IMG/VR virus record: IMGVR_UViG_3300017917_001434
Span: 25,593 to 89,592 of that record
Origin: a virus
Strand: one strand, 5' to 3'
Length of the DNA: 64,000 nucleotides
The translations under genes were made by a program, and so were the position numbers. Positions 1 to 64,000 of the stretch are shown here, one piece after another; position 1 is the stretch's first letter, and every line of letters begins with the position of its first letter. Under the pieces are notes generated by a model. The model did no database searches. It saw nothing but the letters and a program-made list of their open reading frames with translations, and was not told the origin of the DNA.

Positions 1-1
1 C

Positions 2-202
2 ACAGCAAAACAAGATGGCGTGGCAAATCCTAAGAACGTTAGTCAACATAATCTATCACGCCGCCCATACTCAGCACCGGTGGCTAATAAAGCAGATCAA
101 GCTGAAGACAGTGTAGACGATATGGTTGAATCTGAATCAGAAAAAACCTACAAAAAAATTCAACTACATAACTTAGGCCGTAGACCCTACGCTGAAAAAT
201 AA
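2..202 (+). CDS. C-terminal part of a protein with HNLxRRPY repeats (partial)
   Basis: The reading frame is open from the left edge, so the start lies outside the window; an internal GTG at 20 is possible but has no clear ribosome binding site. The visible 66 residues hold two copies of a short motif, QHNLSRRPYS near the start and LHNLGRRPYA at the very end, separated by an acidic stretch rich in Glu and Asp. Function is unknown. A sigma70-type promoter begins 4 bases after the stop, so this gene ends its own unit. Confidence 0.6.
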   Translation, partial: TAKQDGVANPKNVSQHNLSRRPYSAPVANKADQAEDSVDDMVESESEKTYKKIQLHNLGRRPYAEK

Positions 203-205
203 CGG

Positions 206-234
206 TTGACCGATAAACTGTTATGTAGTACAAT
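206..234 (+). promoter_or_regulatory. sigma70-type promoter upstream of the tmRNA region
   Basis: TTGACC (206-211), a 17-base spacer and TACAAT (229-234) form a near-consensus host promoter. Transcription from about 241 would cover the microgenes and both pieces of the tmRNA. A hairpin ATATTCAC/GTGAATAT (244-251 with 259-266) lies just after the predicted start. Confidence 0.7.
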
Positions 235-251
235 TAGCAATAAATATTCAC

Positions 252-326
252 ATGAACGGTGAATATAGATTAAACAATTTAGGTGAATTGGAGGTGTATC
301 GTGAAGGTTATTGGCAACCAGCATAA
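252..326 (+). CDS. microgene, 24 residues, preceded by a late promoter box
   Basis: A short frame from ATG 252 to TAA 326. It has no Shine-Dalgarno sequence, but AATAAATA (239-246) ends 5 bases before the ATG, the same arrangement seen at six other genes of this window, which would make a leaderless late mRNA. The product is acidic at the start (NGEYRLNNLGELEV) and ends YWQPA. No family is recognised. Support is the promoter arrangement only; the ATG also lies in the loop of a hairpin (244-266). Confidence 0.35.
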   Translation: MNGEYRLNNLGELEVYREGYWQPA

Positions 327-378
327 CATATTTTGGTACCATAAACTTGGCTGTACCTGCCCAATTTGTAGTGTATGA
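301..378 (+). CDS. microgene, 25 residues, with Cys cluster
   Basis: GTG start at 301 preceded by GGAGG (290-294), a strong Shine-Dalgarno at good spacing. The product ends GCTCPICSV, a closely spaced three-cysteine cluster that could bind a metal. Its stop overlaps the ATG of the next microgene (ATGA at 375-378), which suggests translational coupling. Function unknown. Confidence 0.4.
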   Translation: MKVIGNQHNIFWYHKLGCTCPICSV

Positions 379-458
379 TTAAGTTTATTAAACGATTATT
401 TCAAGGTAAGGACTATGTAGGTTATAGACCTTATTGGTTTAAACAGCGTAAACACTAA
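375..458 (+). CDS. microgene, 27 residues, basic
   Basis: ATG at 375 overlaps the stop of the preceding microgene by four bases. The product is strongly basic (starts MIKFIKRLF, ends WFKQRKH) and could be a small RNA- or membrane-binding peptide. Its stop (456-458) sits directly against the 5' side of the tmRNA acceptor piece, so processing of the tmRNA precursor would cut next to this frame. No family recognised. Confidence 0.4.
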   Translation: MIKFIKRLFQGKDYVGYRPYWFKQRKH

Positions 459-503
459 GGTAAGGACTTCAAGACGGCGGTTCGATTCCGCCCAGGTCCA
501 CCA
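459..503 (+). ncRNA. ssrA: permuted tmRNA, acceptor piece (T arm and CCA 3' end)
   Basis: This is the 3' half of the tRNA-like domain of a tmRNA, placed upstream of the 5' half, as in permuted (two-piece) tmRNA genes. A perfect T stem GGCGG/CCGCC (476-480 with 488-492) closes the loop TTCGATT (481-487). Then come CAGGTCC (493-499), discriminator A and an encoded CCA (501-503). CAGGTCC pairs with GGGCCTG at 621-627, giving a 7-bp acceptor stem with G3-U70, the alanine identity element. The 5' boundary is approximate; AGCG and CACT at 445-456 can pair with AGTGCGCT at 657-664 as part of helix P2, so the piece may begin earlier. The lone T arm cannot be an ordinary tRNA because no D or anticodon arm precedes it. 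Confidence 0.85.
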
Positions 504-514
504 AAAGGTATCTT

Positions 515-619
515 ATGGAATATATTTGGATAACAGTATTTGTTTCAATTCATATTTGGGCATTATTAAAATATGAATCAGATGAAAAAATAGACCAAAT
601 GTGGCAAGATAATTTTTGA
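515..619 (+). CDS. small membrane peptide gene inside the tmRNA intervening segment
   Basis: A 34-residue frame fills almost the whole segment between the two tmRNA pieces: ATG at 515, TGA ending at 619, with the coding piece starting at 621. AAAAGG at 503-508 gives a plausible Shine-Dalgarno that overlaps the end of the acceptor piece. The N-terminal half (YIWITVFVSIHIWALL) is a hydrophobic membrane-type helix, followed by an acidic tail. Precursor processing of the tmRNA should release or destroy this message. It could be a chance frame, but its fit to the segment is tight. Confidence 0.4.
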   Translation: MEYIWITVFVSIHIWALLKYESDEKIDQMWQDNF

Positions 620-620
620 T

Positions 621-835
621 GGGCCTGACCAGGTTTCGATTGGGGTAGATAGAATAAGTGCGCTCGAGAGTCGACTGACGTAATCAGCGAAAAACTAGTA
701 AATGCAAAAGCAAATACTTCTAACGTAGTCAAAGTATCTATGGGCCGTGGCTTCCGCTTCGGTACTCGTAATACTGAGGCTTTAGCAGCTTAGTACTGCC
801 GTTCGGGGCAGTTATGCCTTGTTACCCAAAATAAC
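621..835 (+). ncRNA. ssrA: permuted tmRNA, coding piece with tag frame ending ALAA
   Basis: The piece starts with GGGCCTG (621-627), pairing with 493-499, followed by a D-loop-like TTTCGATTGGGG. A compact PK1-like region (660-689, with CGCT/AGCG and CTGA/TCAG pairings) ends 14 bases before GCA at 704, the likely resume codon. From there the frame is open for 29 codons to TAG (791-793). The tag begins AKANTSNVV, is rich in Arg and Gly in the middle (GRGFRFGTR) and ends TEALAA, the hydrophobic signal read by ClpXP and ClpAP in bacteria. A hairpin ACTGCC/GGCAGT (795-812) follows. The exact 3' end is uncertain; a terminator begins at 836. Confidence 0.85.
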
Positions 836-857
836 CAAACCCGCTTCGGCGGGTTTG
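836..857 (+). terminator. terminator after the tmRNA
   Basis: CAAACCCGC, a TTCG tetraloop, GCGGGTTTG. The stem is stable but only a short, interrupted T tract follows, so termination may be partial or the stem may act as a 3' end processing block. Confidence 0.6.
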
Positions 858-874
858 CTACCTTTATAAAGAGG

Positions 875-902
875 TTGACAAATACACTAAATCGTGTATA
901 AT
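875..902 (+). promoter_or_regulatory. sigma70-type promoter for the ParB-like gene
   Basis: TTGACA (875-880), 16-base spacer, TATAAT (897-902). An inverted repeat ATACAC/GTGTAT (882-887 with 894-899) lies between and over the boxes, and a second one, TGTAGA/TCTACA (909-914 with 923-928), lies just after the start site; both could be operator or leader structures. Confidence 0.7.
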
Positions 903-975
903 TATAATTGTAGATGAAACATTCTACACTTTATTGACGGTGCATTGTGCATCATTTAACATAAGGAGAAGTAAT

Positions 976-2031
976 ATGGCTAAACGCCTCACACGTAAAC
1001 TTACGGACGTTGTCGCTGAAGTTGAACAACAACTTAAGGCACACTACAACGTAACTCAAAAAGAATTAGACAGTTGGCGCAAACGTGCTATGTCTAGCCC
1101 ACATCAATTCCCAGAAAGTAAAATGGTTGCTATTGAAGAGCTTTATATTGACTATGAAGTTCAACGTGATGTTTTACACAAACACATTATCAATATTATG
1201 AAGAAGTGGGATCCTCGTATTTGTAGTCCTGTTAGTGCTTGTCGTCTTACAGGCAAAGAGCACAGTGATACATATGATGGGCAACACAGAACTATCAGCG
1301 CCGCTATACTAGGCTATGTAGAAATTCCTGGTGCAGTTGTAAACACCGATGATCCAAACTTTGCTAGTTATGCGTTTGAACAGTTAAATGACACAGGTGT
1401 TAAACGTTTGAATCCAGGTGACCTACATCGTAACGCCTTGGTACGTTATAAGAATGGTAGCCGTGATATTAAAAACGTTCGTGCTCGCACTTTACAGGAT
1501 CAATTTGACGCACTGGAAATTGACCTACAAGATAAAAATGCACGTGGCAGTGATACCCTGTGTGGTGACAATGAGTATTTCTTTAGTCACTTTAAGTATG
1601 CTCAAAAAGGTGTAGAAATTGATGAGTCGGGCAAAGTTCTCTATAATATCCTAAAGGCAATTAGAGATACTTTCCCAAAACAAGAAGAAATTGATCAAGG
1701 TGTTTTTATTGGACTTTGGGAACTACAACGTTTAGCCAGTACTAATCCAAATGTTAAGTTGCCCGATGGTTGGATGGAATCTGTGCTTAAAACAATTAAG
1801 ACAGTTTTCAAAGGTTCGCACCTAGTACACTCTAAAGCCAAAATACAATGGGAACATAGTCATCCAGGTGCAGGCTGGACTGCTCCAACAGCAATGAGTA
1901 ACTTTATACGTGAAATTTATATGTATGCCGGTGGTGATATCAACTTGCCATATCATGGTGATGGTAGTAAGGTTGGTATTATTGATAACAATCCAGCACC
2001 AGGATTATTTCCTGAGAAAGTTGAGTCATAA
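976..2031 (+). CDS. ParB/Srx-fold protein with DGQHR motif
   Basis: 351 residues from ATG 976, chosen over an in-frame ATG at 934 because AGGAG (963-967) sits directly before it. After a basic N terminus, residues about 52-125 read like a ParB/sulfiredoxin fold: a segment ending in QR (EVQRDVL), then a strand and DGQHRT (101-106), and IPGAVV. Such folds bind or cut DNA or hydrolyse nucleotides in ParB, DndB and similar proteins, and DGQHR holds the usual active-site residues. The rest is unrecognised. It overlaps the next gene by one base (TAATG), so the two are probably translated together. Its substrate is unknown. Confidence 0.6.
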   Translation: MAKRLTRKLTDVVAEVEQQLKAHYNVTQKELDSWRKRAMSSPHQFPESKMVAIEELYIDYEVQRDVLHKHIINIMKKWDPRICSPVSACRLTGKEHSDTYDGQHRTISAAILGYVEIPGAVVNTDDPNFASYAFEQLNDTGVKRLNPGDLHRNALVRYKNGSRDIKNVRARTLQDQFDALEIDLQDKNARGSDTLCGDNEYFFSHFKYAQKGVEIDESGKVLYNILKAIRDTFPKQEEIDQGVFIGLWELQRLASTNPNVKLPDGWMESVLKTIKTVFKGSHLVHSKAKIQWEHSHPGAGWTAPTAMSNFIREIYMYAGGDINLPYHGDGSKVGIIDNNPAPGLFPEKVES

Positions 2032-2588
2032 TGTTGCAAGAATCTTTAGAAAAGTTTATTGCACCAATCTATGGTAAAACACAGCGCAGTACTGATACTT
2101 ACAAAACTGTAGCAGCACACTGTTCTCGTCATATCCAGCGTTTAGTTGAAGAGTATTCACAGGTTGAAAACGATCAACAGTTGTTACGTGAAATACGTAA
2201 CGACATTGACTACTACCTACGTAGATATCACGAGTACTGTATTCAACAGCGTGATGGTATGAAAGCACACTACCACGAAGTTGGTGCCGATGAAGACTGT
2301 GACTTTGAGCATTTGATTCCAGCGGCACGTATTCGTGACCTACTGTTAGCTGATGCTATTACTGTAGAGCAGGCACTCAATGCTCCTACTGTACGTTTGA
2401 GTCGCAGTAAACATCACGCATTAAAAGACGCCGGCTGGGCTAGTAAGACACCAGACATGTGGAGACCATTCCGCCGTTACACTAACGTGTTTACAGCAGA
2501 ATATCAAACACACGATGGTACAGCAATAGACCCTGAAACCTGGACCTTGGAACAGCATTATAATTATTTTAAACATTTGGTTATCTAA
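2031..2588 (+). CDS. unknown protein, possible HNH-like (His-Me finger) domain
   Basis: 185 residues, start overlapping the previous stop by one base. The N-terminal half is helical and charged. The central part, CDFEHLIPA ... RLSRSKHHAL (about residues 93-130), has the look of an EH..PA ... LSR..H element of HNH-like nucleases, but the motif is incomplete, so this is a weak assignment. The operon with the DGQHR protein suggests a shared job on DNA. A strong terminator follows. Confidence 0.5.
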   Translation: MLQESLEKFIAPIYGKTQRSTDTYKTVAAHCSRHIQRLVEEYSQVENDQQLLREIRNDIDYYLRRYHEYCIQQRDGMKAHYHEVGADEDCDFEHLIPAARIRDLLLADAITVEQALNAPTVRLSRSKHHALKDAGWASKTPDMWRPFRRYTNVFTAEYQTHDGTAIDPETWTLEQHYNYFKHLVI

Positions 2589-2591
2589 TCG

Positions 2592-2620
2592 TTGACTAAA
2601 TAATTCTGCTAGCTTATACT
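2592..2620 (+). promoter_or_regulatory. sigma70-type promoter of groES-groEL, nested in a terminator
   Basis: TTGACT (2592-2597), 17-base spacer, TATACT (2615-2620). The -10 box is the inner end of the left arm of the terminator hairpin at 2606-2644. RNA starting near 2627 lacks that arm and cannot form the terminator, whereas read-through RNA can. Confidence 0.65.
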
Positions 2621-2649
2621 ATATTATTGAGTATAGGCTAGCAGTTTTT
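2606..2649 (+). terminator. terminator overlapping the groES promoter
   Basis: A 15-bp stem, arms 2606-2620 and 2630-2644 (CTGCTAGC/GCTAGCAG outer part, TATACT/AGTATA inner part), loop of nine bases and TTTTT at 2645-2649. It ends the ParB-like operon. Confidence 0.75.
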
Positions 2650-2703
2650 CGTGCCTATCGGGCGAAATATAAAAATTTTATTTGCTTAACTAAGGAGTAA
2701 AAA

Positions 2704-2997
2704 ATGAAGTTAAATCCCATACATGACCGTGTGGTCATTCGACGTATCGAAGCCGATACACAATCTGCTGGGGGTATCATAATCCCAGATACAGCCACAG
2801 AAAAACCCGATCAAGGAATCGTCTTAGCAGTAGGACAAGGTCGCCGTACCGAAGATGGTGTACTGGTGCCTATGACTCTTAAAGTTGACGATCGAGTATT
2901 GTTTGGCAAGTTTGCAGGACAACAAGTTAAGATTCAAGGTGAAGAACTACTGATTCTTCGCGAAGAAGATATTTTTGCAGTAATTGAGGAGGTTTAA
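2704..2997 (+). CDS. groES: co-chaperonin GroES
   Basis: 97 residues, the usual length of bacterial GroES. It starts [14 protein letters not shown], has the mobile loop region [17 protein letters not shown] (about residues 22-38) whose hydrophobic III contacts GroEL, and ends with the family pattern [22 protein letters not shown] lies 8 bases before the ATG. The groEL gene follows after 3 bases, as in bacterial operons. It is a normal GroES rather than the divergent gp31 type; a second, gp31-like lid is encoded at 32432. It should cap the phage GroEL or the host one in the cytoplasm. Confidence 0.97.
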
Positions 2998-4621
<1,624 letters not shown>

Positions 4622-4623
<2 letters not shown>

Positions 4624-4641
4624 TTAACTACGTAGTTAATT
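4622..4641. repeat. perfect 20-bp palindrome after groEL
   Basis: AATTAACTAC immediately followed by its reverse complement GTAGTTAATT, overlapping the groEL stop codon. No spacer, so it is more like a binding site for a dimeric protein than a hairpin. Confidence 0.6.
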
Positions 4642-4652
4642 CCATATCTTAC

Positions 4653-4682
4653 AATAGCAGGACTAAGTCCTGCTATTTTTTT
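4653..4682 (+). terminator. terminator of groES-groEL
   Basis: AATAGCAGGA (4653-4662), loop CTAAG, TCCTGCTATT (4668-4677), then a run of Ts. A strong rho-independent terminator. Confidence 0.85.
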
Positions 4683-4688
4683 GGCCTG

Positions 4689-4696
4689 CATAAATA
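4689..4696 (+). promoter_or_regulatory. late promoter box CATAAATA
   Basis: Matches the T4 late promoter TATAAATA at seven of eight positions and lies 29 bases before the first fibre gene, just after the groEL terminator. Confidence 0.6.
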
Positions 4697-4725
4697 CAAT
4701 AAAGCTATTAGGGAGATATGGAACA

Positions 4726-5640
4726 ATGGCTAACAAAAACTTTGTAGTCCATAATGGACTTACAGTCGGCCTTTTAACAATCGACGCCACAACCGGCGAC
4801 ATCAATACCCCAGGTAACGTTAATATATCAGGTAGCGTTGGCGTAAGTCAAATTGCTAAGAATGATAGCAGTATTGCTATCAATGATAGCGGTCTAGGTT
4901 CATCTGTCGTAATTAAAATTGATAACAGTACAGAACACACAGTTGATGCTGATGGTGTAAATCTTGCCTCTGGTAACAGATTTGCTATTGCAGGTGTTGA
5001 AGTTTTAAATGGAACTGGACTTGGTAGTGCTGTAGTAAACAGCAGTTTGACCACAGTTGGTAATTTAACAGCATTAAGCGTAGCCGGCGATACTAATATA
5101 TACGGCAACCTAACAGTACAAGGGTTAAGTACACTAAATGGTGGTACATTAACCATTGGTGATGCAAACACTGACAATGTTGTATTTGGCGCAGAAATTA
5201 ACAGTAATGTAGTACCAAATACCGATAACGCCTACAGTTTAGGCAGTTCATCTCAAAAATGGGCTAACGTTATTGCAACAAATTTAACTGGCACGTTACA
5301 AACTGCAAGCCAAACAAACATCACTACAGTTGGTAATTTAACAGCATTAAGTGTAGCCGGTAGTGCTACCGTATTTGGTAATTTAACTGTACAAGGATTA
5401 AGCACACTAAACGGTGGTACATTAACCTTAGGTGATGCAAACACTGATAACGTTGTGTTTGGTGCAGATGTTAATAGTAATGTTCGACCAAACACAGATA
5501 ATACATACGGTTTAGGAACTGGTAGTAATCGTTGGGCAGATTTATATTCTGTCAAGGTTACTGCTAACGTGGTTACTATTGCTGGTGCAACAGCGGCCAC
5601 TACAGATGACGCAACAGCTTTAGCAATAGCATTAGGATAA
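4726..5640 (+). CDS. repeat-containing virion or fibre protein
   Basis: 304 residues from ATG 4726, preceded by GGGAG (4711-4715). The body is beta-type, low in Cys and rich in Gly, Asn, Thr and Val, with two nearly identical 91-residue modules each running from TTVGNLTALSVAG through GDANTDNVVFGA to NTDN.Y.LG. The pattern DNxYxLGxxxxxWxxxxxTN is typical of fibre proteins of aquatic T4-like phages. It is the first of five consecutive structural genes here. The exact place in the virion is not known. Confidence 0.65.
   Translation: MANKNFVVHNGLTVGLLTIDATTGDINTPGNVNISGSVGVSQIAKNDSSIAINDSGLGSSVVIKIDNSTEHTVDADGVNLASGNRFAIAGVEVLNGTGLGSAVVNSSLTTVGNLTALSVAGDTNIYGNLTVQGLSTLNGGTLTIGDANTDNVVFGAEINSNVVPNTDNAYSLGSSSQKWANVIATNLTGTLQTASQTNITTVGNLTALSVAGSATVFGNLTVQGLSTLNGGTLTLGDANTDNVVFGADVNSNVRPNTDNTYGLGTGSNRWADLYSVKVTANVVTIAGATAATTDDATALAIALG
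5050..5545 (+). repeat. two tandem 273-base modules
   Basis: Sequence from 5050 recurs from 5323 with period 273 bases (91 codons) at both DNA and protein level; the two copies differ by scattered changes, mostly synonymous. Confidence 0.75.
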
Positions 5641-5644
5641 TTAT

Positions 5645-5977
5645 ATGGCAAATACATTTTATAGAAAGTTAAGTGCAAACGTTGGTACAACATCAGAGGC
5701 AGTGGGTAGTTACACTGTAGGTGCAAGTACTACCACAGTGGTCGTGGGCCTAACAATATGTAACGTATCAGGTAGTACTATTAACGTTGACGTTTCATTG
5801 AATAATGGTTCAACTGATCACTACATTGTTAAAGGCGCTCCAGTCTCTGCTGGCGGTGCGTTGGTTCCAATCGGTGGCGAACAAAAAGTTATTATGACTA
5901 CAGGTGACAGTATCAAAGTAAAAAGTGATAGTGCAACGTCAGCTGATGTTATTTTGAGTATCATGGAGATAACATAA
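5645..5977 (+). CDS. small beta-rich virion-associated protein
   Basis: 110 residues, starting MANTFYRKLSANVGTTSEAV. It is a paralogue of the N-terminal part of the protein at 63238: both share SYTVGA, VVVGL, NNGSTD.YIV, and GG.QKV followed by TGDS.KV. It probably forms a small beta-sandwich attached to a fibre or to the head surface. It sits four bases after the previous gene and one base before the next, in a structural operon. Function inferred only from context. Confidence 0.6.
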   Translation: MANTFYRKLSANVGTTSEAVGSYTVGASTTTVVVGLTICNVSGSTINVDVSLNNGSTDHYIVKGAPVSAGGALVPIGGEQKVIMTTGDSIKVKSDSATSADVILSIMEIT

Positions 5978-5978
5978 T

Positions 5979-8153
5979 ATGGCATATATTGGTTTACAAC
6001 CTCAGACTAAAACGGTTGCTACCAGTACCCAGACACTAACAGGTAATGGCGTTGATCTTGAATACTCGCTTAATCGCGCAGTAAGTAAAGCTGCTGACAT
6101 TCTTGTATTTGTTGGTAATACTGTACAGGTACCCGAAAGCGATTATACAGCATTTGATAATACTCTGTTATTTGCATCAGGTAAAACACCTGCTAACGCC
6201 GCAGTAATTAGTATTAACTACAAAGCTGGTGCGTTAACCACTACATTTGTATCATCAAACAGCTATCCTGTGGGCACTACAGTTAACCCAAGTATTCGTT
6301 CAGTTGATGCTGCATCAACTGGTATTTACTTCCCTACTACAACTAGTGTAGGTATAACAGTAGCTGGTAATACTCGTCTTAAAGTAACTAACCAAGTTTC
6401 TGCAATTGACACAGCATCAGGTGCACTACAGGTAGTTGGTGGCGTTGGTATTAGTGATAACATGGTTGTTGGCGGTCCAGTGGCATTTGTAGACAGTAGC
6501 TCTTCAGGAGACACTACAACTGGGGCACTAACCGTAAACGGTGGTGTTGGTGTAGCAGAAAACTTAAACGTTGGCGGTGACTTAAATGTAGCCGGTGACT
6601 TTACAGTTGCTGGTCAATTTACCACAACAGGCGCAGACAGCTTGGCTGTTAACGACCCGTTCATTTTCTTAGCTAATGCTAACCCAGGCGATAACTTAGA
6701 TACTGGTTTTATTTCTAGTTATAACGATGGAAGCGATCAACGTTATACTGGTATTTTCCGCGATATCACAGATGGAAACTATAAATTATTTGATAATCTT
6801 TTAACCCAACCATCTACTGTAGTTGATACAGCTAACGTAAGTTACAGAGCCGCTAATCTGGTAGTTGGAAACATCATTGCTACTAACTTGTTTGGTACTG
6901 TGCAAGGTGCTACAACTATTACTACAGTGGGTAACTTATCTAGTTTAAGTGTCGCTGGTACAAGTAGTTTATACAATATCACCTACATTTATAGTACACA
7001 GGCTGCTAGTTCCACAACCACTGGCGCACTGCAAGTTAGTGGAGGTGTCGGTATTAGTGGTAATGTGTTTACTGGTGGTATTGTTGATATCTCCAGCACT
7101 GCCGCAAGTACAAGTACATCAACTGGCGCACTGATTGTTGATGGTGGTGCCGGTATTGCTGGTAACTTAAATGTCGGCGATAGATTAATCATCGGCGATA
7201 CTACTCCTCTAGCTGGTGTAACTACAACAGGTCAAATTATTACCAGCACTGTCACTGCTGCTACCCCTGTACTAAGCCTAAGAGTATCATCTTCGGCTGG
7301 TAATCCAATTTTTGGACAATTTACTTCATCCGGCACACCATCGGCGCCTACTATTGTAGCAGACGGCAGGGGTCTTGGGCGTAATAACTGGTACGGCTAT
7401 GATGGCTCTAATTATATAATCGCAGCATCTATGATAGTATCTGTTGATGGTACTCCAGGACTTAACGACATGCCCGGTCGTATAACATTCGCTACCACAG
7501 CAGATGGCGCATCTAGTCCTACAGAACGTGTGCGTATTAACAATGCAGGTAACGTAGGTATTGGTAATACAAATCCCCTGCATACCCTATCAGTGGGGGG
7601 AGACTTGTTTGGTGTTAATATAACGTCCACTGCAAACGTTGTAGTAGCTCATCAATTAAGAGTAAATAGCAGTAACTTTGCTACAGCGATAGTCAATAGC
7701 GGCACAGCCGGAGTAGGCAACATTGGTGCTAGCGGTCAAGGATTCAACACTGTATTTGCTCGTGCTACATCAGCACAGTACGCTGACGTTGCTGAGAGAT
7801 ATTTAGCAGATGCTGACTATGCTCCTGGTACAGTTTTACACTTTGGCGGATCTGCTGAAGTAAGTCAATGTAATGTGGATCACTGCTCACGTATTGCTGG
7901 TGTTGTTTCTACTAATCCAGCTTATATCATGAACGACAGTTTAACCGGTGAGCATGTAGTCGATCTAGCCTTGCTAGGTCGTGTACCTTGTCAAGTGCAA
8001 GGTCCAGTACGTCGTGGCGACATGATGGTATCGGCAGGCAACGGCCGAGCACGTGCCGAAGCTAATCCACGTTTAGGTGCTGTAATTGGTAAAGCATTAC
8101 AAGACTTTGATGGCACAGAAGGTGTTATTGAAGTAGTAGTTGGAAGAGTCTAG
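5979..8153 (+). CDS. tail-fibre-like protein with shared C-terminal domain
   Basis: 724 residues. It begins MAYIGLQPQTKT, a short N-terminal module also seen in the next gene, then has repeats of GALQV.GGVGI..N beta-helix type. The C-terminal 130 residues (from ATSAQYADVAE through VSTNPAYIMN to IEVVVGRV) are closely matched by the end of the 1530-residue protein at 12673. In phage fibres such endings often serve as folding or chaperone domains, but no self-cleavage residue can be pointed to. The two genes also share stretches of nearly identical DNA. Confidence 0.7.
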   Translation: MAYIGLQPQTKTVATSTQTLTGNGVDLEYSLNRAVSKAADILVFVGNTVQVPESDYTAFDNTLLFASGKTPANAAVISINYKAGALTTTFVSSNSYPVGTTVNPSIRSVDAASTGIYFPTTTSVGITVAGNTRLKVTNQVSAIDTASGALQVVGGVGISDNMVVGGPVAFVDSSSSGDTTTGALTVNGGVGVAENLNVGGDLNVAGDFTVAGQFTTTGADSLAVNDPFIFLANANPGDNLDTGFISSYNDGSDQRYTGIFRDITDGNYKLFDNLLTQPSTVVDTANVSYRAANLVVGNIIATNLFGTVQGATTITTVGNLSSLSVAGTSSLYNITYIYSTQAASSTTTGALQVSGGVGISGNVFTGGIVDISSTAASTSTSTGALIVDGGAGIAGNLNVGDRLIIGDTTPLAGVTTTGQIITSTVTAATPVLSLRVSSSAGNPIFGQFTSSGTPSAPTIVADGRGLGRNNWYGYDGSNYIIAASMIVSVDGTPGLNDMPGRITFATTADGASSPTERVRINNAGNVGIGNTNPLHTLSVGGDLFGVNITSTANVVVAHQLRVNSSNFATAIVNSGTAGVGNIGASGQGFNTVFARATSAQYADVAERYLADADYAPGTVLHFGGSAEVSQCNVDHCSRIAGVVSTNPAYIMNDSLTGEHVVDLALLGRVPCQVQGPVRRGDMMVSAGNGRARAEANPRLGAVIGKALQDFDGTEGVIEVVVGRV

Positions 8154-8161
8154 GAGAACGT

Positions 8162-8566
8162 ATGGCTTATTTAGGTAAATCCCCAGTAGCGGGTAATTTT
8201 GTTAAACTTGATGACATCAGCACGCAGTTTGATGGTAATACTAGCGTGTTTAACACGTTAGTATCAGGAACCGCTTATACTGTAAGCAATCCTTTTGCTA
8301 CACTGGTAGTTGCTGGTGGTAATGTTCTAGAACCAGAAGTGGATTACAACTTTAACAATGACACAATCACATTTAGCACAGCACCTACAAGTGCTTGGTT
8401 AAATAATTTTCATGTAATAGCATACGGAGATGTACTAGACACTGGTATTCCTAGTGATGGTACAATTACAAATGCTAAAGTAACTAATGGTACGCTATCG
8501 TACAGTAAATTCTCAGCAGTTTTGAAGGCAAGACTGTTGGCTAACTCTATTATTTTCGGGGCATAA
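8162..8566 (+). CDS. small fibre-type protein, MAYLG module
   Basis: 134 residues. The start MAYLGKSPVAG resembles the MAYIG start of the preceding protein, and EVDYNFNNDTITFSTAP matches the ESDYTAFDNTLLF region there, so this is a stand-alone copy of that N-terminal beta domain. Such modules in cyanophage-like genomes precede fibres and may attach them to the baseplate. Start supported by GGAGAACG just before ATG 8162. Confidence 0.6.
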   Translation: MAYLGKSPVAGNFVKLDDISTQFDGNTSVFNTLVSGTAYTVSNPFATLVVAGGNVLEPEVDYNFNNDTITFSTAPTSAWLNNFHVIAYGDVLDTGIPSDGTITNAKVTNGTLSYSKFSAVLKARLLANSIIFGA

Positions 8567-8567
8567 A

Positions 8568-11500
8568 ATGGCAAGACAACAACAGAAAGATTATAAATTT
8601 ACACCTGGCGGTGCTGGTGTAGGTACTGTTAAGATCCCAGGCAACTATGAGATCGCAGATATTTTAACGATCTTAAATGCTACAGATCAAACATTTATCT
8701 ATAACTTTGCTGATCCAGATCTGGGTGCTTCAGTAACATTTAGCAAAGAATACGACAGCGATTTTCCGCAGGCACAGGATGGTGTAACTACAATTACACT
8801 GGTGACCAGCACCAGTTCAATGAATGCCAGCGATAGTCTTGCTATTTACATTGAAACTGAATCGCAATACATTCGTCCTTGGCCGTTTGGCACTGATGCT
8901 GTTGAACGTATGCGTACATCAAATCCACAGTCACTAATTGACGCTGACTTTGAATACGGTTTACAAAATACCAAATGGCAATCATTGTCATTGAACAATG
9001 ACATTCCAAGTTTGTACGAATTGCCTGGCAGTGAACTAACTATTAATACTTCAGGATATGCTACATTCATTGGCGCAAATACAATCGCTAGCAATTCAGA
9101 TACCAGTATTGAAGTTACTAACCAGTCCGGAACAGCAACACCAAACTGGGCTACAGATGACTATGCTCTTGTAGTTAACCCATACGTGGCTAATCCTCCA
9201 CCGACAACATATATTACAGCTAACGTAGTTAACAGTAACCAACGTGCTATTACAGTGGCTAATGCGCAACCATACAGTGCCAATGATGAATTAATTATGG
9301 TACAGTTGCCTGGTACAAATACAACTACAGTGGCCACAGGTATTACCAGTGGTGCTACTACTTCTTTAGTGTTAACTAGTGGAGCTGGCTTTGCTATTGA
9401 CCAACAAATTTTAGTACAGACTAACACTACCAATCTTTGGGAATTGATGACCGTAACTAATGTAGCAACAAATACTCTAACAGTTGTGCGTCGTAGATTA
9501 AACACTAACAGCGGTAACGTAAACATTGACGCAGGTCGAGGTGTACGTATTGTCAGCAACGTTGAAATTGCTCAGGTCGTTACAGTTGACAGCGCAACAC
9601 AATTTAGTTTGAACCGTGGTTGGATGAATACTACCCCAGTTAAAAACATGTTAGCTGGTAGTGTAATACAAAAACTTAACAAAGATCCAGGTACAGCCAG
9701 TGGTGCTAACGTTGAAATTATTAAACTTACCACAATTGGAACTGGTACTGGTAACTTAGCTACTATTGCTCGTGGACAAGTGGGTACTACCGCAATTAGC
9801 GCAGCACCAGAAGGCAGTCCAATTATTCGTTTAACAGGATTATTCCAAGCAGGCAATAGTGAAGTTCCACTAGTAGGTGCTTATATCACTGACAACGGGC
9901 ATACAGCCAATAACTTTATCAGTACAGCACAGCACAATAACAGTAACACTGAAGGTTTATATCAAATTTACCAAGCTGATACAAATTACATATTCTGGTA
10001 TCCACGTAGATTGACAGGTCTACAACTTGGTTATCCTCTAAACAAATTTGACACTCAGTTACGTAAAGCAGAAACCTACACTGGTGCACTGATTCCTGTA
10101 AGCTCAATTAGCAGTGATGGCTTAAATCCAAGCACAATTACAGTTACTACACCTTATGCTCACGGTCTAAGTCCAGGTACACCATTAATTGTTGACATTA
10201 CCAGTGCAGCAGGTAACTTAACCTATGGTGAAGGTTCATTTACTACACTAAGTATTCCTTCAACAACAACATTTACATACCAAGCCAAGACTGGACGTCC
10301 AGTAACTGGTAGTATCACTGCTAACGTGTATGTACGTCCAAGTGCGTTCTTTGTACACAGACCGTTTGACGGCGGTGTGTTAATTGGATCAGGAACTCCA
10401 CACCGTGGCGCTATGGCAGCACGCCAAAGTAAGAAATACTTCCGTTACCAATCTGGTAAGGGTCTAGTATGGACAAGTGGTACATTATTAAGTACAAACT
10501 TTGACGTAGCTAACGTAAGTGCTACAGGTACAGCAGTAAGTGGTAATACTATTAGCATCACTACAGAAGTTGAACACTATCTACAAATTGGTGCAAACGT
10601 AAAATTAAGCGGTGTGACCACTAGCGGCTACAACGGCTTCTACCGTGTGGCAGGTATTACCGGCGATAGCACATTTACAGTAGGATTAAACGGTACATTA
10701 GGTAATGTTACTCCAGTGCTAGACACACAACCAAAACTTAACCTAATGGGTTGGCACGGTGGTGCTGTACGTGCTGGTATTTTTGATGAACAAAACGGTG
10801 CGTTCTGGGAAAACAACGGTACTAACATTAACGTAGTACTACGTTCAGCAACGTTCCAATTGGCAGGTACATTAAACATGGAAACTGACAGTAACTATGT
10901 AACCGGCGACGGTAACTGTCGTTTCTTGGAACAATTAAAAATGTACGATCGCATTGTAGTTCGTGGTATGAGTCACACTGTGACCAGTATCATTGATAAC
11001 AATACAATGACTGTGAGTCCGCCATGGCGTGGCATACGTAATCAAACACGTGTTAAAGCAAGTCGTGTTATTGACCGTCGTGTTCCACAGAGTGAATTTA
11101 ATATTGATCGAGTAGATGGCACAGGTCCAAGTGGTTATGTGTTAGATGCAAGTAAGATGCAGATGTTGTTAATTCAGTACACATGGTACGGTGCCGGTTT
11201 CGTTGACTTTGGCCTACGTGGCCCATTGGGCAATTACATTATGTGTCATCGTTTCCAAAACAATAACGTGAACGACGAAGCATACTTCCGCTCAGGTAAC
11301 TTACCAGTACGTTATTCAGCTAACAATGAAGGTCCTACAGCTAAACTAGCTAATGCTATTACTGCCGGTGATACAGTGTTATATGTTGATAATGATAAAC
11401 AATTCCCGCAGGCAAACGTAGCCTACCCATTCTATGTACAAGTAGACAACGAAGTTATTAAGGTAAGTGGCCATACTCCTGGTACTAAGCAGTTTACTAA

Positions 11501-12596
11501 CCTAACACGTGCTGCTACCTACACATTGTGGCAAGATGGTTCAAGTAAATCATTTACCATGGGTAATGCCGCAAGTCACAGCGGTAATGTTTCAGTAGCA
11601 CTGTTAGATGCTACGTCAAGCCCAACATTGAACCACTGGGGTTCTGCGGTAATCATGGACGGTGGGTTTGACCAAGACCGTGGTTATGCGTTTACCTATG
11701 CACGTAACAACATGGCGTTACCAACAGCTGCTGACCAAAAATCTACAGTGTTCTTGATGCGTCTAGCACCAAGTGTAAGTAACACCATCATTGGTGACCT
11801 AGGCGACCGCGATCTAATTAATCGTGCGCAGTTGATTCTAGAAAATATGTTTGTTAACGTAACCGGTGGCCGTTACTTAGTTGAAGGTATTTTGAATCCA
11901 ACTAACATCGATGGTAGAACTATTCAATGGATTGATTTGAATGTAGAAAACACTGGTAACCAACCAAGCTTCACACAGTTTGCTACAGCGTTTAGTTTCA
12001 ATGCTGGTCAAACTGGTGGTATAGTTCCGGCAGCACAGGGACAAGCAGGTGGTGTTGACCGCACTGGTACTTCAACTAGTATCTCTGGTTTCCGTTATAT
12101 TAACTATGCTAAACTTGGCTCGACTGTTGGTATGATAACCAGTGGTGCTGGTACAGGCGCTAACATCAGTGTTTGGGAACTAAGTACATCCAGTGCTGCT
12201 GTTAACCAAACAACTAGTGCGGTTATTGTACACGAACAAGGGTCGGGATTTGCAGTAGGTGACACTATATTGATTCCAGGTAACCTATGGGCCAACAGTA
12301 CAACATCTGGTTCAACATTTGGTAGTAACGCAGCTAACTTTGTGTTATTAACTGTTACCAGTGTTGCATCTGGTGTAGCAGGCGGCGAACGCTTATTTGG
12401 TATTCCAGTAAGTACAACCAACTCAGGCTTCTTAGACTTGACCAAAGTTAAACAGATTGGTACTAGTGCTATTCCAGGTACAGAAGTTTATCCAGATGGT
12501 CCAGAAGTATTGGCTATTAACGTAACAGCAATTACTCCTACATCGGGTACTCCAACTGGTGACTTCCAAATTACGTTCTCAGAAACACAAGCGTAG
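8568..12596 (+). CDS. large virion structural protein (1342 residues)
   Basis: A very long beta-rich protein without Cys-rich or enzymatic motifs. The N terminus (MARQQQKDYKFTPGG) is followed by an ordered domain with RPWPFGTDAVERMR, and the middle has WYGAGFVDFG and MCHRFQNNNVNDEAYFRSG, a block recalling large structural proteins of T4-like cyanophages. It starts one base after the previous stop and is followed by a strong terminator, so it closes the operon begun at 4726. Likely a baseplate, fibre-base or tail component; which one cannot be told from sequence alone. Confidence 0.65.
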   Translation: MARQQQKDYKFTPGGAGVGTVKIPGNYEIADILTILNATDQTFIYNFADPDLGASVTFSKEYDSDFPQAQDGVTTITLVTSTSSMNASDSLAIYIETESQYIRPWPFGTDAVERMRTSNPQSLIDADFEYGLQNTKWQSLSLNNDIPSLYELPGSELTINTSGYATFIGANTIASNSDTSIEVTNQSGTATPNWATDDYALVVNPYVANPPPTTYITANVVNSNQRAITVANAQPYSANDELIMVQLPGTNTTTVATGITSGATTSLVLTSGAGFAIDQQILVQTNTTNLWELMTVTNVATNTLTVVRRRLNTNSGNVNIDAGRGVRIVSNVEIAQVVTVDSATQFSLNRGWMNTTPVKNMLAGSVIQKLNKDPGTASGANVEIIKLTTIGTGTGNLATIARGQVGTTAISAAPEGSPIIRLTGLFQAGNSEVPLVGAYITDNGHTANNFISTAQHNNSNTEGLYQIYQADTNYIFWYPRRLTGLQLGYPLNKFDTQLRKAETYTGALIPVSSISSDGLNPSTITVTTPYAHGLSPGTPLIVDITSAAGNLTYGEGSFTTLSIPSTTTFTYQAKTGRPVTGSITANVYVRPSAFFVHRPFDGGVLIGSGTPHRGAMAARQSKKYFRYQSGKGLVWTSGTLLSTNFDVANVSATGTAVSGNTISITTEVEHYLQIGANVKLSGVTTSGYNGFYRVAGITGDSTFTVGLNGTLGNVTPVLDTQPKLNLMGWHGGAVRAGIFDEQNGAFWENNGTNINVVLRSATFQLAGTLNMETDSNYVTGDGNCRFLEQLKMYDRIVVRGMSHTVTSIIDNNTMTVSPPWRGIRNQTRVKASRVIDRRVPQSEFNIDRVDGTGPSGYVLDASKMQMLLIQYTWYGAGFVDFGLRGPLGNYIMCHRFQNNNVNDEAYFRSGNLPVRYSANNEGPTAKLANAITAGDTVLYVDNDKQFPQANVAYPFYVQVDNEVIKVSGHTPGTKQFTNLTRAATYTLWQDGSSKSFTMGNAASHSGNVSVALLDATSSPTLNHWGSAVIMDGGFDQDRGYAFTYARNNMALPTAADQKSTVFLMRLAPSVSNTIIGDLGDRDLINRAQLILENMFVNVTGGRYLVEGILNPTNIDGRTIQWIDLNVENTGNQPSFTQFATAFSFNAGQTGGIVPAAQGQAGGVDRTGTSTSISGFRYINYAKLGSTVGMITSGAGTGANISVWELSTSSAAVNQTTSAVIVHEQGSGFAVGDTILIPGNLWANSTTSGSTFGSNAANFVLLTVTSVASGVAGGERLFGIPVSTTNSGFLDLTKVKQIGTSAIPGTEVYPDGPEVLAINVTAITPTSGTPTGDFQITFSETQA

Positions 12597-12610
12597 TTGC
12601 GGTAATAACA

Positions 12611-12640
12611 AAAATAGGACCTCCGGGTCCTATTTTTTTT
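12611..12640 (+). terminator. terminator of the first structural operon
   Basis: AAAATAGGACC (12611-12621), TCCG loop, GGTCCTATTTT (12626-12636) and further Ts: 11-bp stem, strong. Confidence 0.88.
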
Positions 12641-12648
12641 GCTAAATA
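12641..12648 (+). promoter_or_regulatory. late promoter box GCTAAATA
   Basis: Six of eight positions match TATAAATA, including the whole TAAATA core; it lies right after the terminator and 24 bases before the 1530-residue fibre gene. Confidence 0.5.
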
Positions 12649-12672
12649 CTAAAACAGATATGAGCTAAAAAG

Positions 12673-15600
12673 ATGTCCTTAATTAGACCACGTTTTTCAC
12701 AACTTAATACAGTCGTAACAACTATCGACGATCCAATGACCGTGCTGAATAAAAGCGGCACATCAGCTAACATTGACGTTGGATTTATTATAAACAGAGA
12801 TGGCGGCGCTAGTTCAAACCTAGCAATGATCTGGGACCAGACCGCTAACAACTTTGCTTTTGGTTTTACTACAGCCAGTGGACTTACCAATGCTAACATA
12901 TCCATTGGTACATACGCTAATCTGCGTGCTGGAAGTTTCATTGGTGACGGTAGTCAACTAACTGGAATCAATACCAGCACTGATAAAATATTTTCAGGCA
13001 ATAGTAATGTCGTAGCAACATCAAATTATGTAAACATAGCAATAAACAACAGTAACGTAATATCGATACTAGACGATCTAGACACTCCAGGATATAACGA
13101 CACCACCAAAGGTGATGTACGAATAAATGGTACGGTTAATATCACTGGTCAGGCCTATGCTAATTCAGGATTAGCTGTTAGAGGTGGAGTTGAAGCTAGA
13201 GAAAACAATGCAGGAAGTTGGTCAACTCTAAGCAGTACTATACCACTGGTAGCAAGAAATACTGGTAGTGACACAGTAGCGTTTGGTTTGTATAACAGCG
13301 CAGGTGATAATGAAAATATACTTCTGGTTAATTACCGCGGAAATTTACACATCAACAGTGGATCCAGCGATTTTGTTATAGTTAGCAATCGCGGAACTAT
13401 AGTAAATGTTGAGACTGTATCAACTTCTACCAGCACAGGTGCTTTACAGGTCAAGGGCGGCGCAGGTATTGCTGGCAACTTATATGCCGCAACACTCTAC
13501 GGCAATATTGGCGGTGGTAGTACTCTTTCAAATGTCTATGTAACCGGCAGTTTAATTCCTACAGCAAACATAACCTATGATTTGGGTAGTCCAACGCAAC
13601 GCTGGCGTGATGGTTGGTTTAGCGGCACTACTATCTACATTGGCTCTGAAGCAATGAGTGTAGATGAAAACGGTAAATGGTCATTTACCTCCAAAGGTGC
13701 TACAGTTGAATTAGGTAAAGAAGCAGATTTTAATCCTCCAAGTGCTAACATTTCTGGTAATGTGACCGCATCAGCATTTAATTTTGCCAATGGTGTATCA
13801 ATGATGTCTGTAATTTCCAGTGCTATCACAGATACAAACACCGCTATGAAAGGTTATGTTGACGGGCATGTTAACAGTTTATCTTCAAATGCAGCGGTAC
13901 AGGCCGGCGAGTTGGCTAATCTGTGGGCTAATGCAGGTGCACAATCGTCAACTATAACCACAGCCAATACTAACATGAAAGGTTATGTTGACAGCACTAT
14001 TACTACAGCCAATACCAATTTAAAAGGTTATGTTGATGGACAGATTACAAATTTAGTCAATGGCGCACCAGCGACCCTGGACACATTAAAAGAGTTAGCT
14101 GCCGCATTAGGTAACGATGCTAATTTAAGTGTAACTATAACCAATCAGATTGCAAACGTAAACAGTAATATTACCACAGCTAATACTAATATGAAGGGTT
14201 ACATTGATGGACAACTATCATCAGTAACCGCTAACACTGGTGTACAAGCAGGTCTTATATCATCAGCAGAAGCAAATATAACACTAGCCAATACCAATAT
14301 GAAGGGCTATGTTGATGGGCAAATATCTACCGCTACTTCAGCAATAACCACAGCTAATACTAACTTAAAAGGTTATGTTGATGCAGCTAACACAATACAG
14401 TCAAATCAAATCTCAGGTGCTAACTCAGCAATAACCGCAGCTAATACCAATATGAAAGGTTATGTTGATGGCGAAATAACCACAATAGTTAGTAGAATAG
14501 ATGCCGCAAACTCAGCAATAACCACAGCTAATACTAACTTAAAAGGTTACGTTGATTCTGCCAACACTATACAATCAAATCAGATCGCAGGCGCTAATTC
14601 AGCAATAACCACAGCTAATACCAACATGAAGGGTTATGTTGATGGGCAGATATCAACTACCACCTCAGCAATAACCACAGCTAATACCAATATGAAGGGT
14701 TATGTTGATGCGCAGGTGTCAGGTGCGAGCGGATATGGTAATGCTAATGTAGCCGCATACTTACCAACCTACAACGGTAACTTAACTACTGCTGGTATCT
14801 ATACTGATGGATATTTCTATGCCAATGGCACTGCTGTAAGTTTTAGTGGTGGCAGCAGTTCTTATGGTGATAGTAATGTAGCTGCGTACTTGACTACAAA
14901 CCAATATGCAGTTATAGGTAACATCACTACAGCCAATACCAATATGAAAGGCTATGTTGATGCGGCTAACACAATACAGTCAAATCAGATCTCAGGTGCT
15001 AACTCAGCAATAACCACAGCTAATACCAACATGAAGGGGTATGTGGACGCACAGATCACAAACTTAGTTAACGGTGCTCCGGCTACTCTTGATACCCTAA
15101 ATGAATTAGCCGCAGCTCTGGGCAACGATGCCAATTTAAGTGTGACTATAACCAATCAAATTGCAAATGTTAACAGCAACATTGGTACTGCTAATACCAA
15201 TATGAAGGGTTATGTTGATAGTATTGCTTACAGTAACTCTAGTGTGGCAAGTTATCTGCCCTCATACTCTGGTAACGTAGCGTCATTAACTGTTGCTGGT
15301 AACATAAATGTTGTAGGTAACTTATTGGCCAAAGGACTCAAAGGTAGTGATGGTCAATTACTATCTGCTACAGAAACTGGTCTAGCCTGGGTAAGTTTAG
15401 GCAACAGCCCACTGATTACCGACGACAATGGGACTACTGTTCAGACCAATGGACTGTTTGTTAATGTTGAAATTGACAGCAGTAATGTTGCTCGTTTTGA
15501 ACCCAGCAAATTAACAGTATTTGGCAATGTCTATGCTGGCACCTTCTACGGTGATGGTAGTCAATTAACTGGTATAGCCGGTGAATATGGCAACGTTGAT

Positions 15601-17265
15601 GTGGGCACATACCTGCCGACTTATAACGGCAACATAGGTAACTTAACATTAAACAGTTCGGCTACGATATTTGCTGGCAATACCACAGCAAATATTACCA
15701 TTGGGGCAACTACTTGGGGAGCCGAAGCCGTAAATAGAAAAATAACCATTGGCGGCATCGGGCAAAAGATTTACTTTGATGGTAACAGTAGCCAATACAG
15801 TTACATGGATGATGATGAATTCTACATCTATGACGGTAAAAATAATGCCACAGCTTACTACAAAGCTAATCAGTTTGCACTTAATCGCAATGACTATACT
15901 GGTTATTTTGATGCTGGCCCAGGTACTCTAACTATTGGAGCCTATGTAGGCAACGATCGATCCTTTGTAGCCAACCTAAATATGGTTACTTGGGGTAATA
16001 GTACCGTCAGAACTACGATCGGTAACACTGGTATTACAACCACCGGAAATGTTACCGCGGGTAATGTAAGTGCCACTAACTTAACTGGTACACTACTAAC
16101 AGCCGCACAAACTAATATTACATCAGTTGGTAACTTGTCAAGTTTATCAACCAGTGGCACCGTTAGTGCTATTGGTCAAGTGCGTGCTAATAGTGGAATT
16201 GCTTCCACTAGTACAACCACTGGAGCATTAACAGTTATCGGTGGTATCGGTGTTAGTGGTAACGTATACACCGGCGGTATTGTTGATATTACCAGCACTG
16301 CCGCAAGTACAAGTACGTCAACTGGCGCACTGATTGTTGATGGTGGTGCCGGTATTGCTGGCAATGTTAACGCAGGTAACGTAAGTGCTACTAACTTAAC
16401 TGGTACACTACAAACAGCTGCACAGCCAAGTGTCACCAGCGTAGGTACGTTGACTAGTTTAGCTGTAAGTAACGGTCTAGCGGCTACTTTTGCTGTAACC
16501 GCCAACTCGTCAACATTTACAGATACTGTAAATGTTTCTACAACAAATAAAGTTATACGAGTAGTAAACAATCTACAAGATATTCATTTTAATGCTAATT
16601 TGGGTACCGGTAGCTACAACAATCTTGTTCAAGCCCGAGATGGCGGCATTATATTCTCTAACGGTACCCAAGGACAAGGTAACTTAACTATCGGTCCATG
16701 GATTTCAGGAACATCAGGAATTAGAATTGTTGGAAATACCGGACAAGTTACTGTTCCTGGTTTCTTAAATATCAACAGTAACAATAATGCTACTGCTATT
16801 GTGAACGGTGGTACCAACGGTGTTGGTAACATTGGTGCCAGTGGTGCTGGATTTAACACAGTATTTGCTCGTGCTACATCAGCACAGTACGCTGACTTAG
16901 CCGAGATCTATACCAGCGATCGCGACTATGTTCCGGGCACTGTACTAATATTTGGTGGTGAGCAAGAAGTTACTGTCAGCACGGAGTCACATGATCCGCG
17001 TGTAGCAGGTGTTGTATCCACTAACCCAGCCTACATCATGAACAACTCCTGTGATGGTGTAGAAGTTGCTCTACAAGGTCGTGTGCCAACTAAGGTACAG
17101 GGTCCTGTAAACAAAGGTGATAGACTTGTGACCAGTAGTACACAAGGTGCTGCAGAACGCTTAGACATGACCAAATATCAACCAGGTTGTATCATTGGTA
17201 AAGCACTAGAAGCTATTGCCGATGATAGTATACAAACTATCGAAGTTGTGGTTGGTCGCGTCTAA
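12673..17265 (+). CDS. long tail fibre with tandem coiled-coil-like repeats (1530 residues)
   Basis: The N-terminal 350 residues are beta-type with a DLGSPTQRWRDGW fibre motif. Residues about 385-860 hold 13 copies of a unit with core ANTN(M/L)KGYVD, spaced by AANTIQSNQI or similar, which looks like a long trimeric helical or beta-helical shaft. Then come more beta repeats (SLTTSGTVSAIGQV, GALTVIGGIGVSGN). The last 130 residues match the end of the 724-residue fibre at 5979 (SAQYADLAEIY, VSTNPAYIMN, IEVVVGRV). No good Shine-Dalgarno precedes the ATG. Probably a receptor-binding or whisker-like fibre. Confidence 0.75.
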   Translation: MSLIRPRFSQLNTVVTTIDDPMTVLNKSGTSANIDVGFIINRDGGASSNLAMIWDQTANNFAFGFTTASGLTNANISIGTYANLRAGSFIGDGSQLTGINTSTDKIFSGNSNVVATSNYVNIAINNSNVISILDDLDTPGYNDTTKGDVRINGTVNITGQAYANSGLAVRGGVEARENNAGSWSTLSSTIPLVARNTGSDTVAFGLYNSAGDNENILLVNYRGNLHINSGSSDFVIVSNRGTIVNVETVSTSTSTGALQVKGGAGIAGNLYAATLYGNIGGGSTLSNVYVTGSLIPTANITYDLGSPTQRWRDGWFSGTTIYIGSEAMSVDENGKWSFTSKGATVELGKEADFNPPSANISGNVTASAFNFANGVSMMSVISSAITDTNTAMKGYVDGHVNSLSSNAAVQAGELANLWANAGAQSSTITTANTNMKGYVDSTITTANTNLKGYVDGQITNLVNGAPATLDTLKELAAALGNDANLSVTITNQIANVNSNITTANTNMKGYIDGQLSSVTANTGVQAGLISSAEANITLANTNMKGYVDGQISTATSAITTANTNLKGYVDAANTIQSNQISGANSAITAANTNMKGYVDGEITTIVSRIDAANSAITTANTNLKGYVDSANTIQSNQIAGANSAITTANTNMKGYVDGQISTTTSAITTANTNMKGYVDAQVSGASGYGNANVAAYLPTYNGNLTTAGIYTDGYFYANGTAVSFSGGSSSYGDSNVAAYLTTNQYAVIGNITTANTNMKGYVDAANTIQSNQISGANSAITTANTNMKGYVDAQITNLVNGAPATLDTLNELAAALGNDANLSVTITNQIANVNSNIGTANTNMKGYVDSIAYSNSSVASYLPSYSGNVASLTVAGNINVVGNLLAKGLKGSDGQLLSATETGLAWVSLGNSPLITDDNGTTVQTNGLFVNVEIDSSNVARFEPSKLTVFGNVYAGTFYGDGSQLTGIAGEYGNVDVGTYLPTYNGNIGNLTLNSSATIFAGNTTANITIGATTWGAEAVNRKITIGGIGQKIYFDGNSSQYSYMDDDEFYIYDGKNNATAYYKANQFALNRNDYTGYFDAGPGTLTIGAYVGNDRSFVANLNMVTWGNSTVRTTIGNTGITTTGNVTAGNVSATNLTGTLLTAAQTNITSVGNLSSLSTSGTVSAIGQVRANSGIASTSTTTGALTVIGGIGVSGNVYTGGIVDITSTAASTSTSTGALIVDGGAGIAGNVNAGNVSATNLTGTLQTAAQPSVTSVGTLTSLAVSNGLAATFAVTANSSTFTDTVNVSTTNKVIRVVNNLQDIHFNANLGTGSYNNLVQARDGGIIFSNGTQGQGNLTIGPWISGTSGIRIVGNTGQVTVPGFLNINSNNNATAIVNGGTNGVGNIGASGAGFNTVFARATSAQYADLAEIYTSDRDYVPGTVLIFGGEQEVTVSTESHDPRVAGVVSTNPAYIMNNSCDGVEVALQGRVPTKVQGPVNKGDRLVTSSTQGAAERLDMTKYQPGCIIGKALEAIADDSIQTIEVVVGRV
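13820..15230 (+). repeat. tandem repeats coding for ANTNMKGYVD units
   Basis: Thirteen degenerate copies of a unit coding for (T)ANTN(M/L)KGYVD with variable spacers, some copies repeated as longer near-identical blocks (for instance the block with NLVNGAPATLD at about 14049 and again at about 15060). Likely a site of copy-number variation by recombination. Confidence 0.8.
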
Positions 17266-17272
17266 AAACCTC

Positions 17273-17301
17273 TTGACTTTTACTCAAAAAGGCTGTACAA
17301 T
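17273..17301 (+). promoter_or_regulatory. sigma70-type promoter of the DNA ligase gene
   Basis: TTGACT (17273-17278), 17-base spacer, TACAAT (17296-17301). A hairpin AATACGC/GCGTATT (17299-17305 with 17323-17329) places its left arm on the -10 box and its right arm directly before the ATG, so only read-through RNA can form it. Confidence 0.7.
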
Positions 17302-17331
17302 ACGCTTATACTTAATTAATAGGCGTATTCT

Positions 17332-18663
17332 ATGGACTTTCCTTGGCAGGTAATCAGCGCACTAGAAACACACAATCTGCGCACTAACAAAGAACAAATT
17401 ATTGAAGCGCAAGTCAGTGAAAAGAATACAGAATTCTTTGCAGGCTGTAGACTTGCTCTTGATCCTATGATTACATTTGGGGTTCGGCAAATTGATGAAA
17501 AAACCAATGAACCTCCTAAACCCGGTACTGGCACAGGACTCAGCTGGGCAGGATTCCAACAACTAGCCGACCGACTGTCTAGTCGCGCCCTAACAGGCAA
17601 CGAAGCACAAATAGCACTTACACATGCACGTCAAAAAGCCACAGTAGAACAGTGGAACCTGTGGTATCGCCGCATTTTAATTAAAGATCTACGCTGCGGT
17701 GTAACAGAAAAAACAATTAACAAAGTAGTGGAGAAACATAATGCTAAAGATTACGCTATTCCTGTGTTTACTTGTCAACTTGCTCACGACAGCGCCAATC
17801 ATGAAACTAAGGTTACGGGACAGCGACTCATCGAAGTCAAACTTGATGGAGTACGTGTTATTGCTATTGTCTATCCAAATGGCACTGTTAGTCTTTTTAG
17901 CCGGAACGGTAAACAGCTAACAAACTTCCCATTGGTTGAACAACAACTGAGCAAACACGCTATATTTTTTGCTGAACCCATAGTACTTGATGGCGAAATT
18001 ATGAGTGCTAGTTTTCAGGATTTAATGAAACAAGTACACCGTAAAAGTGATGTACAGAGCGAAGATGCCGTACTAAATTTGTTCGACATCATAACATTAC
18101 GCGAGTTTCAAGCTGGTCGCAGTGAACACAGGCAAATTGACCGTAGTGTAAGTTTAGCACATTGGTACAATCAATTTGCTGATCATATGCCCAATGTTAC
18201 AGTAGTAGGGCAAGAGCTAGTTGACTTAAATACAGATGAAGGGCAACAGCGTTTTAAACAAATTAACGCGGAAGCCATTGCTGGTGGGTACGAAGGTATT
18301 ATGATCAAAGACCCAGAAGCAGTGTACGAATGTAAACGTACAGTTAATTGGCTTAAACTCAAGCCATTTATTGAAGTTAGTTTGGAGGTTAAACATGTGG
18401 AAGAAGGTACTGGAAGGAATGAAGGACGACTTGGCGCCCTTGTTTGCGAAGGAATCGACGATGGGCGACAGATATCTGTCAATGTTGGTAGCGGTTTCAG
18501 TGACAGTGATCGTAGCCTGTTTTGGAGCGATCGTAGTAGAATTATTGGAAATATTGTGGAAGTGAGAGCAGATGCTGTTACGCAAAATCAAGACGGCACT
18601 TACTCGCTACGTTTTCCTAGGTTCTTGCGTTTTAGAGGCTTTGAAATTGGCGAAAAACTATAA
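17332..18663 (+). CDS. ATP-dependent DNA ligase
   Basis: 443 residues. The N-terminal helical domain is followed by the adenylation motif I, VKLDGVRV, with the AMP-accepting Lys at about residue 170, motif III-like LFSRNGK, LDGEIM (motif IIIa/IV region), EGIMIKDP (motif IV) and WLKLKP (motif V), then a compact OB-fold domain ending RFRGFEIGEKL. This resembles the T4 gp30 type (487 residues). It seals nicks in phage DNA during replication and recombination. Its own promoter is 30 bases upstream. The last quarter overlaps two genes in another frame. Confidence 0.93.
   Translation: MDFPWQVISALETHNLRTNKEQIIEAQVSEKNTEFFAGCRLALDPMITFGVRQIDEKTNEPPKPGTGTGLSWAGFQQLADRLSSRALTGNEAQIALTHARQKATVEQWNLWYRRILIKDLRCGVTEKTINKVVEKHNAKDYAIPVFTCQLAHDSANHETKVTGQRLIEVKLDGVRVIAIVYPNGTVSLFSRNGKQLTNFPLVEQQLSKHAIFFAEPIVLDGEIMSASFQDLMKQVHRKSDVQSEDAVLNLFDIITLREFQAGRSEHRQIDRSVSLAHWYNQFADHMPNVTVVGQELVDLNTDEGQQRFKQINAEAIAGGYEGIMIKDPEAVYECKRTVNWLKLKPFIEVSLEVKHVEEGTGRNEGRLGALVCEGIDDGRQISVNVGSGFSDSDRSLFWSDRSRIIGNIVEVRADAVTQNQDGTYSLRFPRFLRFRGFEIGEKL
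18395..18565 (+). CDS. small membrane protein gene nested out of frame in the ligase gene
   Basis: A 56-residue frame in the +1 frame of the ligase. GGAGG (18384-18388), one of the best Shine-Dalgarno sequences of the window, is 6 bases before ATG 18395. After a charged N terminus, the product has one hydrophobic helix (LSMLVAVSVTVIVACFGAIV) and ends in a short amphipathic tail. It could be a holin-like, anti-holin or inner-membrane regulatory peptide; no family is recognised. The next gene starts in the same frame 6 bases after its stop. Confidence 0.55.
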   Translation: MWKKVLEGMKDDLAPLFAKESTMGDRYLSMLVAVSVTVIVACFGAIVVELLEILWK

Positions 18664-18904
18664 ACTAATACAAGAAGCAGACAAAGATCGGGTTTACGGT
18701 GCGCTCAAAGAGTTTACTCATAATAGTAAACTCTGGCGGCACAGTGATGTTGGCCGCGAATACTGCTATCTGACTGAAGAAGGACGTGAAGTTATAGCGG
18801 ACTTTATGGAAGATATCTTGCGCACTGTTGACGTACTAGACCGCAAGGCCTTAGAACAACGGGCTAAAGAAGTTGTTTGGTCCGAACTTAAAGGAAAAGA
18901 TTAA
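18572..18904 (+). CDS. unknown protein overlapping the ligase 3' end
   Basis: 110 residues. The ATG lies inside the ligase gene, 92 bases before its stop, preceded by GGAAGTGAG. The N-terminal third is basic and shares DNA with the ligase OB fold; the rest (YREYCYLTEEGREVIADFMED-like, helical) resembles a small winged-helix or helical protein but no family can be named. The frame continues that of the nested membrane gene. A downstream start is conceivable, for example where the ligase ends, but no ATG is there. Confidence 0.55.
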   Translation: MLLRKIKTALTRYVFLGSCVLEALKLAKNYKLIQEADKDRVYGALKEFTHNSKLWRHSDVGREYCYLTEEGREVIADFMEDILRTVDVLDRKALEQRAKEVVWSELKGKD

Positions 18905-18957
18905 TGTTATTAGGTTGGGGTAGTGACGCATTTACACTGGCAAAGGAAAGGAATCGT

Positions 18958-19227
18958 ATGATATTGACACGCACAGAACTTATTGAAGCATTATCCGCAC
19001 ATAAATGTGTAGTAAAGTTTACTAAAGTAAATGGTGAAGTAAGAGAAATGCCCTGTACTCTGCGTGAAGATATTGTGCCCAAATATGAGCACAAAACTGA
19101 ACGGTCCAAACAACCAAATGAAAAGGTCCTAAGTGTTTGGTGCTTGGATAAGCAGGAATGGCGCAGTTTTCGAGTGGACAGCGTACTAGAACTACGCTTA
19201 GACTTGGGCATGCCTGTAGTTGTATAA
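18958..19227 (+). CDS. small SH3-like protein (DUF2693-like)
   Basis: 89 residues from ATG 18958, preceded by AAAGGAAAGGAAT; an in-frame ATG at 18904 overlapping the previous stop would add 18 residues and also has a Shine-Dalgarno, so the start is uncertain. The pattern CVVKFTKVNGEVREMPCTL ... KVLSVWCLDKQEWRSFRVDSV is that of a short SH3-like domain widespread in T4-like phages and often listed as DUF2693. Its function is not established. Confidence 0.6.
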   Translation: MILTRTELIEALSAHKCVVKFTKVNGEVREMPCTLREDIVPKYEHKTERSKQPNEKVLSVWCLDKQEWRSFRVDSVLELRLDLGMPVVV

Positions 19228-19254
19228 TTTTGGTAAAAAAGAGGCAAAAAGTGG

Positions 19255-19283
19255 TTGACAATAATACCAAATGAGTGTATTAT
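19255..19283 (+). promoter_or_regulatory. sigma70-type promoter of the winged-helix gene
   Basis: TTGACA (19255-19260), 17-base spacer, TATTAT (19278-19283). The -10 box lies inside GTGTAT-TAT-ATACAC (19275-19289), a palindrome that could bind a repressor. A leader hairpin TGCTTA/TAAGCA (19291-19307) follows. Confidence 0.7.
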
Positions 19284-19350
19284 ATACACATGCTTAGATA
19301 TTAAGCAGTTGTTGTTTTTCTTTCTTTTAATTTAAATGGAGATGTAACAC

Positions 19351-19599
19351 ATGGCTAATTTGGCTAAAGTATCAAATCAAAAGGCATTTTTAGAGAAGTA
19401 TTTGCGCGGTACAGGTCGTACATTGTCAGTAGCACAAGCTAAGGCAAACTACGGTATTGAAAAGTTGTCAGCTCGTATTAGCGAAATGCGTGATGCAGGT
19501 TTAGTTGTTTACACAGATGTAAACTCAAAAGGTAACACAACTTACCGTATCGTAGCTCGTGACGTAAACGGTTCACGTGCTGCTAAGTTTGCTGAGTAA
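19351..19599 (+). CDS. winged helix-turn-helix protein
   Basis: 82 residues, start after GGAGATG. The pattern TGRTLSVAQAKANYGIEKLSARISEMRDAGLVV is a helix-turn-helix in which YGIEKLSARISEMRDAG is the recognition helix region, followed by the wing DVNSKGNTTYRIV. It resembles the short HTH_39-type domain found in many phages. A likely small DNA-binding regulator with a strong promoter and its own terminator, hence monocistronic and probably abundant early. Confidence 0.75.
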   Translation: MANLAKVSNQKAFLEKYLRGTGRTLSVAQAKANYGIEKLSARISEMRDAGLVVYTDVNSKGNTTYRIVARDVNGSRAAKFAE

Positions 19600-19621
19600 T
19601 ATTAGCTAAAATTGTAGTGAT

Positions 19622-19649
19622 AAAAAAGCCCGCTTTGGCGGGCTTTTTA
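19622..19649. terminator. bidirectional terminator
   Basis: AAAAGCCCGC, loop TTTG, GCGGGCTTTT with As before and Ts after; serves the winged-helix gene on the plus strand and the convergent gene at 19655 on the minus strand. Confidence 0.85.
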
Positions 19650-19654
19650 ATGAA

Positions 19655-20032
19655 TTATAAAACTCGTTGCGATGGTCTATCGATAGTTAAACGTTCCCAC
19701 CCAGTATGGTCGGGGTTGGCTACTTCTGTAATAGGACTGGTGATATTATTATCGTTTTGATACAAATCTACTTCGTCGGCATTAGCTGAAGTTTTCCACA
19801 GTGGAATATACTGTAATGCTGTATCTTTATAGCTAGCAAAAAAAGCATCATCATTAAAATGATGATCTACGGTAATAACTAAATCTCTATCTTCGTGCCC
19901 TTGTATATAACTTTCAACACCAGCGGCCTCAAGTGCATTAAAATTTGATTCAAGTACCATTGGCCAAATATCAAACGGCCAAACAGTGCTAATATTTGGT
20001 CTTGTCATTACTACTCTTAGAGAAACTGACAT
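19655..20032 (-). CDS. unknown protein, minus strand
   Basis: 125 residues. GGAG lies 9 bases before the ATG on the minus strand, and a late-type box GCTAAATA (20057-20064 on the complement) lies upstream. The product starts MSVSLRVVMTRPNI, contains WPFDIWP and a charged middle with VDHHFNDDAFFASYKD, and could be a ferredoxin-like alpha/beta fold. No family recognised. It is an island on the minus strand among plus-strand genes. Confidence 0.6.
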   Translation of the reverse strand: MSVSLRVVMTRPNISTVWPFDIWPMVLESNFNALEAAGVESYIQGHEDRDLVITVDHHFNDDAFFASYKDTALQYIPLWKTSANADEVDLYQNDNNITSPITEVANPDHTGWERLTIDRPSQRVL

Positions 20033-20078
20033 GTAAAACTCCTCAATAATAACTGTATTTAGCTAAGATATATTTAGA

Positions 20079-20107
20079 TTGACTTTTTAGTTAAATGAGT
20101 GTATAAT
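20079..20107 (+). promoter_or_regulatory. sigma70-type promoter of the SleB-like gene
   Basis: TTGACT (20079-20084), 17-base spacer, TATAAT (20102-20107); the leader is about 26 bases and lacks a clear Shine-Dalgarno sequence. Confidence 0.75.
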
Positions 20108-20139
20108 GTTTTTGTAATTAACAATTATGGCTCACTATT

Positions 20140-20724
20140 ATGGCATCTACTAGAACTTATTTGGCCTTAGGCGCGGCAGTTTTTGCAGGTAATGTAGCAT
20201 ATCACGCTGTTAATTCAGATAGCAATCGTATTTCTAGTGTAGAATCACAGGTAGCAGAAATACGTGAAGAAGTTGAGGAAATTAAAGAGGTTGTACTAGC
20301 CTATCAATCTATACAGATTAAGTACAATCAAAAAGACGTAGAATGTTTGGCTCGTAATATCTATTGGGAAGCAGGAGTTGAGCCAATGACAGGCAAACTT
20401 GCTGTAGGTATTATTACCCTAAATCGTGTTAAAACTAAGCACTGGGGGCGTAATATCTGTGACGTAGTTTATAGTCCGGCACAGTTTTCCTGGACCCAAA
20501 AACGCAAACGTGCTTGGGTCAAACTCGAAGGCAAGGCATGGAAAGAAAGTCAAACAGCTGCTCGAGCAGTGTTAGACGGCATTACAGTTAAACAGTTAAA
20601 CAAGGCACTATTTTATCACGCAGATTATGTACAGCCTAAATGGCGTGATCGCAGTAAACAGGTAACAAAAATTGGTCGGCATATTTTTTACACACAGGCA
20701 AAGGATACAAACATTAAGTTATGA
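20140..20724 (+). CDS. cell-wall hydrolase, SleB/Hydrolase_2 family
   Basis: 194 residues. An N-terminal hydrophobic segment (YLALGAAVFAGNVAYHAV) should anchor it in or carry it across the inner membrane, followed by a coiled-coil-like stalk (about 30-60). The catalytic domain has the SleB pattern CLARNIYWEAG (Glu catalytic), GKLAVGIITLNRV and FSW, ending in a paired YHADYVQPKW element. Such enzymes cleave peptidoglycan glycan bonds. With an early-type promoter, it may remodel the wall during infection rather than lyse the cell, since a separate endolysin exists at 37460. Confidence 0.8.
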   Translation: MASTRTYLALGAAVFAGNVAYHAVNSDSNRISSVESQVAEIREEVEEIKEVVLAYQSIQIKYNQKDVECLARNIYWEAGVEPMTGKLAVGIITLNRVKTKHWGRNICDVVYSPAQFSWTQKRKRAWVKLEGKAWKESQTAARAVLDGITVKQLNKALFYHADYVQPKWRDRSKQVTKIGRHIFYTQAKDTNIKL

Positions 20725-21185
20725 AATATTTTAGTTATGGTATGAACACTAATTTAGGCAGTATGGCCATGCGTTGTCCTAAAGCTCGTAGTCTAGGTGC
20801 CGCTGTGTTGCCGCACTACAAGTTTGAATTTAAATCGTTTGCTACAGTTACTCCCAAGATGGATGAAAACGCACACGGAGTTTTGTGGGAAATTACACCG
20901 GATTGTGAGCGCAGTCTGGACATGTTAGAGGGCTATCCTGTTTACTACGGTAAGATTAATGTATGGGTGGAACACGAAGGTATTATGGTTCCTTGTATGA
21001 CCTATTTAATGTATCCCGAAGAAGAGTATAATTACCCCAGCGATAGCTATGTACGTATGTTAGAAGAAGGGTATCGAGCGCACGGTATCAGCACGCTACA
21101 AATTGACGAAGCATTAAGAGACATAGATTACAAATTTGGATTGACAGAACCCAATCATTACTCTAAAATGTATACTACAGCATAG
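20721..21185 (+). CDS. gamma-glutamylcyclotransferase-like protein
   Basis: 154 residues overlapping the preceding stop by 4 bases (ATGA). The start MKYFSYGMNTNL is the YGS/YGM-N nucleotide-like loop of the GGCT/AIG2 fold; HGVLWEITPDCERSLDMLEGYPVYY gives the central strand and the LD..EG turn; the end reads YVRMLEEGYRAHGI. These folds remove gamma-glutamyl groups or act on glutathione-like peptides. The catalytic Glu of the family is probably in the YPVYY-preceding EG element, but this is uncertain. The substrate in the phage is unknown. Confidence 0.7.
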   Translation: MKYFSYGMNTNLGSMAMRCPKARSLGAAVLPHYKFEFKSFATVTPKMDENAHGVLWEITPDCERSLDMLEGYPVYYGKINVWVEHEGIMVPCMTYLMYPEEEYNYPSDSYVRMLEEGYRAHGISTLQIDEALRDIDYKFGLTEPNHYSKMYTTA

Positions 21186-21194
21186 GAAAAAATT

Positions 21195-21902
21195 ATGGCA
21201 ACAGATCAGGAAAAAGAGCAGTTAATGCAGACACTTCGATTTACACCACGCAAATATAAAGTTGAGATTTTTGGTTATGGTGGTGAGATTTATTGGGGCA
21301 GTGTTGACCGTAAAATTTACGATTTCTTTAAAGATAAAGAAATTGACATCAGCCAGTACGCCAGCGACTGGGACGATGACAAATGGGCAGATATTCCCGA
21401 GGACCTGCGCCCATTTCCGCCAGGAGCACCCTATGAATGCGACCACGGGTGTCATCAATCAGGTGCAACATTCGACAGTGGCAGTACTATCGTAGTCTAC
21501 GACGAACACGGCGAAGAAGTTTGGCGAAGTGACTTAGATGGGCGATCGCTAAACGATCAAGAGATTCCTGCAGAAGAAACAGAAGAACTCTACATCAATG
21601 AGTACGACGAAGGCACTGTGGTATTTTTTGGTGCACAAGGTGAAAAAGGTCTATTCTTTGGCAATGATTTTGAACTTCGCGCACCATTTGACCCTAAAAA
21701 ACTTTTTATCAGCTACGGCGACTACGATGGTTGGCTTATAGTAAACGGTGTACAGTACGATGGCGAAGACATCGACGGTAGTGATTATGATACATCAGGT
21801 AAATGGGGCGAGGCTAAATGGCTTATCGTCGGCGAGACTGAGGAAGTCTACGAAGGTGTAGAACGTGATGATGATTTTGGTAGTGAAGAGGACGAAGATT
21901 AA
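21195..21902 (+). CDS. acidic unknown protein (235 residues)
   Basis: Strongly acidic, with a final tail of Glu and Asp (SEEDED). Middle region has KKLFISYGDYDGWLIVNGVQYDGEDIDGSDYD, which suggests a beta-rich protein with carboxylate loops, and a CDHGCH element near residue 78. No family is recognised. It begins 10 bases after the previous gene and overlaps the next by one base, so it is part of the 20079 transcription unit. Acidic phage proteins are sometimes DNA mimics, but nothing here proves it. Confidence 0.55.
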   Translation: MATDQEKEQLMQTLRFTPRKYKVEIFGYGGEIYWGSVDRKIYDFFKDKEIDISQYASDWDDDKWADIPEDLRPFPPGAPYECDHGCHQSGATFDSGSTIVVYDEHGEEVWRSDLDGRSLNDQEIPAEETEELYINEYDEGTVVFFGAQGEKGLFFGNDFELRAPFDPKKLFISYGDYDGWLIVNGVQYDGEDIDGSDYDTSGKWGEAKWLIVGETEEVYEGVERDDDFGSEEDED

Positions 21903-22285
21903 TGGCTGCAGTATATCCAGGATACGGCGCTGTGCCTCCAGGTAAAACGGCCAATCTGACAGTAGGCGGAGGCGCTGGGGGTGCTACGTCAGGGCAAGTG
22001 CTGACCATTAGTAATGGCACTGGCACTACCTATGCTACCGCTAATACTACCTGGAGTGCTAGTGCTAAAACCACAGCCAAGGGTGAACTACACCTAGAAG
22101 GCGAAAATGCTGACTTAGTCATCAACGGTGTTAGACTAAGCGAAACGCTGAAAGCTATTACTGATAGACTAGCAGTCTTACAGCCCAAACCAGAATTACT
22201 CAGCAAGTATGACAACCTACGTCAAGCCTACGAACACTATAAAACACTCGAAGCACTACTACATGAAGAAACATCAGATAAGTGA
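21902..22285 (+). CDS. small Gly/Thr-rich protein with helical tail
   Basis: 127 residues. The first half is low complexity (TVGGGAGGATSGQVLTISNGTGTTYATA), like fibre stalks; the second half has ADLVINGVRLSETLKAITDRLAVLQPKPEL and an alpha-helical tail. Such proteins occur in T4-like cyanophages and other aquatic phages near structural genes. Possibly a minor virion protein. Overlaps its neighbours on both sides. Confidence 0.5.
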   Translation: MAAVYPGYGAVPPGKTANLTVGGGAGGATSGQVLTISNGTGTTYATANTTWSASAKTTAKGELHLEGENADLVINGVRLSETLKAITDRLAVLQPKPELLSKYDNLRQAYEHYKTLEALLHEETSDK

Positions 22286-22457
22286 TACTGTAGTAGACAT
22301 TAGGGACAACAGTCAAATTGCTAGGATGGCTGACTGGTGTAAAAGTAATCTTGCTACAGAAGAGTGGGATTATACCGTAATAACTATGTTTCCTTTGTGG
22401 ATTAGATTCCGTTTTCACTGCCCAAAAACCAAACTTTTAGCCATACTTAGCTCTTGA
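22263..22457 (+). CDS. small unknown protein
   Basis: 64 residues from ATG 22263, inside the previous gene's last 23 bases; an upstream ATG at 22209 is possible but would deepen the overlap. The pattern ADWCKSNL ... WDYTVITMFPLWIRFRFHCPKTK is typical of short T4-like phage proteins of unknown function. No clear Shine-Dalgarno. Its stop overlaps the next promoter. Confidence 0.5.
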   Translation: MKKHQISDTVVDIRDNSQIARMADWCKSNLATEEWDYTVITMFPLWIRFRFHCPKTKLLAILSS

Positions 22458-22482
22458 CATTTTGGTAAAATTGTAGTATAAT
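22454..22482 (+). promoter_or_regulatory. sigma70-type promoter
   Basis: TTGACA (22454-22459), 17-base spacer, TATAAT (22477-22482): consensus boxes in ideal spacing. Drives the membrane protein gene at 22515 and the following run of small genes up to the IF-1 and Fe-S genes. Confidence 0.8.
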
Positions 22483-22514
22483 ACTGTTAAATAATGTTAA
22501 TACAGGAGCAGACT

Positions 22515-22850
22515 ATGTCAATTTTACTTAATATTTTAATATTTTATGCGGTAATTTGTACGGTATTGTGTACACTGTTTTTCTTTGGACTAGCTAAACA
22601 TGTACGTAAAGCTCTAAAAAAAGAAGACTCGGTTGAACAAATTCGTAAATCAATTAAGCTGGTTTATATAGAAAAAGTTGATGATATTAACTATATGTAT
22701 GACGGGCTAACACACAATTTTATCACACAAGCAGACACAGAAGAACAAATGTGGACAAATGCCAAGTTGCGTTTTCCTGACAAAGAGTTTATAATTAGAG
22801 GTGAAAGTGGCAATGCCACTGTGGTTAGTGTAAACGTGAAAGGCGCATAA
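22515..22850 (+). CDS. small membrane-anchored protein
   Basis: 111 residues from ATG 22515, preceded by CAGGAGCAG; an in-frame ATG at 22494 lacks a Shine-Dalgarno. One N-terminal transmembrane helix (LLNILIFYAVICTVLCTLFFFGL) followed by a cytoplasmic domain with DDINYMYDGLTHNFITQADTEEQM and a short beta ending. No family recognised. It heads an overlapping operon. Confidence 0.6.
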   Translation: MSILLNILIFYAVICTVLCTLFFFGLAKHVRKALKKEDSVEQIRKSIKLVYIEKVDDINYMYDGLTHNFITQADTEEQMWTNAKLRFPDKEFIIRGESGNATVVSVNVKGA

Positions 22851-23272
22851 TGAGCATGCACATGGAAGGGCCGTGGCTTAGTACCACAGGCAAGTACAAA
22901 AGCAAACGTAAGCACCGTACAGCAGCCGCTGCTGACAAAGCTCGCCGTAACGCAGAAGCATGGCAACAACTCCTGGAGAAGTATGATGTTAAAACTGATA
23001 AAGTGGTGGTGGCGAAATCTAAGTCCCATAGAACAGACACTAGTAAAACTGTGGCTAGTCCTAGGTATGATTGGCGAAGCCGTATTGATCCTAGCCGTCT
23101 TACTGACCATATTAGTAGTGTGGACACGGGTGCCGGGGTAGCCGCTAAACCCGCAGACAAAGTCTACACTGGTGATGCTATGATTGGTATTGGACAACTA
23201 CACAAGTCCAACGGCATTCCGATCTTTAAGTCAGAAGATGCTGTGGATATTGCTAAGATGCGTAGAGGCTAA
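22850..23272 (+). CDS. basic unknown protein
   Basis: 140 residues, start overlapping the previous stop by one base. It begins MSMHMEGPWLSTTGKYKSK and is lysine- and arginine-rich, with a helix rich in Ala (RTAAAADKARRNAEAWQQ) and a conserved-looking end YTGDAMIGIGQLHKSN. Proteins of this type recur in T4-like phages of aquatic bacteria without known function. The basic charge would suit nucleic-acid binding. Confidence 0.55.
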   Translation: MSMHMEGPWLSTTGKYKSKRKHRTAAAADKARRNAEAWQQLLEKYDVKTDKVVVAKSKSHRTDTSKTVASPRYDWRSRIDPSRLTDHISSVDTGAGVAAKPADKVYTGDAMIGIGQLHKSNGIPIFKSEDAVDIAKMRRG

Positions 23273-23529
23273 TGCCATATACTCCACTAAAACGTGATTA
23301 TCAAATGCGCAGTGCGATGGGCGGCTGGCGCTTTACTCTAAAGCATAGATTTAAAAATGGTCCTTGTCCTTATTGGAGGGGACATGCTGGAATTAAACGC
23401 AGACTTCTAAACAATTTACTATTTGAAAAATGGCTTAAACGTCCACAGAGTGCGTATAAACTATACTGGCGTCTTCACCCGGAAGAATTCAAAGCAGCGA
23501 ACGAATGGTACAAAACAAGGAAAATGTAA
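23272..23529 (+). CDS. small basic unknown protein
   Basis: 85 residues, strongly basic and aromatic (KHRFKNGPCPYWRGH, KLYWRLHPEEFKAANEWYKTRK). Overlaps the genes on both sides by one base, so it is translationally coupled in the operon. No family recognised. Confidence 0.5.
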   Translation: MPYTPLKRDYQMRSAMGGWRFTLKHRFKNGPCPYWRGHAGIKRRLLNNLLFEKWLKRPQSAYKLYWRLHPEEFKAANEWYKTRKM

Positions 23530-23891
23530 TGGAATATAAAGATATACCCTGGAAAGATAAGATTAGCGAAGACGATAATATTGCTGTGTACAAGGACCGG
23601 TATCCTGTAACTGAAGGGCATATCCTTGTAGTACCAAAATATGATACCCTAACATGTCAAGCAGAAGCGTTTAAGTATGCTGTGAGTATTGGCCGTCATC
23701 AAGTGGCTATTAAACAATGGGACGGTTTTAACATTGGTATGAACTTAGGTGAAGCCGCAGGACAGACAGTTATGTGGCCACACATACATGTTATACCTCG
23801 ACGCTACGGTGATGTTGAGGATCCGGTGGGTGGTGTGCGTAACACTATTCCTGGTAAGGGCAATTACAAGAAAAATGCGACACAGAACTAG
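23529..23891 (+). CDS. HIT-family nucleotide hydrolase or transferase
   Basis: 120 residues from ATG 23529 (TAATG overlap with the previous stop; an upstream in-frame ATG at 23505 is inside the previous gene). The strand-loop RYPVTEGHILVVPK and the end GQTVMWPHIHVIPRR match the HIT superfamily. In the canonical Q-x-V-x-H-x-H-x-H-V-I-P-R motif the first His is Trp (Trp83), but the catalytic central His85 and His87 remain. HIT proteins hydrolyse dinucleoside polyphosphates or aminoacyl-AMP, so this may clear side products of ligase or aminoacylation. Confidence 0.82.
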   Translation: MEYKDIPWKDKISEDDNIAVYKDRYPVTEGHILVVPKYDTLTCQAEAFKYAVSIGRHQVAIKQWDGFNIGMNLGEAAGQTVMWPHIHVIPRRYGDVEDPVGGVRNTIPGKGNYKKNATQN

Positions 23892-24183
23892 CACTAAAAT
23901 CTACGGGCAATGGTTAAAGTTAGTTAAGAAAACTAACCCTAAAACAGGACGCAAACATTATTCGGTGATTGCAGATGTTTATCAATATCTTGCTCAACCA
24001 GGCGAGTATGGACATGTATTCACCGGAACACCAAAAGATGTATTACAGGCCTGGCGTGATCATTTTGACCCTGCGGGCAATCGTGGCATGAAAAGTGCTA
24101 CAAGTTGGAAGTTTAGTAATCGTGAAGAAGCAGAAAAACTAGTGACCTTAGCGTTGCTGAAGTGGGGACATAGATATGGGTGA
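23875..24183 (+). CDS. small unknown basic protein
   Basis: 102 residues from ATG 23875, inside the last 17 bases of the HIT gene. Starts MRHRTSTKIYGQWLKLVKK, then KHYSVIADVYQYLA, a short domain with TGTPKDVLQAWRDHFDPAGN and a C-terminal helix. No family recognised; it could be an RNA- or DNA-binding accessory. The longer frame starting at 23749 would run through the HIT catalytic region and is less likely. Confidence 0.5.
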   Translation: MRHRTSTKIYGQWLKLVKKTNPKTGRKHYSVIADVYQYLAQPGEYGHVFTGTPKDVLQAWRDHFDPAGNRGMKSATSWKFSNREEAEKLVTLALLKWGHRYG

Positions 24184-24523
24184 TGAGAAAAAAGATTGGG
24201 ACTTTTGGTTAGACGAATACAACAATACCATGGCCGATTCTGGACTTACTGTAGGCGATGTTACTATTGATCTAAGTGATTACTACAGCGGTGCTGACGA
24301 TGTAATCACCGTAGGTAACTATGACGAGTGGTTTAAAGATCTTAATACTCATGACAATATTACCCTAACAGGTGGCGGTGAAGAAATGTTGCGTGTTGCC
24401 GAAGATGGTTTTTATGTTCGTGGCATTAAGGTAGAAGCAGACGCTAAAGAAGCAGAGCAAGTGTATAAGGCTTTTAAACAATGGCTAACTTGGGCAACTT
24501 TATCTAAGAACCCAGATGAATAG
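24176..24523 (+). CDS. acidic unknown protein
   Basis: 115 residues overlapping the previous gene by 8 bases. It is acidic (DWDFWLDEYNN, VTIDLSDYYSGADDVITVGNYDEW) with a C-terminal helix (DAKEAEQVYKAFKQWL). Phages of this type often carry such short acidic proteins. No function assigned. Confidence 0.5.
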   Translation: MGDEKKDWDFWLDEYNNTMADSGLTVGDVTIDLSDYYSGADDVITVGNYDEWFKDLNTHDNITLTGGGEEMLRVAEDGFYVRGIKVEADAKEAEQVYKAFKQWLTWATLSKNPDE

Positions 24524-24554
24524 GCTTAAATAGTATATTATTAAGGAAAGGTAA

Positions 24555-24770
24555 TTGGCAAAAGAAGACGTATTAAAATTTACCGGCACAGTTGAAGAAG
24601 TATTGGGCAACAGCATGTTCCGTGTAACTCTAGAAAATGGACACTCTGTTGTAGCATATATTGGCGGTAAAATGCGTATGCACACTATTAAAATTATCAT
24701 GGGTGACACCGTAGAAGTTGAAATGACGCCTTATGATTTATCTAAAGCTCGTATTGTATATAGGAAATAA
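24555..24770 (+). CDS. infA: translation initiation factor IF-1
   Basis: 71 residues, the size of bacterial IF-1 (72). It keeps the whole family pattern: MAKED start, [43 protein letters not shown] and [13 protein letters not shown]. The OB fold binds the ribosomal A site of the 30S subunit and helps IF-2 and IF-3. The start codon is TTG (24555), preceded by AAGGAAAGG (24543-24551). Aligned to the E. coli protein, the core residues around SKARIV and the turn GGKMR are kept, so it should be functional. A phage copy could replace or compete with the host factor. Confidence 0.93.
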
Positions 24771-24772
24771 CT

Positions 24773-25096
24773 ATGGTAACAATGAATCCAGGCGCGATAA
24801 CTAAAATTAAAGAATTACTTGCTGAAGAAAATAACCCAAATTTAAAACTACGTATGTTTGTGCAGGGCGGAGGTTGTTCGGGTTTTCAGTATGGTTTTAC
24901 CTTTGACGAAGATGTTAACGAAGATGATTTTGACTTTGAATTTGATGGCGTACATTTGCTAATTGACAGTATGAGCAGTCAGTATCTGCAAGGTGCCGAA
25001 ATTGACTACACAGAAAGTCTAAGTGGTAGTCAATTTAACATTAAAAATCCACAGGCTACAACTACCTGTGGATGTGGATCAAGTTTTGGCGTGTAG
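24773..25096 (+). CDS. A-type iron-sulfur carrier (ErpA/IscA family)
   Basis: 107 residues. The pattern [13 protein letters not shown] (Cys35) and [10 protein letters not shown] (Cys99, Cys101) gives the three ligating cysteines, and [19 protein letters not shown] the central segment. Such proteins pass Fe-S clusters to apo-enzymes; hesB/iscA-like genes occur in cyanophages. It may serve the radical SAM protein at 34353, though that link is inferred. Start ATG 24773 lies just after the IF-1 stop; an ATG at 24782 is also possible. Confidence 0.92.
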
Positions 25097-25097
25097 T

Positions 25098-25460
25098 TTA
25101 TCCTGCGTGACGTGTTAAGAAGTTAATTCTAACGTTTTCAGGCTCAAAGTATTCTTCAACAGTTTGTTTTACTGTAGCAATTTCAAAATCTTTGCAGCTG
25201 AACACATCTAAGTAGATGTCGCCGGTGCTGTCAATAAAGTGTGCTACAATACTTGAAGTAACAATGATTTGAACTGCGGTAAATCCTGCTTTATCTTCAA
25301 ACTCACCAGCAGTGTATTCAATCCAAGGTTCACCAATTGGTTCCATGTCAATGCGTTTAACTAAATCACGAATGAAACGGTCAACGTGGTCACGATCCTT
25401 AATTAAGATACGATTTGCGTTATGACAGTCTAATGTTACGTGATAACCCCAAAAACTCAT
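25098..25460 (-). CDS. speD: S-adenosylmethionine decarboxylase-like protein
   Basis: 120 residues, minus strand, GGAG eight bases before the start. The C-terminal half resembles the class 1B SpeD: DSTGDIYLDVFSCKDFEIATVKQTV, where the family has DVFTCG. The proenzyme cleavage motif, usually ESSHISIH with cleavage before Ser to make the pyruvoyl group, reads TSSIVAH here (about residues 75-81), so the Glu is Thr and a His is Ile. The enzyme makes decarboxylated SAM for spermidine synthesis; cyanophages carry speD. The variant site leaves its activity in doubt. The upstream region is structured. Confidence 0.75.
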   Translation of the reverse strand: MSFWGYHVTLDCHNANRILIKDRDHVDRFIRDLVKRIDMEPIGEPWIEYTAGEFEDKAGFTAVQIIVTSSIVAHFIDSTGDIYLDVFSCKDFEIATVKQTVEEYFEPENVRINFLTRHAG

Positions 25461-25500
25461 TGATATTCTCCTTGAACAATTAAATAACTATTTATATAAC

Positions 25501-25610
25501 AGAACCGGTCCTCTTTTACTTCTTAGTGAAGAGCAAAATGATAAGCTGAATTTACAGCTAAAACTTGAGGACGCTCAAGGCTTCGGTCATCCGGGAGGAT
25601 AACTCCCAAC
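25501..25610. ncRNA. candidate structured leader between speD and a fibre gene
   Basis: This gap holds several stems: CTCTT/AAGAG (25511-25515 with 25529-25533), AGCTG/CAGCT (25544-25548 with 25555-25559), CTTGAG-GACG-CTCAAG (25564-25579) and GGGAG/CTCCC (25593-25597 with 25603-25607). GTCCTC at 25508-25513 can pair with GAGGAC at 25567-25572, which also forms part of the third stem, a possible switch or pseudoknot. It precedes speD on the minus strand and lies before a late-type promoter on the plus strand. The matching riboswitch class, if any, is not recognised. Confidence 0.4.
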
Positions 25611-25630
25611 TCCCCTAATCATAATTTTGC

Positions 25631-25638
25631 CATAAATA
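25631..25638 (+). promoter_or_regulatory. late promoter box CATAAATA
   Basis: Differs from TATAAATA at one position; lies 24 bases before the start of the fibre-related gene. AATACTT/AAGTATT (25635-25641 with 25645-25651) overlaps it. Confidence 0.6.
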
Positions 25639-25662
25639 CTTAACAAGTATTAGAGTAAAATT

Positions 25663-25962
25663 ATGACTATATCAACAGAACAATTTATCCCAGTATTAGT
25701 AGGTACAGTAGCTAACGATGGTACCGGCGACAGTCTTCGTGAAGCCTTTATTAAAGTCAATGATAACTTTTCAAATATCAGTGACATTGGCTTTGATGCT
25801 GCCAACGTAAATGTTACTAGGGCTTTGGTATTGAATGACTACGGAGTGCCAACTGCGGCAGGCGATCCCGGTACCGCCGGACAGATCGTTTGGGATACTA
25901 ATCATATCTATGTATGCGTTGCCGCAAATACTTGGAAACGTGCTAATATTAGCACCTGGTAA
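25663..25962 (+). CDS. small fibre-associated protein
   Basis: 99 residues. It starts MTISTEQFIPVLVGTVANDGTGDSLREAF, a short N-terminal fibre motif widespread in cyanophage-type genomes, followed by IKVNDNFSNI and a Gly/Ala-rich end with DTNHIYVCVAANTWKRA. Probably a minor fibre or fibre-attachment component. It is 11 bases before the large Ig-like protein gene. Confidence 0.6.
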   Translation: MTISTEQFIPVLVGTVANDGTGDSLREAFIKVNDNFSNISDIGFDAANVNVTRALVLNDYGVPTAAGDPGTAGQIVWDTNHIYVCVAANTWKRANISTW

Positions 25963-25973
25963 TAGGACAGATA

Positions 25974-28900
25974 ATGGCTCTACCTAAGTGGATAACCCCA
26001 GCTGGTAATTTAGGAATAATACCTGAACTAGAGTATTATCAGTTCAATCTTGACGCTTATGATGCCAGTGGCGGAACATTAGTTTACAGTCGTGTAAGCG
26101 GACGTTTACCATTAGGTATTCAGCTGGTTAACTCCAATGGTGCAGGTAGATTACAAGGTATTCCTGTCAGTGAGTTAGGTGGGGACCAAAACGTAGAGTA
26201 CCGTTTTACTATACGTGTTAAAAACTCCAGTACCAACGAAGTTGCTGATCGAACATTTACACTAACAGTTAGCAATATTATTCCGCCAATTATTACACCA
26301 AGAAATGTTGATCTTGGAATTTTCCTTGACGGTACCATAGTAAATCAACAGCTAGTAGCCGTAGAATCTACTCCAGGTGCAGTTTTGCAATGGCGTGTTA
26401 AAAGTGGCGAACTGCCACCAGGATTGTTTTTAAGCGATACTGGGTTACTCTACGGATATATTAAACCTATTCCCGAGCCCGGTCCGGGTTCCGTTCCTGG
26501 GTGGGACTTAACTCCCTGGGATTTTGACAGTGATTTAACTGACCAATCAGTCGAAGGTGGCGACCCTACACCAGGATTAGGTTGGGACTTTTCGCTACGA
26601 GCTATTAATAAAACGTTTAATTTTACTGTTGAAGTTACTGATGGTGTAAACGTTGATAATTCTACATACAGAATAGAAGTATTTCCTCGCAGTGCATTAA
26701 CCGCAGACAATGACATATTAACTGTTGATACTGGCGACTTGTCCACTGGTGAGGGATTAGCCGATGTTGATGGTGAACGCCACGACCCAATTATTATTAC
26801 TACTCAAGAAGATCTACCGCCAATACGTCAAGGCAGTTACTTTAGTTTTAACGTTGACGCTATTGATATTGACGGCGATGTACTACAATACAGTATTCCA
26901 AGTTCTGCATCTGGTGCGTTTGATGAACAATCTCTAGTAGGACCAAGTTTACCTTACGTAGCTGCAACGCCCGTTGGTACTACATTGTTTGGTGGTGCCA
27001 ACAATCTAATAGATCCAACTACTGCTGGTTTATTTGCCGGCGATAATATCAAAGTATTTTTTAACGGTGGATGGTATGAAGCCAGTGTTGACCGTGGAAC
27101 CACAGTAAGACTTTTTGGTACTACTATAGTATCTGCAAACGTAGGCAATATTGTTACACAAACTGGAACAGCAGTTAATGCCACAGTAACTGGTATAACT
27201 GTTACTTCAGGATTTATTGAATTTGTTGGTAATTTAGTTACAGCCAACGTTGGTGACTTTATAACACAGACTGTTTCGGGTGCTAATGCAACTGTAACAT
27301 CTAATGTTATATCGCAGTCAAGAGTACCTGTTACCTTTACGTCAGGAACATTTACTGTAGGGTCTGGCAACATTAGCATTAACAGCACAGCCGTTGACTC
27401 TTATCCAGCAAATGTTCAATGTTTCACTGATTTGTCTGTAGAATATAACATTGGTTACACTGATACATTTAATCTAAACAATTCATTATTCCCTGTGTTA
27501 ATTGGTAACGGCACAGTACAAACCTCTACACTTAGCTATCCTATACAAACTGTTAGTGTCGAGATCGCTCTTGGATCATTAGCCACCGAAGGCACAGTTG
27601 GATTTGATGAATCTCGATTTGATCAGGGCACGTTGGCATTGCCATTAATTATTCCAAGTACTCAATTAAGTCAAATTGATGCGAACACTGGTTGGATTAC
27701 TGGTACTGTTCCGGCACAGACTATTAGTTCTGTAGAATATCAATTTGAATTAGTGGTATTTAAACGTGACTATCCAACTTATAGTGCATCAAGACTGTAT
27801 ACCATAACCGTATTAGGTGACTTAAATGACACAGTTGAGTGGATTACTCCTACTGATTTGGGCACCATAGAAAACGGTCGTGTCAGTGATCTATTTGTTA
27901 GAGCTGAATCAACCAAAGGCAAGCCATTGGTATACAGTCTAAAATCCAATGGCAGTCATAGATTGCCACAGGGTCTGTTATTAACCAGTGAAGGATTAAT
28001 CACAGGACGTGTCAGTTTTGAAATTTTTACTCTAGACGCATCCTCTACTACTATCGATGGCGGTAGCACAACCTTTGACAATACATACTCATTTACAGTT
28101 ACAGCACGCGATTACCAAGGTACTATTAGCAACGATCGTACCTTTACTCTTAGAGTGCTAGTAAGAAACACAAGACCCTACGAAGATCTATATCTACAGG
28201 CATTGTTATCGCTGGATCAAAGAGTTACATTTAACCAATTAATGTCTGATCGCAGTATATTCCCACTGGAATCAATATATAGATTATCAGATCCATTCTT
28301 TGGTATTGCAGAAAATATACGTACATTATTTTTAGCAGGATTGAGTCCTAGTACCTTAGAAGAATATGCGCTGTCTTTGGCTAATAATCATTTTATTAAG
28401 CGTGTGCAGTTTGGCGATGTAAAAACTGCTGTAGTTCTAGACTCTAATTTTGATGTTAAGTACGAAGTTGTATATGTTGAGATCTTTGATGAAAATACCA
28501 GCGTAGCCGGCGAAGCTCCTGCAAATACCATTGACTTAACAGAAGTAATTGATACACCATATTACGATTTAGAAAATAATCCCTACACCATTGCATATCC
28601 AAATGCTTTTGAAAATATGAGTTCAACTGTTATTGAGGATATTGGCTACGAAGACAAAGGTGCTCTGCCAGATTGGATGACCAGCAGACAACCTAACGGA
28701 CGTGTACTAGGATTTACTCGAGCTGTAGTATTGGCCTACACTGTTCCTGGTGCCAGTGAAAAAATCGCCTATAGATTAAAAGACAGCAATTTTAATTTCA
28801 ATCAACTTGACTTTACCGTTGATCGTTACATGCTGGATAATAGCTATAGTCAAAACTATAATATCACAGGAAATTCTTTCAATACCGCCGAAGAAACTAC

Positions 28901-29831
28901 ATTTGATAGATACCCAAGTCTATCAAGTGCATTCACTGAACAAGGCACTGTTAATTATGCACTTAGCGTTGCCTATGAAGATATTGACAATAGACTTGTA
29001 TCAGAAATACAAGAACTTTGGAATGGAATGGACGGTATTAAAAATTTCCGTGACGGCGATACTGTTGTCTTTGCTACTCAAGAATTCTTCCGCGGACAAT
29101 TTGACATTGGTGAATACAATCAAGGTTGGACTGATGTACAGACCATCTGGGACGGCGATGATTGGGATTACGACAGCGATTTAACTGATAATCCTTATAC
29201 CGAGGCACTACCTTGGACTGCTAACACTATATTCCAACCAGGATTCACAGTGGTGTACAACGATGTTCCTTATAGAGTAAATGCGCGATTCCAGTCCGGC
29301 ACTAGTTTTGCTATCTTTAATGTATTCAATGGTCAATTTGATGAAAATGGCGGCGGATATGATGCAACAGGTCTTGAAGGAGAAATCATTGTACCAAACA
29401 TGACACAGATTCCAATCAGTTCAGGCATTAATTTAACTGATGGACTTGGTTGGGATGCAGCTACCTATGTTCCCGGATACGACGAAAATCTATTAGACCC
29501 AACGGTACCCAACAAGCGTGCTGGTATTTGGCGTGTGAACATCAGTGACACGGATGTAGTAACCTTGACCTTTATACAGTCTGTGCCAATTAACGGTACT
29601 TTATACGTTAAAAACGGTTTCACCTATGGCGGAACTACTATCTACTATGATCCTGTTGTGAAACCCGGACTATTGTATCCAAACTACAGTATTATTCCTC
29701 AACAGATTGAAACTACCTACACAACCTTTGATGGCAACGGAACACGCTTCTTTAGTGATCGAGATGTGTACACTGTTCCAGGAAGCAATGATAAATATAT
29801 TAAATTTGGTAAACTCGGAGTTTTTAATTAA
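25974..29831 (+). CDS. large virion protein with cadherin/Ig-like repeats (1285 residues)
   Basis: The N terminus begins MALPKWITPAGNLG and continues with repeated Ig/cadherin-like blocks: LVYSRVSGRLPLGIQL, RTFTLTVSN, YIVNQQLVAVESTPG, and further on TFTLRVLVRNT. These are putative He_PIG or cadherin-type beta sandwiches. The C-terminal third has WDYDSDLTD and a proline-poor, aromatic tail (YTVPGSNDKYIKFG). It follows the small fibre gene in one operon. A fibre, baseplate or adhesin subunit is likely; the exact place in the virion is not known. Confidence 0.65.
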   Translation: MALPKWITPAGNLGIIPELEYYQFNLDAYDASGGTLVYSRVSGRLPLGIQLVNSNGAGRLQGIPVSELGGDQNVEYRFTIRVKNSSTNEVADRTFTLTVSNIIPPIITPRNVDLGIFLDGTIVNQQLVAVESTPGAVLQWRVKSGELPPGLFLSDTGLLYGYIKPIPEPGPGSVPGWDLTPWDFDSDLTDQSVEGGDPTPGLGWDFSLRAINKTFNFTVEVTDGVNVDNSTYRIEVFPRSALTADNDILTVDTGDLSTGEGLADVDGERHDPIIITTQEDLPPIRQGSYFSFNVDAIDIDGDVLQYSIPSSASGAFDEQSLVGPSLPYVAATPVGTTLFGGANNLIDPTTAGLFAGDNIKVFFNGGWYEASVDRGTTVRLFGTTIVSANVGNIVTQTGTAVNATVTGITVTSGFIEFVGNLVTANVGDFITQTVSGANATVTSNVISQSRVPVTFTSGTFTVGSGNISINSTAVDSYPANVQCFTDLSVEYNIGYTDTFNLNNSLFPVLIGNGTVQTSTLSYPIQTVSVEIALGSLATEGTVGFDESRFDQGTLALPLIIPSTQLSQIDANTGWITGTVPAQTISSVEYQFELVVFKRDYPTYSASRLYTITVLGDLNDTVEWITPTDLGTIENGRVSDLFVRAESTKGKPLVYSLKSNGSHRLPQGLLLTSEGLITGRVSFEIFTLDASSTTIDGGSTTFDNTYSFTVTARDYQGTISNDRTFTLRVLVRNTRPYEDLYLQALLSLDQRVTFNQLMSDRSIFPLESIYRLSDPFFGIAENIRTLFLAGLSPSTLEEYALSLANNHFIKRVQFGDVKTAVVLDSNFDVKYEVVYVEIFDENTSVAGEAPANTIDLTEVIDTPYYDLENNPYTIAYPNAFENMSSTVIEDIGYEDKGALPDWMTSRQPNGRVLGFTRAVVLAYTVPGASEKIAYRLKDSNFNFNQLDFTVDRYMLDNSYSQNYNITGNSFNTAEETTFDRYPSLSSAFTEQGTVNYALSVAYEDIDNRLVSEIQELWNGMDGIKNFRDGDTVVFATQEFFRGQFDIGEYNQGWTDVQTIWDGDDWDYDSDLTDNPYTEALPWTANTIFQPGFTVVYNDVPYRVNARFQSGTSFAIFNVFNGQFDENGGGYDATGLEGEIIVPNMTQIPISSGINLTDGLGWDAATYVPGYDENLLDPTVPNKRAGIWRVNISDTDVVTLTFIQSVPINGTLYVKNGFTYGGTTIYYDPVVKPGLLYPNYSIIPQQIETTYTTFDGNGTRFFSDRDVYTVPGSNDKYIKFGKLGVFN

Positions 29832-29833
29832 CC

Positions 29834-30733
29834 ATGACATCATCAATTAACCCAAACAATATTGACGGCCAGTATCCTGTTGCCGGTCAAGATAATGACA
29901 GTCAGGGATTTCGTGATAATTTCACTAATATCAGAAATAACCTAACTTTTGCAAAAACAGAGATTGAAGACCTACAACAAAACGTGCTGTTAAAAGGTGC
30001 ATTGTCAGGTGCTACACTAGACAACGAAATGAGTAACACACAGCTAAAAGGTGTTCAGTGCTTACGTTTTACAGAAACCATTGACGAACTAGGCCCTCTC
30101 AGCGGAACAGTTACAATAGATTGGCAACAAGCACACTTTCATGTTTTAGAAACCAGTGGAAGTGTAGAATTAGATTTCATTGGTTGGCCAACTAGTGGAT
30201 TTTTTACTAAACTACGTTTAGAGGTTGACGTTACTAGCACAGCACATACATTAACATTGCCAACTGAAGTTACTCAAGGTGCACGTTTTATACGTGGTGC
30301 AGCCCTTGACAGTGTAACTGGTAAATGGACTATTACGTTTACACAAATTGGTGTTTATCAATTTGAATTTAGTAGCTACAACAACGGTACTACTATAACA
30401 ATGTTTGATTTAACACGCAACAGTAACCCAGCATTAACTGATTATCAATATCTAACTCCAACAGCAGGCGGCTTTGCTAATATCAGCGCATACGCATCAA
30501 CTGTTATTGTTAATCCAGCTGGTACTATTGCTAGTGCTAATATTAATTTTCCTGCAAATACCAGTGTATTAGATGGACAAACTATAAGTTTTGCCTTTGG
30601 AAATACCATTACTACATCAACGTTATTTGGTAATGGTGCTACAATCAGTGGTACGTTAACCACTGCTGGTGCTACAACACCTGCAAAATTCATTTACAAG
30701 CAATCAACAAACACTTGGTATAGATTAGGTTAA
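29834..30733 (+). CDS. virion or fibre protein with GFRDNF motif
   Basis: 299 residues, two bases after the previous stop. Starts MTSSINPNNIDGQYPVAGQDNDSQGFRDNFTNIR, the N-terminal motif of many T4-like aquatic fibre proteins (PVAGQDNDSQGFRDNF), then coiled helix, then beta strands with a Thr-rich end (TISGTLTTAGATTPAKF). It ends the fibre operon before the MazG promoter hairpin. Confidence 0.65.
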   Translation: MTSSINPNNIDGQYPVAGQDNDSQGFRDNFTNIRNNLTFAKTEIEDLQQNVLLKGALSGATLDNEMSNTQLKGVQCLRFTETIDELGPLSGTVTIDWQQAHFHVLETSGSVELDFIGWPTSGFFTKLRLEVDVTSTAHTLTLPTEVTQGARFIRGAALDSVTGKWTITFTQIGVYQFEFSSYNNGTTITMFDLTRNSNPALTDYQYLTPTAGGFANISAYASTVIVNPAGTIASANINFPANTSVLDGQTISFAFGNTITTSTLFGNGATISGTLTTAGATTPAKFIYKQSTNTWYRLG

Positions 30734-30747
30734 TATACCAAAAATCA

Positions 30748-30776
30748 TTGACTCCTTATAGTTTATGCTGTATAGT
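30748..30776 (+). promoter_or_regulatory. sigma70-type promoter of the mazG operon
   Basis: TTGACT (30748-30753), 17-base spacer, TATAGT (30771-30776). It lies inside the hairpin described next. Confidence 0.7.
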
Positions 30777-30795
30777 ATAGCTATAAGGAGTTTTC
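30751..30795 (+). terminator. terminator or attenuator hairpin around the mazG promoter
   Basis: ACTCCTTATAG (30751-30761) pairs with CTATAAGGAGT (30781-30791), 11 bp, followed by TTTCTTTT. The loop holds the -10 box, and the right arm holds the AAGGAG ribosome binding site of mazG. RNA starting at about 30783 lacks the left arm and leaves that site free. Confidence 0.6.
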
Positions 30796-30799
30796 TTTT

Positions 30800-31213
30800 A
30801 TGAGCAATCAAATCGATCTAAACAAATATCAAGAGTTTGTTGAAGCTGTGACATCAGCAGAATCAAACTACTGCGGACAATTTGTAAGCCAACTACAGTA
30901 TCTTAAAAGCAATTCAGATGTTAATTTTAGTCTACTGCTTACCGCAGTTATTGGCCTAAGTGCTGAAACAGGTGAGTTTGCTGAAATACCCAAAAAGATC
31001 TTGTTTCAAGGTAAACCATTGAATGAAGAAAGTCTATTTCATATGAAACGTGAACTAGGTGATATCATGTGGTATTGGGTAAATGCTTGCCGTGCTCTTA
31101 ACCTAGATCCTAATGATGTTATTGCTGAAAACGTAAATAAACTACAGAGTCGCTATCCTGGCGGCACGTTTGACGCTTACTACAGCGAGAATAGGAAACA
31201 AGGAGACTTGTAA
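30800..31213 (+). CDS. MazG-like nucleotide pyrophosphohydrolase
   Basis: 137 residues. The four acidic residues of the MazG/all-alpha NTP-PPase site are visible: AETGEFAE in the first helix and KRELGDIMWYW in the second, with a Leu/Tyr-rich C terminus. These enzymes hydrolyse NTPs or ppGpp-like nucleotides; phage MazG is thought to reshape the host nucleotide or stress state. The AAGGAG Shine-Dalgarno is 9 bases before the ATG, inside the hairpin arm. Confidence 0.82.
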   Translation: MSNQIDLNKYQEFVEAVTSAESNYCGQFVSQLQYLKSNSDVNFSLLLTAVIGLSAETGEFAEIPKKILFQGKPLNEESLFHMKRELGDIMWYWVNACRALNLDPNDVIAENVNKLQSRYPGGTFDAYYSENRKQGDL

Positions 31214-31449
31214 TGCACCCATTGACCCCTGATTTATCTAAACTGACCGACGACGAACTACATAAAAAACGTGGCGAGTTGATGAATCGATTGACGTTTG
31301 CTTATCGTATGGGTCACTCTGATATAGTTGGACAAGCTCAATTAATTCTAGGCGATTACGAAGCAGAAATATCGCGTCGTAATCAAAAAATGCTAGAAGA
31401 AATGCAAAAAACTAATCCCGGCTTTAAAGACAAGATTGATATTAAATGA
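31213..31449 (+). CDS. small helical unknown protein
   Basis: 78 residues, overlapping the mazG stop by one base and the next gene by four. Starts MHPLTPDLSKLTDDELHKKRGELMNRL, a helical pattern, then an amphipathic helix (QAQLILGDYEAEISRRNQKML). Function unknown; a tail-assembly or regulatory role cannot be decided. Confidence 0.5.
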   Translation: MHPLTPDLSKLTDDELHKKRGELMNRLTFAYRMGHSDIVGQAQLILGDYEAEISRRNQKMLEEMQKTNPGFKDKIDIK

Positions 31450-31958
31450 AATACGACCGCTACGGTAGAACTTATACAACTAGTAATGAGCTATGCGAAT
31501 TACTATATAAAAATCCCGATTTAGATCTAAGTCTGTTTCAAGTTGAAGATCCGCAGGAGTTCAACAAAAGCCGACATGAGTTACACGCAGAAGTTCCTAA
31601 CTTATCTGGATATGTTGAACTAGCAGAAAGTGTGGATGTGTTTGATCAACGCTGGCAAGCTAAATGGCACATGCCCAACGAATACAAAGAACTAGATATT
31701 GCTGAATATGTATTAGGGCTGTGCAAAGAAGATTACGAACTACAACGTGTAGGTCAAGAGTTACTGTTATTTCAAGAACGTGATGCGTTCGATCTATTAC
31801 GCTATATGAAATATCTAGTAGATACTTTACGTAAACATAATATTGTTTGGGGTGTAGGTCGTGGTAGTAGTGTAGCAAGTTATGTGCTGTTTTTATTAGG
31901 AGTACATAAAATTGACAGCCTATACTATAATTTAGATATCGAAGAATTCCTCAAATAA
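31446..31958 (+). CDS. DNA polymerase III alpha (DnaE) palm fragment
   Basis: 170 residues. The C-terminal part, NIVWGVGRGSSVASYVLFLLGVHKIDSLYYN, matches the start of the polymerase palm of bacterial Pol III alpha (GPGRGSAAGSLVAY, then DIDP.KYNLLFERFL). Here the chain ends right after that block (EEFLK), before the PDID catalytic aspartate motif, so it cannot polymerise by itself. A few other phages carry such stand-alone fragments. It may bind the host replisome, for example the clamp or the tau subunit. Follows mazG by operon overlap. Confidence 0.7.
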   Translation: MKYDRYGRTYTTSNELCELLYKNPDLDLSLFQVEDPQEFNKSRHELHAEVPNLSGYVELAESVDVFDQRWQAKWHMPNEYKELDIAEYVLGLCKEDYELQRVGQELLLFQERDAFDLLRYMKYLVDTLRKHNIVWGVGRGSSVASYVLFLLGVHKIDSLYYNLDIEEFLK

Positions 31959-31961
31959 ATA
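31954..31961 (+). promoter_or_regulatory. late promoter box AATAAATA
   Basis: Overlaps the end of the DnaE fragment and lies 24 bases before the start of the next gene; TAGGAGAAAT Shine-Dalgarno between. Confidence 0.5.
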
Positions 31962-31985
31962 CGCATATATTAGGAGAAATAAACT

Positions 31986-32420
31986 ATGGCTAAACAATAC
32001 AGATCAGCTATGGGCAAGATTGTTGATATTGACGCACTGCGTCTTGCTAATGAAAGTGCCATTGCTCTGGGTAACATGAAAGTTAATGCCCGCGGTGATG
32101 AATTAGGTCCCGGTGGTAAGGTACTAAAAACTCGCGCTCAACTAATGCGAGAATATCACAAAATTAATACCCCAATGATGAACGATGATGTTGTTCTAGA
32201 TACCGATGCACCTATAGTTAACAAACCCACCGGTAAGTTGACTACACCAATGGTAAAAGATACACCAATTTCAGACACTTCCGATGATGCCGCAACAGCT
32301 AACAAACCTCGTGGAAGTTTTGCAGAAGCTGTAGCTAATGAAACTGAAGTAAACACAGAACTGTTAGAACCAAAATCATTGTTAGGCAGTAACAAGCCTA
32401 CCGGTGTACAACGTATTTAG
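31986..32420 (+). CDS. T4-like conserved unknown protein
   Basis: 144 residues, TAGGAG just upstream. Starts MAKQYRSAMGKIVDIDALRLANE and has the block ALGNMKVNARGDELGPGGKV, which recurs in T4-like cyanophage genomes, then a disordered, Thr/Pro-rich middle with VNKPTGK and KPRGS motifs and an end LLGSNKPTGVQRI. It may be a head-related or scaffold-associated protein; no function is established. Confidence 0.55.
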   Translation: MAKQYRSAMGKIVDIDALRLANESAIALGNMKVNARGDELGPGGKVLKTRAQLMREYHKINTPMMNDDVVLDTDAPIVNKPTGKLTTPMVKDTPISDTSDDAATANKPRGSFAEAVANETEVNTELLEPKSLLGSNKPTGVQRI

Positions 32421-32431
32421 AAAGGTGTAAT

Positions 32432-32788
32432 ATGACCAGCGTTTTTGAGCCAGATAGAATTAAATCTATTAGAGCACTAAGAGATCACGTCATTGTATGT
32501 GATATGAACTTTGATCAAAAAATCAGCCACGGCGGTATTATTATCCCCAGCGGCGATGGCAAACTAGAAGGCGTACATGCTCGTTGGGGTCGTGTGTACG
32601 CTATCGGACCTAAACAACGAGACATACAGGTAGGGCAGTATGTCTTAGTCAAACACGGTCGCTGGACCAGAGGTATTGATATTGTTGACGATGCAGGCGA
32701 AAAAACTATTCGTCGAATAGACAATGCTGATATTTTAATGGTAAGCGACGAACCAATGGTTGACGAAACCATTGGAGATGGGTTATAA
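32432..32788 (+). CDS. GroES-type co-chaperonin, gp31-like
   Basis: 118 residues with a GroES fold read: IKSIRALRDHVIVCDM, mobile loop with SHGGIIIPSGD (the III contacts GroEL), WGRVYAIGPKQRDIQVGQYVLVKHGRWTR and an end DNADILMVSD. It is more divergent than the GroES at 2704 and carries a C-terminal extension. T4 gp31 is the GroES-like lid needed to fold the major head protein gp23 in GroEL, and this gene sits beside a clamp loader, as gp31 and replication genes do in many T4-like phages. So the phage has two lids for GroEL. Confidence 0.85.
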   Translation: MTSVFEPDRIKSIRALRDHVIVCDMNFDQKISHGGIIIPSGDGKLEGVHARWGRVYAIGPKQRDIQVGQYVLVKHGRWTRGIDIVDDAGEKTIRRIDNADILMVSDEPMVDETIGDGL

Positions 32789-32818
32789 TATTAACAACTC
32801 AACTACAAAAGGCGTTCA

Positions 32819-33739
32819 ATGAAACAATTATGGGTAGAACAGTATCGCCCTCGCGATATTGAGGGCTATGTCTTTCGCGATGAAGCACAGCGAGATCAAG
32901 TAAAGTCCTGGATCAAAGATGGTAGTATTCCGCATTTGCTGTTCAGTGGTGCTGCAGGCATTGGCAAAACAACCTTAGCTAAAATTCTTATAAATGCGTT
33001 AGGTATCGATGAATACGATGTATTGGAACTAAATGCTTCACGTACCAACAGTGTCGACGATGTGCGAGAAAAAATTACTAATTTTGTTAGCACTATGCCT
33101 TTTGGCAGTTTTAAGATTGTTTTGTTAGATGAAGCAGACTATTTGAGTCCAAATGCACAGGCTGCCTTACGTGGTGTTATGGAAGAGTATAGTCAAACTG
33201 CTCGTTTTATTTTAACCTGTAACTATCCGCATAAGATTATTCCGGCACTACACAGTCGTTGTCAGGGTTTTCATATTGAAAAAGTTGATCACACTGAATT
33301 CACTGCTCGTGCCGCAACTGTACTAGTAACCGAAGGGGTAGAGTTTGATTTAGATACCCTTGATAGTTATGTTAAAGCTACCTACCCTGATCTGCGTAAA
33401 TGTTTAAATTTGTTACAGATGAACAGTACAGGCGGCAAATTAATTGCTCCTAGCGAAAGTAACAACAGCACCGCTGACTATAAACTTGCTATGGTAGATC
33501 TGTTCAAACATGGGAAAATTAAAGAAGCACGACAACTGTTATGCAGTCAAGCCCGCCCAGAAGAAATGGATGATGTTTTCCGCTGGCTATACGATAATCT
33601 ACAGTTATTTGCAAAAACAGAAGAACAGGAAGACGAAGCAATTCTTATTATTCGCAAAGGGCTAGTCAACCATACTATGTGTGCAGACGCCGAGATTAAT
33701 CTGTCAGCTACACTTGTTGAATTAAGTCAAATAGGATAA
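32819..33739 (+). CDS. sliding-clamp loader ATPase (gp44/RFC small subunit type)
   Basis: 306 residues. Walker A SGAAGIGKTT (about 43-52), Walker B LLDEADYLS (about 102-110), sensor 1 region FILTCNYPHKIIPAL with the SRC motif HSRC, then a helical collar domain. It belongs to the clade with T4 gp44 and archaeal-eukaryal RFC. With a sliding clamp it loads gp45 on DNA, and in T4 the loaded clamp is also required for late transcription, fitting the TATAAATA promoters here. A separate gp62 partner was not identified in the window. Confidence 0.9.
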   Translation: MKQLWVEQYRPRDIEGYVFRDEAQRDQVKSWIKDGSIPHLLFSGAAGIGKTTLAKILINALGIDEYDVLELNASRTNSVDDVREKITNFVSTMPFGSFKIVLLDEADYLSPNAQAALRGVMEEYSQTARFILTCNYPHKIIPALHSRCQGFHIEKVDHTEFTARAATVLVTEGVEFDLDTLDSYVKATYPDLRKCLNLLQMNSTGGKLIAPSESNNSTADYKLAMVDLFKHGKIKEARQLLCSQARPEEMDDVFRWLYDNLQLFAKTEEQEDEAILIIRKGLVNHTMCADAEINLSATLVELSQIG

Positions 33740-33743
33740 CACT

Positions 33744-34058
33744 GTGAAAAATCTAAACATTTATCTAGTGGCAAATTACATAGGACGGCCAAAAGATCCT
33801 AGACGTACCTTTGAAAAAGGTTACGTAAATAATCCCGACAATATGATATATGATGAACACATATACCTATGTCGAGGATTACGCAACAAAGATCACCAAA
33901 ACAGTGTTGTTTTGGATCTAACTGAACAAAAAATTATTAAAAATACCTTCAAAACAGGCGCTAGTTTTGAAGAAGCGTTTACTCACTACTATGAGGGTTA
34001 CGGTGACTACATTGATGACTGTGTAAACAAATTAAATGAAGCGTTACAAGTTAAATGA
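33744..34058 (+). CDS. unknown protein after the clamp loader
   Basis: 104 residues with a GTG start. Begins MKNLNIYLVANYIGRPKDPRRTF, a basic stretch, then IYLCRGLRNKDHQNSVVLDL and a C-terminal helix (DYIDDCVNKLNEALQ). It has the position of T4 gp62 (the clamp-loader partner) but is shorter (104 versus 187) and shows no clear similarity; a different role is just as likely. Overlaps the cupin gene by 23 bases. Confidence 0.45.
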   Translation: MKNLNIYLVANYIGRPKDPRRTFEKGYVNNPDNMIYDEHIYLCRGLRNKDHQNSVVLDLTEQKIIKNTFKTGASFEEAFTHYYEGYGDYIDDCVNKLNEALQVK

Positions 34059-34356
34059 GTGCGGAGCCCGTGGCTGGTTCTTGGGCGATTTTTCCGGTAG
34101 TGTACTACCCACAAAAGACTTTGAAGTATGCTACCAAAAGAATCCTCGCAGTCAGACAGCCAGTCATATTCATAAGGTTGCCCACGAAATTACATTAGTA
34201 ATCAGTGGGCGTCAGATATGTAACGGACAAATGTTTGAAGCTGGGGATATTTGTGTACTAGAGCCAGGCGATATAAGTCAGATTGAATACCTAGAAGAAA
34301 CCGAAGTAGTCACTATTAAAGTTCCAAGTGTACCTGGCGACAAATATCTTCTCTAA
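34036..34356 (+). CDS. cupin-domain protein
   Basis: 106 residues. The cupin core HIHKVAHEITLVISGRQICNGQMFEAGDICVLEPGD has the metal-binding His residues (HxH with a later H/E pattern) and the G...G turn. Cupins act as isomerases, dioxygenases or sugar-binding proteins; the substrate cannot be told. It overlaps the gene before it, and converges on the radical SAM gene with a 4-base overlap of stops. Confidence 0.75.
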   Translation: MKRYKLNECGARGWFLGDFSGSVLPTKDFEVCYQKNPRSQTASHIHKVAHEITLVISGRQICNGQMFEAGDICVLEPGDISQIEYLEETEVVTIKVPSVPGDKYLL

Positions 34357-35366
34357 GAATCTTTAACACCGCAAGTTTGATTACAACGCCAAAGTCTGCC
34401 TTCCTTGTAGCTATTTTTACTCCAGGATTCTTCGACCCGATTGAACCATTCCATACACTCTCGTAATGGTCTTTTTAGAGCATTAATTTCTTCATTGCCT
34501 ATCAGTTCTTTAATCTGTTCTAGTCCGTAGACATACGCAGGCGAATAAGTCTTTGGCATGATTCCTAGATAACAACAAGGGCTTACATCTCCATTGGCAC
34601 TAATGTAGATTGTTCTGTCTCTAATTGTTTCGCAGTCAATTTTTTTATGCACCGGATCTGTATATTTTCTAGTTTTAGAAAACTGTATAATATCTTCTAA
34701 ATGTTTGTGATATGTTTTATATTTGCCTACATCTTTGGAGCCAATGGAATGAGTATAGTTTCCATCTCTGTCATAGGCAGCACCCTGATTTCTACCATGG
34801 TCTACTGGAGTGAAATCACTAAAGCCTAATTCTTTAGCTAGTTTACGACATTGTTCAATTTGATGTCTATTATGATCAAACTCAATCATTTTCCATATGG
34901 CCGTTCCGCCAGCATTCATAAAAATTTTTGCATTTTTAATAACAGTATGCCAGTCGGTGTCTGCCCTATATAAACTATGGGTGTCTTCAAGACCATCGAG
35001 GGCAAATATGATTTCAATATTGCCTAATTTGCCCAAGGCGGTCCAAAATTCACGATCTCTGGCACTACCATTGGTACCAATGGACACAAAAAGTGACGGG
35101 TTGTGTTGTCTAAAATAACTAATAATTTCTAAGGATTCAGGGGCTAACATAAAGTCCCCAAAATTGCCATTGATGTACAATCTTTTTAACCTACCAATAA
35201 AGTCTGGTTCGAATATTTTTTTGATGTCATCTAAGGATAAAGAGGTTTCAGGATACCCTAAATTTATAGGGTATCCGTGAAAGTTTCTTGGACAAAGAAT
35301 GCAACGTGCGTTACATTTCGTTGAAAGTTCAAGATGTATTACTCTTACATCTTCATATTTTATCAT
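34353..35366 (-). CDS. radical SAM protein with SPASM-like domain
   Basis: 337 residues, minus strand. CNARCILC gives Cys18, Cys22 and Cys25 (C-x3-C-x2-C), the [4Fe-4S] site of the radical SAM family, followed by a TIM-barrel run (LYINGNFGDFML, ALDGLEDTHSLYRA). The C-terminal region has SANGDVSPCCYLG and CMEW ... CNQTCG, a SPASM-like auxiliary cluster domain, so it likely modifies a peptide, lipid or sugar substrate. The start is 5 bases from a perfect TATAAATA (35372-35379 complement), predicting a leaderless late mRNA. Its substrate is unknown. An Fe-S carrier gene is at 24773. Confidence 0.85.
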   Translation of the reverse strand: MIKYEDVRVIHLELSTKCNARCILCPRNFHGYPINLGYPETSLSLDDIKKIFEPDFIGRLKRLYINGNFGDFMLAPESLEIISYFRQHNPSLFVSIGTNGSARDREFWTALGKLGNIEIIFALDGLEDTHSLYRADTDWHTVIKNAKIFMNAGGTAIWKMIEFDHNRHQIEQCRKLAKELGFSDFTPVDHGRNQGAAYDRDGNYTHSIGSKDVGKYKTYHKHLEDIIQFSKTRKYTDPVHKKIDCETIRDRTIYISANGDVSPCCYLGIMPKTYSPAYVYGLEQIKELIGNEEINALKRPLRECMEWFNRVEESWSKNSYKEGRLWRCNQTCGVKDS

Positions 35367-35371
35367 GCTAC

Positions 35372-35379
35372 TATTTATA
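35372..35379 (-). promoter_or_regulatory. late promoter box TATAAATA, leaderless arrangement
   Basis: Perfect consensus on the minus strand, 5 bases before the radical SAM ATG. Confidence 0.7.
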
Positions 35380-35382
35380 GCA

Positions 35383-36126
35383 TTAGAATTCTTTATAGAT
35401 CTTTAACACCTCCGCAACCGCCGGATGGCGCATGATATCTTTGCTTATAAATTCAACACCGGCTACGTACTTACTCTGTTGGTACGCAGCAACAAGACTC
35501 TTGAAGTCTAGTAACCCGTTGTTACTTTCACTACGGTCTGCCTGACGTGTATCACCTGTAACAACTATCTTGGAGCCTTCGCCGAGTCGCGTTAGGAGCA
35601 TCTTCATCTGTCCAGGAGTGGCGTTCTGCATTTCATCTGCAACGATCCAACTATCCTTAAAAGTGCGACCTCTCATGTATGCTAGTGGAGCTATCTCTAT
35701 TGTTTGTTCGTCTATCATACGAGCGATGTCTCTTGAACTATAATACTCTGCAAATACATCAAACAGAGGTCTAGTCCAGGGTTCCATTTTAGCGTTAATA
35801 TCACCTGGTAGGAATCCGTGCTGTTCATCATCCACTCCTACCGCTGGACGAGTCATTACAATTTTCTTCACCTCCCCTTCTTTAAGTGCTTTAATTCCGG
35901 CTAACACGGCTAGCATAGTTTTACCAGTACCAGCAGGACCTGTGGCAAATACTATGTACTTGCTAGTATCTTCTAATAGGCTGATATATTCTTCTTGGTT
36001 CAAACTTTTTGGAATTAGATGTACTGCTTTACGTTGTTGAACATATTGGTTAAAATTTACTACGGTGTTATCTACTACAAATGCTTGTGCGTTGTTGCTA
36101 CGACTGCTTCTGCGGTGTCTTGACAT
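35383..36126 (-). CDS. phoH: PhoH-family ATPase
   Basis: 247 residues, minus strand. Walker A ATGPAGTGKTMLA (Walker P-loop at 63-70), PGQMKMLLTRLGEGSKIVVTGDTRQAD with VVADEMQNATPGQ as Walker B region, and SRDIARMIDEQTIEIAPLAYMRGR in the middle, all typical of PhoH. The gene is widespread in marine T4-like phages as an auxiliary gene; its real role is uncertain. Start supported by AAGGGAGCAG just before. A leader hairpin GTGTGGA/TCCACAC (36151-36157 with 36165-36171) lies upstream. Confidence 0.9.
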   Translation of the reverse strand: MSRHRRSSRSNNAQAFVVDNTVVNFNQYVQQRKAVHLIPKSLNQEEYISLLEDTSKYIVFATGPAGTGKTMLAVLAGIKALKEGEVKKIVMTRPAVGVDDEQHGFLPGDINAKMEPWTRPLFDVFAEYYSSRDIARMIDEQTIEIAPLAYMRGRTFKDSWIVADEMQNATPGQMKMLLTRLGEGSKIVVTGDTRQADRSESNNGLLDFKSLVAAYQQSKYVAGVEFISKDIMRHPAVAEVLKIYKEF

Positions 36127-36150
36127 ACTGCTCCCTTATTTCTGAATGTT

Positions 36151-36171
36151 GTGTGGACGACAGTATCCACA
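36151..36171 (-). promoter_or_regulatory. inverted repeat in the phoH leader
   Basis: GTGTGGA and TCCACAC, arms of 7 bases and an 8-base loop, 25 bases before the phoH start on the minus strand. Possible leader hairpin or operator. Confidence 0.45.
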
Positions 36172-36285
36172 CAAATATTTACAAGGTAATTTTAATGACA
36201 AAGTAAGCAGTTAAATCAGAATCTTCCAAACTAAATATTAAGCTGTCCTAGCAACCCACCTTTAAAACCTTTACTTGCTTAAATT

Positions 36286-36293
36286 CATAAATA
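36286..36293 (+). promoter_or_regulatory. late promoter box CATAAATA
   Basis: One mismatch to TATAAATA, 20 bases before the next plus-strand start. Confidence 0.55.
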
Positions 36294-36313
36294 ACATAAA
36301 GAGCGCAATTACT

Positions 36314-36868
36314 ATGGCTAAAATTATTGTTGAAAATAAACCAATATCTGATGTAATCGAAAACACCAAAGAGCTGTACATGACAGATTCTGCAACAGAA
36401 ACACTCATGGACTTCGAACGTGTACTCGATGAATTAGATTTATATGTTTTTAAACACTGGAAACAAGGTGAGTTAGTTGAAGGACCAACCTACGAAAAAT
36501 ACTTTGTGACCTGTACATTTATGTGGCCTTATAAATTAATGCCAGATCCACGTGGCGCAGAACGTTTGCTTGACTACGACTGCGAAGTAAGCTATCGTAA
36601 AGATCTATTAGAATACCCAGTTAAAATTGAAAGTCCAGATGACTTTCAAGATGGCGGTAAAATGCCTAAGATGGCGCAAACACCAATTTGGCTAGTAACT
36701 ATCACTATGCCTAAACAATTGATGCAGGAAATTAATCAAGGTAGCCTAGAACTAGAAAGTGCTACTTTAGATATGGAAGACATTGAGCAGGCCTATGAAG
36801 AAGGCACTGACGATGCAACAAATTTTGATCAAGAAGACGAGTTGGACAATGCACAAACCACTGCTTAG
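36314..36868 (+). CDS. acidic unknown protein (184 residues)
   Basis: From ATG 36314; an upstream in-frame ATG at 36275 lacks a Shine-Dalgarno and precedes the late box, so the shorter start is preferred. The N-terminal part reads MAKIIVENKPISDVIENTKEL, the middle has TFMWPYKLMPDP, and the C-terminal tail is acidic (DDATNFDQEDELD). No family recognised. The next gene overlaps it by 20 bases. Late-promoter context points to virion assembly. Confidence 0.5.
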   Translation: MAKIIVENKPISDVIENTKELYMTDSATETLMDFERVLDELDLYVFKHWKQGELVEGPTYEKYFVTCTFMWPYKLMPDPRGAERLLDYDCEVSYRKDLLEYPVKIESPDDFQDGGKMPKMAQTPIWLVTITMPKQLMQEINQGSLELESATLDMEDIEQAYEEGTDDATNFDQEDELDNAQTTA

Positions 36869-37439
36869 AGAAAATTTAGAGTACGGCGACTTAAAAAGAC
36901 TAGTACACAACGAACTACACATCGACGAATATAAATCTAAGATGGGCAGTGACAGCGAAGTTTGTGTTGTAAGTTTTAAAGTCAGTGGTAAACAGCCCAG
37001 TGCAGATTTGGTTGCTTTTATAGAAAAGAGCTATGATTTTGTTCTAGATGCTGATGTAAGCTCTGGAGAAAAAGAAGACGGCGACTACCTGGTCTTTGTT
37101 GAAATTCCACGCAGTCCTGATACAGCATCTCAGATTGTTGAGATGATCAAGGACGTATTAAATCTAACCGAACAAACTGAAGAAGAATGGCGTGTTAGAT
37201 ATTATAAATCAACTGAAGATCATCCACTAGATGCAGACAAACTTCGTGAAGTTATTCCGAGTACACCAGAAGAATACGCCAGTCGATTTGGCGACAGCGA
37301 AGCTGAGGACGAGGAAGATGCCGAAGATATTACTAAAGATTTAGACGCATTGAAATCAGCTGCAGGTGTTAAAGTTAACACAGTAGCACCAAAGAACGAA
37401 TACACAGAAAGTTTGAGGGTCGCAGCAGGAATAAAATAA
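36849..37439 (+). CDS. acidic unknown protein with CTS-like start (196 residues)
   Basis: From ATG 36849 (upstream in-frame ATG at 36783 is inside the previous gene). Starts MHKPLLRENLEYG, containing L-x-E (LRE), then PRSPDTASQIVEM and an acidic tail ending SEAEDEEDAEDITKDL, and a last block TESLRVAAGIK. The acid tail and the N-terminal L-x-E could reflect a scaffold or internal-head protein, but that is inference. Confidence 0.5.
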   Translation: MHKPLLRENLEYGDLKRLVHNELHIDEYKSKMGSDSEVCVVSFKVSGKQPSADLVAFIEKSYDFVLDADVSSGEKEDGDYLVFVEIPRSPDTASQIVEMIKDVLNLTEQTEEEWRVRYYKSTEDHPLDADKLREVIPSTPEEYASRFGDSEAEDEEDAEDITKDLDALKSAAGVKVNTVAPKNEYTESLRVAAGIK

Positions 37440-37459
37440 TAATTTAGGAGTTATCAACG

Positions 37460-38293
37460 ATGCAAATTACAGCAGGACATATTCGAGCACTTTTCCCAAA
37501 ATACAAATACCCAGAAGATCTAGCAGAAGCCTTAACAGAATCCTTTGACAAATACGAAATCAACACTGTTAACCGTGCTGCTGGTTTCTTAGCACAATGC
37601 GGACATGAAAGTGCCGGATTCACAATCTTACAAGAAAACTTAAACTATTCGGCCGAAGGTTTGAATAAGATATTTAAGAAATACTTCCCAACAGTAGCAG
37701 ACGCACAACCGTATGCTCGCAATCCAGAAAAGATTGCTAACAAGGTCTACGGTGGACGTATGGGCAACGGCCCAGAGTCTAGCGGTGATGGTTACAAATT
37801 CCGTGGCCGTGGTGCTATCCAATTAACTGGCCGTGACAACTACACACAGTTTGCCAAAGCAGTTGGGCTTACAGTAGACGAAGCAGTGGCAGACTTAGAA
37901 ACACTTGACGGTGCTATCGAGTCAGCCTGCTGGTTCTGGAAGAAAAATGGTCTAAACGGTATATGTGATAAAGATGATATCGTTCTAATGACTAAACGTA
38001 TCAACGGTGGTACCATTGGCTTAGATGATCGTAAGAAACATTATGAACATGCTAAACATGTATTAAGTGGACATGTTGAAGAATCACACGGTGTCAACGT
38101 GGTTAATTACGAAACAGTACGTCTAGGTAGCAATAACGACACAGTCAAAGCAGTACAGGCTAAACTAGGACTTGCCGCAGATGGTAAGTTTGGACCAGGA
38201 ACAGAAAAGGCAGTTAAAGCATGGCAAACAGCTAATGGCTTAACCGCAGATGGTATCATGGGACCTAAGAGCCTTGCTAAACTATTAGGATAA
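37460..38293 (+). CDS. endolysin: GH19 chitinase/muramidase domain plus peptidoglycan-binding domain
   Basis: 277 residues. Residues about 40-190 carry the GH19 pattern: AQCGHESAGF with catalytic Glu50, SAEGLNKIF, KFRGRGAIQLTGRDNY. The C-terminal 70 residues are a PG_binding_1 domain (LGSNNDTVKAVQAKLGL, GKFGPGTEKAVKAWQ, GLTADGIMGPKS). This type degrades peptidoglycan of Gram-negative hosts at the end of infection. No signal peptide is seen, so the holin at 39668 should release it. Start supported by TTAGGAGT. Confidence 0.92.
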   Translation: MQITAGHIRALFPKYKYPEDLAEALTESFDKYEINTVNRAAGFLAQCGHESAGFTILQENLNYSAEGLNKIFKKYFPTVADAQPYARNPEKIANKVYGGRMGNGPESSGDGYKFRGRGAIQLTGRDNYTQFAKAVGLTVDEAVADLETLDGAIESACWFWKKNGLNGICDKDDIVLMTKRINGGTIGLDDRKKHYEHAKHVLSGHVEESHGVNVVNYETVRLGSNNDTVKAVQAKLGLAADGKFGPGTEKAVKAWQTANGLTADGIMGPKSLAKLLG

Positions 38294-38296
38294 TCA

Positions 38297-38776
38297 ATGT
38301 TTTTACTACACTTTTTACCAGACAGTTTTCTTCATACTATAATTAATCTTGTGTTGTTTGCAGGCCTAGGTTTAACTGTCGTTGGCTTTTTCTTAGTAGG
38401 TTGGATACCTGGCCTGCGTAATTATAAATCATTAATACAAATCATTGGCGTTGTACTATTAGTGGCAGGTATCTACTGGAAAGGTGGTTATGGTGTTGAA
38501 ATGGAATGGCGTGCTAAGGTTGCTGAACTAGAAGCCAAGGTAAAAGCCGCCGAAGCACAATCAGCAAAAGTAAACACAGTTATCCAAGAAAAAGTTGTTA
38601 CTAAAATTAAACACGTAAAAGATACACAGGTTAAGATACAAAAAGAAATAGTTGAAAAAGAACGTGTAATCAACGGTGAATGCGTAGTACCAGAAGAATT
38701 TGTCAACATACTAAACAAAGCCGCAGAAAAACCTCAACCTGTAGTTGAAGTTAAACCAGGGGAGGTGGCAAAATGA
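38297..38776 (+). CDS. i-spanin (Rz-like)
   Basis: 159 residues. Two hydrophobic stretches near the N terminus (HTIINLVLFAGLGLTVVGFFLV and YKSLIQIIGVVLLVAGIY) are followed by a long coiled coil (EAKVKAAEAQSAKVNTVI) with KVVTKIKHVKDTQV. This fits an inner-membrane spanin that joins the outer-membrane lipoprotein gene starting within its last 4 bases. It follows the endolysin at 3 bases. Confidence 0.78.
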   Translation: MFLLHFLPDSFLHTIINLVLFAGLGLTVVGFFLVGWIPGLRNYKSLIQIIGVVLLVAGIYWKGGYGVEMEWRAKVAELEAKVKAAEAQSAKVNTVIQEKVVTKIKHVKDTQVKIQKEIVEKERVINGECVVPEEFVNILNKAAEKPQPVVEVKPGEVAK

Positions 38777-39033
38777 GATACTTACTAATAGCATTATTAT
38801 TAACCGGTTGTTCAACTCTTGTGCCTACCCGTGCTACTTTCCCAGATGTACCTAAAGAAATTGCTGAAGCATGCCCAGATTTAGAAAAACTTGCCGCAGA
38901 AACAAGTAAGTTAAGCGAAGTTGCTGGTACTGTAACTAAAAACTACAGTAGTTACTATGAATGTCAAGCCAAGCATGAAGCATGGGTTGAGTGGTACAAA
39001 GCACAACGTCAAATACATGAGAGCGTAAAATGA
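38773..39033 (+). CDS. o-spanin lipoprotein (Rz1-like)
   Basis: 86 residues. A short signal with lipobox LLLTGC (Cys at about residue 13) and a proline-rich stretch (LVPTRATFPDVPKE) make it an outer-membrane lipoprotein. The start overlaps the i-spanin stop (ATGA). Spanin pairs fuse the two membranes in the last step of lysis of Gram-negative cells. Confidence 0.8.
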   Translation: MRYLLIALLLTGCSTLVPTRATFPDVPKEIAEACPDLEKLAAETSKLSEVAGTVTKNYSSYYECQAKHEAWVEWYKAQRQIHESVK

Positions 39034-39431
39034 AAAAACTATTAGTTATAAGTCTAGCATTTTTATTAAGTAGTTGTGCTATTGTAGACATCTACCGTCA
39101 GGCTAAGTGGGATAACAACGAATACGCACTAGTTAATGATATACAGACTACTGCTACATTAGGCGCAGATAAATGTGGCACTAACGCGGTTGTTCCCTAT
39201 GTAAACAAAATCTACGAAAAGAGTGTAGAGTTTAAAAACTATTCAGCGGATGTAGATCGCAACAAAGAAACACAAAAAATGTCAGAAGAATTACTAGCTA
39301 TAACTAAAGGCCTAAAAGAGCGTTATAATAGCGGTGATGAACCCAGTCAAAAATACTGCGAACTAAAATTTACAGCTATTGAGACCAGCACAGGTACAAT
39401 TAAAAGAGCATTAGGAGCTAAACCACGATGA
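39030..39431 (+). CDS. second lipoprotein of the lysis cassette
   Basis: 133 residues. Signal peptide and lipobox MKKLLVISLAFLLSSC (Cys16), then a helical domain with Cys residues (ADKCGTNAV, QKYCELKF) that could form a disulfide in the periplasm. It overlaps the Rz1-like stop by 4 bases. It could be a further spanin component or an immunity-type envelope protein; no family recognised. Confidence 0.6.
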   Translation: MKKLLVISLAFLLSSCAIVDIYRQAKWDNNEYALVNDIQTTATLGADKCGTNAVVPYVNKIYEKSVEFKNYSADVDRNKETQKMSEELLAITKGLKERYNSGDEPSQKYCELKFTAIETSTGTIKRALGAKPR

Positions 39432-39634
39432 GCACACAAAATGAAGTAGTAGCAGAAGCACGTACACTAGAAAATGAATTCAAAGCAGGACGTATCAGTG
39501 CTGCAGAATTAAAAGAATTATTAGAAGACTTAAAGCACAGTAAGGCTATTGTAGCGGCGGCAGGAGATTTAGAAGTTAAAGGTCAACTGTTTGAGCTAAT
39601 TGATGGCATCATCGTTGCTGCAGGTGCTATTTAA
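39428..39634 (+). CDS. small helical protein
   Basis: 68 residues, overlapping the lipoprotein stop by 4 bases. Charged helices (EFKAGRISAAELKELLEDLKHSK) and a Gly/Ala-rich hydrophobic end (LFELIDGIIVAAGAI). It could be a lysis regulator or an antiholin, but nothing proves it. A late box AATAAATA follows. Confidence 0.5.
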   Translation: MSTQNEVVAEARTLENEFKAGRISAAELKELLEDLKHSKAIVAAAGDLEVKGQLFELIDGIIVAAGAI

Positions 39635-39640
39635 TAAATA
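39633..39640 (+). promoter_or_regulatory. late promoter box AATAAATA
   Basis: 28 bases before the holin start; overlaps the end of the preceding gene. Confidence 0.5.
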
Positions 39641-39667
39641 CTATTATAATTACAACTAGGAGCAATT

Positions 39668-39952
39668 ATGACAACTCAAGCACAAAAGAAATCTGAAGAT
39701 TGGATGACCACTAAGTGGCGTCCATTAATGGCTATTACATACATGGCCACAATCTGGTTTGACTTTATTGTAGGACCTATCTTATATAATCTATTACAAT
39801 TTTGGAACCCAGGCCAGGCAGTTACAGCCTATGCCCCAGTTACCTTACAAGGTGGCGGATTATACCACATCTCAATGGGTGCTATTTTAGGTATTGCTGC
39901 GTTTACACGCGGTAAAGAAAAAGTAGCGGAGATTGAAGCGGGAAAACAGTAG
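39668..39952 (+). CDS. holin, GTA_holin_3TM type (0-frame product)
   Basis: 94 residues from ATG 39668, preceded by AGGAG. Hydrophobic segments WRPLMAITYMATIWFDF, GPILYNLL and LYHISMGAILGIAAF give a three-segment holin of the family found in gene-transfer agents and many phages. It should open the inner membrane at lysis to release the endolysin at 37460. The last codons are GGA AAA CAG TAG; the same region forms a -1 frameshift signal that would add about 77 residues. Confidence 0.85.
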   Translation: MTTQAQKKSEDWMTTKWRPLMAITYMATIWFDFIVGPILYNLLQFWNPGQAVTAYAPVTLQGGGLYHISMGAILGIAAFTRGKEKVAEIEAGKQ

Positions 39953-40176
39953 GGGCTGGAGACGCCCCAGCAGAAAGTTCTCCTGTTTGGTTAGGTCAAC
40001 CTGCGCCAGAGAGTGCTCCACAGGCACAACCTGAAGCACAACCAGCAGCAGAGTTTGAAGCACCTGAAGTTGCAGAAACACAAGCACTTACAGAGGCTCC
40101 AGAAGAAGTAGAAACTGCACAAGCAGTAGAGCCAGCAGAAGATCCAAATCGTCCAAAAAGACGTAAGAAATCTTAA
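39668..40176 (+). CDS. predicted -1 frameshift extension of the holin (join at 39945)
   Basis: G-GGA-AAA at 39940-39946 is a canonical X-XXY-YYZ slippery heptamer in the holin frame, 3 bases before the stop. Five bases later comes a GC-rich stem, GGGGC (39952-39956) with GCCCC, or alternatively GCTGG with CCAGC. The -1 frame is open from 39937 to TAA 40174-40176 with no ATG, GTG or TTG start anywhere in it, so it can only be reached by slippage. The added tail is Pro/Ala/Glu-rich (APAESSPVWLGQPAPES) and ends basic, NRPKRRKKS. A true single-base deletion in the assembly would give the same picture. Confidence 0.65.
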
Positions 40177-40202
40177 ACTGGTGAAAAATCAGTAGTAAAT
40201 AT

Positions 40203-40232
40203 AAGGGTAAGCATTGACGCTTACCCTTTTTT
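40203..40232 (+). terminator. terminator with an embedded promoter -35 box
   Basis: AAGGGTAAGC (40203-40212), loop ATTGAC, GCTTACCCTT (40219-40228), T run to 40232. The loop carries TTGAC of the dnaJ promoter. Confidence 0.75.
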
Positions 40233-40242
40233 ATTATATAAT
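40214..40242 (+). promoter_or_regulatory. sigma70-type promoter of the dnaJ gene, inside the terminator
   Basis: TTGACG (40214-40219), 17-base spacer, TATAAT (40237-40242). The ATG at 40252 is 9 bases after the -10 box, so the transcript has at most a few leader bases. Confidence 0.65.
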
Positions 40243-40251
40243 ATACTTACT

Positions 40252-41076
40252 ATGGCAAATGCGTACGAAACATTGGGTGTGCCTAAAGGGGCATCTGAAG
40301 ATGAAATTAAAAAGGCTTACCGCAGACTAGCGGCCAAGCACCATCCTGATCGTGGAGGAGATACCGCTAAGTTTCAGGAAATACAATCAGCTTACGAAAC
40401 CTTAACTGACCCAGTTAAGCGTCAACAGCATGATAATCCAGGATTTAGTCATTTTGATCAAGGACCGGGTGGATTCCAATTCCATTTTGGGTCAGGCATG
40501 GATCCAAACGATATATTTGCACAATTTTTTCAACAGGCTGGATTTGGACATCCACATAGACAACAGCGTAGAAATAAAGATCTAAGAATCAACATAGCTG
40601 TGGATTTAGCCAGTACTTTAGAAGATCAAGTAAAAACTATCAGTGTTCAGACTACCAAACAGGAAAAGTTTAACATTGATGTTAAAATACCGCGTGGTGT
40701 AAACAACGGTACAACTATTAAGTATTCCGGACAAGGAGATAACTTCTTTGAGAGTTTACCTCGTGGGGATTTGTATGTTATTATTAATGTAATGCCAGAT
40801 CGTAGATTTGATGTCAATGGAATACATCTAGTACACAATCTTGAAATAACTGCTATTGAAGCAATGATAGGCATAGAAAAAGAAGTTGAAGGGCTTGATA
40901 ATACAAAGTATCTTGTTAAAATTCCTCGAGGTTGCCAGTATGGTGCCAAATTTGGCCTACAAGGCAAAGGATTATATCAGATGAATACTAATTATCGCGG
41001 CGATCTAATAGTAAATGTTGTTGTAAAAGTTCCAACATTAACTGATGATCAAATAAAAGTACTTAAAACTCTATAA
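40252..41076 (+). CDS. DnaJ-type co-chaperone (J domain plus C-terminal substrate domains)
   Basis: 274 residues. J domain from residue 1 to about 62 with HHPDRGG (HPD at 31-33), then a Gly/Phe-rich segment ([13 protein letters not shown]), then two beta domains of DnaJ_C ([30 protein letters not shown]). It lacks the four-Cys zinc finger, so it resembles CbpA more than DnaJ. It stimulates host DnaK. It follows the lysis terminator and precedes a ClpA gene. Its promoter lies in the terminator loop and leaves almost no leader. Confidence 0.92.
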
Positions 41077-41083
41077 TCCATTC

Positions 41084-41091
41084 TATAAATA
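41084..41091 (+). promoter_or_regulatory. late promoter box TATAAATA
   Basis: Exact T4 late consensus, 18 bases before the GTG start of the ClpA-like gene. Confidence 0.7.
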
Positions 41092-41109
41092 TTTTTAAAG
41101 GAAAGCATA

Positions 41110-43416
41110 GTGTCATTAAAATCTAATCCTGCAATCGAAGAAATTATCAAGGCGGCGGCTATCTTAGCCACAGAGTATCGTCACCGTTACGTGACCTTGG
41201 AACATCTGTTGATTGCACTGATCGAGTATCCAGAGTTTAAAAAACTTTTAGACGACTACGGTGCTGAGACTGAAAATCTTTTAAAAGATTTATACGAGTA
41301 CACTAGCAAACAAGATCACATTGTAGATTTAACCGAGGAAGAAATTGTGCCACAGAGAACACACAGTCTAGAACGTGTGTTTAACCGAGCATTTACTCAG
41401 GTGTTGTTTACAGCACGTGAAATGATTGAGCCAATTGATTTATACATCAGTATTACCAACGAACAGAACAGTCATGCTGCTTACTTCCTAATCAAGTGGG
41501 GTATTAACCGTAAACAGTTAGTACAATTCTACTCTGAGGAGCACGGCGGAAATGCTAGAACTGTTAACAACACTAAAGATCCAAAGGCAAAACTTGACTA
41601 CGTTAAAAAAGTTTTAAATGAATACTGCACTAACTTAAACAAACAAGTTGAAGATGGAAAAATTGATCCTGTAATTGGCCGTGAATATGAACTAGAAGAA
41701 ATTGCTCAGGTTTTAGCACGTCGTCACAAATCAAACGTACTAATGATTGGTGACCCCGGTGTAGGCAAGACTGCCATTGCCGAAGGATTGGCCTATAAGA
41801 TTGTTAACGGCGAAGTACCTACTTACCTAAAAGAATATATAGTGTACAATCTTGAAATTGGTAGCCTGTTAGCAGGCAGTAAGTACCGAGGTGAATTTGA
41901 AGAGAAACTTAAAGAAGTATTGTTTGCTCTAAGCGAAAAAGGCAAAACAATCCTGTTCATTGATGAAGCACATCAAATGCAGGGCGCAGGCAGTGGATCA
42001 AGTAGTAGTGTAGACTTTGCTAACATGATCAAACCAGCACTGGCTAAAGGTGGTATTAAAGTTATTGCTAGTACTACCTACGAAGAATACACACAGTCAT
42101 TTGAAAAAGATCGTGCTTTAATGCGTAGATTCTATAAGTTATCCATTGACGAACCAAGTCCTGTTGTAGCTAAAGATATTCTACGTGGCTTGAAAGAACA
42201 TTTTGAAAAGTTCCACAATGGTGTTATTACTAACGAAGCTATTGATGCCGCTGTAGACCTAAGTGTACGCTATCAAACAGACAAACGTCTACCAGACAAG
42301 GCCATTGACTTAATTGACATGAGCTGTGCTAGATTAAAGATACACAATGATTCCTGGGTAGTTGATCGTGATCAAATTGTTGAGACCTTAAGTAAGGCTA
42401 CTAAGATTCCAATGGAAAATCTTAACAACAAAGAAACTGCTACAACACTTAACAATCTTGACAGTCTAATTAAAGACAGACTCTATGGTCAGGATACCGC
42501 AGTTGATCAAGTATTAGAAAAAATCTATGTGGCCAAAGCTGGATTAAAAGCACACAATAAACCCGTGGGCAACTTCCTATTCTTAGGTCCCACTGGTACA
42601 GGTAAAACTGAACTATGTAAACTGTTAAGCGAAAACCTTAGCATGAAGTTGTTGCGCTTTGATATGAGCGAATATCAAGAGAAACACAGCATGGCTAAAC
42701 TTATTGGTGCTCCTCCGGGCTACGTAGGTTACGAAGATGGTAACCTAGGCGGCGGCTTGTTAATCAGCGAAGTTGAGCGTAATCCACACAGTATTATCTT
42801 GTTAGATGAAATTGAAAAGGCGCACCCAGACATCAGTAACTTACTGTTACAGATCATGGACGAGGGCACTATCACTGGCAGTAATGGTAAGAAAGCAGAT
42901 TGCCGCCACGCTATTCTAATCTTAACCAGCAACTTGGGTGCTGCAGATAACGAGCGCAACAACATTGGTTTTGGTCGAGACTTGCTTAAAGACGGTCAAG
43001 ACGACAGTGCTGTTAAGAAATTCTTTAAACCAGAATTCCGCAATCGTTTAGATGCTGTGATTAAATTCAACAAACTTGATAAACTGTCAATGAAGAAAAT
43101 TGTTGTTAAGTTTGTCAATGAACTAAATGACCTATTGGGCGAAAAGCATATTAAAGTATATGCCACCGAAGCACTAGTTGATCATTTAGTAGAAGTTGGA
43201 TTTGACCCTGCAATGGGCGCACGTCCACTGGCACGTAAGATAAACGAGATGATTAAAGTACCGTTAAGTAAGAAGATTTTGTTTGAAAATATTCGTGAAG
43301 GCAGCACAGTAACAGTAGGCTATACTAACGAAACTGTTGACTTTACCGTCACTGAACCTAGATTAGAATTATTGGAAAACAAAACTGTTGACGAAAACGG
43401 CTACATCATAGCATAA
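41110..43416 (+). CDS. clpA: ClpA-type AAA+ unfoldase
   Basis: 768 residues (E. coli ClpA 758, ClpB 857), GTG start after AAGGAAAG. N domain (ILATEYRHRYVTLEHLLIAL), AAA1 with GDPGVGKTAIAEGL (about 214-227) and LFIDEAHQM, AAA2 with GPTGTGKTELCKLL (about 494-507) and LLDEIEKAH. The long ClpB middle coiled coil is absent. In AAA2 the tripeptide IGF (about 619-621) occupies the ClpP-binding loop position, where ClpA has IGL. So it should dock on host ClpP. A ClpP gene is not in the window. With the tmRNA tag ending in ALAA this could be a phage degradation pathway. Confidence 0.93.
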   Translation: MSLKSNPAIEEIIKAAAILATEYRHRYVTLEHLLIALIEYPEFKKLLDDYGAETENLLKDLYEYTSKQDHIVDLTEEEIVPQRTHSLERVFNRAFTQVLFTAREMIEPIDLYISITNEQNSHAAYFLIKWGINRKQLVQFYSEEHGGNARTVNNTKDPKAKLDYVKKVLNEYCTNLNKQVEDGKIDPVIGREYELEEIAQVLARRHKSNVLMIGDPGVGKTAIAEGLAYKIVNGEVPTYLKEYIVYNLEIGSLLAGSKYRGEFEEKLKEVLFALSEKGKTILFIDEAHQMQGAGSGSSSSVDFANMIKPALAKGGIKVIASTTYEEYTQSFEKDRALMRRFYKLSIDEPSPVVAKDILRGLKEHFEKFHNGVITNEAIDAAVDLSVRYQTDKRLPDKAIDLIDMSCARLKIHNDSWVVDRDQIVETLSKATKIPMENLNNKETATTLNNLDSLIKDRLYGQDTAVDQVLEKIYVAKAGLKAHNKPVGNFLFLGPTGTGKTELCKLLSENLSMKLLRFDMSEYQEKHSMAKLIGAPPGYVGYEDGNLGGGLLISEVERNPHSIILLDEIEKAHPDISNLLLQIMDEGTITGSNGKKADCRHAILILTSNLGAADNERNNIGFGRDLLKDGQDDSAVKKFFKPEFRNRLDAVIKFNKLDKLSMKKIVVKFVNELNDLLGEKHIKVYATEALVDHLVEVGFDPAMGARPLARKINEMIKVPLSKKILFENIREGSTVTVGYTNETVDFTVTEPRLELLENKTVDENGYIIA

Positions 43417-43434
43417 TAATTTTATAGCCAATCA

Positions 43435-43472
43435 GGGCTCCGGTAAATAATAGTAGTATATTTTAGGAGCCC
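43435..43472 (+). promoter_or_regulatory. hairpin around a late box that covers a ribosome binding site
   Basis: GGGCTCC (43435-43441) pairs with GGAGCCC (43466-43472); the loop contains GGTAAATA (43442-43449), a late-type box. The right arm holds the GGAG Shine-Dalgarno of the gene at 43476. RNA that starts inside the loop lacks the left arm and would be free for translation. Confidence 0.55.
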
Positions 43473-43475
43473 GAA

Positions 43476-43640
43476 ATGGCAAAGTTACAAGAAGAAGTTT
43501 TAGTAGTTAAGGTTAGTAAGTTACTTAAAGACTCCGACGCTGAAAGTGCGATCCTAACCGCAGATACAGTAGCAAGTTTAGAAGCAGTAGTACAGGAATT
43601 AGCAGGTGCTAATACTCTTGTAGAAATTCAAGTAGCATAA
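43476..43640 (+). CDS. small unknown protein
   Basis: 54 residues, too short to be obvious but with a clear start: ATG 43476, GGAG 7 bases upstream. Sequence begins MAKLQEEVLVVKVSKLLKDSD and continues in a helical, Ala/Val-rich end (SLEAVVQELAGANTLVEIQVA). It follows the ClpA gene in a late-type unit. Confidence 0.55.
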   Translation: MAKLQEEVLVVKVSKLLKDSDAESAILTADTVASLEAVVQELAGANTLVEIQVA

Positions 43641-43665
43641 TTTATTCAATAAAGAGAGATTTTCA

Positions 43666-44451
43666 ATGGCAAAGCGTATCAAACCCAATTCAACCCCCAT
43701 GGTGACAGCGGCACCGCAACCTCAGCAGTATGACTTTAGTAAAGTACATATTCACTTTGGTATCCCTTGCTACGGTGGGCAAATTACAGAACCTTGTTTT
43801 ACAAGTTTCTTACGTTTTATCTTACTAGCAAGTCGTGTGGGACTACAATGGTCACTAGACACCATGGTTAATGAAAGTTTGGTTACACGAGCACGTAATA
43901 ACCTAATGGCCAAGATGATGACCAACGACAAGGCCACACACTTTATGTTTATTGACGCTGACATTCGTTTCCAGCCAGAAAGTATTTTGATGATGCTGGC
44001 CACAGACAAGGATGTTATTGGCGGCTTGTATCCTAAGAAAGCCTTGCCAATTAGCTATGTAATTAACGTACAACCTGGCACACAGATTATCAATGATTTG
44101 TTTAAAGTCGACACAATGGGCACAGGTTTTATGATGTTTAAACGTCATGTCTACGAAAAACTAATTGCCGCTCATCCTGAGTGCAAGTATGTTGACGATG
44201 TAGGACTAGGCAAACAATACGAGCCAATGATGTACAGTATTTTTGATACTGCCATCGACGAAAAAGGTCACTATCTAAGTGAAGATTGGTTGTTCTGTCG
44301 TCGTTGGGCCGCTATAGGTGGCGAAATCTATGCTCATAGTAAAGTATTGTTGAACCATAGTGGTCATTATGAGTTTGCTGGCGATCTTGATGTGCTAATT
44401 GGCAAGAAAAAAGCAGAGCACCCAAACGAACACGATCCTAACAAGAAGTAA
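43666..44451 (+). CDS. glycosyltransferase, GT-A fold
   Basis: 261 residues. Start MAKRIKPNSTPMV, then FSKVHIHFGIPCYGGQITEP; the DxD-like FMFIDADIRFQPES and GTGFMMFKR, DEKGHYLSEDWLFCRRWAAIGGE fit a family-2-like GT-A enzyme. T4-like phages and many cyanophages use such genes to modify DNA or virion proteins. Which one here cannot be told. Supported by AGAGAG upstream. Confidence 0.8.
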   Translation: MAKRIKPNSTPMVTAAPQPQQYDFSKVHIHFGIPCYGGQITEPCFTSFLRFILLASRVGLQWSLDTMVNESLVTRARNNLMAKMMTNDKATHFMFIDADIRFQPESILMMLATDKDVIGGLYPKKALPISYVINVQPGTQIINDLFKVDTMGTGFMMFKRHVYEKLIAAHPECKYVDDVGLGKQYEPMMYSIFDTAIDEKGHYLSEDWLFCRRWAAIGGEIYAHSKVLLNHSGHYEFAGDLDVLIGKKKAEHPNEHDPNKK

Positions 44452-44453
44452 TT

Positions 44454-44912
44454 ATGGCAGAGAATCTCACTTTTAAAGTTACACTAAGTGGTACCTTTTG
44501 GGAAAAAAGACCACAGTTTAGTATTTGGTTAGATGAACATGTGGCTGTACAAAGTGAGATTCCTGATCAACAACCTCACGTATTTCAATTCTCGCACGAG
44601 TTAGACGAAGGTACGCACTCACTGAAAATTAGATTAGAAAACAAAGAGCCCAGTGACGTCGTCAAAGACAACCCAGACAGCGAAAACTACACTATAGTCA
44701 AAGATATGTTGTTAAACATTGAAGACATTGAAATTGATAACGTGTCTCTTGGTCGTTTAATCTGGAACACAGAGTTTATCTTAGACGAGCCTGTTGAGTA
44801 TCAAGGTCAAACTATAACAAAATTAAAAGAGTGTGTAAACCTTGGCAACAACGGCACCTACATTCTAGAGTTTTCTAGCCCCTTCTACATTTGGCTTCTT
44901 GAAAATTTATAA
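44454..44912 (+). CDS. beta-sandwich unknown protein
   Basis: 152 residues, 2 bases after the glycosyltransferase stop. The sequence FSIWLDEHVAVQSEIPDQQPH and GTHSLKIRLENKEPSDV look like a carbohydrate-binding-type jelly roll. A related but shorter protein is at 45891 (YRIYVDKDLLVER, GHSLRLEPALANP). Probably a pair of small beta proteins around an NMNAT-like gene. Function is not known. Confidence 0.5.
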   Translation: MAENLTFKVTLSGTFWEKRPQFSIWLDEHVAVQSEIPDQQPHVFQFSHELDEGTHSLKIRLENKEPSDVVKDNPDSENYTIVKDMLLNIEDIEIDNVSLGRLIWNTEFILDEPVEYQGQTITKLKECVNLGNNGTYILEFSSPFYIWLLENL

Positions 44913-44919
44913 CTAAATA
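44912..44919 (+). promoter_or_regulatory. late promoter box ACTAAATA
   Basis: 23 bases before the next start. Confidence 0.45.
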
Positions 44920-44942
44920 TAGTAAGAGAGTTAAATTTTACT

Positions 44943-45890
44943 ATGTTTTTAAGAGATCTTTTTGAAGCTGATACTGCCAAACACGCTGCATTTTGCTTTG
45001 GTCGTATGAATCCCCCAACTATTGGGCATCAACAGTTAATCAATACTGTAGCTCGAGCAGCTCACGGTGGCGATTTCTTTATTTTCACTAGTCAAAGTCA
45101 AGACCCTAAGAAAAATCCGTTAGACTATCAAACTAAAGTTAAATTTTTACGTGCTTTATATCCAGACTTGGCCAGTCACTTTGTCTACGAGCCTAGTTTA
45201 AAAACTGTGATCCAAGTAGCGCATTGGTTATATTCCAAAGGATACCGTAGTGTAACTTTTGTGGCCGGTAGTGATCGTCTAGCTGACTTTAAAGAATTGT
45301 TAACAAAATACAATGGCGTAGAAGGTCCCAACGGCATGTACAAATTTGATCGTATCAACTTTGTCAGCAGTGGTGAACGCGACCCCGATGCCGAAGGTGT
45401 AACTGGTGTAAGTGCTAGTGCCGCTCGTGCCGCTGCCCAAGCAGGAGATTTCAAAGCATTTGCTCAGGCCACCGGTGCAGGTAAACTAGCACAACCTTTA
45501 TATGATGCTGTACGTCAAGGCATGTTATTAGAAAACGTAACAGGCAAATTACCACCAGGCGAAACTATGAATATTGATGGCGCCAATTTAGTGAGATTGC
45601 GTAAATTACCTCAATATAAACAGGGATATGATGCTCAAATGAGAATGTCCACCGGTACTCCTAACAATTCATACGAATTAGGATCAGATCAATATAATGC
45701 GTTTTATATTGGTACAGGCGATGCTTTTGCTAAAAAAAACAGTTTTATTAATGATGTCGCAGAAGATGCCAGTGGGTATATTCCTAAAAATAAACGAGAA
45801 GCAAAAGACCCACGCTGGAGTATGGCACTGAGTGTAGATGTAACTCCAGAAACACCAACTAAAAACGCACGTGCTTTCAGATTGATCTAA
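44943..45890 (+). CDS. nucleotidyltransferase, NMNAT-like, with CTS-like start
   Basis: 315 residues. AAFCFGRMNPPTIGH holds the TIGH (26-29) motif; VSASAARAAA is the second motif (ISSTxxR type), both as in NMN or nicotinate adenylyltransferases and phosphopantetheine enzymes. The N terminus MFLRDLFEAD has LFE followed by A, matching the T4 gp21-type (L/I)-x-E site. The C-terminal 115 residues are an extra domain. It may be packaged in the head and help remake NAD or repair nucleotides after injection; that part is inference. The start has AGAGAG upstream. Confidence 0.8.
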   Translation: MFLRDLFEADTAKHAAFCFGRMNPPTIGHQQLINTVARAAHGGDFFIFTSQSQDPKKNPLDYQTKVKFLRALYPDLASHFVYEPSLKTVIQVAHWLYSKGYRSVTFVAGSDRLADFKELLTKYNGVEGPNGMYKFDRINFVSSGERDPDAEGVTGVSASAARAAAQAGDFKAFAQATGAGKLAQPLYDAVRQGMLLENVTGKLPPGETMNIDGANLVRLRKLPQYKQGYDAQMRMSTGTPNNSYELGSDQYNAFYIGTGDAFAKKNSFINDVAEDASGYIPKNKREAKDPRWSMALSVDVTPETPTKNARAFRLI

Positions 45891-46229
45891 ATGATATATT
45901 ATCTAACCTTAGATGTTCGTTGTTATAGACCAAATTGGGTATTTGAAGAACATAATAAAATAAAGTATTCTACACCAGGTTACAGAATCTATGTAGACAA
46001 AGATTTATTAGTAGAGCGTAGCTGGGTATGGGAAGGTAATAATTATATTACAGAAAATGTCTTTGTTGAATTACCCGAAGGTGAATCAGGACACAGCCTT
46101 AGATTAGAGCCAGCGTTAGCCAATCCGGCTCAGGCCAAATTTAGTATATCTAATCCAACAATTAATGGACACTCGATGCCATTGGTCTGGCGCGATGACT
46201 TCTTCTTAGACTTAGGTTTCAATACCTAG
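45891..46229 (+). CDS. small beta-rich unknown protein
   Basis: 112 residues, directly after the previous stop. Starts MIYYLTLDVRCYRPNWVF, with YRIYVDKDLLVERSWVW and a beta-type end (FSISNPTINGHSMPLVW). It shows a resemblance in pattern to the protein at 44454. Function unknown. Confidence 0.5.
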   Translation: MIYYLTLDVRCYRPNWVFEEHNKIKYSTPGYRIYVDKDLLVERSWVWEGNNYITENVFVELPEGESGHSLRLEPALANPAQAKFSISNPTINGHSMPLVWRDDFFLDLGFNT

Positions 46230-46230
46230 C

Positions 46231-46238
46231 GATAAATA
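46231..46238 (+). promoter_or_regulatory. late promoter box GATAAATA, leaderless arrangement
   Basis: Six bases before the ATG of the small gene at 46245. Confidence 0.6.
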
Positions 46239-46244
46239 TAGTAT

Positions 46245-46406
46245 ATGAGAATAAATGAAATTTTAACAAAACCCCTTAAAGAAAATGCCAGTGCAGGTGC
46301 TACAGGTGCCGGAGCAGTGGCTACAAGCATGGGTGGCGGTGCTGGATTTGGTCTAAGTCCTTTTATGCGTCAGCCTGCTAAAAGAAAAGCTAAAAAGAGA
46401 AAATAA
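46245..46406 (+). CDS. small CTS-type protein (53 residues)
   Basis: ATG 46245, six bases after GATAAATA. MRINEILTKPLKENA holds LKE followed by N, then a Gly/Ala-rich middle (GATGAGAVATSMGGGAG) and a basic end (KRKAKKRK). Likely an internal-head peptide: a targeting start and a basic, DNA-binding tail. No family recognised. The next gene starts 3 bases after its stop. Confidence 0.6.
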   Translation: MRINEILTKPLKENASAGATGAGAVATSMGGGAGFGLSPFMRQPAKRKAKKRK

Positions 46407-46408
46407 AG

Positions 46409-48136
46409 ATGGATATACGAGCACTCTTAGAAAAGATGTACAAGTTTGCCGGTAGCACGGACCAAAAACAAGGTCCTGCTGGACAATTACGTGGCAGCAA
46501 CAAAATGCCTAAGAAGGGTGGCAAACATCCAGCATATCATAAACTTGTGGGCGACAGTGTTGAACCAGAAGGCAATATGCTAGAAGACCTAGCACAAGAG
46601 GCACAGGATAAATCAATTGAATGGAAACTAGCTGAAGCCTGGGCTGAATTCAAAGAAGAAGCATTTAAAGATACAGCAGACAAACGTCCAGCACGTGCAG
46701 GAAGTCGTCCCGATCGTGAATATACATCAGATGATAAGCCAAGCAAACGTTACAAAAAAGTAGGCGAGGGCGAGTGTATTGACAAAGAAAAAATTACTAA
46801 GTTCCACTCTAAATTAGATGATCTGGTACACAGTACATTTGGTAAACGCCCTGGTGAAATGCAGGAATCTGCCGCAGAACTAAATGTGGGAGATGATGTC
46901 ATTATCACCGGTCCAGTAGAACACCAAGGCGAAACTGGTGTAATTGACAGCTTTGGCAAAGATAAAAGTTTTGTAGTTGTAAACTTATACAACCACGGTA
47001 AACAAAGTTTTAACAGCAGTGATGTGAGCTACAATGACTATGCTGACAGCGATGCTGAAGAAGCAGAAATGTATGATCGTGACCCAGACTTCCGCAAGTG
47101 GGCAGACACACAGGTAGATGAAGGATTCTTTGGCGATCTTAAGAAGAGTATTAATACAGGTTATGCTACCGGCTTAAGAAAAGGTCTAAGAAGAACTATT
47201 AAGCCTGAATATCATGATGAATATGGCATCGATTCAGTTTTAACAAAAGATCAAGCTGTTGAAATATTAAAAGCTGCTAAGGCCAACGGTCATCTTATCC
47301 CTAAAACAGAAGGTTGGGAAAGTGGTCCTGAAGAACGTGATAGCTACGAACCAGATCCAGACTACGGCTACGATGAAAAACGTCAACGCGAACTTGATGC
47401 TAAAGCAGACGCAGAAAATGCTCGTCGTCCACAACAAAAAATTTACACATTACTTGGTCGTGGACCCAATATGGAACCTAACTACAAGTTCCCAGGTGAA
47501 TATACCAGCCAAGAAGACGCTATTGCTGCACGTGCTAAGTTAATGGCGGATCCTAGAACGCCTAATCCAAATATGATTGGCATTCATTCATATACAAAAT
47601 ATTTAGATGAAAGCCAAGGTGATCCACACAAAATTCTACTTAATAAATTAAGAGATATTGAGCGCGGTAACAATCCTACAGTACCTTCGGCAGACGACGA
47701 TGCTCGCCGTGCTGAACAGGGTAAAGAAGACTATCGCAAGTACGTAGAAAAAATGAAGAAGAAAGATCCTAACTTCGTTCCGCTGTATAAAATGGACGAG
47801 TATGGCGCTGCTGGAGGTGCTAGTGCGGCAAAAACTACCAGCACTTCAACTACTCCAACTGCTACTAGTAGCCCAGAAGAAAAACAAAAGGCAGCCAAAA
47901 TGGCACAGGCGGCCACTACAGTAAAATCTGCAATTGGTACAACTGCGCCCACAACTAGTGTAGTTAAAGCACTAGATACAGCTACACAGGGTAAAACTGT
48001 TGGTAGTCAAGATATGAAAATCTTAGAACCAATGATGAAAGATATGGCAACTGTAGCACAAGAGCCAAGATTAGCTAATCAATTTAAAACTTTAGTTAAT
48101 CAAATAAATCAAACACAACGTCAACAAAACAAATAA
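46409..48136 (+). CDS. large unknown protein with CTS-like start and KOW-type domain
   Basis: 575 residues. MDIRALLEKMYKFAG holds LLE (residues 6-8) followed by K. The block LNVGDDVIITGPVEHQGETGVIDSF looks like a KOW/SH3 strand, the middle is charged and repetitive, and the last third is Thr/Ala-rich (TSTSTTPTATSSPEEK). The extended, low-complexity build and targeting start fit an internal-head protein, but its job is not known. A strong terminator follows. Confidence 0.55.
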   Translation: MDIRALLEKMYKFAGSTDQKQGPAGQLRGSNKMPKKGGKHPAYHKLVGDSVEPEGNMLEDLAQEAQDKSIEWKLAEAWAEFKEEAFKDTADKRPARAGSRPDREYTSDDKPSKRYKKVGEGECIDKEKITKFHSKLDDLVHSTFGKRPGEMQESAAELNVGDDVIITGPVEHQGETGVIDSFGKDKSFVVVNLYNHGKQSFNSSDVSYNDYADSDAEEAEMYDRDPDFRKWADTQVDEGFFGDLKKSINTGYATGLRKGLRRTIKPEYHDEYGIDSVLTKDQAVEILKAAKANGHLIPKTEGWESGPEERDSYEPDPDYGYDEKRQRELDAKADAENARRPQQKIYTLLGRGPNMEPNYKFPGEYTSQEDAIAARAKLMADPRTPNPNMIGIHSYTKYLDESQGDPHKILLNKLRDIERGNNPTVPSADDDARRAEQGKEDYRKYVEKMKKKDPNFVPLYKMDEYGAAGGASAAKTTSTSTTPTATSSPEEKQKAAKMAQAATTVKSAIGTTAPTTSVVKALDTATQGKTVGSQDMKILEPMMKDMATVAQEPRLANQFKTLVNQINQTQRQQNK

Positions 48137-48158
48137 AAAGGGCCGAAAGGCCCTTTTT
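48135..48158. terminator. bidirectional terminator
   Basis: AAAAAGGGCC, GAAA loop, GGCCCTTTTT. Serves the plus-strand gene before it and the minus-strand gene at 48160. Confidence 0.9.
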
Positions 48159-48159
48159 G

Positions 48160-48603
48160 TTAATCATCAAACGCTTCGGGTTCAACTGCTTCTTGTTGTA
48201 GTTCTCGATCCAATCTTTTTAAGAACGATTTAACTGTAGTAAGTTTATTATACAATCTTGCTGATCTCTTTTTGTTTAGATACAAACAAAACTTGCCAGC
48301 ATCATCTTTTTTAACTTCTGCTAGTGTATCTCGCTTGTAGCCAATGTTGGCCACATACACCGGATCTACATCTAATAGATTATCAAACCCTAATAGAATA
48401 CTGTCTCCACGGTGTCCAATTTTAACTAATCTTAGATTAAATTTACCACTATTATTAACCTTGCGTAGGATAGTAGCAGCTAGTAATACATTGTTATCTG
48501 CAACTTGAATACTACCATCAGGATCAAACCAAAAATCTTCACCTTCGTAAGGGCCATTGATAGGATCGGCAATAATGTCGTTGAGCAATTCTACTTGGTT
48601 CAT
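48160..48603 (-). CDS. unknown protein, minus strand
   Basis: 147 residues from the ATG at 48603, with AAGGTG before it; an upstream in-frame ATG at 48642 is close to the -10 box and less likely. MNQVELLNDIIADPINGPYEGEDFW begins an alpha/beta protein with a beta middle (LLAATILRKVNNSGK, LGFDNLLDVDPVYVANIG) and an acidic end. It has its own sigma70-type promoter. No family recognised. Confidence 0.6.
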   Translation of the reverse strand: MNQVELLNDIIADPINGPYEGEDFWFDPDGSIQVADNNVLLAATILRKVNNSGKFNLRLVKIGHRGDSILLGFDNLLDVDPVYVANIGYKRDTLAEVKKDDAGKFCLYLNKKRSARLYNKLTTVKSFLKRLDRELQQEAVEPEAFDD

Positions 48604-48633
48604 AATACACCTTGATCTGTTGATAATAGAGCA

Positions 48634-48662
48634 ATTATACAATATTTTCTAGCATTTGTCAA
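48634..48662 (-). promoter_or_regulatory. sigma70-type promoter (minus strand)
   Basis: On the minus strand TTGACA (48657-48662 complement), 17-base spacer, TATAAT (48634-48639 complement). Drives the gene ending at 48160. Confidence 0.7.
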
Positions 48663-48695
48663 CCAGAATTTTGATTAATGTTTAGTTTTAATATT

Positions 48696-48703
48696 GATAA
48701 ATA
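48696..48703 (+). promoter_or_regulatory. late promoter box GATAAATA
   Basis: One mismatch to the consensus; 29 bases before the next start. Confidence 0.55.
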
Positions 48704-48732
48704 TCATATAAAGCTATAAAACGGAATAGGGC

Positions 48733-49122
48733 ATGTTACTAACTGAGTTTTTCACTACCGCGGAGGGCGACTCGTATGCAAAGTCTACGTCAGCGTCGTC
48801 AATTGCAGAAGCTAAACGCAAAATATCAGCATCAGAAGATCCGTGCTGGAAAGGGTATCACATGGTGGGTACTAAGTCTAAAGATGGTCGTGAAGTCCCT
48901 AACTGCGTACCTGGTGCAAAAGGTTCAATGAACGAAAGTGAAGAAATGAGTCACATTATACAGGCTCGAGAGTTGGTAAAAAAGGCATTAAAAGACACAA
49001 ATAAACGTCACGAGTATTTTGATTATATCAAATACCTACGTGCCAAACATGGTGCTGACTACAGCACACAAATACATCAAGCCGCTACAACATTTGACAA
49101 GGAAACACATAATGGCCGTTAA
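48733..49122 (+). CDS. conserved phage protein with CWKGY...VPNC motif
   Basis: 129 residues. MLLTEFFTTAEG starts with LTE in the CTS position. The block DPCWKGYHMVGTKSKDGREVPNCVPGAKG is a short cysteine-containing motif found in many aquatic T4-like phage proteins. Then a helical end. Likely a virion or internal-head protein; overlaps the next gene by 11 bases. Confidence 0.6.
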   Translation: MLLTEFFTTAEGDSYAKSTSASSIAEAKRKISASEDPCWKGYHMVGTKSKDGREVPNCVPGAKGSMNESEEMSHIIQARELVKKALKDTNKRHEYFDYIKYLRAKHGADYSTQIHQAATTFDKETHNGR

Positions 49123-49498
49123 AGAAACAGTAAAACACATAAGACCAGGTACCTATACATACACAATACCTGCTGGAGTTTCAACGGTTGAAATTCACAT
49201 ATGGGGTGCTGGTGGGGCTAATGGCGAAGGTGGTGTTGAAACCACAGTAGTAGTAGGGCAACAGGCCGCTGGTACAAGAATCGTAGGACAAACACAGACA
49301 GGTTCAGTTGAAGTCGGAACACGTGTGGTAACAGAAGCTGTCCCTGAAACAGTCATTCCGGCAGGCAGACAAACATTCTCTCAAGCAGGTACATTTACCG
49401 CAGTACTACCCTCAGGTGTTACCACTGCAACAGTGACAGCCACCGGTGGGTCAGGAGCTCCTGCTGTAGCAACTACTAGCAACGCAACTAGAAAATAA
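49112..49498 (+). CDS. Gly-rich adhesin-type N-terminal protein (128 residues)
   Basis: From ATG 49112 with AAGGAAA upstream. The start AVKETVKHIRPGTYTYTIPAG and VSTVEIHIWGAGGANGEGG give the beginning of the Gly-rich lectin-type domain; a second unit GTFTAVLPSGVTTATVTATGG follows. It ends before the Gly-rich loop is closed. It may be a truncated copy of the N-terminal module of the 906-residue adhesin at 49515, or a subunit of it. Confidence 0.55.
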   Translation: MAVKETVKHIRPGTYTYTIPAGVSTVEIHIWGAGGANGEGGVETTVVVGQQAAGTRIVGQTQTGSVEVGTRVVTEAVPETVIPAGRQTFSQAGTFTAVLPSGVTTATVTATGGSGAPAVATTSNATRK

Positions 49499-49514
49499 TA
49501 GAAGGTTATAATTC

Positions 49515-52235
49515 ATGGGACTCACAACCAATACCAGAACAGCATTAGTTACAACAGGATCTAGTGGAACAACTACTACTCAGACAGTTAGTGTTCCAAC
49601 CGGTGCTTTAACAGTAACAGTCGGAGCCGGTGGCACTACAGGATCTGGTGGTGCTTCAAGGGTCGCAAATGGTACTAATACGATTGTTATTGGAGGAGGC
49701 GGAAATCCTGTAGCAATTAATCGAACAAACGTAGCATCAACAACTAAATATGGCACAGTTCAGAATGCACCCACGGCTGTTACTCGGGGAACCCCAGGAC
49801 AAGTGGTTGTATCTTGGCAAGAAACAGTTATACCAGGCACCCCAGCAGTAACAGAACCAGTATATCAACCTGTTTACAGTCCTGTGTACGAAACTGTATA
49901 TCAACCAGTGTACTCTACAGTGCCCGGTGCGGCTGCCGGTCGTGGCGCAGGCGGTGGTTATGTTAAAAAAATTATTGAAGTTAAAGAAGGCGATGTTCTT
50001 ACCATTGGAGTAGGTGCCCCTGGAACAAGCTATGTTGGTGGCCAGGGTTATGTACTATCTACTGCCAGCGGAGGAACAAAACCCCTAATAGAAATCCCAA
50101 TGAGCAGTGAAGACTGGGTGCTTCCGTTTACGTCTGATGCTGGTACAATCAACGACATTTGTATAGCGGTAATTGACGAGGTAAGCGTAAGAGACTCAAC
50201 TATAGACGCAAACTGGAACATTTTCCGTAGTAAGTGGCCTACAAGAAAATTTTATCTCTTAAGACCTAGTGACAGAGACATTCATTTACCTCCAGGATTT
50301 GCCAGCGATCCTAATGCTTTTGGTCCAATTACTGTTAATAGAGATAACGGTAATGCAAACTTAACCTCAGATTGGTTTACACTTGCCAACTGCGATACAT
50401 TAGTTGCAGGTGCAAGTATTAGACTGTCAGTAGACCGTTCAGGTAGTTTAGGTGGAACAAATAACAGTGCTGTTAGAGCTAGCTTAGATCTCATGAGAAC
50501 AAAAGCAAGTTTTGATTCGGGTATTAATTACTCCGGAGGAAGTGCTGGCACAGGCACAGCTCGTGGTGGTGGTGGCGGTGCAGCAACCGTAGTACTTCTC
50601 AATGGTGTAATTATTGCTGTAGCCGGAGGTGGCGGTGGTGGCGGTGCTGGTGGGTCCAGTACCAATGCTGGTACTAGCGGTTCTCCTGCAAGTGCATCAG
50701 GACTTGGCCGCGGAAGTCAAGGTGTTGGCGGATCATCTCCCCCAGGTAACATTACCGGTGGCGGTGGCGGTGGCGGACACTACGGTGGAGCTGCTGGCAG
50801 TAGCGGCACACGAGGTACTGGAGGATCTGGTGGTGTAAATTATGGCGGACTTGTATCTTTAGCAGGTTCAGGTGAAACTCCTGGTGGCGCTACAGTCAGC
50901 GAATATCCCGGAGGTAGAGTTGGTTATGCTGGTTCTAGTGGCGGCGCTGTTTTAAGTTTTATTAAATCATTTAATGTTTCTTATAAGCATGCTGGAGATT
51001 GGCGAGATATTGACAAAGCCTGGATCAAACTTCCAGGTGGACGATTTGGCGAATGGCGAGAAATTTATAACGGCTGGGTAAAAGTCAACGACGAATGGAG
51101 ACCATTGATAACTTCTGGTCGTATTACAGGTACAGAAAATGTTTATATCCCAGAAGCCACATACACTCTTTCTGCTAGCACTGCTATTATTAACGAAGGA
51201 CAAAGTGTTACATTTACACTTAGAACCACCGGGGTGCCACTACAAAATCCAGTAAGTTACGTTGTAACAGGGGTAGAAGCCAATGACTTGGCATCTGGTA
51301 GTAGTCCATTATCTGGTAACTTTATAGTAGGTACCAATGAATCTGTTACCTATATCGCAAGGTCGGATCTTACCACAGAAGGTAGCAAAACTATAAGAGT
51401 ATCATTAACCAACGGAAAGAGTTTTGCTACCTGTTTAATAAATGATACTTCAACTACTCCTATTGCTGCATATAATTTAACAGCATCCACACCATCAATT
51501 AACGAAGGTGGTTCTGTAACATTTACCTTGTCTACAACTAATGTAGCCAACGGAACAGAAATTGGCTATTACTTAACCGGTATTACCGAAGATGACCTAG
51601 CGTCAGGTTCTGACAGTTATCGTGGAAATTTTGTAGTAGGTCTAACCACTACAAAAACTTTTACGCTTAAAGAGGATTTATCTACTGAGGGTGCAGAAAC
51701 TATACGTTGTAACCTAAATGGCCTAGGTATTAATGCCTACGCCCTAGTAAACGATACTTCATTGACCCGTCCATCGGGCAGTGAAACATTTACCGTAGCC
51801 GGACAGGGTTTTTGGACTGTTCCTGCTAGAGTTACCGCAGTAAGAGTAACTGCGTATGGCGGCGGTGGTGGTGCTGGTGGTTCGCATTCAGGATGTGAAA
51901 ATCCAGGTAGTCACTATGGAGGCGCTGGCGGCGGAGGTTATGTAACTACAAAAATTATCAATGTTACTCCTGGTACACAAATTGCATATACTGTCGGTGC
52001 AGGTGGCGCTGGCGGTACAGCACAAAAAACTGGAGCCACTGGAGGCACCAGCACATTCAGTTCAGTTAGTGCCAGTGGAGGTAGCGGAGGTATCGGAAAT
52101 ACTAAAGCAAAACCTGTCGATGGTGCCGGTGGCACAGCAGGTAATGGCGGTGCATCTGTTAAAAGAAGTGGTGCCACTGGTGGCAATGGCGGTCCTGGAC
52201 GTATTTTTATAGAATGGAGCCCATCCATTGGATAA
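49515..52235 (+). CDS. large Gly-rich adhesin with Calx-beta-like domains (906 residues)
   Basis: AAGG lies 9 bases before ATG 49515. Order: an N-terminal Gly/Thr-rich region, a Pro-Val repeat (VYQPVYSPVYETVYQPVYS), a Gly-rich region with long runs of Gly (about residues 345-480), two Calx-beta-like repeats (SINEGGSVTFTLSTT and its partner IINEGQSVTFTLRTT), and a second Gly-rich end (GFWTVPARVTAVRVTAYGGG). Poly-Gly loops of this kind are the receptor-binding module of T4-like long-tail-fibre adhesins. So this is probably a host-range protein. Confidence 0.75.
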   Translation: MGLTTNTRTALVTTGSSGTTTTQTVSVPTGALTVTVGAGGTTGSGGASRVANGTNTIVIGGGGNPVAINRTNVASTTKYGTVQNAPTAVTRGTPGQVVVSWQETVIPGTPAVTEPVYQPVYSPVYETVYQPVYSTVPGAAAGRGAGGGYVKKIIEVKEGDVLTIGVGAPGTSYVGGQGYVLSTASGGTKPLIEIPMSSEDWVLPFTSDAGTINDICIAVIDEVSVRDSTIDANWNIFRSKWPTRKFYLLRPSDRDIHLPPGFASDPNAFGPITVNRDNGNANLTSDWFTLANCDTLVAGASIRLSVDRSGSLGGTNNSAVRASLDLMRTKASFDSGINYSGGSAGTGTARGGGGGAATVVLLNGVIIAVAGGGGGGGAGGSSTNAGTSGSPASASGLGRGSQGVGGSSPPGNITGGGGGGGHYGGAAGSSGTRGTGGSGGVNYGGLVSLAGSGETPGGATVSEYPGGRVGYAGSSGGAVLSFIKSFNVSYKHAGDWRDIDKAWIKLPGGRFGEWREIYNGWVKVNDEWRPLITSGRITGTENVYIPEATYTLSASTAIINEGQSVTFTLRTTGVPLQNPVSYVVTGVEANDLASGSSPLSGNFIVGTNESVTYIARSDLTTEGSKTIRVSLTNGKSFATCLINDTSTTPIAAYNLTASTPSINEGGSVTFTLSTTNVANGTEIGYYLTGITEDDLASGSDSYRGNFVVGLTTTKTFTLKEDLSTEGAETIRCNLNGLGINAYALVNDTSLTRPSGSETFTVAGQGFWTVPARVTAVRVTAYGGGGGAGGSHSGCENPGSHYGGAGGGGYVTTKIINVTPGTQIAYTVGAGGAGGTAQKTGATGGTSTFSSVSASGGSGGIGNTKAKPVDGAGGTAGNGGASVKRSGATGGNGGPGRIFIEWSPSIG

Positions 52236-52269
52236 GTATTACTAAATTCAATTACACAGAGGTTTTCAA

Positions 52270-52614
52270 ATGTCAAATATTACTATTAAAATTGTTGAAG
52301 TAGAACAATCTACAATGCGTTTGTTGGTTAAGGCAGCCAGCGACAAAAGTCTGTATTCTGTAGATGACTACGATCCAGTTGCATTTCAGTTAACTGATAT
52401 TACTTTAGATACACCAGAAAAATTTATCAATGCTATTAAAAATGACGTAAGCTATGTAGTTAGTCTACGTGACGCAGCAGAACAAGTTATTAAAAATATT
52501 GATATAGAAAGTTGGGCAGGATATACACGAGTTGTTGAAGCGACTCCTATAGTAGAGTCAGCACAACCAGACCAAATTATTCCTTCATTGAGCAATCCTG
52601 AGGTTACCTTATGA
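52270..52614 (+). CDS. small protein after the adhesin, possible assembly factor
   Basis: 114 residues. It starts MSNITIKIVEVEQSTMRLLVKAASDKSLYSVDDYDP and has a helix with RDAAEQVIKNIDIESWAGY. Proteins of this length directly downstream of fibre-tip genes are often fibre chaperones or tail-fibre assembly proteins. No family is recognised. Overlaps the next gene by 4 bases. Confidence 0.5.
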   Translation: MSNITIKIVEVEQSTMRLLVKAASDKSLYSVDDYDPVAFQLTDITLDTPEKFINAIKNDVSYVVSLRDAAEQVIKNIDIESWAGYTRVVEATPIVESAQPDQIIPSLSNPEVTL

Positions 52615-53105
52615 TAGTTAACTCGGCTGTTAAAAACAACAGCTTTGTCTATTGTTCTGTATATCAAAGTGCTCATGAATCTACCAGTTATCATAACATT
52701 GGTAACGGGCATTTTCATCAAGCTATCTATATAGTTGAAGGCCACGGACTAGCATCAGTTAAGGAAGATCCTACATTAGATCAGACTTTAGCCGCTGGTA
52801 ATCTCTATGAGATATCATATACATACGACAAAAATATTGTAACCAAAACTTCTGAATCTGGATTAAGCATGATGATGTTCAATCCTATTCCAGAAACAAA
52901 AAAATTAAAATTTGAAGTATTAAAAGGTGCACAAAAAAGAATTGTTTTGGCCGGTGATCAACGAGTCACGGTGGTTTGTGTAACTGGCCCTGTGCAGATT
53001 AAAGATAAAGAATTAGCTAGTATGCAGTTTGCTGTAGTTTTTTCAAATACCTCGGCGGAATTGGTTATGCAAGAGCATCATATTTGTATACTAGTAACAG
53101 GATAA
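52611..53105 (+). CDS. cupin-like protein
   Basis: 164 residues with NGHFHQAIYIVEGHG near residue 32, the HxH-type strand of a cupin, followed by a beta-rich tail (VVCVTGPVQIKDKEL). It could be an enzyme or a binding protein; the metal site is not complete enough to decide. It is the second cupin-type protein after the one at 34036, with little other likeness. Confidence 0.55.
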   Translation: MIVNSAVKNNSFVYCSVYQSAHESTSYHNIGNGHFHQAIYIVEGHGLASVKEDPTLDQTLAAGNLYEISYTYDKNIVTKTSESGLSMMMFNPIPETKKLKFEVLKGAQKRIVLAGDQRVTVVCVTGPVQIKDKELASMQFAVVFSNTSAELVMQEHHICILVTG

Positions 53106-53125
53106 CTTACAAGGAAATATTATCA

Positions 53126-53830
53126 ATGAAAAAACTATTATTAACACTATTACTAGTGAGTTCAACAGCGTGGGCAGGCATCAATCAAAGTTGTCCTCAG
53201 TTCACTCCTGCAGGGGTACCAGCTTATACAGCTAAACCTGGCGATCAAGAGATTTGTCACAAGAACTATGCAGTTATACATCGCTGTGACGTTAAAGCAC
53301 CATCAGCAGTGTTTGAACACTTAACGCAGGCTGCTATGTCAGGACCTGCTAAACGTAAAGATGACTTTCGCCCTGATCCTCTTGTTACTCCTAACTGTCA
53401 AGCACAATTAAGTGACTATGCTACTGTAGGTAAAACACACGATCGTGGTCATATGAGCCCTGCGGCTAATAATACACAAGACGCAGATATTATGAGCGAG
53501 AGCTTTTTCTTAAGTAATATGCAACCACAGGTAGCCAACAACAATCGTGGTGCCTGGAGATTGTTAGAAAGTTCAGAACGTGATCTGGCTAAAGCAGGTG
53601 GAGATTACTATATTATCAGTGGCGGTATATGGGACGCTGGATATCAAAAAACTGGCAATGGTTTGGGTATTCCAACACGCTTGTATAAGATCATTTACAA
53701 TAAAACAACTAAACAAGTACGTGCATTTTTAATGCCTAATGCACCTATTAGCCCAGCAACAGATTGGCCTAAATACGAAACTACTTTAGCGGCTGTTGAA
53801 GCTGCAACTGGAATGAAGTTCAAATTCTAA
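53126..53830 (+). CDS. secreted NUC1-type DNA/RNA endonuclease
   Basis: 234 residues from ATG 53126; an upstream ATG (53084) lies inside the previous gene and before the AAGGAAA site. Signal peptide MKKLLLTLLLVSSTAWA (cleaved after about residue 17). DRGH (106-109) with the catalytic His109, followed by MSPAANN and a later NMQPQ block, are those of Serratia-type nucleases. The mature enzyme should act in the periplasm or outside. It may degrade incoming DNA of competitors, or host DNA after lysis; that is inference. Confidence 0.88.
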   Translation: MKKLLLTLLLVSSTAWAGINQSCPQFTPAGVPAYTAKPGDQEICHKNYAVIHRCDVKAPSAVFEHLTQAAMSGPAKRKDDFRPDPLVTPNCQAQLSDYATVGKTHDRGHMSPAANNTQDADIMSESFFLSNMQPQVANNNRGAWRLLESSERDLAKAGGDYYIISGGIWDAGYQKTGNGLGIPTRLYKIIYNKTTKQVRAFLMPNAPISPATDWPKYETTLAAVEAATGMKFKF

Positions 53831-53847
53831 ACGGTCCAAATCGACCA

Positions 53848-53870
53848 AACCGCCCAAGTGGCGGTTTTTT
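53848..53870. terminator. bidirectional terminator
   Basis: AACCGCC (53848-53854), loop of 5, GGCGGTT and T run; between the nuclease and the convergent desaturase. Confidence 0.75.
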
Positions 53871-53871
53871 G

Positions 53872-54999
53872 TTAGCGAAATTTAAACAATAATCTTGCTA
53901 CGTAATACTGAGGATTAATATACTTAACCCATTTAGGTCCTAGGAAAATATCATCCCATGTACGTGGAATAGTAAGATAGTTTTCGTGATGATATAAATG
54001 CCAACTTTGATTTAATGCTATTGGAAACAAAAACCAATAGTCGCGCTCACCAAATTTACTCATATACCAGTCATGTTGCCCATCAAAAATAATCTTTGAT
54101 ATCAAAGGAATTAAAAATAGGTAAAAGAAATATTCAAAGCCAAACAGTGCAATAAACAAAATAAACAAACAAATTCTAATTTCAGGTATGTATTTAAAAA
54201 TATATGAACATGATTTATGTTCGTTTTGCATTTTAAGTAGATCTGTGCCGTTGGGCTTTTTAAAAAAATGACACTTAAATATGTGTCTTAGTATTTCTTT
54301 AAACTCATTGACTACATGAAAAAATGTATCTTGCTCTTGACGCCAAAACTTATGATGTCTAACATGAACATTGATCCAGTTCAGACGGTCAGCATATAGA
54401 GTAGGATAGACAAAGTATAAAACAAAATCTACTAAGTGCCCGGCAAATTTATTTTTTGGTATTACATATCCATGTTCAAAATAGTCATGTTTTGGGAATT
54501 CTAAAATAGCCCATAGTATCCAGGTTATTAATATTGAGTATAAAAATAACTGTAGGTTCGCAAAGTAAACCAATCCAAAAATTATCAATGGACCGTAAAC
54601 ATATTCTTGTCTTTCAGGTAGGATATTTAAGAAACTTTTTATTTTAATATGCAATTTTTCATGCCAGTACATAGGTCTACATCTAGACAATTTTGACTTT
54701 AATTCGGTAGTATTTTGAGGGAAATAGTCTATTAAATCAAGACTGTATCCGCCCTCGCGTAACAGTTTTACTAATACTGCCTGGTCATCTATAGATAAAT
54801 CAGATTGACTCCAGTCAAGATTTGTGTTATGCTTTATTGCTTTAACAATTTTATTAACTAGTTTGTTCTTAGATGCGGTATGGTAATAGAATGATAATGC
54901 TTCTCTCAGTTCGCCCACTGAAACTTCGTTGATTTTTTTATGATATGTAGAAGAAAACCACTGTTCAAATTCAGGGCTGTTAAGAATAGACTGTTCCAT
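53872..54999 (-). CDS. membrane-bound fatty acid desaturase/hydroxylase-like protein
   Basis: 375 residues, minus strand. Several hydrophobic segments (LIIFGLVYFANLQLFLYSI, CLFILFIALFGFEYFFYLF) and three His boxes: HDYFEH, HVRHH and HLYHH, the di-iron ligands of the family. The N-terminal 120 residues form a separate charged region without membrane parts. A perfect TATAAATA (55005-55012 complement) stands 5 bases before the ATG, so the mRNA should be leaderless and late. The family's chemistry is desaturation or hydroxylation of acyl or other lipids; the substrate is unknown. This is unusual as a phage gene. Confidence 0.85.
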   Translation of the reverse strand: MEQSILNSPEFEQWFSSTYHKKINEVSVGELREALSFYYHTASKNKLVNKIVKAIKHNTNLDWSQSDLSIDDQAVLVKLLREGGYSLDLIDYFPQNTTELKSKLSRCRPMYWHEKLHIKIKSFLNILPERQEYVYGPLIIFGLVYFANLQLFLYSILITWILWAILEFPKHDYFEHGYVIPKNKFAGHLVDFVLYFVYPTLYADRLNWINVHVRHHKFWRQEQDTFFHVVNEFKEILRHIFKCHFFKKPNGTDLLKMQNEHKSCSYIFKYIPEIRICLFILFIALFGFEYFFYLFLIPLISKIIFDGQHDWYMSKFGERDYWFLFPIALNQSWHLYHHENYLTIPRTWDDIFLGPKWVKYINPQYYVARLLFKFR

Positions 55000-55004
55000 T
55001 CAAA

Positions 55005-55012
55005 TATTTATA
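55005..55012 (-). promoter_or_regulatory. late promoter box TATAAATA, leaderless arrangement
   Basis: Exact consensus on the minus strand, 5 bases before the desaturase ATG. Confidence 0.75.
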
Positions 55013-55025
55013 GAAACCCGTTTTA

Positions 55026-55033
55026 ACTAAATA
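55026..55033 (+). promoter_or_regulatory. late promoter box ACTAAATA, leaderless arrangement
   Basis: 5 bases before the ATG of the HAD gene at 55039; back to back with the minus-strand box at 55005, making a divergent late promoter pair. Confidence 0.6.
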
Positions 55034-55038
55034 TAATA

Positions 55039-55593
55039 ATGAAAGCGCAAGAATTAATCAGAGCAACAGAAAACACTAAGATCTATCTAGATATGGATGG
55101 TGTTCTCGCTGACTTTTTCCACGAGTATGCTAAACTAGCAGGAGTGCCCCCAAATGAATTTGGACGACACGATTATCGTAGCATTCCACCAGCTAAAGAA
55201 GATCCAACACTAAACAAGATGGTAGGTACTGATTTCTTTGCTCGACTACCAAAGTTTTCAACAGCAGACAGTTTGGTACAGTTAGTACTAAGCTACGTGC
55301 CAACATACAATATTTGTAGTAGTCCACTGCGTGGAGATCATGCAAACAGCGAGCGTCATAAGCGTCGTTGGATTGAACATCATCTACGCCCAATGCCCAA
55401 AGATATTGTTATCACTGGGCAGAAAGAACACTGGGCAGTAAATCCTGATGGTAGCCCTAATATTTTAATTGATGACCGCGGTACTAACATTGAACGTTGG
55501 CGTGCTCGTGGCGGCATTGGTATTAAGTATCAAGCTGACGAAGATAGTTTGCAGAAAGTAGCACAGGGATTGGCACTAGCATATGGCCGTTAA
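55039..55593 (+). CDS. HAD-family 5'(3')-deoxyribonucleotidase-like phosphatase
   Basis: 184 residues. IYLDMDGVLADF has the nucleophile Asp18 and acid Asp20; then DFFARLPKFSTADSL, CSSPLRGDHANSERHKRRW and ILIDDRGTNIERW, which carries the metal-binding aspartates. This is the NT5C type found in T4-like phages, cutting dNMPs. Start MKAQELIRATENTK lacks a clear (L/I)-x-E site. The ATG is 5 bases after a late box. Last 11 bases overlap the next gene. Confidence 0.85.
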   Translation: MKAQELIRATENTKIYLDMDGVLADFFHEYAKLAGVPPNEFGRHDYRSIPPAKEDPTLNKMVGTDFFARLPKFSTADSLVQLVLSYVPTYNICSSPLRGDHANSERHKRRWIEHHLRPMPKDIVITGQKEHWAVNPDGSPNILIDDRGTNIERWRARGGIGIKYQADEDSLQKVAQGLALAYGR

Positions 55594-56320
55594 TTTATAC
55601 GAAGGTGGTAACATTTTTAAGCAAGCAGATGGTAGCCCTGCTACTGTTCGTATTGCTCGCGATAACGTTGTGCCAACTGTACAATGGTTAGAGCAACTTA
55701 CGGGTCTAAATCTTGTAGACAATATGCTAGGCAGCACCGGTCGTAAAGAAACTTCTGGTGATTTAGATCTAGGAGTTGATAGTACTAAAGTTAGTAAAGA
55801 AGTGTTGATACAACAGTTACTACGCAAAGGTATTGACCGTAATGACATACGTAAAACTGGCGACAGTGTACACTTAAAGACACCAATATTAGGTGATCCT
55901 AGCAACGGTTATGTACAAACTGACTTTATGTTTAGCGATAATCCAGCATTTCAAAGTTTTAGCTATGCTGGCACAGGCGCAGGCGAATTTAAAGGTGTAC
56001 ACCGTAACATACTGTTAGCCAGCATTGCCAAGGCACTGGGCATGAAATGGAGTCCAAAGTTTGGACTGGTTAACAGAGAAACTAACGAAGTAATCAGTAA
56101 CAATCCACAAGAAATAGCCAAACAATTAGTCAATGGTACTATACAGGACCTGGCCAGTGTTGAAACTATATTAAATAAAATTAAAGGTCGTGCCGACTAT
56201 GATCAATTAACCGCAGATGCACGCGAAGCATTTGCCCGAGACAATTTAGTACTACCAGAATCTGCTCCTTTGCCTGGAACAGGCGAGTGGTTTAGAGCAT
56301 GGCGCAACAGAGATATTTAA
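55583..56320 (+). CDS. polymerase-beta-type nucleotidyltransferase-like protein
   Basis: 245 residues. LGSTGRKETSGDLDLGVD has the GS...DxD pattern of the nucleotidyltransferase fold (catalytic aspartates in DLDLGVD), followed by helices and PILGDPSNGYVQTDFMFSD. MAVNLYEGG has LYE in the CTS position. Such enzymes add nucleotides to RNA, proteins or small molecules; the substrate cannot be told. It overlaps the HAD gene. Confidence 0.75.
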   Translation: MAVNLYEGGNIFKQADGSPATVRIARDNVVPTVQWLEQLTGLNLVDNMLGSTGRKETSGDLDLGVDSTKVSKEVLIQQLLRKGIDRNDIRKTGDSVHLKTPILGDPSNGYVQTDFMFSDNPAFQSFSYAGTGAGEFKGVHRNILLASIAKALGMKWSPKFGLVNRETNEVISNNPQEIAKQLVNGTIQDLASVETILNKIKGRADYDQLTADAREAFARDNLVLPESAPLPGTGEWFRAWRNRDI

Positions 56321-56321
56321 A

Positions 56322-57644
56322 ATGAGAGCAAGACAATTTATATTTGAATATAGTAGAGAAAAGACTGCTGGTGTGTTTGGTAAGAAACTTCTGGCCGCGT
56401 TAGCCAAAGATACAAGTGTTGACAGTAGAATTGGTATGCTAAAGGATATTCTTAAACAACCAGAACCAACAGCCGCTGCAGAAGTATTAGATCGTGTTAT
56501 GGCTATGTTAGAGTCTGCTGATCCTACAGCCAATAAAGAATATGTACAGTGGTTAGCCAAAGTCTACGCCAACGAAGGTGTTAAGATGGAAGACCTGCTG
56601 AGTAAAACAGTTGAATGGCTACAGAAATACGATCTATACAAGAAGAAAAAGTTCTTTACAGGGGTTGATGCTAAACTTGCCAACATCATGAACTTGAAGT
56701 GGAAGGACCTATGGGAAGTTAGCATACGTGCCGACTTCCAGATGAAGATTAAACAGCAAGAAGAAAAGGCAATGCCCCGAGGCGATGCTGAAGTAGTCTA
56801 CGAAAACGGGCAGGTTCGCATTATTGTGCCTAAAGATAAAGAAGCAGCTTGCTACTATGGACAGGGCACTACATGGTGTACAGCAAGTACACAAAGTACA
56901 AACTACTTTAGCAGTTATAGCAAAGATGGTCCGCTGTATATCCTTTTACCAAAGCAGCCCAAATATGAAGGTGAAAAATATCAACTACACTTCCCAAGTG
57001 GACAGTTTATGGATGAAACAGACAGCCAAGTCAATGATATTGTAGAATTACTAGACATGCGCTTTGGCGGTGATGTAGCAGAATTCTTCATGGAACGCGA
57101 ACCAGAGATTAAAGACTGGTTAGTGTTTACTCCAGACGAAATGCTAGAGCCACTAATTGCTAAGATCAAAACCGCAGTAAACGATCACGTATATGAAATA
57201 GTCAACGAGTGGGAAGTAGAAGATGACTATTGGTATGAATATCTACGCAAAGAGGGTTACGTATATCCAGAAGGTCATGAAGAAGAAGGCGAGATTGACT
57301 GGGACAAAGTTGCCGAGGCTGACCTAACCTACACAGACTGGAACTATGATGCCGCTGACTTTATCGGTAGAATAGTTGGCGCAGTAGATCTAACTCCGCG
57401 CGAAGTTAAAGAACTAGCACAAGAAGTGGGCAGTGAATGGGGTGCCGATACACAAACAATCAGTGACCTTGACAAGATCATGGCCTACAGCATTGAACAG
57501 ACTAACAGTCGCAACCAAGGCGATGGTGGTGTAGCAGAATGGTTACACGAACACATATACATTAAGAAACGTGATGGTAAGTGGGACGTGAGTTTGCTAT
57601 ACACACAAAAAGACGGACAACGTAAAGAATACGAGATACGCTAA
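56322..57644 (+). CDS. protein with YGxGTTWCTAS motif and CTS-like start
   Basis: 440 residues. MRARQFIFEYSRE gives IFE followed by Y, a gp21-type site. The centre has CYYGQGTTWCTASTQSTNYF, a Cys-Trp motif seen in several phage proteins of unknown function. The C-terminal half is acidic and helical (EVEDDYWYEYLRKEGYVY). It may act inside the head or in the cell after injection. No function is known. Confidence 0.6.
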   Translation: MRARQFIFEYSREKTAGVFGKKLLAALAKDTSVDSRIGMLKDILKQPEPTAAAEVLDRVMAMLESADPTANKEYVQWLAKVYANEGVKMEDLLSKTVEWLQKYDLYKKKKFFTGVDAKLANIMNLKWKDLWEVSIRADFQMKIKQQEEKAMPRGDAEVVYENGQVRIIVPKDKEAACYYGQGTTWCTASTQSTNYFSSYSKDGPLYILLPKQPKYEGEKYQLHFPSGQFMDETDSQVNDIVELLDMRFGGDVAEFFMEREPEIKDWLVFTPDEMLEPLIAKIKTAVNDHVYEIVNEWEVEDDYWYEYLRKEGYVYPEGHEEEGEIDWDKVAEADLTYTDWNYDAADFIGRIVGAVDLTPREVKELAQEVGSEWGADTQTISDLDKIMAYSIEQTNSRNQGDGGVAEWLHEHIYIKKRDGKWDVSLLYTQKDGQRKEYEIR

Positions 57645-58072
57645 TGAGAGACATCATAAACCTACTAGAAGCCATCGATAAAAATTGCCCTCGAGCAACC
57701 TATGACATTGATGAGAATCTAAAGAATCGTCAAAAGGCCATAGATGAATATCACTACGGTCCTGCTAATCCCAACAAGCCAGAAGACTATTGGAAGGCCA
57801 GCGCAAAGATATTTGGTGTAAGTGAAGCCACTGCTAAGACTATGCTGTGCGGTAACTGTGCGGCATTTGACGTCAGCGACAGTATGCGCGAGTGTATTGG
57901 TAAAGGCATACAGGGCGATGAAGATAACATAGATGCTAACGCTACAATTAATCTAAGCGACTTGGGTTACTGTAACTTCCTTCACTTCAAATGTGCGGGG
58001 TCGCGTAGTTGTAAAGGATGGATTACTGGCGGACCAATTACAGAAAAAGACAAGGGTAAACAAGCAGATTAA
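57644..58072 (+). CDS. Cys-rich protein with recoded 3' end
   Basis: 142 residues overlapping the previous stop by one base. MRDIINLLEAIDKN holds LLE followed by A. CGNCAAFDVSDSMREC and GYCNFLHFKCAGSRSC form a six-cysteine pattern reminiscent of a small Fe-S (HiPIP-like) or zinc fold. The last codons KDKGKQAD-stop are echoed at 58756-58782 as KNKGKKAD-stop, on the other side of the GIY-YIG gene. This suggests the homing element carried a replacement 3' end. Confidence 0.65.
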   Translation: MRDIINLLEAIDKNCPRATYDIDENLKNRQKAIDEYHYGPANPNKPEDYWKASAKIFGVSEATAKTMLCGNCAAFDVSDSMRECIGKGIQGDEDNIDANATINLSDLGYCNFLHFKCAGSRSCKGWITGGPITEKDKGKQAD

Positions 58073-58093
58073 CCCTGGCTTTTCAAGTAAAAT

Positions 58094-58101
58094 GATAAAT
58101 A
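58094..58101 (+). promoter_or_regulatory. late promoter box GATAAATA, leaderless arrangement
   Basis: 5 bases before ATG 58107. Confidence 0.55.
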
Positions 58102-58106
58102 ACATT

Positions 58107-58754
58107 ATGTTAATATATAAAGTTACTAATCAAATCAATCACAAATCCTATATTGGGAAAACCGAATTATCTTTTTCCAGGAGAAAATCAAATCATTTGA
58201 GTGATGCTAAAAGAGGATGCGAGTTTGCTTTTCATAGAGCATTACGTAAATATGGAGAAGAAAACTTTACCTGGGAAATTATAGAAGACTGTATAGAAGA
58301 TAAAACTCTATTAGACGATAAAGAAAAATATTATATCGCACTTTACGAAACTTTTGGACCCAAAGGTTACAATATGAGTGAAGGTGGAGAAGGGCAAACA
58401 GGCTGGATACCCTCTGATGAAACTCGTGTTAAATGGAGTAAGCAACGAAAAGGAAAAGATCCTTGGAATAAAGGAACTGCTAAACCTAAAAAAGTTCTTA
58501 CTGAAGAAGAACAAGCCGCAAAAAAAGCAGATGCTAACCGTAAAAGAAGCGAAGCAAATAAAGGTAAAAAAACTTGGAACGCAGGACTAAAAGATGTATA
58601 TGGTAGAACTACTTATAAAGTAATATACAAAGATGGAACTGAAAAAATAGGCACAAAAGTAGATTTAGGTTTACCTAAATATGTAATAGATTATATGTTC
58701 AAAGATAAGTGCGGTTCTCGTAAATATAACATTGAACGTATAGAAAGAGTTTAG
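58107..58754 (+). CDS. GIY-YIG homing endonuclease
   Basis: 215 residues from ATG 58107, the first Met before the domain; an upstream Met (57993) lies inside the Cys-rich gene. LIYKVTNQINHKSYIGKTEL is the GIY-YIG strand, and FHRALRKYGEENFTWEIIEDC and YYIALYETFGPKGYNMSEGG complete the nuclease domain. The C-terminal half is basic with helices (EEEQAAKKADANRKRSEAN) and NUMOD-like DNA-binding parts. It cuts a target in related phages so the gene can spread. See the flanking repeat entry. Confidence 0.88.
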   Translation: MLIYKVTNQINHKSYIGKTELSFSRRKSNHLSDAKRGCEFAFHRALRKYGEENFTWEIIEDCIEDKTLLDDKEKYYIALYETFGPKGYNMSEGGEGQTGWIPSDETRVKWSKQRKGKDPWNKGTAKPKKVLTEEEQAAKKADANRKRSEANKGKKTWNAGLKDVYGRTTYKVIYKDGTEKIGTKVDLGLPKYVIDYMFKDKCGSRKYNIERIERV

Positions 58755-58783
58755 TAAAAACAAAGGTAAAAAGGCAGACTAAC

Positions 58784-58942
58784 ATGAGAGCACATGAAAT
58801 ATTAAAACCTGTTGCCGAGGATGACTACACAGATCACGATGATCCGCAAAAACTAAAAGACATGTATCAATACTACGTAAACGTACGGGGCATGGACCCA
58901 GAAGAAGCCAAACGTAAAGTCTACGATAGAGACGGTGAATAA
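58784..58942 (+). CDS. small CTS-type protein (52 residues)
   Basis: ATG 58784 just after the distal repeat. MRAHEILKPVAEDDYTDHDD holds a weak site (VAE), followed by a helical, acidic end (DPEEAKRKVYDRDG). Likely an internal-head peptide with the same start as its neighbours; no family is recognised. Confidence 0.5.
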   Translation: MRAHEILKPVAEDDYTDHDDPQKLKDMYQYYVNVRGMDPEEAKRKVYDRDGE

Positions 58943-58944
58943 AA

Positions 58945-59595
58945 GTGCGAGCTTGTGAGTTTATCTCAGAAAACAAAGTTCGTCCTAACATTGATATTGA
59001 ATGGGACGGTAACTTTAATGTTTACGCTTTCATTGATGGCAAGCGAGTGGGTCATGCTGAATTTGCCAGCGATGATCCAGAAGGTATGGGTGGCTTTTAT
59101 GCAGTCAGCGTTGGAGTTAACCCGGAGTATCGCCGCATGGGTGTTGCTACTGCTATGTATGATGCCGCAGAAGAAAAGTTTGGTGAGATTATTCCTAGCG
59201 AATCTCAAACAGATGATGCTCGTGCGTTTTGGAGATCACGTGAACTAAGTGAAAACTTATCTAACACACAGATGTTACGTTACATTAAGAAAATACACCC
59301 AGATTTTCACCCAGATGTACATCACAGTGTACTAAATCATGAGGAGTGGGAATTAATTAACTATCCTGTTGATAAGTTACGTATAGCAGATGAAGATGAT
59401 GTTGAAGATCCCTACAATAGAATTATTATGGTAGACCCAGACTATGCTAGCGACTTACCGGCAGAGCATATTAAAGATAACCCCATTGTAGTAGATGCTG
59501 ATGGTTACATTATTGACGGTAATCACCGTGCTTACCAAGCTAAGAAGTTAGGACTAAAGAACATACCAGCGTATGTTCCTTATGAAGAGATTTAA
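58945..59595 (+). CDS. GNAT acetyltransferase fused to a ParB/Srx-type domain, CTS-like start
   Basis: 216 residues with a GTG start, two bases after the previous gene. MRACEFISENKV gives ISE followed by N. Residues about 20-95 are GNAT-like (VGVNPEYRRMGVATAMYDAAEE with the acetyl-CoA loop RRMGVA). The C-terminal part has PIVVDADGYIIDGNHRAYQAKKLGLKNIPAYV, a ParB/Srx strand with DGNHR. It is probably an enzyme that modifies or regulates a host protein, packaged in the head; neither substrate nor partner is known. Confidence 0.72.
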   Translation: MRACEFISENKVRPNIDIEWDGNFNVYAFIDGKRVGHAEFASDDPEGMGGFYAVSVGVNPEYRRMGVATAMYDAAEEKFGEIIPSESQTDDARAFWRSRELSENLSNTQMLRYIKKIHPDFHPDVHHSVLNHEEWELINYPVDKLRIADEDDVEDPYNRIIMVDPDYASDLPAEHIKDNPIVVDADGYIIDGNHRAYQAKKLGLKNIPAYVPYEEI

Positions 59596-59679
59596 GAACA
59601 CAGCCTAGGACCGTTAGTGTTAGGCCGTTGGGCGGCTGCTGCCCTGGAGGGATGCCAAAAGTGAGCATAGGATATAATA

Positions 59680-60258
59680 ATGTTAGCCATAGAACTATTT
59701 GAAAATTCTCCAGACACTCCTCAGGGTAGTCGCACACAAGATCTCAACCTTGGCAAACTATGGCTATTAACAGAATTAAAACGTTTGGGTTTAGCAGACT
59801 TTGATAATGTTTATGTATTAGGCTCATGGTACGGTAGTATGGGTCCTTACTTACTATACAAAGAACTTGACTTTGGTCATGCTTATCTCTTAGACATCAA
59901 AGACAAAAATACTCAATGGGTAAATCGTTATAATCAACAGTTAGGTATAGATGATAAAATTACTGCCTTAACTCAAGATTGCTGTGCTACAGAATTCAAG
60001 GGCGATCGCATACTCATAATCAACACCAGCACTAACGACATACCCAGTACACAATGGTTAGATAACACACCCCCAGGCACGGTAGTAGCCATACAAGGAC
60101 GTGATGGACAACCCAATAATCCAGACAATCCTGCGCAGGATATAGACTCGTTTGATCAACGTTATCCCTTGAGTCGTACATTATTGTTAGATAGTATTAA
60201 GTTGCAGGGCGCAGATGGCAAGCCTTACAATCGTTTTATGAAAATCGGAATACGATAA
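59680..60258 (+). CDS. SAM-dependent methyltransferase-like protein, CTS-like start
   Basis: 192 residues. MLAIELFENSPDTP gives LFE followed by N. NVYVLGSWYGSMGPYLLYKELDFGHAYLLDIKDKN is a class I methyltransferase/Rossmann motif I-II pattern (VLGSWYG, LLDI). It may act on host or phage molecules; nothing specifies the target. A GC-rich stretch (59596-59679) without a frame separates it from the previous gene. Confidence 0.65.
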   Translation: MLAIELFENSPDTPQGSRTQDLNLGKLWLLTELKRLGLADFDNVYVLGSWYGSMGPYLLYKELDFGHAYLLDIKDKNTQWVNRYNQQLGIDDKITALTQDCCATEFKGDRILIINTSTNDIPSTQWLDNTPPGTVVAIQGRDGQPNNPDNPAQDIDSFDQRYPLSRTLLLDSIKLQGADGKPYNRFMKIGIR

Positions 60259-60261
60259 ATA
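60254..60261 (+). promoter_or_regulatory. late promoter box GATAAATA, leaderless arrangement
   Basis: 4 bases before ATG 60266. Confidence 0.6.
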
Positions 60262-60265
60262 CACA

Positions 60266-63238
60266 ATGCGCTACGAACAAATCAAACCCATTCTCGACGA
60301 AGAAGTACTTGACGAAGTCAAGATGTCGCCATCAGCCCTACAAAAATTTGCTCGCAGTCCAGAAGCAGAAGGTATGCTTATGGGCATAGAATTTGAAATG
60401 TGCGTGCCTAATGTCTCAGTGGATGACGACAGTGGTGAGGGTGAATACGACTATGACATGGACGAGCGTGCCTACAGTATCGACGACATTGTTGAGTTTT
60501 TCCAAAACGGTGAAATGGCACAGTTAACACGCAACGGTGCTGAACGACTACGTCAAGAAATGTGGGACCAATACCTAGATTGGACCGGCGAAAAGATACA
60601 AGAAGATCTTGACCAAAGTGAATTAGAAAGTCGTGTACGTAATCAACTACTTGATGATATGGACGTTAACGATTACATGGACGCTGCCGCAGAAGAACTT
60701 GGCATCGACCCTACAGAAGATGACGAAAGCGAAGCTAAGGTACGTGAGCGTGCTGAAGAATTACTAGATGACGCTGTAGAAGAAATGATGGGCGACAGTC
60801 CCGAATACGAATATGCCTACGATAATATCCGCCAAGAGATGGAAGATGAAATGCGCGACAGTGCTGACTACGATCAAGAAGCGTGGTTGCGTGACATTGG
60901 CATTGACTACATGAGTGAAGCTGAGCGTGAGTGGAACTTAGATTGGCCGCACTGGACATCCTATGGTGGCGAAGGTGAACTTGATGTAGAAACAGTGGGC
61001 GATGAGTTTGGTCGTGCTATGGGCTTAGACTTTGTTAATACATCCAGCAGTTATCACGGCGCACGTCGTGATGGTAAAAACTGGATCATTGAACCTGATA
61101 GCAGTATCGATGCTGACTCAGGTGATGGTGGTTTAGAGTTTGTTAGTCCACCTATGCCAATTAAAGATGGCTTAGAAATGATACAGAAAATGTATGCTTG
61201 GGCTAAGAAAGAAGGCTGTTATACTAATAAGTCAACTGGCCTACACATGAACATTAGTGTTCCAGACATGACCATTGATAAGTTAGACTATGTCAAACTA
61301 GCACTATTCCTAGGCGATGAATACGTATTAAAACAATTTGGTCGTGAATATAATAGTTACTGTAAGAGTGCTATGAGCAAGATCAAAGACCGTGTTCGTC
61401 CAGAAGAAGTTTCAGTGGTTTTGGCTACTATGAAACAACACTTAAATAGTCTAGCCAGTAAAACTATTCACAGTGGTATTACAGACAAGTATACGTCAAT
61501 TAATACTAAAGACAAATATGTAGAGTTTCGTGGTCCTGGTGGTGATTACCTTAATAAAGATCCGTTTGAAATTATCAACACTGCTCTGCGCCTAAGCATG
61601 AGCCTACGTATTGCCACTGACCCAGAAGCATACAAAAAAGAGTATGCTAAGAAACTGTACAAATTAATAGAACAAGGTGGTGACCCTGATGAAGCAGTTC
61701 AACTATTCAGCAAATATGCTGTAGGTGAATTGCCTAAAGAAGACCTAATTGCCCGTATTAAATTTGCTCGCAAAGAACGTGAAATTAAGAAAGGTAAAAC
61801 ATCTTCAGTAAGTCGTGCTATCGACAGCCCTGCGATCAAAGATGAGATACGCAAGTTACCAAGTTACTACAGAGAACTAGCCGGTGATATTAAAGATTGG
61901 GACGAAGATCGTATAAAAAATATACTTCGTCGCATTGAAACTGATGACTGGGGTGATGGATTAACTCCAGATCAGAAAAATCTTTTTACAACTATTCTAA
62001 ACAATGAACTAGAGTACCGTGCCGCACAAGGTGAAAAGAAACAATACTGGGTAATGAATAAAGATGGCACAGGCGGCAAACAAATGGTATTTGCTGACAA
62101 CGAAAACGAAGCCATTCTCAAAGGTGGCAAGCAGATGGGCATGAGTCGCGAAGAAAGTATCACTAAACTTCGCGCATCTGAAAAAGTAGAAGAACCAGCC
62201 AGCACAGCACAAGGCAGCGGCAGTGGTCGCACAAAATACTCACGTGATGTGCAAATCATTATCGCCTCTATGCCTAGTCCTTTTGCAAGTTTTACTGAGA
62301 ATATTCCAATTAAAACCGACGAAACTCTTGCCACAGCAGTTCGCAGAGCCGCAGATGGCGAGTTTGACGATTCTTTAAATCGCAAACAACTTCAAACTTT
62401 AATACAATTAATCAACGATGAACAATCATACCGTGCTGCCTACGGCGAAGGCCCTGCGGCATCTGGAACTGAACTTGAATTCCAAACAGGCGAACCGGCG
62501 ACAACAGAGCCATCACTGCCAACCAACTGGGATCAATGGATTAGATCCATTGGCGCTTTAGAAACCAGCACACTGAACAACGTAGCACGTATGGTTCGCC
62601 AAGGTGGCAATGAAGTAATTAACAGTCTGACAGCTAGTGATCGCGAATACTTATTAAGTCGTATTAGCCAAGAAATTGAACGTCGTGCTACAGGCGGAAG
62701 TAATGCGGGCACAACAGAATGGCCTCGTCCATGGAATCAATGGGTAGCAAATATACAAGATCAAGGACTAGCAAACATCAACAATGTTCGCGCAACTATG
62801 AGCGACCCTGCCTACACAGGTACCGTATTAAGCAACGAACAAAAACGTGAACTTGTTCAATTAATTGATGTTGAACTACGCCGCAGAATGGAAGCAGGTG
62901 AAACTGGTGAAGAGCCGGCACAACAGGAATTAAACTTTGACCAAGATCCTGCGGCTGCACAGCAACAACAGCTAAGACGTGATGATCCTGTTACATCGAA
63001 CGATCCCGAAGCAGAAAGTCCTATTGCTAATCAAGGCACAGAAGATTTTAGGATTTACAATCCCTACACTAATAGTGTAGTCAGCATAGTGCGTCAAGGT
63101 ACACTAGACTATGCCATACAAAAAGCACGTCAACATGAACAAGACCTAGGCCTAGAAGCAGGTACACTACAAGTAAGTCGTGTAGAGCAAACTAACGAAT
63201 CAATAAATATACTAAAGAGATTAGCAGGTGTTAGATAA
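60266..63238 (+). CDS. amidoligase-like large protein, CTS-like start (990 residues)
   Basis: MRYEQIKPILDEEVLDEV has LDE in the CTS window. MLMGIEFEMCVPN (about 38-50), SSIDADSGDGGLEFVSPPM (about 275-293), GLHMNISVPD and YVEFRGPGGDY are the blocks of the COOH-NH2 amidoligase fold, which make amide bonds on proteins or peptides by an ATP-grasp-like reaction. Residues about 50-240 are an acidic insertion. After the core, a long tail has repeated segments (LPTNWDQWIRSIGALETSTLNNVARM with a second unit EWPRPWNQWVANIQDQ). It may modify host proteins after injection; its target is unknown. Ends NILKRLAGVR. Confidence 0.7.
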   Translation: MRYEQIKPILDEEVLDEVKMSPSALQKFARSPEAEGMLMGIEFEMCVPNVSVDDDSGEGEYDYDMDERAYSIDDIVEFFQNGEMAQLTRNGAERLRQEMWDQYLDWTGEKIQEDLDQSELESRVRNQLLDDMDVNDYMDAAAEELGIDPTEDDESEAKVRERAEELLDDAVEEMMGDSPEYEYAYDNIRQEMEDEMRDSADYDQEAWLRDIGIDYMSEAEREWNLDWPHWTSYGGEGELDVETVGDEFGRAMGLDFVNTSSSYHGARRDGKNWIIEPDSSIDADSGDGGLEFVSPPMPIKDGLEMIQKMYAWAKKEGCYTNKSTGLHMNISVPDMTIDKLDYVKLALFLGDEYVLKQFGREYNSYCKSAMSKIKDRVRPEEVSVVLATMKQHLNSLASKTIHSGITDKYTSINTKDKYVEFRGPGGDYLNKDPFEIINTALRLSMSLRIATDPEAYKKEYAKKLYKLIEQGGDPDEAVQLFSKYAVGELPKEDLIARIKFARKEREIKKGKTSSVSRAIDSPAIKDEIRKLPSYYRELAGDIKDWDEDRIKNILRRIETDDWGDGLTPDQKNLFTTILNNELEYRAAQGEKKQYWVMNKDGTGGKQMVFADNENEAILKGGKQMGMSREESITKLRASEKVEEPASTAQGSGSGRTKYSRDVQIIIASMPSPFASFTENIPIKTDETLATAVRRAADGEFDDSLNRKQLQTLIQLINDEQSYRAAYGEGPAASGTELEFQTGEPATTEPSLPTNWDQWIRSIGALETSTLNNVARMVRQGGNEVINSLTASDREYLLSRISQEIERRATGGSNAGTTEWPRPWNQWVANIQDQGLANINNVRATMSDPAYTGTVLSNEQKRELVQLIDVELRRRMEAGETGEEPAQQELNFDQDPAAAQQQQLRRDDPVTSNDPEAESPIANQGTEDFRIYNPYTNSVVSIVRQGTLDYAIQKARQHEQDLGLEAGTLQVSRVEQTNESINILKRLAGVR

Positions 63239-63888
63239 TGGCAAATACATTTTTAAGAAAAATAAGCAGCAACATAAGCACAACACTTACCTCAGTGGGT
63301 AGTTATACTGTTGGTGCAAACATTGGTGCTGTTGTAGTGGGATTAAGTATCTCTAATACTACTCCTTCGCAGGTATTTGCCAATGTTACAATTAATAACG
63401 GGTCTACTGATTACTATATTGTTCGTAATGCTACTATCCCAGCCGAAGGTACTTTAATTACAGTCGGCGGAGATCAAAAAGTAATATTACAAACAGGGGA
63501 CAGCGTCAAAGTATCAGCAAGCGGTAACGTAGATGTTATTATGAGTGTTATGGAAAGTGAAAGTGTTGGCTTAACTGTTGACGGTGGTGGCGGAGGTGGT
63601 GGCGGAACTACATACTCGCACTTAACAGGTGATTGGACCGATGGATTCTTCTATTCAGAACCAGGTCAAAATAATATTAGCCTAAACACAAGTCTTGCAG
63701 TACTAAGTTTCTACGATGCGCTTGACTCTACTTCTCCTGGAACTATCTTCACTGTGGTATACAATGATAATTCCACCGACACACTAACACAGTCTGGTGC
63801 TTCAAGTTACTTTGGTGCACAACTTCTTGTGCCAGTAACTGGGTTTGGGTCCGGGTCAATAAAGTCCATCAAATCTATAACATTTTAG
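63238..63888 (+). CDS. small virion protein, paralogue of 5645, with poly-Gly hinge
   Basis: 216 residues. The first 106 match the 110-residue protein at 5645 along their whole length (MANTF.RK.S.N). A run of Gly (GGGGGGGG, about 118-125) joins a new C-terminal domain (THYSHLTG-like, NISLNTSLAVLSFYDALD). This second domain could bind a surface ligand. It overlaps the amidoligase stop by one base. Function is inferred from context. Confidence 0.65.
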   Translation: MANTFLRKISSNISTTLTSVGSYTVGANIGAVVVGLSISNTTPSQVFANVTINNGSTDYYIVRNATIPAEGTLITVGGDQKVILQTGDSVKVSASGNVDVIMSVMESESVGLTVDGGGGGGGGTTYSHLTGDWTDGFFYSEPGQNNISLNTSLAVLSFYDALDSTSPGTIFTVVYNDNSTDTLTQSGASSYFGAQLLVPVTGFGSGSIKSIKSITF

Positions 63889-63901
63889 AGATTAAGTAAA
63901 T

Positions 63902-64000
63902 ATGAATCTATACGAAATGTTTGATAACAGCAAAGAACTAACGCTAGTGGATGCACTGCGTGATTTCTTGCCTCTGGCTGTTCAAGAACTTAATCTAACA
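63902..64000 (+). CDS. start of a CTS-type protein (partial)
   Basis: MNLYEMFDNSKEL starts the same way as its neighbours, with LYE near the N terminus. The chain runs off the right edge, so the function cannot be said. The first bases overlap the box AGTAAATA (63895-63902). Confidence 0.5.
   Translation, partial: MNLYEMFDNSKELTLVDALRDFLPLAVQELNLT

Follow-up and report, generated by a model that had tools for sequence, protein, structure and literature searches.

We consider it very probable that the permuted tmRNA gene of a phage doubles as the carrier of a small protein gene, and this explanation accounts best for the observations as a whole. The gene lies in a stretch of 64,000 nt (the window) of the virus record IMGVR_UViG_3300017917_001434, which measures 89.6 kb in total and contains genes of phage kind (tail fibre, PhoH). 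In the intervening sequence that separates the two tmRNA pieces (the spacer), we have detected an open reading frame (ORF) of 34 amino acids, and the tag encoded by the tmRNA is unusually long; neither was mentioned in the first-pass annotation of this DNA. The features of the unit are listed in Table 1.

Table 1. Features of the permuted tmRNA unit (positions of the window).
Feature	Positions	Strand	Evidence and remarks
Promoter-like site TTGACC-N17-TACAAT	206-234	+	Consensus match, count near chance level; upstream of the unit
Possible 25-aa ORF, GTG start, VKVIGNQHNIFWYHKLGCTCPICSV	301-378	+	Sequence
27-aa ORF MIKFIKRLFQGKDYVGYRPYWFKQRKH	375-458	+	Sequence; homolog before the L157 tmRNA at the equivalent place, E 3e-4
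tmRNA acceptor piece: P2 strand, T arm, 3' acceptor strand, CCA	445-503	+	RF04321 alignment, ARAGORN; 5' end approximate
Intervening sequence (spacer) between the tmRNA pieces, 117 nt	504-620	+	ARAGORN boundaries
Spacer helix, 5' arm, including Shine-Dalgarno AAAGG (504-508)	504-515	+	Covariation, fold
Nested gene, 34-aa single-TM protein MEYIWITVFVSIHIWALLKYESDEKIDQMWQDNF, stop TGA (617-619)	515-619	+	ORF; L501 homolog
Spacer helix, 3' arm, followed by TGAT (617-620) and the 5' acceptor strand	605-616	+	Covariation, fold
tmRNA coding piece: 5' acceptor strand, D-like loop, PK1 region, tag frame	621-835	+	ARAGORN, cmscan; 3' end approximate
Tag frame, 29 aa, AKANTSNVVKVSMGRGFRFGTRNTEALAA, stop TAG	704-793	+	ARAGORN; related long tags in L190 and L063
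Terminator-like inverted repeat CAAACCCGC-TTCG-GCGGGTTTG after the gene	836-857	+	Called on the minus strand only

The first-pass annotation had proposed a phage gene for a tmRNA of the permuted two-piece type, and this identification is borne out by a covariance model, by ARAGORN in permuted mode and by the more than 200 viral permuted tmRNAs that were found for comparison. With cmscan, the model RF04321 (tmRNA_permuted) matches positions 445-793 (+) with 104.2 bits (cutoff 47, E 3e-19); the match runs end to end over model positions 1-213, the 3' domain preceding the 5' domain. The betaproteobacterial permuted model beta_tmRNA also matches this gene (88.3 bits), which is the sole tmRNA match of the 89.6-kb record. 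ARAGORN calls a permuted tmRNA at 411-884 with its coding part at 704-793. In the sequence, the T arm and CCA end precede the 5' acceptor strand and coding piece exactly as had been described, the acceptor strands GGGCCTG (621-627) and CAGGTCC (493-499) pair over 7 bp with G3-U70, and the T stem is formed by GGCGG (476-480) and CCGCC (488-492). The resume codon and a tag frame with the hydrophobic C-terminus ALAA, two further elements of that description, are likewise found by ARAGORN. The discriminator A500 and the CCA (501-503) are encoded in the gene. When positions 469-646 are folded (z -3.0), an additional helix within the intervening sequence is obtained besides the T arm and the acceptor helix. 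A hairpin similar to the terminator-like repeat comes after the tag in L060 and L061. The 27-aa ORF upstream overlaps the first 14 bases of the tmRNA 3' piece, and its homolog near the L157 tmRNA ends just ahead of that point.

The opinion that few or no permuted tmRNAs are known in phages does not hold. Of the 133 distinct phage tmRNA structures counted in PMC9004378, 53 are permuted two-piece ones, which are mostly aquatic, and a Stenotrophomonas phage carries one too. The phage-borne permuted tmRNA itself is already published and is not new. We have found permuted tmRNAs in this cultured Stenotrophomonas phage (L498, OR797040.1) and in the Xanthomonas phage Rb1 (L499, PQ569993.1); the latter is unannotated in its record.

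The cleavage of the window transcript, the joining of its pieces and its charging with alanine are inferred from the family, no RNA data being available. The RNA most likely works, by inference, as a tmRNA together with the SmpB of the host and adds a long phage-specific tag ending in ALAA. It could instead be a decoy or inhibitor of the host tmRNA/SmpB, the nested gene being incidental. Support for this comes from the RNA of phage DS6A, which comprises little beyond a tRNA-like domain, such a molecule inhibiting tmRNA (PMC4131195, PMC11915505), and from the search for an SmpB gene in the 89.6-kb record, where none was found. Since the acceptor, the G3-U70 pair, the T arm and the open tag frame ending in ALAA are all intact, and since conservation at the peptide level, such as translated tags should show, is seen in one long-tag family, a decoy is in our judgement highly improbable. 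Over the extension of the tag family DTFDFSAMSFTGN, pN/pS is 0.27. For the tag family of the window (L190, L063) the value is 0.77, so that selection on the window tag is unproven. Long tags constitute a second variant: tags of at least 20 aa (20-33 aa) represent 58 of the 223 viral permuted tag calls among the matches listed; in this count the second group was selected by pattern, a few calls are likely erroneous and some are cyanophage-like.

The nested ORF extends from ATG 515, 11 nt past the CCA, to TGA 619. Its AAAGG motif abuts the CCA, and its stop codon, within the TGAT, ends one base before the 5' acceptor strand. The predicted protein contains one strongly hydrophobic segment (best 15-residue mean 2.14), and neither Pfam nor PHROGs assigned a function to it. 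One homolog, MEWHWFYIFGILIPAIHAWALLSEQEPADPEIEKMWQDNF, was detected in the spacer of the L501 permuted tmRNA. The two proteins align with a score of 93 (shuffled mean -2.5, sd 8.9) and their pN/pS is 0.46, a value from this single pair. The L501 contig is otherwise unlike the window except for the promoter-like stretch (81% identity between positions 203-234 and the DNA immediately preceding the L501 tmRNA), and the L501 tag differs. When the pattern MWQDNF-stop was used alone, it matched four sequences besides L501, all of them unrelated. A gapped pattern for an intervening sequence of 90-120 nt gave no match, and neither did a tblastn search of two nested proteins against isolated phages. 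Among 57 loci related through the neighbouring 351-aa protein, ARAGORN detected no tmRNA beside that gene, and for five of the 57 the record contains a permuted tmRNA at another place. L157 is a close relative of the window, with the upstream gene shared and nearly identical tmRNA ends; its spacer is a hairpin without the ORF and its tag is ANDSEYALAA. The cargo is therefore dispensable.

The shortness of the window ORF and the plain hairpin of L157 are what would be expected of an ordinary permuted phage tmRNA in which the ORF is a chance open frame of an AT-rich spacer. The L501 homolog of the window protein already argues against chance, and we have confronted this possibility with a set of viral spacers collected blindly with respect to their content. 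This set came from scans for the tRNA-like parts only, with the addition of five relatives that a shared protein had led to; after removal of similar spacers, it contained 49 viral spacers of at least 80 nt, window included, among the matches listed. An ATG-initiated ORF spanning the spacer and starting 6-16 nt after the CCA was present in 23 of these 49 spacers among the matches listed, for 1.86 expected from shuffling. The same test on these listed spacers gave 1, 0 and 0 at later offsets and 0 on the reverse strand. A second scan, which required CCA-NAAGG-ATG, enlarged the catalogue to at least 105 loci (42 groups and singletons taken together). These additional sequences were chosen for the feature and are thus excluded from the frequency estimate. 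About 42 types of nested protein, with lengths up to 122 aa, were distinguished among the matches listed. This number is approximate, because some frames continue into the tmRNA and the largest group is joined artificially through tmRNA sequence. In L294 and L302, the 5' acceptor is mis-set by ARAGORN; read directly from the sequence, the spacer frames are 122 aa long in L294 and 83 aa long in L302, lengths that also argue against chance. The 83-aa protein of L302 has a homolog (52% identity) in the spacer of L320. Of the other nested proteins tested, that of L283 alone exceeds a Pfam cutoff (PGDYG), and the L294 protein is weakly GNAT-like.

The substitution patterns speak in the same sense. 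With the terminal helix excluded, pN/pS ranged from 0.05 to 0.66 in 11 nested families; the twelfth pair had a single difference. In six families all six frames were compared: the ORF frame was the only one free of stops throughout all six families, and it had the lowest pN/pS. Together with the ORF frequency and the position and strand controls, these frame controls and pN/pS values leave a chance frame hardly tenable. As far as coding capacity and selection are concerned, the comparison shows that a protein gene nested in a tmRNA spacer is a recurrent phage arrangement; the translation of these putative genes, like its timing, is inferred. We have found no published report of a protein gene in a tmRNA spacer in the open-access literature, a provisional result.

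Free reading frames related to nine spacer families were found elsewhere in the fetched loci. Seven of these families have a free copy immediately upstream of the tmRNA and on its strand, with a start about 190-330 nt ahead of the CCA end. The nested families are also paired with various tags: the 24-aa TM family occurs with ANDSQFALAA, ANDERFALAA, ANADTFDFS... and others. Since the slot holds dozens of small, mutually unrelated proteins across many other uncultured phages, and free copies are found beside the tmRNA, it behaves like a site whose cargo can be exchanged.

The two ends of the spacer form a helix. The first 11 bases after the CCA make up one arm, and the other arm stops 4 nt short of the 5' acceptor; changes on both sides (covariation) support this pairing. 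Among the matches listed, the helix is shared by viral spacers with an ORF (72) and without one (66), and the TGAT joint is also present in 50 of the 66 listed spacers devoid of ORF. Helix and joint exist without an ORF, so neither was made for translation; by inference, the stop codon in the TGAT joint was probably co-opted and did not arise anew. In the listed matches of the spacer-blind set, the Shine-Dalgarno sequence lies within the helix in 18 of 27 ORF-bearing spacers versus 11 of 67 others. G-U pairs occur at helix positions 4 and 5 in 12 and 7 of the 27 ORF-bearing spacers, respectively, versus 12 and 4 of the 67 others (matches listed). In 39 of the 105 loci among the matches listed, the frame extends past the spacer, two of these cases being mis-calls of the boundary.

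Such a placement is also compatible with a regulatory ORF of the upstream type, whose translation would control the folding and cutting of the precursor, the peptide being secondary. The Shine-Dalgarno sequence indeed sits in a helix extending the acceptor stem, cutting is expected at the position of the stop codon, and the frames that run past the spacer enter the mature 5' piece. This reading has to contend with the purifying selection on the amino-acid sequences, with the presence of many nested families as free genes and with the ORF-less spacers, which indicate that maturation is possible without translation. We hold it to be unlikely, without dismissing it.

For a carrier of a small protein gene, we propose the following scheme. 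A single transcript would be made, in which the tRNA-like domain is continued by the helix of the two spacer ends, as supported by the covariation. By analogy with the family, host tRNA-processing enzymes would cut before position 621 and after CCA503, and the two tmRNA pieces would stay together by base pairing. The segment 504-620 has the make-up of a complete minimal gene, with a putative ribosome-binding site, a start codon, the 34-aa frame and a stop. The messenger for the nested protein would most likely be the precursor or the released segment, an inference made without ribosome-profiling or protein data, and the amount of this protein would thus be tied to the production of tmRNA. The helix, partly wobble-paired, may limit translation by covering the ribosome-binding site until a ribosome invades it or the RNA is cut. 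Because 39 of the 105 frames among the matches listed end beyond the spacer, most of these would need uncut RNA to reach their normal stop; the nested gene of the window would work with either route. A wider proposal is that the spacer is a general processing-coupled expression slot, where ribosome access and precursor cutting would be mutually exclusive and where exchangeable small proteins, often of the membrane, would stand in fixed relation to the tmRNA, beside a long tag. This generalization is tentative, and we hold it as possible rather than probable.

The betaproteobacterial permuted tmRNAs (RF04321 / RF01850) share with the window the gene order, the G3-U70 acceptor stem, the T arm, the tag frame and the helix of the spacer ends. 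In the bacterial sample they differ by spacers of at most 43 nt and mostly 10-aa tags (e.g. ANDERFALAA), whereas in the window the spacer measures 117 nt and contains a protein gene, and the tag has 29 aa. In 37 sampled bacterial permuted tmRNAs, all spacers were of 43 nt or less and all tags of 10 aa, except two probable mis-calls; by eye, these spacers resemble short hairpins. A scan of 250 genomes from the order to which a Cupriavidus genome belongs yielded 13 above the cutoff, with match lengths of 246 or less versus 349 for the window. A bacterial source of the long spacers was considered and was seen neither in the 37 permuted genes nor in the 13 above-cutoff genomes, Alphaproteobacterial spacers being outside the sample. 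Among phages, the Methylophilales phage Melnitz has a two-piece tmRNA like the window, and no protein gene in its spacer was found in the accessible part of PMC9004378. Stenotrophomonas phage Bhz51 also has a two-piece tmRNA, but its spacer is a hairpin on the 56-nt scale without such an ORF.

The intervening sequence of permuted tmRNAs is described as missing from the mature tmRNA, and both intron-form tmRNAs with homing endonuclease genes and a tRNA-Ala within the intervening sequence of one permuted tmRNA have been reported (PMC11915505). As in our case, the part of the tmRNA gene that is removed contains a further gene. They consist of a self-splicing T-loop intron with an endonuclease gene, or of an RNA gene, whereas the viral set analysed here has a permutation spacer and many unrelated small proteins. 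For the window itself, an intron-form tmRNA with a homing endonuclease was rejected: the T loop is uninterrupted, no Rfam intron match was found in the window and the ORF has no Pfam match.

Several observations concern the tmRNAs and their surroundings. Some T loops lack the usual TTCGA (GGCAGAA in L059, TGCAACT in L501), so that patterns based on the T loop miss these tmRNAs. Long phage tag families (L106, L107, L121, L137, L177, L189, L314 and others; L061, L119, L272, L341) are kept as peptides, e.g. ANADTFDFSAMSFTGNTVRGAANESRFALAA, and some long tags end in AV or LA, not LAA, e.g. AKASTGEVTVSGKNVKFSARTVKAESFAV. Near the L063 tmRNA lies a tRNA with a CTA anticodon (L063:1075-1151, called Pyl by ARAGORN), possibly an amber suppressor. 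The phage of the window also encodes a ClpA-like ATPase (41110-43416), DnaJ (40252-41076), GroEL (3001-4623) and a ClpP-family protease (G000:C1:21533-22108). It is possible that these proteins and the tmRNA constitute the phage's own tag-and-degrade kit. A ClpP-family gene was found in 21 of 40 tmRNA-bearing viral records; some may be prohead proteases.

The coding slot of the spacer indicates a source of phage microproteins that have escaped annotation, and it is a possible reason for which phages keep the permuted form of the tmRNA. The long tags suggest that the marking of proteins by the phage tmRNA may differ from that of the host.
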